From Planctomycetaceae bacterium (GTDB lineage: Bacteria; Planctomycetota; Planctomycetia; Pirellulales; UBA1268): a stretch of DNA of 39,483 nucleotides. The position numbers and the translations under genes were made by a program. The notes beneath the pieces are model-generated. The model did no database searches, was not told the origin of the DNA, and saw only the letters and a program-made list of their open reading frames with translations. The DNA lies in contig CANFQO010000023.1 of NCBI GenBank assembly GCA_947449135.1, forward strand, positions 1 to 39,483, written 5' to 3'. Shown in pieces: positions 1 through 39,483 of the stretch. Every line of letters starts with the position of its first letter. The stretch's first letter is position 1.

Positions 1-176
1 TGGTGTGCGGCCTGAATGCTGGAAAGGAGTTGCGACCGCCCAGCTTGGCACACGCGGCCGCCGGCACACAATGCCGCAAGCTTTCGGAAAGGGGGGCGTG
101 TTTGGGTTTCAGCCTTTTTCTCAAGGCCGGTTAGAATTTCGCCGGTTTCACTCACAGGCAGAGCCGGAGCAACCCC

Positions 177-911
177 TTGAAATACCCGATCATCCTCGCG
201 TCGATGGCACTGGTTCTGATCGCTGTCGGCGTCTCGGCGACTGCGGTTGCTCAGACAGCCCAACTGTCGCCCGCGCCGGCAGCGGCCCCGCCAGCCCCCG
301 GCGACGTCGACCTGGCCAAGAGCCGGGTCTATATCTTCGTCGGCAAGACAGGGCTCGGCCACAACCATGCCGTATCGGGACTCCTTCAGGCGGGGCGGAT
401 TGTGCTCGGAGCAGCTGATCAGGCAGGGATGCTCGTCTTCGATATGCGTTCCTTCACGGCCGACACGACCGAGGCCCGTAAGGCGCTGGGCCTGTCCGGT
501 GAGACCGATGCCTCCACGCAGCAGCAGGTGCAGGCCAACATGACCGGTCCTGACGTGCTCGACGTCGCCAGGCATCCCACCGCCACCTTCCAGATCCGCT
601 CCGCCCTCTCTGCGAAGCAGCAGGTCTCCGGTCGTCCGCCCATCTATGAGCTGCTGGGTACTTTCACGCTGCATGGCGTGGCGAGGGAGGTGATGATCCC
701 CGTGGAGGTCGAGCAACCGGGCGAGTGGCTGCGGCTCCGCGGCATGTTCGTCATCAAGCAGACTGACTTCGGCATGAAGCCCTACAAGAAGCTCGGCGGG
801 GTCGTCGGTGTGGCGGATGAGCTTCGCATCACGGGCAATCTTTTCGTACGGCCCACCCCACCGGGAAGCAGCAGCGCCACGAGGGCTGCTGCCGGAGCAC
901 CGGCCCGATGA
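177..911 (+). CDS. YceI-like exported lipocalin-fold protein
   Basis: 244 aa. An N-terminal signal peptide (Lys2, hydrophobic core to about residue 22, AVAQ-like cleavage site) is followed by a beta-rich YceI-type domain at about residues 50-230. It includes the HNHAVSG stretch near the start of the domain and the late 'MKPYKKLGGVVGVADELRI' region, where YceI proteins have 'R..fGi......v.d.v.i'. YceI proteins are periplasmic lipocalins that bind long isoprenoid or amide lipids; no catalytic role is established. The start is taken as TTG at 177 because a GGAG lies at 166-169 and it gives a complete signal peptide; ATG at 204 would remove the basic N-terminus. Its stop overlaps the next start (ATGA at 908-911), so it is translationally coupled to a methyltransferase. 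Its ligand is unknown; an isoprenoid lipid made or modified by the downstream genes is an inference. Confidence 0.82.
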   Translation: MKYPIILASMALVLIAVGVSATAVAQTAQLSPAPAAAPPAPGDVDLAKSRVYIFVGKTGLGHNHAVSGLLQAGRIVLGAADQAGMLVFDMRSFTADTTEARKALGLSGETDASTQQQVQANMTGPDVLDVARHPTATFQIRSALSAKQQVSGRPPIYELLGTFTLHGVAREVMIPVEVEQPGEWLRLRGMFVIKQTDFGMKPYKKLGGVVGVADELRITGNLFVRPTPPGSSSATRAAAGAPAR

Positions 912-1771
912 TCGAGACCACCTCGGTGGCACAGCGGGCCATCCGCAGCCACTACGATCTCGCGACGCCCTTCTATCGGCTCCTCTGGGGACCACATATC
1001 CACCACGGCCTGTGGTCGGAAGAAGATGCTGCGCGACGGGTGCCGCAGGTGTCGCCACGGGCTGCGCAGGAGCAGCTCACGGACACGCTCGCCGAACTTG
1101 CCGAGATCAACCGTGGCCAGCGGGTGCTCGACATCGGCTGCGGCATGGGCGGTTCGTCGATTCGGCTGGCGCGTCACTACGGCTGCCACGTGACGGGCGT
1201 CACGCTGAGTGGCGTGCAGCGTCGGTGGGCCGCGGCCTCCGCGATGCTGCAGGGAGTGGGTAGGGCAGTGGAGTTTCAGCGTGCCGACGCCGAAGCTGTC
1301 AGGTTTGACGACGCGGCATTCGATGTGGTCTGGAGCATCGAGTGCACGGAGCATCTCTTCGACAAGGCTGCCTTTTTCCAGCAGGTGGGCCGCTGGGTGA
1401 AGCCGGGCGGCCGCGTCGCCATCTGCGCGTGGCTGGCAGCCTGCGATGCCGAACTGCCTGTGAAGAGGCAGCAGGTGGAGGCGGTGTGCGACGCATTTCT
1501 CTGCCCGTCGCTCGGCAGCTTCGACGACTATCGCACGTGGATGACCGATGCCGGACTCATCGTCGAGATCGAGCACGACTGGACGAGTCGAGTGAGTCGC
1601 ACCTGGGAACTCTGCGATCAGCGAGTCAGGCGGTTGGGGCTGCCGTGGCTGGCGGGATTCATCGATCCAGCGCAGCGCGAGTTTCTCCGACACTTCGGCA
1701 CGCTGCTCAGGGCGTATCGCTCGGGAGCGATGCAGTATGGTTGCCTTGTGGCCCGGCGACCGCGGGCCTGA
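908..1771 (+). CDS. SAM-dependent methyltransferase, tocopherol/quinone methyltransferase-like
   Basis: 287 aa class I methyltransferase. The N-terminal segment 'YDLATPFYRLLWGPHIHHG' resembles the gamma-tocopherol/MPBQ methyltransferase family. The SAM-binding motif VLDIGCGMGG lies at residues 73-82, followed by motif II ('VTGVTLS'), an acidic 'ADAEAVRF' and the 'IECTEHLFDK...VKPGGR' post-motifs. The substrate cannot be read from sequence; prenylated quinones, tocopherol-like lipids or small amines are all used by relatives. It is coupled to the YceI gene by a 4-nt overlap and followed after 35 nt by a membrane methyltransferase. The absence of a signal peptide implies a cytoplasmic enzyme, possibly peripherally membrane-bound. 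Confidence 0.85.
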   Translation: MIETTSVAQRAIRSHYDLATPFYRLLWGPHIHHGLWSEEDAARRVPQVSPRAAQEQLTDTLAELAEINRGQRVLDIGCGMGGSSIRLARHYGCHVTGVTLSGVQRRWAAASAMLQGVGRAVEFQRADAEAVRFDDAAFDVVWSIECTEHLFDKAAFFQQVGRWVKPGGRVAICAWLAACDAELPVKRQQVEAVCDAFLCPSLGSFDDYRTWMTDAGLIVEIEHDWTSRVSRTWELCDQRVRRLGLPWLAGFIDPAQREFLRHFGTLLRAYRSGAMQYGCLVARRPRA

Positions 1772-1806
1772 TCAGATTTTCCTCTCTCCACAGGACTGAC
1801 GCACGG

Positions 1807-2616
1807 ATGCGACGCAGCTTGGGAATCCTCTTCGGAGTGGCAACGCACCTCCTGTTTGCGTTCACCGTCTGGCACCTTGTCTGGTTTCTGAAAGGCCCCA
1901 CGACCGCGGCCGACGTGACCGGTGGTGGCGCGTTGGTCAGTCGCGGCGGAACGCCATCGGTCGTTGCTGCCCTCATCATCGACACCCTGCTCGCCGGCGT
2001 CTTTGCCGTGCCCCACAGCGTGCTCCTGTTGCCAGCCGTTCGGTCGCGGCTGGTGAAGGCCGGCATCGCGGGGCCGCTCTACGGATGCTTTTTCTGTGTC
2101 GCGACCTGCCTAACGCTCCTCGTGACGATCTTCTGCTGGCAGCCGCTGATGACAGTCGTGTGGCGGTGGCCGACGCCGCTCGACACCTTCATCGGGTGGG
2201 CGTTCGTCGCCTCGTGGGGAGCGCTCCTCTACAGCCTCCACCTCACGGGCCTGGGCTGGCAGACGGGGTTCACGCCGTGGTGGCGCTGGGTTCGCGGCCA
2301 GCGGTCGCCAGCCCGGCCATTCGTGGCCCAAGGTGTCTACCGGTTTCTGCGACACCCGGTCTATCTCAGCTTCCTGGGGCTTGTATGGTTTGTGCCGGTT
2401 GTGACAATGGATCGAGCGGTTTTGATCGCTGTTTGGACCGTCTACATCTACGTCGGCAGCGTGTTCAAGGACCGCAGACTGCTTTTTTACCTCGGTGATG
2501 AGTATCGTAAATACCAGGCCGAGGTGCCTGGCTACCCGGGCATGCCGATCGGGCCGCTGTCGCGGATCCCGCTGGCTGGCGAGGTACCGCTGGCAACTGC
2601 CCTGACGACATCCTGA
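1807..2616 (+). CDS. mddA: Membrane methyltransferase, MddA/NnrU/isoprenylcysteine methyltransferase superfamily
   Basis: 269 aa with about five to six transmembrane segments. The C-terminal family signature is clear: VYRFLRHPVYL around residues 178-187 and FYLGDEYRKYQAEVP at 227-241, the SAM-binding end of the isoprenylcysteine carboxyl methyltransferase/phospholipid methyltransferase fold. 'VPHS' at 68-71 matches the conserved HS of NnrU/MddA proteins. MddA methylates methanethiol to dimethylsulfide; I cannot exclude another thiol or lipid substrate. The reading frame is open far upstream, but that part overlaps the preceding methyltransferase in another frame, so ATG 1807 is the likely start. 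It lies 43-52 nt before the RND gene and probably belongs to the same operon. Confidence 0.75.
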   Translation: MRRSLGILFGVATHLLFAFTVWHLVWFLKGPTTAADVTGGGALVSRGGTPSVVAALIIDTLLAGVFAVPHSVLLLPAVRSRLVKAGIAGPLYGCFFCVATCLTLLVTIFCWQPLMTVVWRWPTPLDTFIGWAFVASWGALLYSLHLTGLGWQTGFTPWWRWVRGQRSPARPFVAQGVYRFLRHPVYLSFLGLVWFVPVVTMDRAVLIAVWTVYIYVGSVFKDRRLLFYLGDEYRKYQAEVPGYPGMPIGPLSRIPLAGEVPLATALTTS

Positions 2617-2668
2617 CGCCACCCTGATTCCGACCCGATTCCCTTTCCGGACCGAGCCGTTGCCCAAC

Positions 2669-4966
2669 ATGGATGTGTCTGACGGCACCACCCCCGAGGC
2701 CCCGGAAAGGCCGCGCTGGACCCGCTGGTTCGTCTTGAGCGTCTGCACGCTCGCCCTGATGGCAGCCGCTGCGCCGTTGATCGCGTTCTCAGCGTTCAAT
2801 GTGCTCTCTGTGGAGGCGACGACGCCGATCGATTGGGTTCCGCTGCGATTCGCGCCGCGGCAGGCCTACCAGGAATTTGTCAAAGAATTCGAGAGCGGTG
2901 ACGTGGTGGTGGTCTCGTGGCCGGGTTGTGAACTCGGGTCGCCAGGGCTCGCCCGGTTGGTTGAGGCCGCCACCGGAGACAAGTCGCCCCGTGATCGGCA
3001 GGGCCGTCCTTGGTTTGAGGGGATCGCCACGGGCTCGACCGTGCTCGACCGTCTGATCGAACCGCCTCTATCGCTCGATCGCGAGACGGCCGTCGAGCGG
3101 CTCACGGGTGTGCTCGTCGGGCCGGACGGCAAGACGACACTGGCGGTGATCGGGTTCACTCCGGAGGGGTTGGCGGATCGCAAGCATGCGGTGGCCTGGA
3201 TCAGGAATACCATCCGACAGACGGCCATGATCGACGACGATGCCGTGCACATGGCCGGCCCTGTGATCGACAACGTGTCGGTCGATGTCGCCAGCAACGA
3301 TTCGCTCGATACCTACGCGGCCCCGGCGGCGTTGCTCATCCTGCTGCTCACGTGGTGGTCGCTCAAGTCGTTTGGCTATGCCTGCTTGGTGTTCCTCGTG
3401 TCGCTGTGGTGCGTGGGACTGGCGTTCGCCACGATGTATATCTGGGGCGACCGGATGAATCCCGTGCTGATCGTGATGCCGGTGCTGGTGCTCGCGCTCG
3501 GCGTGTCGGGCGGCATCCACCTCGTCAACTACCTCGTCGAATCGCTCGCCGCGGGAGGCAGACGCGGCGCCGCGTCGAGGGCCATTCGCCTCGGCTGGCT
3601 GCCCTGCCTGTTGTCGGCCGGCACCACTGCGATCGGTCTGGCGTCGCTGGTCGTGAGCGAACTGGAGCCAATCCGTGCGTTTGGATTCCACGCCTCGATC
3701 GCCGTGATGGCCACGCTGATATCGCTGTTTCTCGTCGTGCCCGGTGTCTTCGAGCGGTGGCCGATCCGAGACCGCCGTCTGCAGTCCCACCAAGAAGCGG
3801 CAGCGGGCTCGGGCCATGGAGGTGGATTCACCCAGGGATTTGCCGCATTCTGTATCCGCTTTTCGCCTGCGATCGTGCTGGTCTTCTTCGCGGCAATGGT
3901 CGGCACGGCAGCGGGCGTGCCCGGCATTCGCACCTCGGTCCGCATCGACACACTCTTTCCGCCGGAGAGTCGCGTGATCAGCGACTATCGCTGGATCGAG
4001 GAGCACATCGGACCGCTGGTGCCGATCGAGGTGATGCTGGAGTTTGCCAAGGATTCGCCGTTGCCACCGGCGGAGCGGTTGGCGCTCCTCGAACGCGTGG
4101 CCGACCGGCTTGGGGAAGCGGTGGACGCAAGCACGGTTATGTCCGCCGCCCTGTTCATGCCCGACACCCCTCAGGGCTCGGGACCGCTCGCGTCGGCACG
4201 GCGACGGGTGGTGGCCAAGAAGTTGGAACGTAGCCTCGTCGCTATCGACGACATGAAATACATCCGCAATCGCGAGGGCGGACAACTCTGGCGAGCGACT
4301 GCTCGGATCTCGGCGCTCCGCGACGTGGATTACGGCGAGTTGCTCAATCAGGTGCGAGCAGACATCGCTCCGATCATTGCCGAGGCAGGAGGCGAGGCCC
4401 GCGGCATCAGCGTTGCCTGCACCGGCATCATGCCGCTGGTGCACGCCATCCAGAACACGCTGCTCTCCGACCTGTTTACAAGCTTTCTGTCGGCCTGTGC
4501 GCTCATTTTAGTGGTGATGATGATCGTGGAACGTGGCGTGTTCGCGGGGCTCGTCGCGATGATCAGCAACGTCTTTCCGATGATCCTGATGTTTGGATTT
4601 CTCGGCTGGACACGGACGCCTCTCGACATCGGCAGCGTGATGACCGCGTCGATCGCGCTCGGCATGGCGATCGATGGCACGCTGCACTTCCTCACCTTTT
4701 TCCGCCGATCCATCGATTCCGGCCTTGAACCCCCCGCGGCGGTCCATGCGGCGTTTGAGCACTGCGCCGCCGCCATGACCGAAAGCACGGTGGTCTGTGC
4801 CCTCGGCATCCTCATCTTCTCGCTCAGTTCCTTCGCGCCGACGAGCCGCTTTTCATGGATGCTCGCGCTCTTGATGCTGGCGGCGCTGGCCGGCGATCTC
4901 GTGCTGCTGCCAGCGATGCTGGTGGGACCTCTGGGCCGCTGCTTCAAGCGGCGACACGCGTCCTAG
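2669..4966 (+). CDS. RND superfamily / MMPL-type lipid exporter
   Basis: 765 aa from ATG 2669; TTG 2660 is an alternative start. The architecture is the RND duplication in one chain: TM1 near residues 20-45, an extracytoplasmic loop to about 210, a block of TM helices ('LLILLLTWWSLKSFGY...', '...LALGVSGGIHLVNYLVESL'), then a second half with TM, a large loop and five more TMs ending '...LAGDLVLLPAMLVG'. This is the plan of MMPL/HpnN proteins, which move hydrophobic molecules (mycolipids, hopanoids, siderophores) out of the inner membrane using proton flux. 'LGVSGGIH' and 'LGMAIDGTLHFLTFF' are the two symmetry-related TM4-like segments. It ends an operon with lipid-binding and methyltransferase genes, supporting but not proving a lipid substrate. 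Its stop codon overlaps the convergent regulator's stop in a single CTAG. Confidence 0.85.
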   Translation: MDVSDGTTPEAPERPRWTRWFVLSVCTLALMAAAAPLIAFSAFNVLSVEATTPIDWVPLRFAPRQAYQEFVKEFESGDVVVVSWPGCELGSPGLARLVEAATGDKSPRDRQGRPWFEGIATGSTVLDRLIEPPLSLDRETAVERLTGVLVGPDGKTTLAVIGFTPEGLADRKHAVAWIRNTIRQTAMIDDDAVHMAGPVIDNVSVDVASNDSLDTYAAPAALLILLLTWWSLKSFGYACLVFLVSLWCVGLAFATMYIWGDRMNPVLIVMPVLVLALGVSGGIHLVNYLVESLAAGGRRGAASRAIRLGWLPCLLSAGTTAIGLASLVVSELEPIRAFGFHASIAVMATLISLFLVVPGVFERWPIRDRRLQSHQEAAAGSGHGGGFTQGFAAFCIRFSPAIVLVFFAAMVGTAAGVPGIRTSVRIDTLFPPESRVISDYRWIEEHIGPLVPIEVMLEFAKDSPLPPAERLALLERVADRLGEAVDASTVMSAALFMPDTPQGSGPLASARRRVVAKKLERSLVAIDDMKYIRNREGGQLWRATARISALRDVDYGELLNQVRADIAPIIAEAGGEARGISVACTGIMPLVHAIQNTLLSDLFTSFLSACALILVVMMIVERGVFAGLVAMISNVFPMILMFGFLGWTRTPLDIGSVMTASIALGMAIDGTLHFLTFFRRSIDSGLEPPAAVHAAFEHCAAAMTESTVVCALGILIFSLSSFAPTSRFSWMLALLMLAALAGDLVLLPAMLVGPLGRCFKRRHAS

Positions 4967-5607
4967 CCGAGCCCGTGGCGGATGGCCCAGACGGCAGCCT
5001 GCGTGCGATCGCCGACGGAGAGTTTGCGGAGCAGATTCTGCATGTGCTCCTTGACTGTCTCGATGGAGATTTCGAGTGGATCGGCAATCTCCTGATTGGA
5101 GAGCCCCAGTGCCACGAGCCTCAACACCTGTGTCTCCCGGGGCGTCAACGGCACCTCGATGTCGTCGGGCACCGTTTTGTTTGCCATTGAAGTGGCCATC
5201 CGACGGAACTCCCCGGATCGCGAGGGGGGCGTGCCCTGTGCGGCATTGGTGACCGAGTCGATCAGTTCCTGTCGAGACACTGTTTTCAGGATGTAGTCAT
5301 GGGCGCCGGCCGAGATCGCACGGGCGATGTAGGTGGAACTGTCAAACGCAGAGAACATTACGGTGTGGCTCGTCGGGGCAGCCTCGCGGATCTTCCTGAT
5401 CGCGTCGATTCCATCGCCGGAGTCGAGTCGGACATCGAGCAGCACGACGTCGGGCTGGAGTTTGCGGGCAAGCTTCACGGCCTCGTCGGCATCCGGTGTC
5501 TCCCCGACGATCCGCACGCCGGAGTCTTTGAAGACGCTCGCCAGCCCCTGACGGACGACGGCGTGGTCTTCGACGACCAGCAAGGTGATTGGGGAGGACG
5601 TTGGCAT
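4963..5607 (-). CDS. NarL/LuxR-type response regulator
   Basis: 214 aa. The receiver domain at residues 7-125 has an acidic pocket (E13-D14), phospho-acceptor D58 in 'VVLLDVRLDSGDG', the 'MFSAFD' Ser/Thr region and 'YILKTVS' with the conserved Lys. The LuxR-type HTH is at about 155-200 ('LTPRETQVLRLVALGLSNQEI...ETVKEHMQNLLRKLSV'). It binds DNA as a phosphorylation-controlled transcription factor. No histidine kinase is adjacent, so it is an orphan in this window. I chose ATG at 5607: the frame is open further upstream but encodes no recognisable sequence before the receiver domain. Upstream lies an imperfect inverted repeat (AATCCCC-CC-GGGGATT, 5663-5678) that could be an operator. The gene is convergent with the RND gene and divergent from the RluA gene. 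Confidence 0.9.
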   Translation of the reverse strand: MPTSSPITLLVVEDHAVVRQGLASVFKDSGVRIVGETPDADEAVKLARKLQPDVVLLDVRLDSGDGIDAIRKIREAAPTSHTVMFSAFDSSTYIARAISAGAHDYILKTVSRQELIDSVTNAAQGTPPSRSGEFRRMATSMANKTVPDDIEVPLTPRETQVLRLVALGLSNQEIADPLEISIETVKEHMQNLLRKLSVGDRTQAAVWAIRHGLG

Positions 5608-5792
5608 GGGAAACGGTCTCGTGGAGGGGGCGCGGCCCAGGCTGCGGCTGAAACGAGGAGGCAATCCCCCCGGGGATTCTTTCCAAAGGAGTATAACAAT
5701 GAGAGTCGTAGGAAAAAGATCGTGCCCTGGAGACGCCTGGCGGGTGTTCCGCCGCGTTTTGAAGCCAGGGTGTGACCAAAGCCGCAACGTCC

Positions 5793-6596
5793 ATGACCAA
5801 TCTGACTGTCCAGACGCCGTACGTGATCCGGGACGCGTCCGGCGTGATCGCGGTCTGGAAGCCCGCTGGGTTGGCGACGCAGGCGCCGCCGGGGATTCCG
5901 TCGACGGAGTCGTGGCTGCGGCGACACCTCTACGGTGAATCGCCCAGTGGCTATCTCGGCGTGCCGCACCGACTCGATCGCGGAGTGTCGGGGGTGCTGC
6001 TCTTCGCGGGCACGCCGCGGGCGGCGCGGCAGCTCTCGCGGCAGTTTGAGCGGCGGCAGGTCCAGAAGGCCTATCTGGCGATCGTGGACGGCAGCAAGGC
6101 GGCCCGCGAGACGATCGATGGACTCGTGCGGGCGCGGCGGGCTCACGACATTGGTCCCAGCGACGACCGGTCGCTTGGAGTCGTCACCTGGCGCGACATG
6201 GTGGAGAAAATTCCCGACGAGGCCCGCGCGAGAATCGTGCCGGCCGGCGTGGTGGGCGGCCGCGAGGCGGTGACGCTCGCGAGGCTCTGCAGTCACCTGC
6301 CCCCAGACAGGCTGCTCTTGGAACTCTCGCCCGTGACGGGACGGATGCATCAGCTGCGGCTGCAGGCGGCTGCCCGTGGCCTGCCGGTGGTGGGAGACGA
6401 TCTCTATGGTATGGCCGATGCGGCGTGGACGGCTTCGGTGCTGAGGGGAACAGGCAGCAGCACGGAGGATGACGATCCGCGGATGCGGCCGATCGCGTTG
6501 CACGCCAGTCGGATCACGTATACCGACCCCGACACTGGCGACGAGGCGACCGTCGAGGCGGCGTTGCCGGACCATTGGCCGGAGTCGGCACGGTGA
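5793..6596 (+). CDS. RluA-family RNA pseudouridine synthase
   Basis: 267 aa from ATG 5793; GTG 5772 is a possible earlier start. It isomerises uridine to pseudouridine in rRNA or tRNA. The family hallmarks are 'VIAVWKPAGLATQ' (about 18-30), the catalytic motif HRLDRGVSG at 59-67 with Asp62 as the nucleophile, 'RQVQKAYLAIV' and the C-terminal 'LELSPVTGRMHQLRLQAAARGLPVVGDDLYG'. There is no N-terminal S4 domain, so it is closer to RluA/TruC-type enzymes than RluC/RluD. The target uridine cannot be assigned. It ends 1 nt before the stop of the convergent glycosyltransferase. Confidence 0.9.
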   Translation: MTNLTVQTPYVIRDASGVIAVWKPAGLATQAPPGIPSTESWLRRHLYGESPSGYLGVPHRLDRGVSGVLLFAGTPRAARQLSRQFERRQVQKAYLAIVDGSKAARETIDGLVRARRAHDIGPSDDRSLGVVTWRDMVEKIPDEARARIVPAGVVGGREAVTLARLCSHLPPDRLLLELSPVTGRMHQLRLQAAARGLPVVGDDLYGMADAAWTASVLRGTGSSTEDDDPRMRPIALHASRITYTDPDTGDEATVEAALPDHWPESAR

Positions 6597-6597
6597 A

Positions 6598-8937
6598 TCA
6601 CGGCCCGTCGATCCAGCCGGCGTGCGTCAGCCACTGCTGAAGCCAGGGCGTCGTCCATGGACTCCAGGTGGGAAAGGCGACCGAGATCACCGACAGCCCA
6701 AGTAGGGACAGCGCGAGCACGCGGCCCATGCGACCTCCGGCCAACCTGTCGGCAGCAGGTACGGCGGCCATCACCCACAGTGGCGCCAGCCAGAACGCCC
6801 AGCGAAACCCACTCGATGTGCCGCCATAGTTGCGGTCGAGCTGAGGTCGCGACAGATAAAAAGCGATCACCACCAGCGACACAAGCCCGATCGCCCAGGC
6901 GATCCGCTGCTGGCCGGCCATGCCCAGATCGTCAGCCTGCCCGCCACGCAGCCCCTGTCCCTGTCGTCGTCGACCTGCTGAAGCAGCCAGCATTCCGATC
7001 CCGGGAATGGCGAGCAGCCAGGCGGGCGTGAGGGAGAAGATGCCGTGATGGCCGACGAGTGCGTGCCATGCATAGGTGGCCGCAGATGGCTCGCCGCGAT
7101 CCACTCCCTGCGGCTTCTTCCAATAGCTCGTCAGCAGCTTGCCGTTCGAGAGGCGGAGTGAGTAGTCGTACCAGTTATCGGGGTTCCACGATTCGCCGTC
7201 GCGGAGCACGACGCCCGCCGGCAACGGTCGAGCTGCGGCGGCACGGTGGGCGTAGGGAGGAGAGATCGTGCCGTGGGCCAGCCAGTTGGTGGACAATGCC
7301 GCGGCGGCCACGATCAACACTGCCGGCACGGTGGCGGTGAGCGCGCGGCGCAGGTCGCAGGAGGCCAGAATCCCAACCACGGCGGCTAGCCAGGCGAGCG
7401 CCGGCAGTTCAAAGGCTGCCGCCAGCGCCGCGGTGGCCCCGGCCGCAGCGAAGCCGGCATGCGAGCGGAGCCCGTCGACGGCGATGCGATGCGCGAACCA
7501 GGCGCTGGCTGCCGTGCAGGCCGCCGCGGGGACATGGTTGGTGAGCACCACGGCGAACGTGTTGAGCAGCGTGCCTCCGGCCGCCAGCCCCGCCGCCCAG
7601 AGGCGGCCCCAATCGCTGGTTCCGATCCGGTCGATCAGCCGAAACGTGAACACCATGAAGAGTGCCAGCGGCACAAGTCCGTAGAGCACCATCAGGGAAC
7701 GTCCCAGTTCGAAAGGATGGTCGCCCAGGGTCCAGCCGGTAAGCCTGTTCAGCAGCCAATAGGGGGCGGCGCAGAGCACGGAAAGCAGCGGTGGCTTGCT
7801 GGAATAGAGCCGCAGGCTGCCGGAGGCATCGGGATGAACGACGGCGTCGATCGTGTCCCAGCCCGGCTCCACGACAAGATCGTCAATCGCGAACGTGCCT
7901 CGCTCCACGAGCGACCGGATCGTCAGCCAGCGGCTGCGGTCGTTACCCGAGAGGAAAGGCCGAATGAGCCGCTTCTCCTGTTCGATCGTCGCCCTGATCG
8001 CCGCCACATCGGGCGCTTCGCCGGTTGCCTGGACCTTGGCGACCGCGTCGGCGACCAGTTTCTTTTCGAGGCCGATCCGATCGACGCTGGCGACCGCGCC
8101 GATGCGGCCAAGCAGCGAGGCCAGTGCCATCGTGGCGAGAAGTGCATACACGCCATGCCGCAGGCGGGACCGCGAGTCACACCGGCGGGGAACTGCGAGC
8201 GGACGGACCTTGCCCCAGACCCGCGCCGCCACGCGGGTGAGATCGAAGAGCCCGTGGAAGAACCGGGCGATCCCATATTTGGAATTCCCGAGGGTTCGCG
8301 GCCGGTGGTGGACCGGGAATTCGACGACGCGGAATCCCTCCGCTGCAGCCAGCACCGGCAGGAATCGATGCATACCCTCGGTCAGTTCCAGCCTGCGCAT
8401 CACGTCGCGACGAAAGGCCTTGAGGCCGCAGTTGTGATCGTGGAGCCACAGGCCGGTGAACAGCCCGACGAGCCAGTTGAAAACCCGCGAGGGCATCGTC
8501 TTGTGCCAGGGATCGAGCCGGGGTGTCTTCCAGCCGTTGACGAAGTCGGCTCGGCCGGCCTGCGCAGCGGAGCCGCTGCCGGTCTCTGGATCATCCTTAC
8601 TGAGCAGGCTGAGCATCCGCGGGATCTCGGCCGGGTCATCCTGCCCATCGCCGTCGAGCATCACGATCCGGTCTGCTTGGCAGCGGGCAAACCCGGCCGC
8701 GAGCGCCGCTGATTTTCCCTGCCCACGCTCAAAGCGGATGCCATGGACCCGTGGGTCGGTCGCTTCGATCGTCTCAATCTCCGCCCCCGATCCGTCGGTC
8801 GAACCGTCGTCAACAAGGAACAGTTCCCAGGGGAGGCCCGCGGTGTCGAGTGACGTGCGGATCTCGGCGACGAGCGGGGTGATGTTGCCCGCCTCATCTC
8901 GCACGGGAACGACAAGCGATACGACGGGCGTGGTCAT
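6598..8937 (-). CDS. GT2 glycosyltransferase fused to a GT-C-like membrane domain
   Basis: 779 aa. Residues 1 to about 245 form a DPM1/GtrB-like GT2 domain: 'VSLVVPVRDEAGNI', 'LVDDGSTDGS', 'MLDGDGQDDP' with the metal-binding acidic residues, and the 'HDHNCGLKAFRRDV' acceptor region. Such enzymes charge a polyprenyl phosphate with a sugar. From about 260 to the end there are eight or more TM helices with a large first extracytoplasmic loop and the segment 'LYSSKPPLLSVLCAAPY', reminiscent of the KPP motif of ArnT/PMT-type GT-C enzymes that use polyprenyl-phosphate sugars. The fusion would place donor synthesis and transfer in one polypeptide; that is inference. ATG 8937 is the start because the GT2 fold begins there. 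The gene is divergent from the AI-2E permease. Confidence 0.82.
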   Translation of the reverse strand: MTTPVVSLVVPVRDEAGNITPLVAEIRTSLDTAGLPWELFLVDDGSTDGSGAEIETIEATDPRVHGIRFERGQGKSAALAAGFARCQADRIVMLDGDGQDDPAEIPRMLSLLSKDDPETGSGSAAQAGRADFVNGWKTPRLDPWHKTMPSRVFNWLVGLFTGLWLHDHNCGLKAFRRDVMRRLELTEGMHRFLPVLAAAEGFRVVEFPVHHRPRTLGNSKYGIARFFHGLFDLTRVAARVWGKVRPLAVPRRCDSRSRLRHGVYALLATMALASLLGRIGAVASVDRIGLEKKLVADAVAKVQATGEAPDVAAIRATIEQEKRLIRPFLSGNDRSRWLTIRSLVERGTFAIDDLVVEPGWDTIDAVVHPDASGSLRLYSSKPPLLSVLCAAPYWLLNRLTGWTLGDHPFELGRSLMVLYGLVPLALFMVFTFRLIDRIGTSDWGRLWAAGLAAGGTLLNTFAVVLTNHVPAAACTAASAWFAHRIAVDGLRSHAGFAAAGATAALAAAFELPALAWLAAVVGILASCDLRRALTATVPAVLIVAAAALSTNWLAHGTISPPYAHRAAAARPLPAGVVLRDGESWNPDNWYDYSLRLSNGKLLTSYWKKPQGVDRGEPSAATYAWHALVGHHGIFSLTPAWLLAIPGIGMLAASAGRRRQGQGLRGGQADDLGMAGQQRIAWAIGLVSLVVIAFYLSRPQLDRNYGGTSSGFRWAFWLAPLWVMAAVPAADRLAGGRMGRVLALSLLGLSVISVAFPTWSPWTTPWLQQWLTHAGWIDGP

Positions 8938-8971
8938 GACAGTCGCAAAGAGGTGGCTGGAGGCAGGGAGA

Positions 8972-9029
8972 CCGCAGCAGGATACTGCTGCGGGCCTTGG
9001 TCCGCCATGCGATCTCAGGCCCGCAGCAG
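8972..9029 (+). promoter_or_regulatory. Two mutually exclusive hairpins between divergent genes
   Basis: Segment 8985-8993 (CTGCTGCGG) can pair perfectly with 8972-8980 (9 bp, loop GATA). Alternatively, 8985-8996 can pair perfectly with 9018-9029 (12 bp, 21-nt loop). The two pairings compete for the same strand, as in attenuators and riboswitches. It lies about 140-195 nt upstream of the AI-2E permease start and 35-92 nt upstream of the glycosyltransferase start on the other strand. No poly-T tract follows directly, so a transcription terminator is not evident. A protein-binding repeat (three copies of the CAGCAG core, one inverted) is an equal alternative. Confidence 0.45.
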
Positions 9030-9166
9030 GCCCGATCCTGACGACCGGGGCAGGTTTGCTTACACTCACTGCTGGAGCAGGTGGAGCCCGCTCGACGAGG
9101 TGCCCGGACTGCCCGGGAGCAGGTGCAGCGATTCCCGGGACGTTTCCAGAGGACAAGGTTTCTTCG

Positions 9167-10282
9167 ATGACAAGGCTGATATCCTTCGGTGTCATTCTCG
9201 GGCTGGTGGCCATCTTCGGCCTGCTCTCGCTCCGCGTGATGTCGAGCTTCATGCTGCCGCTCCTGCTGGCGGCGATGCTGGTGGTGATCTTCGGCCCGCT
9301 GCACCGTTGGCTCCGCGAGCGGTTTCTCGTGCCGGACTGGGTGGCCGCTGGTCTGACCACGATGTTCGTGCTGCTGATCGTGCTCGTCCCGCTCTTTCTG
9401 CTGGTGTCACGCGCCGGCGGGGATGCCGTGGCGATGCTGCGCAGCCCTGAGGGAATCCGGCTCGACCCGAACGTGCTCGATGGTTTGGTCCATACGGTCA
9501 ACGATGCCACCGGCCTGCACGTCACCAGCGAGGGCGTCAATGCGGAGCTGAGGAAAGTTGCCGAGGAATGGATCGGCCCGATCGCGGCCCGGGCGCCGGT
9601 GGTGATCGTCAAACTGCTGATCGGCCTGGTGGTGATGACGGTGAGCCTCTTCTATTTCCTCGCCGACGGTCGTCGGATGTTCGAGGCGGTCACCCGGCTC
9701 ATCCCGCTCGACCGTCGCTATCAGTGGCAGCTGCTCGAGGAGTTCGAGGAGGTGAGCCGTGCGGTCGTCAGCTCCACCCTGCTGGCGGCGATCGTGCAGG
9801 CCGTGCTGGCCGGCTTCGGTTTTTATGTCGCCGGCTTGGGCGGCGTGTTCCTGCTGACGCTCCTGACCTTCTTCGGGGCGCTCGTGCCCTTCGTCGGTGC
9901 AGCCGCGGTCTGGGGCTCGGCCAGCCTCTACCTGCTGTTTTTCGTGAAGAACACCTGGGCCGCAGTCGCGCTGGCTTTGTGGGGAGCGTGCGTCGTCTCA
10001 ACGGTCGACAACATCATCAAGCCGATCGTCCTGCACGGACAGTCGAAACTGCACCCGCTCCTGGCCCTGCTGAGTGTGCTCGGCGGCGTGGGGGCCCTGG
10101 GGCCGATCGGGATCTTCGTGGGCCCGATCGCCGTGGCCTTTCTGCAGGCCGCCCTGACCATGTTACAGGCCGAGATCGTCAGCCTCTCCGGGCCCGCTGG
10201 GGCCGAGGTTGCAGGGGGGCCGATTGCCCCGAAGACTGACGGAGTTGCACAAAGGGTCGTCGAGAGGGTGAAATCCTCCTGA
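9167..10282 (+). CDS. AI-2E family (PerM/YdiK-like) membrane transporter
   Basis: 371 aa. Hydrophobic N-terminal helices ('LGLVAIFGLLSLRVMSSFMLPLLLAAMLVVIFGPL'), a soluble central segment at about 75-150, and a C-terminal bundle ending in the family signature 'DNIIKPIVLHGQSKLHPLLALLSVLGGVGALGPIGIFVGPI'. The length fits the AI-2E transporter family (PF01594), whose members export small molecules or act as Na+/H+ antiporters; the cargo here is unknown. The frame is open for 700 nt upstream over the opposite-strand glycosyltransferase. ATG 9167 is chosen because the hydrophobic N-terminus begins there and an AGAGGA sequence lies at about 9147-9152. Confidence 0.88.
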   Translation: MTRLISFGVILGLVAIFGLLSLRVMSSFMLPLLLAAMLVVIFGPLHRWLRERFLVPDWVAAGLTTMFVLLIVLVPLFLLVSRAGGDAVAMLRSPEGIRLDPNVLDGLVHTVNDATGLHVTSEGVNAELRKVAEEWIGPIAARAPVVIVKLLIGLVVMTVSLFYFLADGRRMFEAVTRLIPLDRRYQWQLLEEFEEVSRAVVSSTLLAAIVQAVLAGFGFYVAGLGGVFLLTLLTFFGALVPFVGAAAVWGSASLYLLFFVKNTWAAVALALWGACVVSTVDNIIKPIVLHGQSKLHPLLALLSVLGGVGALGPIGIFVGPIAVAFLQAALTMLQAEIVSLSGPAGAEVAGGPIAPKTDGVAQRVVERVKSS

Positions 10283-10312
10283 TCGGCGGCGTCGGCCTAG
10301 GCCGTTAGTCGG

Positions 10313-10347
10313 TATCGGCAAAGCCGCTCGTTGTTATCGGCAAAGCC
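10313..10347 (+). promoter_or_regulatory. 13-bp direct repeat, 22-bp period, upstream of small membrane protein gene
   Basis: TATCGGCAAAGCC occurs at 10313-10325 and again at 10335-10347, both perfect, with starts 22 bp apart (about two helical turns). This spacing suits side-by-side binding of a regulator dimer or activator. The repeat lies 77-111 nt before the next start codon and 30 nt after the AI-2E stop. No clear sigma70 hexamers accompany it. Confidence 0.4.
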
Positions 10348-10423
10348 TTGAGGGCCGGGTGTAGGCAGGCCTTGCAGAACGCACTCGGACCATTCTTTCG
10401 AACGTTTCCTGGAGACGACTTTC

Positions 10424-10915
10424 GTGCGCGCGAATCTGATCATGACGGCCTTCCTGATGATGGTTGTTCTCACGGTGGGGGCGCCCACTGTGTTTGGCAT
10501 CGAGGCAGCCTTCGTGCCGGATGTCGATGGTGGGGGCGACTATCTTGTTCGGGTTGAACCCGATCTCGTCCGCAGCGGCACTCCCTACACGTTCACGAGC
10601 GATGTGCCGGCCGACGCACGGGACGTCCGCCGCGTGAAGATCTACGTGGCTGATTCCTGGCCGCCCGCGGTGGAGCGATCCGTGATCGAAGCTTCACGGC
10701 GGCCGAAGGCAGCGCCGGTCGCGGCCACCACGGCCTCTCGAATCGCTGACCTGGAGACGGGCACCGCGAAAACCGACAAGCCATGGGGGCTGCTCACCGG
10801 CAGCCTCATTGCGCTGTTTCTGTCGCTGGGGGCCAATGCCTATCTCGGCATGCTGTTGGCCCAGATGCGGGCCCGCTATCTCCGAGACATCCAGGCGGGC
10901 ATCAGCGAGGTCTGA
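10424..10915 (+). CDS. Small bitopic exported/membrane protein, unknown function
   Basis: 163 aa from GTG 10424; ATG 10442 is an alternative. I do not recognise a family. There is an N-terminal signal or TM helix (residues 3-25), a roughly 90-residue extracytoplasmic part with the tract 'FVPDVDGGGDYLVRVEPDLV' followed by 'YTFTSDVPADARDVRRVKIYV', and a C-terminal TM helix (about 121-143, 'LLTGSLIALFLSLGANAYLGMLL') with a short basic cytoplasmic tail. The 'VEPDLVRSGTPYTFTSDVP' region looks like a single beta-sandwich strand pair. It has its own upstream direct repeat and is followed by a 157-bp tandem repeat cluster with terminator-like hairpins. It is probably monocistronic. Confidence 0.7.
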   Translation: MRANLIMTAFLMMVVLTVGAPTVFGIEAAFVPDVDGGGDYLVRVEPDLVRSGTPYTFTSDVPADARDVRRVKIYVADSWPPAVERSVIEASRRPKAAPVAATTASRIADLETGTAKTDKPWGLLTGSLIALFLSLGANAYLGMLLAQMRARYLRDIQAGISEV

Positions 10916-10923
10916 AATTCCTC

Positions 10924-11262
10924 CCGGATCGGCATGGCACGTGGGTCGGTGTTTCCACCCGGAGTCCCCCGGCTTCCGCCGGGGGCTTTTATTTCAGCGA
11001 CATGCTGACGCAAACGGTCACGTCACTCCCGAATAGAAGCCCAGAGCGGAAGCGACGGGACACCGGGTCGTTGGGCGCTACCGGGTCTGCATGGCACGTT
11101 GGGCGGTGTTTCCACCCGGAGTCCCTCGGCTTCCGCCGAGGGCTTTTATTTCAGCGATACGCTGACGCAAACGGTCACGTCACCCACGAATAGAAGCCCG
11201 GAGCGGAAGCGACGGGACACCGGGTCGTTGGGCGACATCGGGTCTGCATGGCACGTTGGGGG
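10924..11262 (+). repeat. 157-bp tandem intergenic repeat cluster A (about 2.1 copies)
   Basis: The unit is repeated with exact 157-bp period (GCATGGCAC at 10932, 11089 and 11246). Each unit holds a plus-strand terminator-like hairpin followed by CTTTTA: stem 10966-10973/10978-10985 (CCCCCGGC/GCCGGGGG, loop TTCC) and stem 11123-11130/11135-11142 (CCCTCGGC/GCCGAGGG). The second differs by a compensatory C-G to T-A pair. Between them is an inverted, diverged version of the same hairpin (CCCAGAGC or CCCGGAGC, GGAA loop, GCGACGGG). It fills the gap between two convergent genes and could terminate transcription from both sides. Short frames that run through it are repeat translations, not genes. 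Confidence 0.85.
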
Positions 11263-11309
11263 GCTTCTTGTCAAACGAGGTGGGACGTTGGCAGGGTTTC
11301 AGTCGACCA

Positions 11310-14300
11310 TCACCCCGACTTGCGTCGACCGGGTTTTTCGCCGTGCCTCAGCGCGGCGTAGCCGCCGGCCGGGCTGAAGAAGAAGTGCTCGGCAGGCCAG
11401 GCACCAGGGCCAACCTCCTGGAAGGTGGCCGGCGGCGTGACCGGACTCACATCGACTACCGGCTCGGGCTGCGGTACGGGCTTCGGCTCGGGCTTAGATT
11501 TGGCCACACGGGGTGGCGGCGGGAGTTTCACTGCGTCCGGTTCCGTCCGCCGCCAGACCCGGGAGGGATCGCTGAGCGAACGGACCGTGGCATTCGCCTC
11601 GGCGAAGATGGCGGCCACGTGGGCGTGGCAGGTGAAGACGAGCATCTGCCGCTCGCCGGGTTGATCCGACACGAACTCAACGAGCACCTTGGCCGCAGAT
11701 CGGGCCCGATCGTCGTCGAAGTTCACCAGCGCGTCATCCATCACCAGCGGCAGTGGCACGCCATGCCGTTGCAGATCGCGGACGAGCGCCAGTCGCAGGG
11801 CCAAAAATACCTGCTCCCGGGTGCCCCGGCTGAGCCGTTCCGGCTTCCAGACGGCACCATCCCGATCGTGCACCTCGAGACAGGCTTCGTCGATCGTGGT
11901 GGTGATCGCCGTGTGCCGGCCGTCCGTGAGCCGGGCCAACCAGTGCGAGGCATCGCGGAGCACCGGCGGCTGATGGTCGCGGGCGACCGTCAGCCGTGTC
12001 TCCTCGAGCAAGAGGCCCGTGCGTTCCAAGAGCCGTCGGCGGTCGAGCTGCCCTGCGAGCTGGTGTTCGACATCGGCCAGTTCTGACTGCAGGGCCTCCG
12101 TGCTCCGATCCCGCGCGGTGGCATCGACCTTGGCGGCGATCCCAGCACGCCGATCGCTGGCCAGCCGCAGCGTCGCCCGTAGATGTTCCGTCGCCTCGCA
12201 GGCCTCGGCCAGACGCCGCTCGAGCGGCGTCATGCTGTTCGTCTTCTCGCTGACGTCCTGATCGACAGCAGACTGGAGCGTTTTGCCGACGGTCTTCCGG
12301 CTGCTCTTCGCCGGCGTCAGCGGGCGGAGGGCATCGGCCCGGCCGGGAAGCTCCGCGATCGTGTGGTGGTGATCGGCGTGCAGCCATTGATCGAGCTCGG
12401 ACGGTCCGTTGATCCGGCGCCGGGCATCGAGCCACGCGTTCTCCGCCTCCTCCGCCTCCTGCTTCGTCCGTTCGAAGAGAGGACGGCGGTCGACCTTGGC
12501 GAGGAAATCGGCCTCGTTGTCGACGGCCCAGCGGGTGAGGAAGTCCTTGACGTGGTGTTCGGCCACAGCCAGCTGTTTTTTGCCACGACGGTGGGATGCA
12601 CGCGCTCGCTCGAGCTTGCGGGTGAGCAGGCCACGACGCCGGTGCGCGAGCGACTCGGCCGCCAGCTTTTCCCGCAGTTGGCCGATGTGTTCCAGAGGCG
12701 TCGCCTCCGGAACGAGATCGCACTCCACCATCAGTTCGTCGATCCGCTTGGCGAACGTCGCCAGTTCCTCTCGCTTGTGCCTGGCTTCTTCCGAGAGCCG
12801 GCGGCGGTCGTCATCGAGCGTGAGGAGTGTGTGCCTGTGGAGGCCGATCTGCTTCACCTCAGTGGGCGAGAGCGTGTTGGGCAGGCCGCGATGCTCTAGA
12901 GCCTTCTGCCACCGCAGGCGGGCTGCCTTGCGCTGTGACAGTGCCCGCTTGAGCGCCTGCTGCGCCACGGCGACCTTGTCGGAGAGCACATGCATCGAAC
13001 CTTCGCGGGCGGCCAGTTCCTCCAGCCGTTCCACCTCGGCCTGAGCGAGGGCAGCGCGGCGTTCGAGCGTGTTGACGGTGTCTACAGGAATCTTCTTGTC
13101 GAGCAGGCCGCACTGCGCCAGCAGTTCTTCCCGCTGTTTGTGAACCATGTCACTCTGGCTGCGAGCTGCCTCGAGGCGATTGGAGGCGGCGCGGTCGAGC
13201 GACCAGGTGGTCACTGACGCCAGTCCCGTGCCGGCCAGTCCAAGTGCGGCCAATGCGTAGGCCAGCGGGCCGGTGACCGTCTGCGGGAGGAGCAGACCCG
13301 AAAGCAGCATGCCCGCGCCGGTCACGAATACCGCGCCCAGCGCAATCAGCCAGCCGAGCGGGATCAGTTGGCCTTCCATGAGGTGCACGACCTCGTTGTC
13401 GATGCGGGCGATCGACCGGTCGAGGTCGGCCAGTTGGGCCGTGGCAGCCAGGCGGTTGCGAAACAGCGTGGCTCGGCCGCTCGCCTCTTCGATGGCCTCG
13501 GCGATGGTCATCCCCTTGGGGCCGACGCCTCCCTTGACCAGCCCGCGTGTGTCATCAAGCAGGCCCTTGGCCTCTGCCACACCCCGCTTGGCATCCTTCA
13601 CCTCGCGAGAGGCTTTGGCGCAGTCGCGGGCGCGGGCTCGCAGCGGGCCAAACGAATGCATGAAGCCCTCGGGCAAAAGCACATCGGGCAGCGTGTCGGT
13701 GGCGTCGAGTGGCCCGGTAATCGCGACGATCCGTGAGAGTCCGGCCGTGCCGACCTGTTCGCCAAACCGGCGGGCTGCCAACCGTGCGTGCGACTCAGCA
13801 CGAGCCACCTCCGCCACCATCCGCTCGAGTCGCGGCTGCTCCTCGCAGATCGCCGTCACCGCGGCACGCCGCTTCCAGATTGCTGATTCAGCCGGCACAT
13901 CGGCGAGGCTGCGAGCCAGCAGGCCGCGGCTACGGTGCTTCCGGCGGACGATCCGGGCCAGCGTGTTGCGCTGCTTCGCCGCGCGTTTCCATGCATCGAG
14001 GTCGGCATGCACGAGCGTCGTGCCCACCATGGCATCGAGCTGCGCGGCAGTCTGTCGATAGGCTTGATAGAGCGGCTCGATCCAGAGCACGCCTCGAACG
14101 ACGTCTTCCTCGCCCACGGCTCGCTCGATCGCGGCTTCAAGCGATGCCAATTCGGCATCGGTACGGGCCAGTTCGGCGAGCAGGCTGCCCGCCACCACGG
14201 CCGGCGCGTTGAGGGCAGCGAGCCGGTCGAGCACCTCGTGCCGACGCAGTCGCAGCGACTCGATCGGCGAGATGGCAGCATCATTCGAGTCGAGCCGTTC

Positions 14301-14885
14301 GATCGCCTCGCGGATGTGCCGGAGCACACGGGTCACCTTCGAACGATCAAGGCCGCTGGCCAGTTCATAGAGCCGGCTGCCGCAGCCCTCCGGGTCGAGC
14401 GTACGGAGTTCGTGCAGTTCGTCGAGACCGAATGCCATGACGTTCGTGAACGTGCGCTCGTCAATGTCGCCGACGATGTCCTGCAGGTAGGGGCGGTTCC
14501 AGGGGCGGCCATCCACCGGTGGCACGATGTCTTTGATGGAAATGAAATCACCATGGTCGCCGCCGAGCCCGATGATGTCGTCCTCGTAACTGGCTTGCGT
14601 CAACGTCGGCAGGTCGGGGCCCTCATGTCGCCGTTCGATCGCCAGTCGACGGCCTTCCGGGCCGGTATGCACGATGAGCCGGCCGGCACACGGCAGCTTC
14701 GGGTCGAGCACGCCGCGGCGAAACAGCCCTTCGAATCCGAAGAACATCGCCCGCACGAATTCGAGTAGGGATGTCTTGCCGGTCTCGTTGGTGCCGTGCA
14801 GCACCTGCACGCCGGGGCCGAGGTGGTCGATCGTGACGCCCGTCAGTGAGCCGGAGCGTTCGATGTGGATCGTTTCGATGTGCAT
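11310..14885 (-). CDS. yhaN: SMC/Rad50-like ATPase, YhaN family
   Basis: 1191 aa. The N-terminal P-loop GTNETGKTS at 31-39 sits in 'VLHGTNETGKTSLLEFVRAMFFG', typical of COG4717 YhaN. A long coiled-coil region is interrupted at about 505-565 by two hydrophobic helices ('LGWLIALGAVFVTGAGMLLSGLLL', '...YALAALGLAGTGLASV'), a membrane anchor also known for YhaN. The C-terminal ABC signature 'LSRGTREQVFLALRLALV' (about 1016) and Walker B 'LPLVMDDALVNFDDDRA' (about 1043) are followed by 'MLVFTCHAHVA'. There is no CXXC zinc hook. An unusual proline/lysine-rich tail of about 85 residues follows the ATPase. It is the second gene of an operon with YhaO (76-nt spacing); YhaO/YhaN are Mre11/Rad50 relatives. 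All ATPase motifs look intact although its nuclease partner looks dead. Confidence 0.88.
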   Translation of the reverse strand: MHIETIHIERSGSLTGVTIDHLGPGVQVLHGTNETGKTSLLEFVRAMFFGFEGLFRRGVLDPKLPCAGRLIVHTGPEGRRLAIERRHEGPDLPTLTQASYEDDIIGLGGDHGDFISIKDIVPPVDGRPWNRPYLQDIVGDIDERTFTNVMAFGLDELHELRTLDPEGCGSRLYELASGLDRSKVTRVLRHIREAIERLDSNDAAISPIESLRLRRHEVLDRLAALNAPAVVAGSLLAELARTDAELASLEAAIERAVGEEDVVRGVLWIEPLYQAYRQTAAQLDAMVGTTLVHADLDAWKRAAKQRNTLARIVRRKHRSRGLLARSLADVPAESAIWKRRAAVTAICEEQPRLERMVAEVARAESHARLAARRFGEQVGTAGLSRIVAITGPLDATDTLPDVLLPEGFMHSFGPLRARARDCAKASREVKDAKRGVAEAKGLLDDTRGLVKGGVGPKGMTIAEAIEEASGRATLFRNRLAATAQLADLDRSIARIDNEVVHLMEGQLIPLGWLIALGAVFVTGAGMLLSGLLLPQTVTGPLAYALAALGLAGTGLASVTTWSLDRAASNRLEAARSQSDMVHKQREELLAQCGLLDKKIPVDTVNTLERRAALAQAEVERLEELAAREGSMHVLSDKVAVAQQALKRALSQRKAARLRWQKALEHRGLPNTLSPTEVKQIGLHRHTLLTLDDDRRRLSEEARHKREELATFAKRIDELMVECDLVPEATPLEHIGQLREKLAAESLAHRRRGLLTRKLERARASHRRGKKQLAVAEHHVKDFLTRWAVDNEADFLAKVDRRPLFERTKQEAEEAENAWLDARRRINGPSELDQWLHADHHHTIAELPGRADALRPLTPAKSSRKTVGKTLQSAVDQDVSEKTNSMTPLERRLAEACEATEHLRATLRLASDRRAGIAAKVDATARDRSTEALQSELADVEHQLAGQLDRRRLLERTGLLLEETRLTVARDHQPPVLRDASHWLARLTDGRHTAITTTIDEACLEVHDRDGAVWKPERLSRGTREQVFLALRLALVRDLQRHGVPLPLVMDDALVNFDDDRARSAAKVLVEFVSDQPGERQMLVFTCHAHVAAIFAEANATVRSLSDPSRVWRRTEPDAVKLPPPPRVAKSKPEPKPVPQPEPVVDVSPVTPPATFQEVGPGAWPAEHFFFSPAGGYAALRHGEKPGRRKSG

Positions 14886-14960
14886 GTCGCAGACTCCGTG
14901 GAAGCCGGGGGCCAGGTGCGAGCCAGAGCAGGTCAGCTCGAGAAGGTCAGCCAGAGCAGG

Positions 14961-16226
14961 TCACGTTGATTCGATCAGTTCGAGAGCGAGCCAGGCCGAT
15001 TCGCGGGCAAGATCTGCTGGAATGGCGTGGAGCGGTTGCTGTTCCAACCCATTGACGATGTCGGCCAGCGCCGTCGAGAACGACGTGGTGCTGCCGGGCT
15101 TCGCGCCGGAACGGGAGTGGCCAAGCGCGATCAGCGACTCTCCCGGATCGGCGATGACCTCGTGGCACCAGGCGCGAAACGTCCTCGGATCGTAGAGCTG
15201 TCGGACGCGGGCCAGAGTCTCGGCGGAGATTTCCGCCACCCGCACCCGGCGAGACACGCTCGTGCCACATTCCACATGGCACCGGATGATCTCCAGCGGA
15301 CCGCGGACATCGAGCGACAAGGCTTCGATCGACGACCAGATCGTCGTGGCCAGTTCCTCGTCGCCGCCGGTGGCGGAGGCGATCGTGACCGTTCGCCAGG
15401 CGACATTGTGCGTCGGTATCTCCCGCCAGTTGTGCCGCCAGTCGGTGCGTGATTCGAGCGTATCCCGTCGGCTGCTCGGCAGCGCCGCGTCGTCTGCGGT
15501 CGGGTGATCGAGGAGCGTGAGCATGCCGCACGATCCGGCGGCCGATTCATGCGCCGAGCGGGCCTGCAGTGCCGGGAGGTGGTGCCAGCCGGCGGCGACG
15601 GGCGGTCGACGGCGCGACCCCCAGACGCAGAAGGTGTTTGCCAGCGGCCCGCCAGCGTGCGGCGTCCAGCGGTGCTCTGCCGTGGCCGGCTCGTCATCCC
15701 ACCGCTCCGAATTCCAGTGGCTCGCATCCCAGCCCAAGACGATCCGCCGCTCGAGTGTCGAAAGCGCCGGATGTGTGGTGTCGGCAGGGGCCGTCAGCAC
15801 TGGAAGTCCAGCAGCGTGTCTGTCGCTGGCCGAGATGATCTCCACCGCGATGCCGCGGATCTCAAGCTGCAGCGGGGCAGTGGGGGTGACGAAGACGAGC
15901 CCGGCCGGTTCACCGAGCATCCTCGCGATGTCGGCGCAGTGGGTCGTGTCGGCGGCGAGCCAGACCGTCCGGCAGCCGTGGTCGGCCAGTCCGGTGATCA
16001 GCGATCGCAGCATGGCGGCCTGAGCGGGGCTGGCTCGCTGCGGATCGAGGACGCGTCCGAAGAGCACGAGCGCTGCGGCGTCTGCCTGCCTGGCGGCGGC
16101 TGCGGCCGACAGCAGCGCATCGGTCGCGGCGGTGGCGACAGGTTCTGCCACGGCGGCCGGCGCGGATTCGAGCCTGGGGAGCGGGCGGTCGAGTGCGGGG
16201 TCAAACGCAAACACGAGGTCTGCCAC
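14961..16226 (-). CDS. yhaO: YhaO-like (Mre11/SbcD) phosphoesterase homologue with all metal-binding motifs degraded
   Basis: 421 aa from GTG 16226, which has AAGGTGG upstream and aligns the N-terminus position for position with YhaO proteins ('FDPALDRPL' against family 'ADIHLDSPL'). TTG 16256 is an upstream alternative. The whole calcineurin-like plan is traceable, but the catalytic residues are not: DxH is D-P-A (residues 9-11), GD is GR (57-58), GNHD is replaced by 'AADTTH' (91-96), the H of 'LLH' is replaced in 'VLGWDAS' (163-169), and GHxH is GSRR (203-206). The following 'LQARSAHESAAGSCG' matches the family 'LQGRH..ETG.KG' region, so the alignment register is secure. This predicts a structural, non-nucleolytic partner of the downstream YhaN ATPase. 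The reading frame is intact, which argues against simple decay. Confidence 0.78.
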   Translation of the reverse strand: MADLVFAFDPALDRPLPRLESAPAAVAEPVATAATDALLSAAAAARQADAAALVLFGRVLDPQRASPAQAAMLRSLITGLADHGCRTVWLAADTTHCADIARMLGEPAGLVFVTPTAPLQLEIRGIAVEIISASDRHAAGLPVLTAPADTTHPALSTLERRIVLGWDASHWNSERWDDEPATAEHRWTPHAGGPLANTFCVWGSRRRPPVAAGWHHLPALQARSAHESAAGSCGMLTLLDHPTADDAALPSSRRDTLESRTDWRHNWREIPTHNVAWRTVTIASATGGDEELATTIWSSIEALSLDVRGPLEIIRCHVECGTSVSRRVRVAEISAETLARVRQLYDPRTFRAWCHEVIADPGESLIALGHSRSGAKPGSTTSFSTALADIVNGLEQQPLHAIPADLARESAWLALELIEST

Positions 16227-16341
16227 GGCGGCCACCTTTTCTACAGAGCACCTCAAGCGGGTGCTGATGCGCCGACGGCCGATCTACGGGACCGATGACA
16301 AGGCCCGAGCCGATCCGTGGCAGGGGAACACAGGAAAGATG

Positions 16342-16640
16342 GGGGCAATGTAACGCCCCAGGGCCGCTCGCGGCCAGCGCAAAAAACCGCTGAGAAACGC
16401 TCGTTCTGCGCCCCATGATCGCACAAGTGACAAAAAGCCCACGGCGGAAGCCGGGGGACTCCGGGTGTGAGCACCACCCCGCGCGACTTGCAGATCCGGT
16501 GTTGCCCAACGACGCGGTGTCCCGTCGCTTCCGCTCCGGGCTTCTATTCGTGGGTGACGCGACCGTTTGAGTCAGCATGTCGCTGGAATAAAAGCCCCCG
16601 GCGGAAGCCGGGGGACTCCGGGTGTGAGCACCATGCCGCG
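16342..16640 (-). repeat. Leader of yhaO and 157-bp repeat cluster B
   Basis: Two minus-strand oriented terminator-like hairpins lie 157 bp apart: 16438-16445/16450-16457 (CCCACGGC/GCCGGGGG, one mismatch) and 16595-16602/16607-16614 (CCCCCGGC/GCCGGGGG, perfect). On the minus strand both end in CTTTTT or CTTTTA. Between them lies the inverted companion hairpin ('GTCCCGTCGCTTCCGCTCC', 16519-16537). The orientation makes the cluster a terminator for the hypothetical gene at 16661-17443. Closer to yhaO are two small inverted repeats (GGGGC/GCCCC at 16342-16359; GGCCGC/GCGGCC at 16362-16375). I see no convincing promoter hexamers in 16227-16430. Confidence 0.8.
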
Positions 16641-16660
16641 CGGGAATCCACGCGGTCGTT

Positions 16661-17443
16661 CTATGTCGTCAGCAGCGGCGGTGAGGCGGCGAATGCGGAC
16701 GCCAGATCTCCGGCCCATTGCGTCGCGGTGGCAGTGGGGCCGATTGCGGCCAGCACCCTGCTGCGGAGCAGCACGCCTTTTTCCAGCGCAGTTGAGAAGA
16801 GCCAGCATTCGACGCTGGTCCGCCGGCCGTGCTGCACCGCGCTCACCCGTTGGGCATCACCCGGATGCGCAGCCACCAGCACGCTTGTGGGGAGAGACCC
16901 AGGCGTGCTGCTGTGAGTGAGCAGGACGCAGGTCGCTTCTGGCCCTGGATCTCCCTGCCACTGCACGGTTCCTTCTCGGCAGGTGCCCCACAGGATAGTG
17001 GTGGAGTCGATATCAGACACGACGGCGAGCACGGAATCGCTCTGCAGCAGGGAGGTCTGCGCCGAGACGACGAGTTCCCACGCCTGCGTGCCTGCCATCG
17101 AAGGATGGAGCCGCCACATCGCGGTGGTCCGCAGCTGGCGAGCGTCTGCTGATTCATAGATGGCGGTGACGTCGGCACCCCGCAGCCAGTGATCGGTGAG
17201 ACGGTATGCCGGCTGGAGATCGAGCCCGAGCAGCGCGACTTCTGACGACGCATCCTGGCCTGCCAGTGTGATGCCGCGGCGCGGCTGATCGAGATCGATG
17301 CCGCCGGGATGATTCGTGCCAGGTGAATGTCTGGGGTCGGTCAATCGCCCGGCCGTACCGAGCCAACCGGCAGAGGCGGGCTCTCCTGGCGAAGCCGGTG
17401 GGAACGAATGCTGCTGTGGGATTGACGGTGGCATGGCGATCAT
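16661..17443 (-). CDS. Hypothetical protein
   Basis: 260 aa from ATG 17443; ATG 17434 and TTG 17491 are alternatives and none has a strong ribosome-binding site. I do not recognise a domain. There is no signal peptide or TM helix. The first 60 residues are rich in Pro, Ser and Gly and look disordered. From about residue 60 a compositionally normal, alternating strand/helix sequence begins ('EVALLGLDLQPAYRLTDHWLRGADVTAIYE', 'WELVVSAQTSLLQSDSVLAVVSD', 'VECWLFSTALEKGVLLRSRVLAAIG'), consistent with one beta-rich domain. It is transcribed divergently from the inositol-phosphatase gene, with a 136-nt gap, and its 3' end runs into repeat cluster B. Codon use is like its neighbours, so it is probably a real cytoplasmic protein. 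Confidence 0.6.
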   Translation of the reverse strand: MIAMPPSIPQQHSFPPASPGEPASAGWLGTAGRLTDPRHSPGTNHPGGIDLDQPRRGITLAGQDASSEVALLGLDLQPAYRLTDHWLRGADVTAIYESADARQLRTTAMWRLHPSMAGTQAWELVVSAQTSLLQSDSVLAVVSDIDSTTILWGTCREGTVQWQGDPGPEATCVLLTHSSTPGSLPTSVLVAAHPGDAQRVSAVQHGRRTSVECWLFSTALEKGVLLRSRVLAAIGPTATATQWAGDLASAFAASPPLLTT

Positions 17444-17579
17444 GGCCCTGTGGAGCGGAGAGTGAGGGGACAGGCGGAATTCTAGCGGCAATTGGCGATC
17501 GCCAGGCCACTTTTCCGGCCGCGGTCACTACACTCTCGCACGAGATCAATTTCAGAGCGCTATCCCTCGTGAGCCCGCC

Positions 17580-18449
17580 ATGCAGCCGTCGAACCCTCCT
17601 GCCCGATCTGAGTTCACCGAGGCCGCCATTCCTGGCAAGGCACTGGCAGTGTGCGAGGCCGCGGCCCGTGCGGGCGGCCGTGTGTTGCTCGACTGGGTCG
17701 GCAGGTTCGGCGTGTCGAACAAGGGGCCCCGCGACCTCGTGACCGAGGCGGATCTCGCTTCGCAGCGGGAGATTCGGCGGATCGTGCTGGAGGCGTTTCC
17801 CGATCATGCGTTCATTGGCGAAGAGTCGCTGCCGGAGCACACGGAAGACAACGGGCCTTCGGCGGGTGACCGCTCCGCGGCGGCGCCAACGCCCACATGG
17901 ATGGTCGACCCGCTCGACGGCACGAGCAACTACGTGCACGGATTTCCAGCCTGGTGCGTCTCCGTGGCGCTCACACTGGGCGATGAGATCATCGCGGGCA
18001 CTGTCTACGATCCGGTGCGGGAGGAATGCTTCACCGCGCAGCGCGGGGCTGGCGCATGGCTGAATGGAAAACCCATTGCCGTCAGTGGCTGCGTGCTCCT
18101 TTCAGACGCTCTCGTGGCGCTGAGTTTTCCGCCCCACGTGAGCCCCGAATCGGTTGCGGTCGGCGACTTCCTCGCCGTCGTACCGCACGTGCATTCCGTC
18201 CGCCGCACCGGTTCCACCGCGATCAACCTCGCATGGCTCGCCTGCGGGCGGCTCGACGCCTTCTGGGTGCGCCGGATTGCCTGCTGGGACGTGGCCGCAG
18301 GCCTCCTCATCTTTCGCGAGGCCGGTGGCTGCCTCGGTGGGTTTGCGGATGGGCCCGCTTCGCTTGAGTGGGTGTCGCTCGACCAGCCGGCGTTCATCGC
18401 AGCCAGCACGCCGGAGTTGCTGGCCGAGTTGCGGACGCGGTTGGCGTAG
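17580..18449 (+). CDS. Inositol monophosphatase family protein
   Basis: 289 aa. It belongs to the Mg2+-dependent, Li+-sensitive phosphatase family that includes IMPase, CysQ, FBPase-like and histidinol-phosphate phosphatases. The metal-binding motifs are complete: GEES at 80-83, DPLDGTSNY at 110-118 and WDVAAG starting at W236. The N-terminal 'VTEADLASQREIRRIV' is also standard. A short insertion between GEES and DPLDGT ('HTEDNGPSAGDRSAAAPTP') is low-complexity. The best guess is a myo-inositol-1-phosphatase, but the family's substrates cannot be told apart by eye. The start is ATG 17580; there is no strong Shine-Dalgarno. Repeat cluster C follows about 30 nt after the stop. Confidence 0.9.
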   Translation: MQPSNPPARSEFTEAAIPGKALAVCEAAARAGGRVLLDWVGRFGVSNKGPRDLVTEADLASQREIRRIVLEAFPDHAFIGEESLPEHTEDNGPSAGDRSAAAPTPTWMVDPLDGTSNYVHGFPAWCVSVALTLGDEIIAGTVYDPVREECFTAQRGAGAWLNGKPIAVSGCVLLSDALVALSFPPHVSPESVAVGDFLAVVPHVHSVRRTGSTAINLAWLACGRLDAFWVRRIACWDVAAGLLIFREAGGCLGGFADGPASLEWVSLDQPAFIAASTPELLAELRTRLA

Positions 18450-18483
18450 GCGGGCCGCCGCATGCATCCGGCGCTGCTTTAGG

Positions 18484-18775
18484 AGCATGTCGCTGGAATA
18501 AAAGCCCCCGGCGGAAGCCGGGGGACTCCGGGTTTGAATGCCATCGAGCGTGCCATGGAGATACGGAATCGCCCAACGCCCCGGTGTCCCGTCGCTTCCG
18601 CTCCGGGCTTCTATTCGTGGGTAACGTGACCGTTTGAGTCAGCGTGTCGATGAAATAAAAGCCCCCGGCGGAAGCCGGGGGACTCCGGGTTTGAATGCCA
18701 TCGAGCCTGCCATGCAGATCCGGGAAAAGCCCAACGACGCGGTGTCCCCGGACTTCCGTCCGGGGCTTTTTGAAG
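18484..18775. repeat. 157-bp repeat cluster C plus variant terminator hairpin
   Basis: Two minus-oriented hairpins 157 bp apart (18505-18512/18517-18524 and 18662-18669/18674-18681, CCCCCGGC/GCCGGGGG with GGAA loop on the plus strand) are separated by the inverted companion hairpin at about 18590-18608. The cluster ends in a third, plus-oriented variant, CCCCGGAC-TTCC-GTCCGGGG (18746-18765) followed by CTTTTT. That last one is the best textbook intrinsic terminator in the region. It comes about 300 nt after the inositol-phosphatase stop. Confidence 0.83.
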
Positions 18776-18815
18776 AACAAGCACACGCCAGGCCCGGAGG
18801 GCGGGGTAAGCACCA

Positions 18816-18861
18816 GCGGGCGGAGGCCCGCCAAGAAAAAATCGCAGGACGCGATGTTTTT
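18816..18861. other. Tandem inverted repeats in the gap before the giant-protein operon
   Basis: Two adjacent inverted repeats: GCGGGC-GGAG-GCCCGC (18816-18831), and an A-tract/T-tract hairpin, AAAAAATCGC, AGGAC, GCGATGTTTTT (18836-18861, one bulged G). The second has the form of a weak bidirectional terminator. The remaining 250 nt up to the 1190-aa gene contain no gene. GGGAG at 19096-19100 is the likely ribosome-binding site for ATG 19113. Confidence 0.5.
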
Positions 18862-19112
18862 CGTGAACACAGCCGGCCGGGGGACCCGCGTGTAACGGCT
18901 GTGCCGGAAGGGGCGATTCTGCGGGCGAATCGGGTCGAATCTGCGACGAAATCCTGCGCCGGCGGGTAGGCTGCGGGGTAGGGTGGAGGAGGCCGTGCGC
19001 TGTTTGCGCAATCGGTACTTCTTGCCACTTGAAACTGGGGTTCAGTCCGGCCACCCTGCCGCACCTGAGCCGCAGCTGATTCGACACCCTTTCCCGGGAG
19101 CCTTCTGGCCCG

Positions 19113-22100
19113 ATGCCCAGCCACCGTTTCGTCCGCCGTGCCAACCCGTTGTCGTGGGCGTTTCTGCTCATGGCAGCGGTCGCATCATTGGCAGGCTGGG
19201 CCGCTGCGGCAGACACGACGCCGCCGCCAGCGGTGCGGGAGGCGATGCCCGAGATCTACTATCTTCAGGATGACGCGGGCCGGCTCGTGCCCGTGCCCGG
19301 CTTCCGCTACCGCGATTTTGTCGATCTGCTGCGGATCAAGGAGGGGCTCCCCGGGCTCCCTGAGCCGCCGGCGGCCGTGCTGGAAAAGGTTGTTGTGCGG
19401 GCCGCATTGCCTGCTCGGCAGAGCGGGGCTCCAGCCAGCACCGATGGAACAGCAGTCAGGCCTGCGCAGCCGACGACCTGCGAGGTGACGGTTGAACTGA
19501 CCGTGCGGCAATCCCGCAGCGGCTGGGTGAGTCTCCCGCTCGCCCTTGACGGTCTCCTTATCACCGCAGCGCCCCGGTACGAGGGACCGGGCCGGATGCT
19601 CCTGGCGGCTGAAGCGACAGGCAATGCTGCGGCTCAGCAGGGAGGCTATCGGCTGTGGATCACGGCGGTCCGGGACGCCAGCACCGAAGTTCTCAGACAC
19701 ACGGTGATCCTCACCGGCAACATCGCGATCGATGTCTCGCCCGATCACGAATCGTTCACGCTGCAGATACCGCGAGCGACGGCGTCGCTGCTGGAAGTGC
19801 AGACGCCGCGGATCGAGCCGGACGTATGGGTCCGCCCAGCGTCGCTACCGCCGCAGATCGAGCCCCAGCCCAGCGGTGCTGGCAGCATCGTCACGCTCGT
19901 GGGCCTCACCGGCACCGCGACGATCCGTATTGGCGCCAGCAGGAGTGGCGTTGCTGGCGAGACGATCCCCTCCGAGGTGACCAGGGCCGCGGTGCCCGAG
20001 GCAATGGTCGAGAGCCTCGTGCGGATCGATGGTCGCGTCGCGATTACGGAGGCGAGCATTCGTCTGGACAATCTGCCCGCCGATATTGCGACGATCCGCG
20101 TATCCCTTCCTCCACGGGCCACGCTGCGAAGCATCCGCAGTCCCTCGTCGCTGGTGACGCTGGAAGGATCGGATGACCAGACTCAGGCGGTGATTCGCAT
20201 CGATCGCGGGGCTGATGGGCAGAGCCTGGTGGAACTGGAATGCGAGCGGCCCGTCGATTCGACCGGCCGCGAAGCCTTCGAGTCGCTGGGATTCGCCGTG
20301 GAGAATATTCCGCTGTGGCGGCAATGGGGACGGGCCAGCATCGTGGTGGAGGGGGATTGGCAGGCGGAGTGGGATGCCGTGGGCAAGAATCGGCGGATCG
20401 ATCCGCCGCTCTCCGCGCGTCGCCCGGGCTTCGTCGCCGCCTTCGCCTACGATTCCCAGCCTGCACGGCTGCCGCTCCGCGTGCTGCCCCGCGGCAGCCG
20501 CGTGGTGATCGAACCCGAGTACCGTTACGACGTCTCTGCCGCGCGGGTGGCGCTTGATGCCCGACTGCGGGTGTCGGTCCGGGGAGCGCCCGTGTCCCAG
20601 ATCGTCGTGGCGATCGACGGATGGGATATCGATGAAGTCGGCCCGGCCAGTGTGATCGACTCCGCGGCCGTCTCGGCGGAGGGGGGCAGACTGGTGATCC
20701 CCTTCGTGCAACCGCTGTCGGGAGATGCCGTCGTGGAAATCCGTGCCGGCCAGTTGCTTGGACGCGATGTGAATCGGGTGGGCTGGCAGATACCGGCGCC
20801 GCAGGCCGATCTCGTCGGCCCAGCCTCGATCATCATCGCCGCGCAGAGCGACATTGAACTGATGCCCGACGCTGAAGGTGTTCGTGGACTCGTGCGACAG
20901 TTGACGCCAACCACGATGCGATCCGATGCCGACAGGGTTGCCTTGGTCTACCGACTCGATGGCCCAGACGGCAGCTTTGAGGCCACCCGGCGGTTTCTGC
21001 CGCGGCGCGTCGATGCCTCCATCACGGCTCAGGCCGATATCGATGAAGCGGATTCGATCGTGCGGGAGACGATTCGCTACGACGTCGCCCACGTGCCGCT
21101 GGAGTTCGTCACGTTGACCGTGCCGGTGGCCGTGATGGACACCGGTACTCTCGAAGTGCGGCAAAACGGATTGCTGCTCAACCCGGAGCAGGATGCGGAA
21201 GGCAGCAGGCCGGCTGGGCAGGTGAACGCGGGCTTGGCCACCGCGGCGGCCGAGCCCGCTGACGGCCTGCCTCTGCCGAGGGTGCGGCTGCGGGCCATGC
21301 TGGCCATGCCGCTTCTGGGTACGGGAGAAGTGACCGTGCAGTACGAACTCCCGACGCCAACGATTGCGCCGGAGTCGACCGTCGCCGAGGATCTGCCGCT
21401 CGTGTTGCCGGCGACCACCAGAATTGCCCGCCAGTCGATCGCACTGACCGTACCGGAGACGTTGTCGATCGACGTCCGCGGTGACGCCTGGAAGCGCGAT
21501 GTCGCCTCGCTGGGATCGATCGCCAGTCGCACCTGGACCACGGCCCGTTCGCAGGAGTTCGTGCCGTTGGCAATCTCAGCCCGGAAGCGATCTTCACAAG
21601 GCGATACGGTGGTCGAGGCGTCCTGGCTCCAGACGAGACTGCTTGGCGACAGGCGGGAAGATGTTTGTCGCTATGGCGTGGTCAGTTCGGCCGACCAGAT
21701 CACGCTTCTGCTGCCCCCCGGCTTCGTGACTCCCGTCGACGAGTCAGCCGGCGCCACTGCCACGACCGGGGAGGACGCGACCGTCGAGGTGCGTCTTAAT
21801 GGACAGCCGCTAGCCGGTGCGGTCCGCGCTGCCGGCCGAATCGTCATCGACCTTCCTCAGCGTGCCGGCAACCCTGCCTGGCTCGTGGAGTTGGTCACCA
21901 GTCGGAAGCGGGATGGCTGGGCGTTGCCATTCGGCGACATGGCCGGGATGCCAGCAGTCGTTACCCTGCAACCGCCCGAGTTCGCTCCCGGTACGCTCCA
22001 GCGGCGATTTTACTGGGAACTGTTGCTCGAGCCCGATGTGCACCCGCTCGGACATCCCGGCAGTTGGACATCGCAGCAGGCGTGGGAGTGGGGGCCATTC

Positions 22101-22685
22101 GGTCTCCGCCGCGTGCCGATCATCTCGCGCGATGCACTGCGGTCGTGGTTGACCGCGAGTTGCGGGTCAACGCAGCCGGCTGACTCCGCAGCGGGCAGCG
22201 CTACCGTGGCCGCGTTGCCCAGACTGCCCGTAGATCTGCCAGCCGCTGGTCCGCGCGCCGTGTTCTCGGGTGTGGGGGCTCCGGATACGGCCCGGATCTG
22301 GGTGGTGCCCACGTGGCTGCTGGTGTTGGCGGTCTCCGGGCCCGTGTTTGCCCTGGGCGTTTTGGGCGTCTACCAGTCGCGGCTACGCAGCGTGCCGGTG
22401 GTGCTCAGCCTGGCCGTGATCGCGAGCCTGGCTGCTGCCTTCTTTCCAGACCTGGCTCCACTCGCGGCGCAAGCGGCCGTGCCTGGGGTGGCCCTGGCGG
22501 TTTTCGCCGCCGCGTTGCGATTCATCCTCGACCGCCGCACCGCCGTCCCTCCGACCAGCCTTCCGAGTCCAGCCGTCTCGGCCAGTTCGATGACGCAGGT
22601 CGCGCCGCAGCCATCTCTCATCATCGCTCCCTCCTCGCCGCTCCTGCGCGAAGGGAGCACCAACGCCGGACGAGATCTGCCATGA
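19113..22685 (+). CDS. Giant exported beta-rich protein with C-terminal TM helices (module 1)
   Basis: 1190 aa, no family recognised. A signal peptide at about 10-33 (ends AAA-D) is followed by 'YYLQDDAGRLVPVPGFRYRDFVDLLRIKEGLP' at 49-80, the type of VP..F..LL segment also seen in the downstream protein. About 980 residues of Val/Arg/Asp-rich beta-strand sequence follow, without cysteine pairs or catalytic motifs. At about 1067-1140 there are three TM helices ('WLLVLAVSGPVFALGVLGV', '...VLSLAVIASLAAAFF', 'VPGVALAVFAAALRFIL'), then a Ser/Pro-rich tail. The topology is therefore a huge extracytoplasmic domain anchored in the membrane at its C-terminus. The stop overlaps the next start by 4 nt (ATGA), implying translational coupling and a joint complex. 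The start is ATG 19113. Confidence 0.85.
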   Translation: MPSHRFVRRANPLSWAFLLMAAVASLAGWAAAADTTPPPAVREAMPEIYYLQDDAGRLVPVPGFRYRDFVDLLRIKEGLPGLPEPPAAVLEKVVVRAALPARQSGAPASTDGTAVRPAQPTTCEVTVELTVRQSRSGWVSLPLALDGLLITAAPRYEGPGRMLLAAEATGNAAAQQGGYRLWITAVRDASTEVLRHTVILTGNIAIDVSPDHESFTLQIPRATASLLEVQTPRIEPDVWVRPASLPPQIEPQPSGAGSIVTLVGLTGTATIRIGASRSGVAGETIPSEVTRAAVPEAMVESLVRIDGRVAITEASIRLDNLPADIATIRVSLPPRATLRSIRSPSSLVTLEGSDDQTQAVIRIDRGADGQSLVELECERPVDSTGREAFESLGFAVENIPLWRQWGRASIVVEGDWQAEWDAVGKNRRIDPPLSARRPGFVAAFAYDSQPARLPLRVLPRGSRVVIEPEYRYDVSAARVALDARLRVSVRGAPVSQIVVAIDGWDIDEVGPASVIDSAAVSAEGGRLVIPFVQPLSGDAVVEIRAGQLLGRDVNRVGWQIPAPQADLVGPASIIIAAQSDIELMPDAEGVRGLVRQLTPTTMRSDADRVALVYRLDGPDGSFEATRRFLPRRVDASITAQADIDEADSIVRETIRYDVAHVPLEFVTLTVPVAVMDTGTLEVRQNGLLLNPEQDAEGSRPAGQVNAGLATAAAEPADGLPLPRVRLRAMLAMPLLGTGEVTVQYELPTPTIAPESTVAEDLPLVLPATTRIARQSIALTVPETLSIDVRGDAWKRDVASLGSIASRTWTTARSQEFVPLAISARKRSSQGDTVVEASWLQTRLLGDRREDVCRYGVVSSADQITLLLPPGFVTPVDESAGATATTGEDATVEVRLNGQPLAGAVRAAGRIVIDLPQRAGNPAWLVELVTSRKRDGWALPFGDMAGMPAVVTLQPPEFAPGTLQRRFYWELLLEPDVHPLGHPGSWTSQQAWEWGPFGLRRVPIISRDALRSWLTASCGSTQPADSAAGSATVAALPRLPVDLPAAGPRAVFSGVGAPDTARIWVVPTWLLVLAVSGPVFALGVLGVYQSRLRSVPVVLSLAVIASLAAAFFPDLAPLAAQAAVPGVALAVFAAALRFILDRRTAVPPTSLPSPAVSASSMTQVAPQPSLIIAPSSPLLREGSTNAGRDLP

Positions 22686-25600
22686 AATCTCCGAGCGTCA
22701 GACCCGTCCTCCGGCCGGTGGCAGCGACGCCGCAGATCCTCTGGCGAACGTTCTTCGCCGCGGTGATCGTGCTCTTGGCCGCCGGGTGGCCGGCGGGCCG
22801 GGCCGACGATCCCACAGCACCCGCTGCGGCTGATCGTGACGTGGACGAAAAGCCCCTCGCCTTCACGCGGGTGCATGTGCCCGCAGGGCGACTGTCGGAC
22901 ATTCCGGTGGGTACCACACGGTATGTGCCTATGTCGGCGCGGGAGTTCGAGGAAGGGATCACCAGGCTCTCGGCTGGCAGGCCCGGCGAAAGGGGCGAGG
23001 CCACCGAGCCGGCTCTTTCGTCACTGGCCGATGCCGCCCGCTATCAGATCTCGCGGGCTGACGACGGCAGTCTGAAGGGCACGCTCTCATTCGACATCGG
23101 CGGTACGGACGATGCCGTGGCTGGATCTCGGCTGCCCCAAATCGGAATGCCGCGTCCGATGTCGCTGGGCACCCTCGAGGTGCGTTCGGCATCCATGCGC
23201 ACGACTGCGGGCCTCGGTGAAGCCGTCGTGTTTGGTCGGCCCGATGGCACCGTGGCCATTGTTGCCACGGAGGCCGGCACATACACCTGCGACTTCCGCT
23301 GCACCGCAGCGCCCGGCTCGGAGGATGCGCCGCGGTTTTCGCTGCCGCTTGTGCCGGCGCTGTCGTCATCGATCACGCTACGGCTGCCTCGTGGCCTCCA
23401 GCCCATGGTCGGCGGAGATGTACGTGTCGGTCGGCTTCGCGAACTCACCGCGGATCAGGCCGCAGACACGACCGTGCGGCAGCTGCCGGCGATGGTCGCC
23501 TGGCAGATCGATACCGGGCCGCGTGAGACGCTCGAACTGACGCTGGTCGGGGATGATCGCCCGGCCACGATGCTCTCGCTGTGGACCGACATCGGCATTC
23601 GCCGACGGCAGGCACGCTTCAGAGTGCTCGTGCAACCGCTGGCACCATGGCTGCCCGGGAAGATCCGCATCGAGAAGGATCCTGCTGTGCTGGTGACGCA
23701 GGTTGCTGTGACCGCCGGCGGTCAGCTTGAATCGCTTGACGAGAGGGCGTGGACCGTGGCTGAGGGGGGCACGGAGGTGGTCGTTGATCTCCCGCAGTGG
23801 TCTGCCGGCGGACGTGAGCCGATCGTCATCAATGCGGTGGCGCCGGTTCCAGACAGCGCCGCACCCCTGCCACTGCTGCGGCTGCCGGCTGAGTCGTGGT
23901 CGGGTGGCGGCATCACGATTCAGATCGCGCCGTCGCTGTCGCTGTCATCCATCGAACTCGAACACTGCCTCGTCGTGCCCCCCGAGGCTGCCGTGCGGTG
24001 GCCGCTGCCGACCGCTGAGGCACCCGAGCCCGTCGCCAACGCGACAACGCCACGCGTCGGGAGCGAAGACCAAGGATCGACCCCGGGGGTCTTACCGTCG
24101 CGGTTGTTCGTGGAAGAACAGGCCCCGGGCGCCACGATGAAGCTCTCGTTGCTACCCCGTACCGCCGACCTGGACGTGGCCCGCGTCACCACGATCGATC
24201 TCTCTCCGGGAGTCGTCGTGGGTCGGGCGGCATGTGATGTGCGCGTGTATCGTGGCGAATGCTTTGATCTGACCGCCCGCATCACCCCAGGGTGGTTCAT
24301 CGATTCCGTCGAGTCGTTCTCGCTGTCCACACCGGCCGAAGTCTCCGATGCCACGCGGCGGCGCAGCGGAGATGAACCGATCTCGGGTCTCGATTGGAAG
24401 GTGGTTCGCGACATCCGTGGTGATGTCCTGCAGATCGGGTTGATCACCGCCGCAACGCCCGCGCAGGGCCTCGGGCTGCGGATCAAGGGGCACCGGGCCG
24501 GCATCGCGCTGGAGGAGGACTTTTCGACGGCGGAGATCGACATGGTCCGTCTCGAGGGTGAGTCGGAACGGTCGTCGCTGATAGATCTGCGGACCAGTCC
24601 CGAGACCACCGTGGAGTTTGCGCACGGTCCTTTGTCGGAGCAGGAAGGGCTCGCCCCGGCGGATGCCACGCAGGCCGATTTCCAGCTGGTGGGGCCCGAG
24701 AGTCGCCTGACGGCGCTGATGGAGGAAGGCGCTGCGCGGGCGCGGGTCTGGTGTGGTGTCCTCGTGGCATCCCGTACGGCGCAGCTCGTTCGCCGCCGGC
24801 CGCCCCTCGATGTGCGAACCGAGGTGCGGCTCACGGTCCGCGACGACCGGCTTACCGAGGCGGTCACGTTCGAGTGCCAGCCGGCGTCCGCCGATCTCGA
24901 TTCAATCGTCGTTCAGTTTTCGGAGCCCGTGGATGACCTCTTGGAGTGGTCGCTACTGCCGCCGGCCATCGGGACGGTGGCGGCGCGTCGGCTCGATTCC
25001 TCTGACCGCCGCACTGCTTCTGGAGGGGCGCCAGGCGCTGAGCGCTGGCTCGTCGAGCTGAATCCGCCGGCCCGCGGAGCCGTAACGATTCGTGCTGCCC
25101 GCACGATCCCGTTTGTCCGGGCCACGCCCATGCTGCTGGCATGGGTGGACGGAGCCACGTCGGCCGTGGGCCACGTTCTCGTCAGGAATGTCGGCCGCCT
25201 GCGACCGCAGGTGGTCAACCGGCGACTCACGGAAGTACCCCCCGAATCGGTCGAGGCCGATGCTGCCTCGCTCACTCTGGCGGAGTTTTCCTTCGAGCCG
25301 GCCGCGGCCTCTGACTCCGCAGGTCTGCCTGCCGCGGAGCTGACGCCGGGGGGCGATGATGCCCGGGCGTGGTCATGCCGAGAGAACGCGTCCTCGTGGT
25401 GCTATTCTTCCGGCGCGACAGAATATGAAACGCTCTTTGACATCGACAATCACGGCCGTACCAGCCTGTCTCTCAGTATTCCACCTGGCCGCCGCGTGCA
25501 GGGGATCTTGCTTGACGGTGTGAGGCTACCGCTGGGGGAACGGGTGGCTGCGGGGGGGCAGGTGCCGATCGTACTCCCGGCCGGCAGGTCCCGGGTCACC

Positions 25601-28600
25601 TTACTGGTGCGGACGATCGTCGACAGCGAGAACGTTCCCGGCAGATTGGGGAGCGGGCTATGGTCATCATGGCGGGTTGCCCCGCCAGGAGTGAAACTCG
25701 ACATTCCCGTCTTGCAGCGGGAGTGGCAGCTGTTCTTGCCGTCCGGGTTGGAGATTGCGTGGGTGAGCGGCTCATCGCGTCTTGTCGATGGTGCTGGCCG
25801 CCGCGACTGGCTCGCTCGATTGTTGGGGGCTTCTGTTCGTCCGCTGGCGGCTGTTCCGGCCGTGGCAAAGGCATCCTCCAACTCAGGACAGCTTTCCCTG
25901 CCGCTGAACCCGCCAGGCCCGCTGCTGTCGGGCTTTCGCGGATCTCTGGTCGTGCCCAGAGGTGATGCCGGCGTGGTGGTGGTGCACGACCGCGTTCTGT
26001 TCGCGGCAGCGGTATGCGTCGGTCTCGCGGCGGGCTGCGGTGGGCTTTGGCTGACGCGGGTGAGCCTGCGAGGAGCGGCATTCCTGTGCCTGCTGACGGG
26101 AGTGGCCGCGCTCTGGGTCGCCGTACCGTTCGATGGTATTGCACGGGCGGCGTGGTGGGCGTCGTTGGCCGCGTTGGCCCTGGCCATAACGGGATGGCTG
26201 CGGAGTCGGCGGAGCGATGGCCAGAACGATGGCGGGCCGCTCAAGCCAGCCGGGCAGGGCATGGTGGCGATCATCATCGTTGCCGTGAGTCTGGCGGCAA
26301 CACCGTTCGCTGTGGCCGAGGACGCCGCCGGGCCTGCGGTTGATGCGGCTGTCACCGACTCTTCTACGGCTGGGCAGAAGGCTCCGTTGCAGGTCTTCGT
26401 CATGCCATCCGACAGCGGTCAGCAGACCGACATACCTACCGACCCACGTGATGACACCACGGTTCTCGTGCCGGAGGAACTGTTTCGCCTGCTGGTGCGC
26501 GGGGAAGACGCCCGCGGGTTGGCGGCGGTGCGGGTACTGGCGGTTCAGGTGACCGCAACAGCACCAGTCGAGGCGGAAGCTCCTTGGACACCCTGGCGGT
26601 TGGCCGTCGATGTCGATGCTGACACGGGCGGGATTCTACTGCTCGATCAGGCCGCGAGTGGTGCGCGGTTCACTCCGGGTTCGCTGCGGATCGACGGCGG
26701 ACTCGCTGCGGCCAGACTGGATGCCGGCGGCAGCCAGCTGCGGATCGTGGTTCCTGATTCCGGTCGACATACGGTGACCGTGGACGTCGAGGCTGCCAGC
26801 CAGCGGCGTGGCGACGTGGAGTCGGCAATGATCGCGCTCCCTCTGGCGCCCGTGGCAGGATTGCAACTTCTGCCGTCGTTGGGCGGATCGTCGGCGGCCC
26901 GCGTGATCTGCGAACGGTCTCCTGCGGCGGGGGGCTTCACGTCAGCACCACGAGTCTCTGCCGATGCCAACGCCGTCGTTTTCGATGTATCGAGATCGAC
27001 CCAAGTGCGGCTCGTGCGATCGGTGGTGGAAGGTGTCGAAATCGCCTCGCCACCATCCACTGCGGTGAGCCGCAACGACATCTTCTGGAATCTGGACGAG
27101 TGTCGGCTGACGGCCGTCTATGACATCGAAGCGGGCGATGCAGTCGTGCGGTCCTGCGTGGTGAACGCAGACCCGGGGCTCGAGTGGATCGCGCCACTTG
27201 GGCGGCAGAACGGTCAGGATGGTTCCTCGTTGCAGGATGAAGGTGACGCTGCCGACGGAGTGTCGATCCGGCCGCTGGGCGGCCAGCGTTTTCTCGTCGA
27301 GCGACTGAAGCCCGAACGCGGCCGATTTCGGTTCGAGATGCCCTTTCGCATGCCACTGGCCGATCCGGTCGGCGTGTTCGATGTGCCTGCTGCCTGGCTT
27401 GAAGACGTTCTGCTCGATGTGCGTTCGGTGCGATTCGTGGCGAGTCCAAGCCTTGCGGTGCGAATTGACCTGCCCGCGGGACTCACCCATGCCGCCATCC
27501 CCGACGGTGAAGCGTCTTTCGAGACACGGTTCTGGAAGAGCGAGGTATCGCGGGCCATGGCCGTCGATGCTCTGGTCGGCTCGAACGCCATGTCGCCGGC
27601 GCTCTCCACTGCTCCGCAAAGTGCGCCGCGTGCCCGCCTGACATCCGAACGCCGCCGGCAGGAGATCCGCGGTTCCCAGCGGGAGTCGGTCGTGTTTACC
27701 AAGGAACAGATACGGATCCGTCTCGATGCCCGTCTCGATGCCAGTTCCACGGCGCTGGTCGCAATCCCGCTGGATGTCCCGGCAGGATCTCTGATCGATC
27801 GTATCGAACTCTTCGAGGACGACATCCTGCATCCGGAAACCGCAGAACGCGGCGCCGTCGACCTGCGGTGGAGTCGGCCGACCGACACCGTCGTGGCTGT
27901 CGTCGTCCAGCGGCCGCGGGCCGGCCGCTTCAGGCTCGAGGTCGACGCCCGCATCCCAGGGCAGCCACCTGGGCGGGGCCCCATGCCCTGCCTGCGGATC
28001 GGCCTGGCCGATGGCTCGCGAACGTTGATCGAATGGCGAGCGGAAGACGGTCTTCTCATGGCGCTCCAACCAACGACTGGCGAAGAGGCAGCGGTCCGAG
28101 AGGAAGGCGAGCCATTCCGTGCCGGGCAGTTCGAACTGGTCAACGGTGATCAGCCACCCACATACGTTCTCAAACCCTCGCCGGCGTTGTCGTTGGAACT
28201 CGATGCCGAGCCTGACCTCCCACTCACGGCGCCGGCCGAGGGTGCCTCTGGCCGAAACGGCCGTGTTGAACTGGCTGACATCCGTCTGGCGTTGGACGAG
28301 CGGGGCCGAACGTGGGGGCTGGCGTGTTTCGAGATGGTGTCGGCGGATCAGGTCGTGCGGATCCGACTGCCGCAGTCATGGCGGCTCTTTGACACGGTCG
28401 TGGACGGCCGGCCGGTGGACTGCGTCGTGACGACGGTGGCGGGCTCCGACAATATCTGGGAAATGCGATTGCACGATGTGGCCAGACCACGAAGCGTCAT
28501 CGCGTTGTTCGCGGGAGAACTCGTCGTGGGAGAACAAGGGCGACGGGTGCTGGACGGTGAACCACTCGCACTCTCGCCGCCCGCGATCGTCGGGCTCGAC

Positions 28601-29272
28601 TGCCGGCAGACGATCTGGACCGTGCACGTGCCCACAGGCATCACGCTGCGAGTGGCAGCGCCTGCCCGCATTGTGCCAGTCGGTGATCTGAAGGAGGAAC
28701 GACGCGCAGCCCAGGTGCGGCTGCGCGACGATGTTCAGCAAGCGATCGAGATGAGTGCCGGCTGGCAGCAGGAACGCGTACGAGCCTTTTTGGATTCGCG
28801 CCGCGACGGCGCAAGTCCTACGGCCGATCAGGCCTGGGATCGGGCGCTGACGTCAATCGCCAGCCCATTTCCGCAGTCGCCGTCGCTTGGCATCGTGGTG
28901 GAGAATGAAGCTGCTGGGACTGCCGCCGGTCAGATCACGATCCGAGTTGTCCGACAACGCGATCCAACCGCGTGGGGTCGTGCCATAGCAACGCTGTCTC
29001 TGCTGGCATGCGGCAGCCTCGCCTGGATGGCGGCGCGCAGAGGCTGGTCACCACGGCCGGCGACCTGGATGCGGGTGGCCCCCGTGCTCTCCCTCTTGGC
29101 AGGGGCCGTCTGGATCGGGCTGCTTGAGCCCGCATGGCCCGGTGCGCTGCTCGTAGCCGGTGGAATTGCGGCGTTGTTAAGGGGATGGCCGACGCCCCGA
29201 CGCGACGTTACCGTAGAGGCTGCCGCGCCGAACAGGGCTCTGGCAACGACGATCTATCGCCCGCAGTCGTAG
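22682..29272 (+). CDS. Giant exported protein, apparent two-module fusion (modules 2 and 3)
   Basis: 2196 aa; the frame is open upstream but ATG 22682 is coupled to the previous stop. A signal/TM helix (about 19-40) is followed by a VP-F-L motif, 'VHVPAGRLSDIPVGTTRYVP...FEEGITRL' (64-96). Over 1000 beta-rich residues follow, then three TM helices at about 1103-1177. A second signal-like helix begins at Met1194 ('MVAIIIVAVSLAATPFAVAED'), followed by the same pattern, 'VFVMPSDSGQQTDIP...VLVPEELFRLL' (about 1240-1272). A second beta-rich stretch ends in TM helices at about 2097-2170. The halves (1193 and 1003 aa) match module 1 (1190 aa) in plan and size, so this looks like a fusion of two paralogous exported proteins. 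There are no enzymatic motifs; a structural, envelope or scaffold role is only a guess. Confidence 0.85.
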   Translation: MKSPSVRPVLRPVAATPQILWRTFFAAVIVLLAAGWPAGRADDPTAPAAADRDVDEKPLAFTRVHVPAGRLSDIPVGTTRYVPMSAREFEEGITRLSAGRPGERGEATEPALSSLADAARYQISRADDGSLKGTLSFDIGGTDDAVAGSRLPQIGMPRPMSLGTLEVRSASMRTTAGLGEAVVFGRPDGTVAIVATEAGTYTCDFRCTAAPGSEDAPRFSLPLVPALSSSITLRLPRGLQPMVGGDVRVGRLRELTADQAADTTVRQLPAMVAWQIDTGPRETLELTLVGDDRPATMLSLWTDIGIRRRQARFRVLVQPLAPWLPGKIRIEKDPAVLVTQVAVTAGGQLESLDERAWTVAEGGTEVVVDLPQWSAGGREPIVINAVAPVPDSAAPLPLLRLPAESWSGGGITIQIAPSLSLSSIELEHCLVVPPEAAVRWPLPTAEAPEPVANATTPRVGSEDQGSTPGVLPSRLFVEEQAPGATMKLSLLPRTADLDVARVTTIDLSPGVVVGRAACDVRVYRGECFDLTARITPGWFIDSVESFSLSTPAEVSDATRRRSGDEPISGLDWKVVRDIRGDVLQIGLITAATPAQGLGLRIKGHRAGIALEEDFSTAEIDMVRLEGESERSSLIDLRTSPETTVEFAHGPLSEQEGLAPADATQADFQLVGPESRLTALMEEGAARARVWCGVLVASRTAQLVRRRPPLDVRTEVRLTVRDDRLTEAVTFECQPASADLDSIVVQFSEPVDDLLEWSLLPPAIGTVAARRLDSSDRRTASGGAPGAERWLVELNPPARGAVTIRAARTIPFVRATPMLLAWVDGATSAVGHVLVRNVGRLRPQVVNRRLTEVPPESVEADAASLTLAEFSFEPAAASDSAGLPAAELTPGGDDARAWSCRENASSWCYSSGATEYETLFDIDNHGRTSLSLSIPPGRRVQGILLDGVRLPLGERVAAGGQVPIVLPAGRSRVTLLVRTIVDSENVPGRLGSGLWSSWRVAPPGVKLDIPVLQREWQLFLPSGLEIAWVSGSSRLVDGAGRRDWLARLLGASVRPLAAVPAVAKASSNSGQLSLPLNPPGPLLSGFRGSLVVPRGDAGVVVVHDRVLFAAAVCVGLAAGCGGLWLTRVSLRGAAFLCLLTGVAALWVAVPFDGIARAAWWASLAALALAITGWLRSRRSDGQNDGGPLKPAGQGMVAIIIVAVSLAATPFAVAEDAAGPAVDAAVTDSSTAGQKAPLQVFVMPSDSGQQTDIPTDPRDDTTVLVPEELFRLLVRGEDARGLAAVRVLAVQVTATAPVEAEAPWTPWRLAVDVDADTGGILLLDQAASGARFTPGSLRIDGGLAAARLDAGGSQLRIVVPDSGRHTVTVDVEAASQRRGDVESAMIALPLAPVAGLQLLPSLGGSSAARVICERSPAAGGFTSAPRVSADANAVVFDVSRSTQVRLVRSVVEGVEIASPPSTAVSRNDIFWNLDECRLTAVYDIEAGDAVVRSCVVNADPGLEWIAPLGRQNGQDGSSLQDEGDAADGVSIRPLGGQRFLVERLKPERGRFRFEMPFRMPLADPVGVFDVPAAWLEDVLLDVRSVRFVASPSLAVRIDLPAGLTHAAIPDGEASFETRFWKSEVSRAMAVDALVGSNAMSPALSTAPQSAPRARLTSERRRQEIRGSQRESVVFTKEQIRIRLDARLDASSTALVAIPLDVPAGSLIDRIELFEDDILHPETAERGAVDLRWSRPTDTVVAVVVQRPRAGRFRLEVDARIPGQPPGRGPMPCLRIGLADGSRTLIEWRAEDGLLMALQPTTGEEAAVREEGEPFRAGQFELVNGDQPPTYVLKPSPALSLELDAEPDLPLTAPAEGASGRNGRVELADIRLALDERGRTWGLACFEMVSADQVVRIRLPQSWRLFDTVVDGRPVDCVVTTVAGSDNIWEMRLHDVARPRSVIALFAGELVVGEQGRRVLDGEPLALSPPAIVGLDCRQTIWTVHVPTGITLRVAAPARIVPVGDLKEERRAAQVRLRDDVQQAIEMSAGWQQERVRAFLDSRRDGASPTADQAWDRALTSIASPFPQSPSLGIVVENEAAGTAAGQITIRVVRQRDPTAWGRAIATLSLLACGSLAWMAARRGWSPRPATWMRVAPVLSLLAGAVWIGLLEPAWPGALLVAGGIAALLRGWPTPRRDVTVEAAAPNRALATTIYRPQS

Positions 29273-29492
29273 GCGATACCGATTCCGCTCAGGAATCGGG
29301 CAAAAGAGGTAAAGCAGGGGATGCGAAAAGCGATCTGGCTCCCGTGGGCCGGCCGTCGCTAGTGTCCTCCCCGCTCATGGGCCGACACGGTCCTGACCGC
29401 ATGGCGTTCCGGGGGGAATCCGCCGGGCGGGAGTCGAGACCGGCGGGAGGAACCCGTCCGGATGCAGATGGTTTTCAAGGAGGCTGATTGGC
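29273..29492 (+). other. Intergenic gap with perfect 8-bp hairpin
   Basis: 220 nt without a gene. A hairpin CCGATTCC-GCTCA-GGAATCGG (29279-29299) begins 7 nt after the stop of the 2196-aa gene but is followed by CAAAAG rather than a T-tract. It may protect the 3' end or attenuate weakly. The region ends in a strong Shine-Dalgarno (AAGGAGG, 29477-29483) for the metallopeptidase gene. Confidence 0.55.
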
Positions 29493-30470
29493 ATGCAGGT
29501 CGGACGCAGTGTCGGTGGGCGGACCCCGGGCCGCCGTTGGTCGTTGAACATGGTGCTGGTTGTCATCTGTGCTGCCTGGCAGTCCACGGCTGTGCTGGCC
29601 GCCGGCCATCGCACCGCCAACTTCGTGGTTGATGCTCCGACTGAGACGCTGGCGCGACGGATTGGCGACGCCGCAGAGCAGTATCGCCACGACCTTGCGA
29701 TCGAGTGGACCGGCAGCCCGCTGCCGCGATGGAGCCGTCCCTGTCCGATCCAGGCGCAGGTCGCCCCCAACCTTGGCGCCGGCGGCGCGACCAGCTTCGT
29801 CTTCGACAATGGCGAGGTCTTCAACTGGACGATGACGATCCAGGGCAGCGAGCAGCGAATCCTCGATTCCGTGCTGCCGCACGAGATCACGCACACCGTC
29901 TTCGCCACCCACTTTCGCCGGCCGCTGCCGCGGTGGGCCGATGAGGGGGCCTGCACCACGGTCGAGCACCCGGTGGAGCGGGCCCGCCAACATCGGCTGC
30001 TGATCGAATTTCTCACGACCGGTCGGGGCATCGCCTTTCCGCAGATGTTCGCCATGCGGGAGTATCCCACCGACGTGCTCCCGCTCTATTCGCAGGGCTA
30101 CTCGCTGGCCAGATACCTCATCGAACGGGGTGGTCGGCACAAGTATGTGGCGTTTGTCGGCGACGGCCTCGCTGCCGACGACTGGTCGAGTGCTCTCGCC
30201 AAGCATTACGGCGTGGGCGGCGTGCCGCAGTTGCAGCATCAATGGTTGGAGTGGGTGAAGCTGGGCTGCCCCGCGCCGCCGGCGGCCCTGGCAGCGGCAC
30301 CAGTTCCGTCGACCGACTGGTCGCGGACGTCGCGTGGGCAGAGTCCCGACCCCGTCCCCGCACCGCCGGTCGTTGCGACCCCCGTGTCCACCACCGCCGG
30401 ACGCCGATCAATCTACGCCTCGCAGGCCCGCCGGCCATCCGAGCCGGGCAGCAGCCAGCCTGTTCGTTGA
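29493..30470 (+). CDS. Secreted metallopeptidase-like protein (peptidase MA-like, gluzincin)
   Basis: 325 aa. A signal peptide (about 17-37, ends AAG) is followed by a 'TANFVVDAPTETLARRIGDAAEQYRHDLAIEW' N-terminal helix typical of peptidase MA-like proteins. The zinc motif HEITH is at 130-134, with the third ligand Glu151 in 'PRWADEGA' 17 residues later, a gluzincin arrangement. A C-terminal Pro/Ala/Ser-rich tail (about 268-325) looks disordered. Relatives are exported proteins of planctomycetes, mostly uncharacterised. A strong AAGGAGG sits 9 nt before ATG 29493. It follows the two giant exported proteins by 220 nt; a role in processing them is possible but unproven. The metal ligands look intact, so it may be catalytically active. 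Confidence 0.8.
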   Translation: MQVGRSVGGRTPGRRWSLNMVLVVICAAWQSTAVLAAGHRTANFVVDAPTETLARRIGDAAEQYRHDLAIEWTGSPLPRWSRPCPIQAQVAPNLGAGGATSFVFDNGEVFNWTMTIQGSEQRILDSVLPHEITHTVFATHFRRPLPRWADEGACTTVEHPVERARQHRLLIEFLTTGRGIAFPQMFAMREYPTDVLPLYSQGYSLARYLIERGGRHKYVAFVGDGLAADDWSSALAKHYGVGGVPQLQHQWLEWVKLGCPAPPAALAAAPVPSTDWSRTSRGQSPDPVPAPPVVATPVSTTAGRRSIYASQARRPSEPGSSQPVR

Positions 30471-30808
30471 GCGGCGGAGTGGCGCCGACTCAAAGCGAAG
30501 GCGCATCTGGGATATGTCGAGCGGCCCAAACCGCCGGGAGTCGGTGCAAGCCTCCGACTCGGAGCGAGGATACGCTAACTCGCTCCGGCTTCCCCCGACC
30601 CCCGGCTCGTCGAATGCTTGGAACGCGTCTCGGATAGCTATCGCGGCCACCTGCAAACCGAGGGACGTAGGCGAGGGGGTCGGCGGAAGCTCGAGGAGCG
30701 TTGGGCCGCCGCGGCCCCCGCGACGAGACTTTTGCCGCCCCCGAAGCCGGTGCTGGATCAACCTGGGGTGCGTCCCAAGAGAGTCGTTCTACGGAAGCAC
30801 GCACGTTC
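30471..30808. other. Intergenic gap with two abutting perfect hairpins
   Basis: No gene is seen in this 338-nt gap between convergent genes. It contains two back-to-back perfect hairpins: GAGTCGG/CCGACTC (30538-30544 with 30554-30560, 9-nt loop), directly abutting GGAGCGAG/CTCGCTCC (30561-30568 with 30579-30586, 10-nt loop). There is no T-tract. They look like a REP/BIME-type intergenic element rather than a simple terminator. The rest of the gap shows no further clear structure. Confidence 0.6.
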
Positions 30809-31771
30809 TTACAGACCAGCGCCCGTCACGAGCAGTGTGATGTGATAGAAGACCGGCGCGGCGAAGCAGATTGAATCGATGCGGTCGAGCACGCCGCCGT
30901 GGCCGACCACGAGCGTGCCGTAGTCCTTCACGCCGCGGTCTCGCTTGATCGCCGACATCGTCATGCCACCGGCAAACCCCATCGTTGCCACCACGAGGCC
31001 GGCCAGCGCCGCCTGCCAGGGCTGGAAGGGGGGCGCCGCCCACCAGAGCGCTGCGGCCAACAGGGCCGTGCTGGCGGCGCTTCCGACCAAGCCCTCCCAG
31101 GTGCGGTTGGAACTGACTGCTCCAGCCACGAGCCGCCGGCCGAGCATCCTGCTCCAGACATACTGCATGCAGTCGGCGAATTGCACGAGAAGGATGAGGA
31201 AGAACAGCAGCCGGAAGTTCGCGCTGCGGCCGACGGCCCCTGCGCCTTCGATGGGAATCTGCAGCAGCGCCGGTGCGAACGAGAGACAATAGACGCAGAC
31301 GACCAGACCAGCCTGGATCTTGGCGGTGCGCTCCAGAAACCGCTTGTAGTCACCGGCGAAGGCCACCCGGGCCAGCACGAAAAGAGTCGCGTAGACCGGC
31401 AGGAACACGCTGAAAATGTCGTAGCGGTTGAGGCCCACCAGCAGGTAGTGGAGCGGCGTGAAGGCGAAGAAGACCCAGAACAGGGCGCGGTGGTCGCCCT
31501 TCCGGGTCGGTGTGAGCGTGATGAACTCCCGCAGCGCCCAGAACGAGACCAGTCCGAACAACACGACTGTGGCCGTGGTGCCGAGCCAGAAGGCGGCGGC
31601 CAGCACGGTGCAGAGAACCCACCAGCCACGGATCCGCAGGTTGAACGTGCGGACGGCAGCGGGGTCGAGTCCGCGGTCAGGATGCCGCTTGAGAAACTGG
31701 CCCACCGCCGTGACAGCGGTGAGCAGCGCGAGCACGCCGGTGATCAGGGCAATGGTACGGATGTCGTTCAT
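30809..31771 (-). CDS. cdsA: Phosphatidate cytidylyltransferase (CDP-diglyceride synthase)
   Basis: 320 aa integral membrane protein with about eight TM helices. It makes CDP-diacylglycerol from phosphatidate and CTP, the branch point of phospholipid synthesis. The C-terminal family signature at about 271-298 is complete: 'SAIKRDRGVKDYG' then 'GHGGVLDRIDS', with the acidic and basic residues that bind metal and CTP. A long N-terminal hydrophobic part precedes it, as in other CdsA proteins. It is the last gene of a three-gene minus-strand operon, 19 nt after the acyltransferase that makes its substrate. Confidence 0.92.
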   Translation of the reverse strand: MNDIRTIALITGVLALLTAVTAVGQFLKRHPDRGLDPAAVRTFNLRIRGWWVLCTVLAAAFWLGTTATVVLFGLVSFWALREFITLTPTRKGDHRALFWVFFAFTPLHYLLVGLNRYDIFSVFLPVYATLFVLARVAFAGDYKRFLERTAKIQAGLVVCVYCLSFAPALLQIPIEGAGAVGRSANFRLLFFLILLVQFADCMQYVWSRMLGRRLVAGAVSSNRTWEGLVGSAASTALLAAALWWAAPPFQPWQAALAGLVVATMGFAGGMTMSAIKRDRGVKDYGTLVVGHGGVLDRIDSICFAAPVFYHITLLVTGAGL

Positions 31772-31790
31772 CGACGCGGATGGTTCCTGG

Positions 31791-32486
31791 CTATTCCTTG
31801 AGTGACATCACGGCTCGCCGTGCACGGGCAAGGAAGTCGAGCTTGGCCTCGCCTCGCTCCAGCCACAAGGGTGGGCCGAAGCTGATGCAGGAGAGCAGGG
31901 GCACCGGCAGGAATTCGCCGCGTGGCAGAACGCGATTCAGGTTGTCGATGTGAACCGGGATCAGTTCGATGTCGGGACGCTTCTTGGCGAGATAATAGAG
32001 GCCACTTTTGAACTCGTCGATTTCGCCGCTCACGCTCCGGCTGCCCTCCGGAAATACGATCAGTGAATGGCTGGTGCCAGCCTCCCGCAGCATCAGATCG
32101 ACAGGGCTTTGGTGCACTTTGATCGCGGTGCGATCGATGAGGATCGCGTCGAAGACCTCCTGCGCGAGCCAGCGACGGACGATCCCGCGCGACCAGTAGT
32201 CCTTGGCGGCGACGGGCCGCGTCACTTCCCGCACCGTCTGCGGCAGCGAGGCCCAGATGATGAGCGCATCGAGGTGGCTCGTGTGGTTGGCAAAATAAAT
32301 CCGCTGGCAGGTATCGGGCTGGCTCGCGATCCAGCGGACACTGGAGCCCGCGAGCAGGCGGGCCAAGGCAGCCAGCGACAGCCCCGCGGCCCGACAAAAT
32401 GCGGATCGACCGGGCTTGGGGGCGAGTGACGGCCCGGACGACGGAGCGGGGACAACGGATTCCTGCAGGTCGGCTGGCGACAACAT
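31791..32486 (-). CDS. plsC: 1-acyl-sn-glycerol-3-phosphate acyltransferase (PlsC family)
   Basis: 231 aa from ATG 32486 (GGGGAAG upstream); ATG 32522 is an alternative. It acylates lysophosphatidate to phosphatidate. The PlsC motifs are present: NHTSHLD at 67-73 (catalytic NHX4D-type His and Asp) and FPEGSRS at 145-151, plus a later 'LIPVHIDN' segment. A hydrophobic region around 30-48 may dip into the membrane. It lies 19 nt upstream of cdsA, which consumes its product, and 54 nt downstream of the MBL-fold gene, so the order fits a phospholipid operon. Confidence 0.9.
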   Translation of the reverse strand: MLSPADLQESVVPAPSSGPSLAPKPGRSAFCRAAGLSLAALARLLAGSSVRWIASQPDTCQRIYFANHTSHLDALIIWASLPQTVREVTRPVAAKDYWSRGIVRRWLAQEVFDAILIDRTAIKVHQSPVDLMLREAGTSHSLIVFPEGSRSVSGEIDEFKSGLYYLAKKRPDIELIPVHIDNLNRVLPRGEFLPVPLLSCISFGPPLWLERGEAKLDFLARARRAVMSLKE

Positions 32487-32540
32487 TTCCTTATCTTCCC
32501 CGGGCGACGGCCATCTGGTCAATGAGCGGCGGTTTCCGGA

Positions 32541-33251
32541 TCAGCGGTTCGCGTCCGCGGCATCGCCCCGGCCGAGGAGATCGGCCACGAAGGGATTGTG
32601 GCGGCGTTCGTGGCCGACGGTCGTGGTGTCGCCGTGGCCGGGAAATACCACGGTGTCGTCGGGGAGTGTGTAGAGGCCGCCGCGAATGCCGGCTGCCAGA
32701 GTGGCAAAGTCCCCGTCTGGGAAATCGGTCCGTCCGATTCCCTCGAGGAAGAGAACGTCGCCCCCAAACACGAGCGCCGGCCGCGTGTCGTCGGTGCGGA
32801 AGACGACATGTCCGCACGAATGGCCGGGGATGGTGATCACGGTGATGGCAAAGCCCGCCATCGCAATCGCTTCCCCGTCGACGAGGAGGCGATCGGCTGG
32901 CGGGCTCCTCAGTGCCATTCCAAAGGCTCCCGAGAGGTTGCCGGCTGGATCGGTCAGCTTCGACGCATCGTCTCGGCCGATCAGGATCGGCACCTTTGGC
33001 CAGCGTTCCCGGAGTGCGGCATTGCCGGCGATGTGGTCCGAATGGCCGTGCGTCAGCAGGATCGCGACGGGGTCCAGGCGGTGCTCCTCGATCCAGTTGA
33101 TCACGGCCTCGGGTTCGAAGCCGGGATCGACGATCAGGCATTCGCTCCTGTCCCGGCGGCTGAGCACATAGGTGTTCTCACCGAAGGGTGCCGACTCGAT
33201 GCGGGCCACCACGACATCGGGGTGGGTCGGCAGCAGTTCGCTAAAGGCCAT
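32541..33251 (-). CDS. MBL-fold metallo-hydrolase (glyoxalase II-like)
   Basis: 236 aa from ATG 33251; the frame stays open to 33389 but those residues look non-native. The metallo-beta-lactamase fold is clear: THGHSDH at 67-73 (HxHxDH zinc motif), later 'IPGHSCGH' (third His), 'FGGDVLF' with bridging Asp, and 'FPGHGDTTTVG' with the last His. Proteins of this type include hydroxyacylglutathione hydrolase and thioesterase-like hydrolases; the substrate is not defined. It is the first gene of an operon with plsC and cdsA, which is suggestive but does not by itself show a lipid role. Confidence 0.88.
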   Translation of the reverse strand: MAFSELLPTHPDVVVARIESAPFGENTYVLSRRDRSECLIVDPGFEPEAVINWIEEHRLDPVAILLTHGHSDHIAGNAALRERWPKVPILIGRDDASKLTDPAGNLSGAFGMALRSPPADRLLVDGEAIAMAGFAITVITIPGHSCGHVVFRTDDTRPALVFGGDVLFLEGIGRTDFPDGDFATLAAGIRGGLYTLPDDTVVFPGHGDTTTVGHERRHNPFVADLLGRGDAADANR

Positions 33252-33504
33252 GGGGAATTGCACGAAGGAGAGCGGTTGGGGCGACGCGGCGCCAATGGCC
33301 GATGATACGCCCTCTGCGAGCATGGTTGGCGCTGGCTGTCCGGGCAAGACTTTCGCATCTGTCGGCCAAAAAGCGAGTGGAAGTGGCATGGTGGCGGCCG
33401 TGCCCCGCCGCTAGACTCCCCCAGGCTTCCCAGGATTTCGCGCCGCTTTGATGTGGAGTGCGTTCCCGGAGGCCATGCCATACCGCTGGTTTACGGAGGT
33501 TGAG

Positions 33505-34491
33505 ATGGTCGGATTCGTTCAAAAGCTTGCCGGCAGCGATTCGCAGGTGTTTCGCTGCATTCCGTCGGTGACCGTCTGTGGTCGCGCTGCTGCGGTGGCA
33601 CTGGTGCTGTTCACGACCCACGGTGCGTCCGTCCGCGGTCAACAGCCCGGCGTAGCTCAGCAGCCCGGCGTAGCTCAACCGGCAGCGGCCGATCCCAATG
33701 CGGCATTGAACGGTCCTGGACTTGTTCCCAACGGCGGTCTTTCCCAGGCGAACGCCAATGCCGGCGTGGCGCAGGCAGCCACCGGTGCCCATCCGCTCCA
33801 GCCGGCGCTTGATCTCGCCCAGCAGGGGCTCGCCAAGATCAACGCGAACATCCGCGACTATTCCTGCACGATCGTGAAGCGGGAACGGATTGACGGCAAA
33901 CTTGGCGAGCATGAATACATGTTCGCCAAGATCAGGTCGCAGCCATTTAGCGTCTATCTCTATTTCCTTGGCCCCGACAATGTAAAGGGGCAGGAAGTGC
34001 TCTACGTCGCCGGCCACAACGACGGCAACATGCTGGCCCATGCCGGCAGCGGCGTGCGGGCGATGGTGGGCACGGTGTCGCTGAAGCCGCAGAGCATGCT
34101 GGCGATGCAGGGCAATCGCTACCCGGTCACAGAAATCGGTGTGGAGAACCTTGCCAAGCGACTGGTGGAGGTCGCCGAGCACGACAAGCAGTTCGGCGAG
34201 TGCGATGTGAATTTCTATCCCAACGCCAAGGTCAACGGCCGCATCTGCACCTGCGTGCAGGTGTCGCATCCGGTGCCCCGTCGCAATTTCCGATTTCATC
34301 TGGCCCGCGTGTTCATCGATGACGAACTGACAATCCCGATCCGCTACGAGGCCTACGACTGGCCCCAGGAAACGGGGGGTCAGCCGGTGCTCCTCGAGGA
34401 GTACACCTACATGAACGTGAAGACCAACAATGGCTTCACGGACGCCGACTTCGATCCGAAGAACACGGCCTACAAGTTCGGCGGGAAGTAG
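33505..34491 (+). CDS. Exported DUF1571 protein
   Basis: 328 aa from ATG 33505, chosen because ACGGAGG lies 5 nt upstream; ATG 33448 is a less likely start. A signal-like hydrophobic segment (about 25-40) is followed by a low-complexity Gln/Pro/Gly/Ala stretch (two 'QQPGVA'-type repeats). The DUF1571 domain then runs from about 110 to the end: 'NIRDYSCTIVKRERIDGKLGEHEYMFAKIR', 'PFSVYLYFLGPDNVKGQEVLYVAG', 'VGTVSLKP'. DUF1571 is a planctomycete-typical exported family of unknown function, with LolA-like strand repeats. The 3' end is followed by the five-copy repeat array. It is divergent from the phospholipid operon. Confidence 0.88.
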   Translation: MVGFVQKLAGSDSQVFRCIPSVTVCGRAAAVALVLFTTHGASVRGQQPGVAQQPGVAQPAAADPNAALNGPGLVPNGGLSQANANAGVAQAATGAHPLQPALDLAQQGLAKINANIRDYSCTIVKRERIDGKLGEHEYMFAKIRSQPFSVYLYFLGPDNVKGQEVLYVAGHNDGNMLAHAGSGVRAMVGTVSLKPQSMLAMQGNRYPVTEIGVENLAKRLVEVAEHDKQFGECDVNFYPNAKVNGRICTCVQVSHPVPRRNFRFHLARVFIDDELTIPIRYEAYDWPQETGGQPVLLEEYTYMNVKTNNGFTDADFDPKNTAYKFGGK

Positions 34492-34534
34492 GGCGGGGCA
34501 TTCTGATCGGGCTTCCTGCCCGGTCAGGCGGATG

Positions 34535-35224
34535 TGGCGGGGGTGCGAGCCGCGGGACGCTGCTCGCCCTGAGTCCCCCGGCTGCCGCCGGGGGCTTTTA
34601 TTGAAACGCTGCGCGTCGCTGACCGGTTTCATCCGCCTCGGATACAAGCCCGGAGCGGAAGCGATGGGACAGCCGGTCGCTGGGCGATACCGGATAGGCA
34701 TGGCACGCGGGACGGTGTGCACACCCCGAGTCCCCCGGCTGCCGCTGGGGGCTTTTATTCAAACGTTTCGCGTCGCTGACCGGTTTCATCCGCCTCGGAT
34801 AGAAGCCCGGAGCGGAAGCGATGGGACACCGGGTCGTTGGGCGATCCCGGATATGCGTGGCACGCGGGACGGTGTGCACACCCGGAGTCCCCCGGCTGCC
34901 GCTGGGGGCTTTTATTCCAGCGACATGCTGACTCAAACGGTCGCGTCACCCACGGATACAAGCCCGGAGCGGAAGCGATGGGACACCGGGTCGTTGGGCG
35001 ATCCCGGATATGCATGGCACGCGGGACGATGTTCACACCCGGAGTCCCCCGGCTTCCGCCGGGGGCTTTTATTCAAACGTTTCGCGTCGCTGACCGGTTT
35101 CATCCGCCTCGGATAGAAGCCCGGAGCGGAAGCGATGGGACACCGGGTCGTTGGGCGATACCGGATAGGCATGGCACGCGGGACGATGTTCACGCCCGAA
35201 GTCCCCCGGCTTTCGCCGGAGGCT
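34535..35224 (+). repeat. 157-bp repeat cluster D, five exact-period units
   Basis: Plus-oriented terminator-like hairpins start at 34575, 34732, 34889, 35046 and 35203, each exactly 157 bp apart. Loops vary (TGCC in the first three, TTCC, then TTTC); stems show a G-T wobble (GCTGGGGG, 34732 and 34889) and one mismatch in the last, decayed copy (GCCGGAGG). The inverted companion hairpin (CCCGGAGC-GGAA-GCGATGGG) occurs between them. The first unit is diverged upstream of its hairpin. The array fills the 755-nt gap between the DUF1571 gene (+) and the LysM gene (-), both of which it could terminate. Open frames here are only repeat translations. Confidence 0.9.
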
Positions 35225-35246
35225 TTGAATAATAAGTCCGCCCGCC

Positions 35247-35951
35247 TCACTCCGTCGGCATGAGCTTCGACCAGGCTGCTTCCAGCCTCGATCGCGGCGG
35301 AATTTCGAGCCGCGTGCCCGGGGCCAGCGAGACCCGTGGATCGATCACGCGGTTCCACGCGAACAGGGCCCGATAGAGCCGCCCGTCGCCGTAGGCCCGC
35401 TCTGAGAGATCCCACCAGGAATCTCCTGGATTGGCCACATAGACAACCGCTGCTGGCAGAGAATCTGTCGGGGACAGGTTTTGCGGCGGTAGGCTCTGCG
35501 GATGCTCCATCTCGAAGCCAGTTGGCGCTACGAACGGATCGCGCCGTGGTGCGGCAGCTGCGATTCCAGGCTGAGAAACGGGTCCGCTGGAGTCGGTCAT
35601 GGCGGTTGTCGGCACCTCCGTCGCCACGGCAACGCTCGGTGCAGCGAGCGGCGTCGGAGGCGGTAGGAGGTCTCCGGGCTCAGTCACGGATTCGCTCTCG
35701 GCGTAGCGTGGCTGAGGCGACGGATTTGTCTCCACGAAGGCAGGCTCCATGGCAACAGGCCCGGGAGAGGGCGGGGAGAGCGATGGGGGCTCGACCAGCT
35801 CGTTTTCCTCAGTGCTCGCGATATCGACGTGCACATCCGGGCCCGCGCCGACCGGAGGCCGTGGCACGAGCAATTTCATCGAGAGCACGCCCAGAAACAC
35901 GCCCGCGAGCGTGGCGAGCAGGGCCAACAGGATCTTCGTTTCGCGTCCCAT
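35247..35951 (-). CDS. LysM-domain protein with N-terminal TM anchor, downstream of rsmH
   Basis: 234 aa from ATG 35951; TTG 35975 is an alternative. One N-terminal TM helix (about 6-28), a long Pro/Glu/Ser-rich linker, and a C-terminal LysM-like domain at about 171-219 ('PGDSWWDLSERAYGDGRLYRALFAWNRVIDPRVSLAPGTRLEIPP'). LysM binds peptidoglycan or other GlcNAc polymers, so the protein likely tethers to or senses the wall. It follows rsmH by 94 nt in the position where ftsL stands in a normal dcw cluster; FtsL is also a short protein with an N-terminal TM. No FtsL/B-type coiled coil is visible, so homology to FtsL is not claimed. Confidence 0.82.
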   Translation of the reverse strand: MGRETKILLALLATLAGVFLGVLSMKLLVPRPPVGAGPDVHVDIASTEENELVEPPSLSPPSPGPVAMEPAFVETNPSPQPRYAESESVTEPGDLLPPPTPLAAPSVAVATEVPTTAMTDSSGPVSQPGIAAAAPRRDPFVAPTGFEMEHPQSLPPQNLSPTDSLPAAVVYVANPGDSWWDLSERAYGDGRLYRALFAWNRVIDPRVSLAPGTRLEIPPRSRLEAAWSKLMPTE

Positions 35952-36045
35952 GAATCGTTCGCCGGTCAGCTTCAAAGAAGGGGACGGGAGTGTCGTGAAT
36001 CGCCTGGACTGTCGCCAGATCGATCCCGCCTTTCGAAGTCGTCAC

Positions 36046-36942
36046 TCAGTCGACGCTGGCGGGCGGGGCAAGCTGGGCAGCGCGGAGCTTTGCCGATCGG
36101 CTGCGGGGATTTCGTAGTACCTCCTCCTCGGAGGCCTCCACGGGCGACCGCGTGAGGCACTCCCAGATCTGTGGGCTGCGAAACGCCTGTTTGACGAGCC
36201 GGTCCTCGAGCGAGTGGAAGGAGATCACCACCAGCCGGCCGCCCGGAGCCAGCCGCGTCGGAATTCGCTCGAGTGCGATCCGCAGGCTTTTCAGTTCCTG
36301 ATTGACGGCAATTCGCAACGCCTGGAAGGTTCGGGTGGCCGGATGGATCCGGGGGGGCGGCGTCTGCCGCGGAATGGCCGACCGCACCAGCGCCGCAAAT
36401 TCGCGCGACGATCGGATCGGCTGCTTCTCCCGCACCGCCGCGATCCGGCGGGCGATCCGGCGGCTATACCGCTCCTCGCCATACTCAAAGATGATGTCGG
36501 CGAGGTTCTCGGGCTTCATCCGGTTGACGAGCTTCCAGGCTGGCTCACCTTCGGTGGGGTCGAACCGTAGGTCGAGCGGCCCTTCGGAATCGAACGAGAA
36601 GCCGCGAGACTGGTCGGCCAACTGATCGCTGGAGAGACCGACATCAAGGAGCACACCATCGACCGTGTCGATGGATAAAGCGTCGAGCACCTCTGGGATG
36701 TCGCAATAGTTGGCCTGCGCAAACCGCACGGGCAGCCCAGCGAGTTCCCGGGCGCCGCGGTCGATCGCCTCTGGGTCGCGGTCGATCGCGATCACGAGGC
36801 CGGTGGGGCCGACTGCCTCGGCCAGGAGCCGCGTGTGGCCGCCGCCGCCGAGCGTGCCGTCGACCACCCGCATGCCGGGCTTCACGGCAAGGAACGACAT
36901 CACCTCGGCAGGCAGGACGCTGGTATGGATGCTGGACGACAT
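36046..36942 (-). CDS. rsmH: 16S rRNA (cytosine1402-N4)-methyltransferase RsmH (MraW)
   Basis: 298 aa. It methylates N4 of C1402 in the ribosomal decoding centre. The family signature is complete: 'HTSVLPAEV' at the N-terminus, SAM motif DGTLGGGGHT at 28-37, 'AIDRDPEAI' at 52-60, 'DGVLLDVGLSSDQL' and the C-terminal 'VISFHSLEDRLVK'. The length is slightly below the usual 310 aa. It begins a minus-strand unit with the LysM gene. Upstream, the 319-nt gap to divergent queA holds repeat cluster E, leaving little room for a promoter. Confidence 0.95.
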   Translation of the reverse strand: MSSSIHTSVLPAEVMSFLAVKPGMRVVDGTLGGGGHTRLLAEAVGPTGLVIAIDRDPEAIDRGARELAGLPVRFAQANYCDIPEVLDALSIDTVDGVLLDVGLSSDQLADQSRGFSFDSEGPLDLRFDPTEGEPAWKLVNRMKPENLADIIFEYGEERYSRRIARRIAAVREKQPIRSSREFAALVRSAIPRQTPPPRIHPATRTFQALRIAVNQELKSLRIALERIPTRLAPGGRLVVISFHSLEDRLVKQAFRSPQIWECLTRSPVEASEEEVLRNPRSRSAKLRAAQLAPPASVD

Positions 36943-37019
36943 TCCCGGGAGTCTACCAGCCCGGCAGGTTGAGCTGCAGGAATCGAACCGAAGGGTGCGT
37001 CACCGGGCGGACTTCCCGA

Positions 37020-37213
37020 ACCAATACGAAGACGCCATCGGAAGCCGAGGGACACCGGACATGAACACCGTCCCGCGTGCCACGCATATCCGGGAACGCC
37101 CAACAGCGCGGTGTCCCCGGACTTCCGTCCGGGGCTTTTTGTCTTGGACGCTGTCCGTCGTTGAACAAGAAGCCCCCGGCGGAAGCCGGGGGACTCCGGG
37201 TATGAACACCGTC
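37020..37213. repeat. Repeat cluster E between divergent rsmH and queA
   Basis: One decayed unit (CCATCG-GAAG-CCGAGGG region, about 37033-37050), a perfect plus-oriented variant hairpin CCCCGGAC-TTCC-GTCCGGGG with CTTTTT (37115-37139), and a minus-oriented CCCCCGGC/GCCGGGGG hairpin (37173-37192). Unlike the other clusters it stands between divergent genes, upstream of both starts. The plus-oriented terminator would stop any promoter lying left of 37115 from reaching queA, so the queA promoter should lie in 37193-37261. TACGAT at 37248-37253 is a weak -10 candidate very close to the start codon. Confidence 0.8.
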
Positions 37214-37261
37214 CCGCGTGGCGCTTTCAGGGATTCGCCCGCTCACGGTTACGATACCCGG

Positions 37262-38320
37262 ATGGCTGACGCTAATCTCTACGACTACGAACTACCGCCT
37301 GAGCTGATTGCGCAGGAATCACTCGCTGACCGGGCCGCGGCCCGGTTGCTCGTGGTCGACCGCGCAACCGGCGGACTGCAGCATCGGCACGTTCGCGATC
37401 TTCCCGAGATCCTGCGTCGCAGCGACCTGCTCGTCGTCAATGACACGCGGGTCGTGCCTGCCCGGTTGATTGGTCGCCGCGTGAAGACAGGCGGCCGCTG
37501 GGAAGGGCTGTTCCTGCGGGTTGATACGGCGAGCGGCGCATGGGAACTGCTTGCCAGCACCCGCGGCCGTCCGGAGATCGGCGAACGCGTGATGCTCGTT
37601 GGCCTTGATGGTGCCGATGCCCTCTCGCTCACACTCGTCGGCCGCGGTGGCGGCGGCGCCTGGCTTGCCGTGCCCGAGGGTGTCGAGTCTGGAGCCACCG
37701 TCGAAGACATGCTCCACCAAGTCGGCAGGGTGCCGCTGCCGGGATACATCCGCGGCGGTGCCGAGCAGCCCGGCGATCGCGAGCGGTATCAGACCGTGTT
37801 CGCCAGGGAGAGCGGATCAGCGGCGGCTCCTACGGCGGGGCTGCACTTTGACGAGCCGCTGCTTGCGGAGCTTGCAGCCCGCGGCATCGGCCGGGCCCGG
37901 GTGACGCTGCACGTCGGCCTCGACACCTTTCGGCCGATCGCGGTGGATCGCCTCGATGATCATCCGATGCACACCGAGTGGTGTGAGTGCCCGGCCGAAA
38001 CGGTGGCGGCCATCACGGCGACGCGGGCTGCGGGAGGCCGCGTCGTGGCCGTCGGCACGACCGCCACCCGCACGCTTGAGACAGCGGCCCGCAGTGGCTC
38101 GCTCACCGCCTGGAGTGGGCCGACCGATCTGTTCATCCGGCCCGGGCATCAGTTTCGCGCCGTCGACTGCCTGCTGACGAATTTCCACATGCCCCGCACG
38201 ACGCTGATGGTGCTGGTGAGCACGTTCGCGAGCCGCGAGCTGATCGCCCGTGCCTACGAGGAGGCGATTCGGGAACGGTACCGCTTCCTCAGCTACGGCG
38301 ATGCGATGCTGATCACGTAA
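37262..38320 (+). CDS. queA: S-adenosylmethionine:tRNA ribosyltransferase-isomerase QueA
   Basis: 352 aa, the usual length. QueA transfers and isomerises the ribose of SAM onto 7-aminomethyl-7-deazaguanine in tRNA, giving epoxyqueuosine. Hallmarks: 'YDYELPPELIAQ' at the N-terminus, 'LLVVNDTRVVPARLIGRR', 'GRVPLPGYIRG' then 'DRERYQTVFA', 'AAPTAGLHF', 'HVGLDTFRPI' and the C-terminal 'LLTNFHMPRTTLMVLVSTFA'. The frame is open upstream over the repeats and rsmH, but ATG 37262 begins the family's N-terminus exactly. There is no strong ribosome-binding site, and the transcript may be leaderless or nearly so. No other queuosine gene is in the window. Confidence 0.95.
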   Translation: MADANLYDYELPPELIAQESLADRAAARLLVVDRATGGLQHRHVRDLPEILRRSDLLVVNDTRVVPARLIGRRVKTGGRWEGLFLRVDTASGAWELLASTRGRPEIGERVMLVGLDGADALSLTLVGRGGGGAWLAVPEGVESGATVEDMLHQVGRVPLPGYIRGGAEQPGDRERYQTVFARESGSAAAPTAGLHFDEPLLAELAARGIGRARVTLHVGLDTFRPIAVDRLDDHPMHTEWCECPAETVAAITATRAAGGRVVAVGTTATRTLETAARSGSLTAWSGPTDLFIRPGHQFRAVDCLLTNFHMPRTTLMVLVSTFASRELIARAYEEAIRERYRFLSYGDAMLIT

Positions 38321-38531
38321 AGTTTGCGATTTCCGGCTTGGCACCGCCGGGGACGGCAAAGGTTCCGTCGCTCGGAGATTCCGACTTGCTGCCCGGGACG
38401 GCATGGTGCGCACAACAAGTCGGACATCCTCCTCGTCTCCTCCACCTTCGCCGATCCCCGGCTCGCTGGCTTCCCGCTTGCGGGTTCTGGCTTTACAACA
38501 GCAGATATTCAACCACCCACGGAGAGATGCC

Positions 38532-39161
38532 ATGAGCCCGATTCCCCAGGAAGATGTTCTTGTTGTGCCGCGGACGCTCCTTGAGCGGGCCGGAATCTTC
38601 CAGGGCTTCTGCGGCGACACTGCCAGCTATCTGCCGTTGCTGCTCGATCCACGGCACACCTCGTGGCGGCCTCGCGCGAGTGTCGAGGAAGACCCGTCCT
38701 TCAAGCAACTCATTCCCTACTGCGTGCTCTCGTGGCGGGCCGAGGACGGCACGCCACGCTACTTCGCCTATACCCGCGGCGGCGGTCAGAGCGAAGCGAG
38801 GCTGCGGGCCAAGCGGTCGGTCGGGATCGGCGGCCACATCGCGAGCACCGACGGCGAGCATGGCGATGACGTGTCGTATGAATCAGGCATGAAGCGGGAG
38901 CTCGCCGAGGAGGTGGCCATCGGCGGCACGTGGACGTCGCGGTGCGTGGGACTGATCAACGACGACGCCACGCCGGTGGGCAGCGTCCATCTGGGCATCG
39001 TGCACATCATGGAACTGGAGCGGCCCGAGGTTGCTTCCCGCGAGAGCGAACTCGTGGAGTGCGGCTTCGACACGCTGGAGAAGCTGCTCGCCGATCGCGA
39101 GCGGTTCGAGACCTGGTCGCAGATCGCCCTCGACGCGATCGCCAGCGGCGCGGTGGCGTAA
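38532..39161 (+). CDS. Nudix-like phosphoesterase
   Basis: 209 aa from ATG 38532 with GGAGAG 5 nt upstream. It has a Nudix-like core: Gly-Gly at 100-101, then an extended loop and 'KRELAEEV' at 121-128, corresponding to the RE-EE part of the GX5EX7REUXEEXGU box. The spacing between the Gly and the Glu/Arg part is longer than standard because of an inserted 'STDGEHGDDVSYE' segment. Family members hydrolyse nucleoside diphosphates linked to other groups; this subfamily is commonly called 'phosphoesterase' and its substrate is unknown. The frame is open upstream of the ATG but without sensible sequence. The stop codon touches a 22-bp perfect inverted repeat. Confidence 0.75.
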   Translation: MSPIPQEDVLVVPRTLLERAGIFQGFCGDTASYLPLLLDPRHTSWRPRASVEEDPSFKQLIPYCVLSWRAEDGTPRYFAYTRGGGQSEARLRAKRSVGIGGHIASTDGEHGDDVSYESGMKRELAEEVAIGGTWTSRCVGLINDDATPVGSVHLGIVHIMELERPEVASRESELVECGFDTLEKLLADRERFETWSQIALDAIASGAVA

Positions 39162-39233
39162 AATGGGGACGGGACTGATTTTCGGGTGGCGGGAGGCGAA
39201 GGGGCCGCACAAAAATCAGTCCCGTCCCCATTT
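39161..39233. repeat. REP-like element: 22-bp perfect inverted repeat
   Basis: Perfect 22-bp arms at 39161-39182 and 39212-39233, with a 29-nt G-rich loop. The left arm begins at the last base of the Nudix TAA, so the hairpin forms directly at the 3' end of that mRNA. The arm core is GGGGACGGGACTGA. It is unrelated in sequence to the 157-bp family. The size and shape fit REP sequences moved by REP-associated tyrosine transposases; none is in the window. It ends 11 nt before the next start codon. Confidence 0.85.
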
Positions 39234-39244
39234 ATACTTAAGCC

Positions 39245-39483
39245 ATGGTTGCTCCATTCGCGCCGATCTATCTCGACAATCACGCCACCACCCGGCTCGA
39301 TCCGCGGGTGCTTGAGGCGATGCTGCCGTGGCTGACCGACCACTACGGCAACGCCGGGAGCGTCACGCACGAACTGGGCCGCGAGGCCCGGGCGGCGGTG
39401 GATGCGGCCCGCGAAACATTTGCCGCCGCAATCGGCGGCACGGCCAGCGAGATCGTGTTCACGGGGGGCGCGACCGAGAGCAA
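39245..39483 (+). CDS. iscS: Cysteine desulfurase (NifS/IscS family), N-terminal part, cut by window end
   Basis: Only the first 79 residues are in the window. The PLP-dependent class V aminotransferase N-terminus is clear: '[23 protein letters not shown]' at 8-30, '[23 protein letters not shown]' and '[11 protein letters not shown]' at the end. It removes sulfur from cysteine as a persulfide for Fe-S cluster or thio-cofactor assembly. The PLP lysine and catalytic Cys lie beyond the window, so IscS and NifS/SufS cannot be separated fully; the short 'GN.S..H' region favours IscS/NifS. ATG 39245 is preceded closely by the REP-like hairpin, which leaves almost no leader. Confidence 0.9.

Follow-up and report, generated by a model that had tools for sequence, protein, structure and literature searches.

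A conserved YhaO/Mre11-type protein with lost metal ligands beside an intact YhaN ATPase in Planctomycetota

Mre11-Rad50 complexes tether DNA as well as cutting it, and the weight that each of these halves carries in the cell is hard to separate. Two described systems lie closest to the locus analysed here: SbcCD/Mre11-Rad50, with which it shares a nuclease-plus-capping fold encoded beside a Rad50/SMC-type ATPase gene, and the bacterial YhaO/YhaN pair, with which it shares the yhaO-yhaN gene order, the Mre11-type fold, an LQ/QGR segment and a Rad50-like ATPase head. Nuclease activity in Mre11 depends on H85, the proton donor, which is essential (PMC4996933). Within its superfamily, the active archaeal protein DP1 is structurally closest to Mre11, and the inactivated phosphoesterase B subunit of eukaryotic polymerases, when set against DP1, offers by analogy the closest precedent for the present case (PMC7308368, PMC4996933): in such B subunits (e.g. 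Dpb2) a dead calcineurin-like phosphoesterase has likewise been kept as a structural subunit, although the partner is a polymerase rather than an SMC-like ATPase, an OB domain is inserted and the systems are eukaryotic. A literature search, with subscription journals mostly outside it, returned nothing on the function of YhaO/YhaN and nothing on a dead planctomycete Mre11.

The window, i.e. the whole stretch of 39,483 nucleotides that was analysed, belongs to contig 23 of a 3.69 Mb assembly that is 96% complete. A preliminary description had reported an uninterrupted 421-aa frame at 14961-16226; the coordinates hold, with the frame lying on the minus strand, where 421 open codons start with a GTG at 16226 and reach the stop at 14961, whilst a plus-strand reading is ruled out by stops. 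The position of this start codon is common to relatives, and an alternative in-frame TTG at 16256 would yield a protein of 431 aa. The features of the gene, with motif positions taken from the alignment with canonical YhaO, are as follows:

14961..16226, minus strand: pseudo-YhaO (Mre11 fold, metal ligands lost), 421 aa, GTG start
16194..16202, minus strand: former motif I, D9-P10-A11 replacing DxH (His to Ala)
16053..16058, minus strand: former motif II, G57-R58 replacing GD
15939..15956, minus strand: former motif III, AADTTH (91-96) replacing GNHD, with D-T-T at the ligand positions
15729..15731, minus strand: former motif IV, W166 replacing the LLH histidine
15609..15620, minus strand: former motif V, GSRR (203-206) replacing GHxH
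15546..15569, minus strand: retained LQARSAHE segment (220-227), whose Q, R and E vary little or not at all in the canonical and family sets
14964..15005, minus strand: C-terminal RESAWLALELIEST, where conservation within the family is highest; candidate YhaN-binding helix

The protein has no Pfam or NCBIfam match, and no YhaO-specific model was seen in those databases. Its identity as a YhaO/Mre11-type protein, as initially proposed, is upheld by the predicted fold and by a chain of profiles that passes through relatives from the same order. The AlphaFold2 model (pLDDT 84.3, pTM 0.85) displays the Mre11 nuclease-plus-capping fold: a Foldseek search with this model ranked Mre11 and SbcD first (E 1e-7), and VIA-align gave a Z of 17.7 to human Mre11 over residues 1-361, which comprise the nuclease and capping domains, with the top 39 rows all being Mre11/SbcD and the next metallophosphatase following at a Z of 12.1. 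A profile grown from order-level YhaO scored full-length family proteins at ~320-490 bits, values that are not independent since the family had joined the profile; in a search of the window's genome, the order-only profile still picked out the window protein, at 1.6e-6. It is because of these intermediates, together with the predicted fold, that we take the protein to descend from YhaO. The Pfam Metallophos model is matched by 14 of 20 order relatives despite the missing catalytic proton donor, which should serve as a warning for annotation.

Column-wise alignment with canonical YhaO gave the ligand string DARDTTWSR for the window protein, compared with DHDNHDHHH for the canonical set: 8 of the 9 active-site positions are changed, with only the first Asp of DxH kept, as it is in most family members. 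The individual changes claimed beforehand (DPA, GR, AADTTH, loss of the LLH histidine, GSRR) were all borne out by this alignment, as was the retention of the LQ.R...E region after the last motif, whose positions are 100% conserved in canonical YhaO and 90-100% conserved in the window's family. The broader statement that all five motifs are lost applies to the window's family only, as DxH and GD are often present elsewhere in the lineage. None of 57 further family loci (some from genomes shared with the 36-genome set described below) keeps at least 5 of 8 ligands, and the motif IV Trp is present in 44 of them. In 86 family sequences we found no conserved set of residues from which a two-metal His/Asp site could be rebuilt; the best conserved His column reaches only 66%, which gives no hint of a reconstituted His site. 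Cys 85, 233, 320 and 354 are conserved in 84-100% of the same sequences. Other canonical-invariant residues have also been lost, with a mean of 31% kept in the family versus 13% for the ligands, a difference that is not significant. Ligand columns drop more than other invariant columns, and a test for ligand-specific loss reached significance in f21, another family of the class, only (p 0.017), and neither in the order nor in the window's family (codes such as f1 and f21 are labels of the search tool).

Within the window's family, whose named members are MAGs of Planctomycetota, in several cases with the label Pirellulales, pseudo-yhaO stands beside yhaN in 34 of 36 genomes, and in the two genomes without the gene the yhaN match begins at or near a contig end. 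At 44 of the 57 further family loci a same-strand Walker A is found, with some of the others ending early. Of 23 genomes from elsewhere in the order, spanning 18 of the 19 other families, 22 have a degenerate YhaO next to YhaN, and only one (G040) has a canonical YhaO in this place. The usual pattern there is milder: DxH and GD are kept, GNHD has become xxxD and GHxH has become GGxH, so that across the 23 genomes (canonical G040 included) the motif I His is retained in 17, the motif II Asp in 18 and the last His in 15. None of 31 degenerate order sequences retains N84, H85 or the first GHxH His, and they have also lost the GHxxYAP loop, which is near-invariant in 43 canonical YhaOs. YhaO is degenerate in f21 too, with canonical YhaO present in some f21 genomes; two f21 members, L118 (GEHDP) and L119 (GQHDP), keep the motif III His, so that the losses are not all shared across the lineage. 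The members of f105-f109 and of the rest of the phylum that were read have canonical YhaO, except for L124 and L126. These two proteins from outside the class are otherwise canonical and have the catalytic motif III His (H85) changed to Ala or Glu, which possibly marks an independent start of inactivation. A phylum-wide profile search scored few candidates and missed the window's own family, so that its absences carry little weight.

The degenerate protein is not always the sole YhaO of its genome. At least eight order genomes carry an additional canonical YhaO elsewhere (L127, L128, L165, L167, L168, L169, L171, L172), meaning that the degenerate pair is a paralogue and not a replacement. In the window's genome no canonical YhaO was found elsewhere with the order profile, an absence that a 96% complete assembly leaves unproven; this genome gave six metallophosphatase matches, and the one taken for comparison resembles PdeM. 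Many family genomes (L145-L163) also possess a separate SbcD-like gene whose GNHD motif is intact, and thus the dead YhaO is often accompanied by a relative that appears to be active. One f21 genome also has a second, shorter degenerate YhaO (L136, G082:C1:176000-179100; 385 aa) beside another YhaN-like ATPase, and short matches resembling it occur in G194 and G250.

The partner gene yhaN starts 75 bp downstream of pseudo-yhaO on the same strand, and a further conserved gene lies upstream:

11310..14885, minus strand: YhaN, Rad50/SMC-like ATPase, 1191 aa (AAA_27, 1.3e-7)
14772..14795, minus strand: YhaN Walker A, GTNETGKT
11808..11834, minus strand: YhaN signature, LSRGTREQV
11715..11747, minus strand: YhaN Walker B, LVMDDALVNFD
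13209..13358, minus strand: YhaN hydrophobic helix pair (~510-559), candidate membrane hairpin at the apex of the coiled coil (hydropathy, model)
16661..17491, minus strand: conserved upstream gene, genomic neighbour of pseudo-yhaO, 276 aa, no Pfam match

YhaN had rightly been described as an intact ATPase: all three motifs are retained in the window protein, placed towards its two ends with coiled coil in between, and they are invariant or nearly so throughout the lineage. Its best solved relative by profile is Thermotoga Rad50 (1.2e-6). The YhaN model, with a mean pLDDT of 74 and a pTM of only 0.40, places the head halves at the ends with long helices between them, and helices 510-532 and 541-598 of this model form the hydrophobic pair. 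Hydropathy analysis identified such a mid-protein hairpin in 27 of 27 degenerate-lineage YhaN proteins tested. As a hallmark of the degenerate lineage it was ruled out, since five partners of canonical YhaO outside the class also have it; the hairpin, and with it membrane tethering if this is real, is consequently older than the ligand loss. The locus therefore resembles some canonical bacterial YhaO/YhaN pairs in its hairpin and differs from them in lacking the metal ligands, the proton donor H85 and the GHxxYAP loop, and in that the YhaN partners of degenerate YhaO form a branch of their own; from SbcCD/Mre11-Rad50 it differs in the missing catalytic residues and in the mid-ATPase hydrophobic hairpin. 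Every family locus with sufficient flanking sequence (44 of 44) carries the 276-aa gene, directly upstream of pseudo-yhaO. It was rejected as a third subunit, given that within limited flanks a homologue lies upstream in only one (L083) of the order loci tested. A search for defence families (PADLOC) gave no match for pseudo-YhaO and only short N-terminal ATPase matches for YhaN.

In a tree of 54 YhaO proteins the 29 degenerate sequences fall on one side of a branch with support of 93/84, with the window's family on long branches and the program warning of long branches and an uneven composition; the corresponding YhaN tree (25 proteins) likewise sets the partners of degenerate YhaO on one side (support 100). 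As the two trees agree, a single origin is the simplest explanation, with the window's family as the extreme, and we regard such an origin as likely. Independent losses in the order and in f21, and with them several pseudonuclease origins, would fit the fact that the order often keeps DxH, that f21 is mostly without it and that the motif III His persists in some f21 members; yet both trees group all degenerate pairs together, and neither the order nor f21 retains the YAP loop or the first GHxH His, which renders separate origins unlikely. The identity of the family proteins to order relatives is only 14-21%, and this fast divergence could be read as that of a decaying relic on its way to loss. 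Such decay is hardly credible in the face of an open frame in the assembled family loci, an invariant C-terminus (the stretch REAGWLALEL being the most conserved within the family), fixed synteny and dN/dS values within the genus of 0.11-0.17 for pseudo-YhaO, close to the 0.10-0.13 of YhaN. No broken gene was found among family loci with the region assembled. The same losses recur in every sampled family member under purifying selection, and hence represent more than chance: the conserved loss anticipated in the preliminary description is what these loci display.

Catalytic inactivity of pseudo-YhaO is strongly supported at the level of sequence, and the initial reading of a pseudonuclease that is conserved beside an intact YhaN finds agreement here; what began as an observation on a single gene is confirmed and extended to an old, conserved pseudonuclease lineage that extends through the order and into another family of the class. 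An enzyme with a one-metal or rebuilt site, and with residual or altered phosphoesterase activity, would be conceivable chiefly in the order members, most of which keep DxH, GD and the last His, whilst most members of the window's family keep the first Asp; the loss of H85, N84 and the first GHxH His from all 31 order sequences, and the lack of any well-conserved His column in the family, make this improbable. It could also be that the pair has left DNA metabolism and become a membrane-bound ATPase complex with another job, in which the Mre11 fold is a legacy scaffold: the hairpin in all 27 degenerate-lineage YhaN proteins tested, the deleted catalytic loop and the conserved upstream gene lacking a known domain would suit this option, which we nevertheless consider doubtful, as the hairpin predates the loss and the ATPase heads still match Rad50.

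We consider it probable that an ancient loss of nuclease activity turned YhaO into a structural pseudonuclease subunit that docks on YhaN and serves non-cutting DNA clamping or tethering, probably anchored in the membrane. The loss would have begun in an ancestor common to the window's order and the other family of the class, where the YhaO beside YhaN would have started to shed catalytic residues along with the substrate loop after motif IV, and it would have become complete in the window's own family. The protein would have retained the Mre11 fold and its C-terminal helices and would still work with YhaN: by analogy with Mre11-Rad50, these helices may dock it on the YhaN ATPase heads and it may help the complex to clamp or tether DNA upon ATP binding, without cutting, with the mid-YhaN hydrophobic hairpin probably anchoring the complex in the membrane. 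The conserved pairing suggests a DNA-repair-like machine that operates without cutting; what points to a putative physical complex is the pairing of the genes and the agreement between the splits of the two trees. More tentatively, and with slightly less than even confidence, we propose that this is a distinct membrane-tethered Mre11-Rad50-like machine with a pseudonuclease, ancestral to two groups of Planctomycetota, in which tethering has been evolutionarily separated from the nuclease. One lineage has apparently kept the ATPase and the Mre11 fold over the long term and shed the catalytic site in visible steps, which provides a natural series from active to dead YhaO, in bacteria that sometimes hold an active paralogue too, and thereby makes the non-nuclease role of Mre11-Rad50-like complexes directly testable.

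Two further observations concern the surroundings of the pair. Dispersed repeats lie at 10921-11234, 16433-16634 and 18484-18768, intergenic around yhaO-yhaN; they measure ~157-242 nt, occur in both orientations and are 84-92% alike. On the plus strand, 19113-29272 holds two very long ORFs of 1190 and up to 2319 aa, the first without a Pfam match, and sequence similar to both is found at the equivalent place in many family loci.
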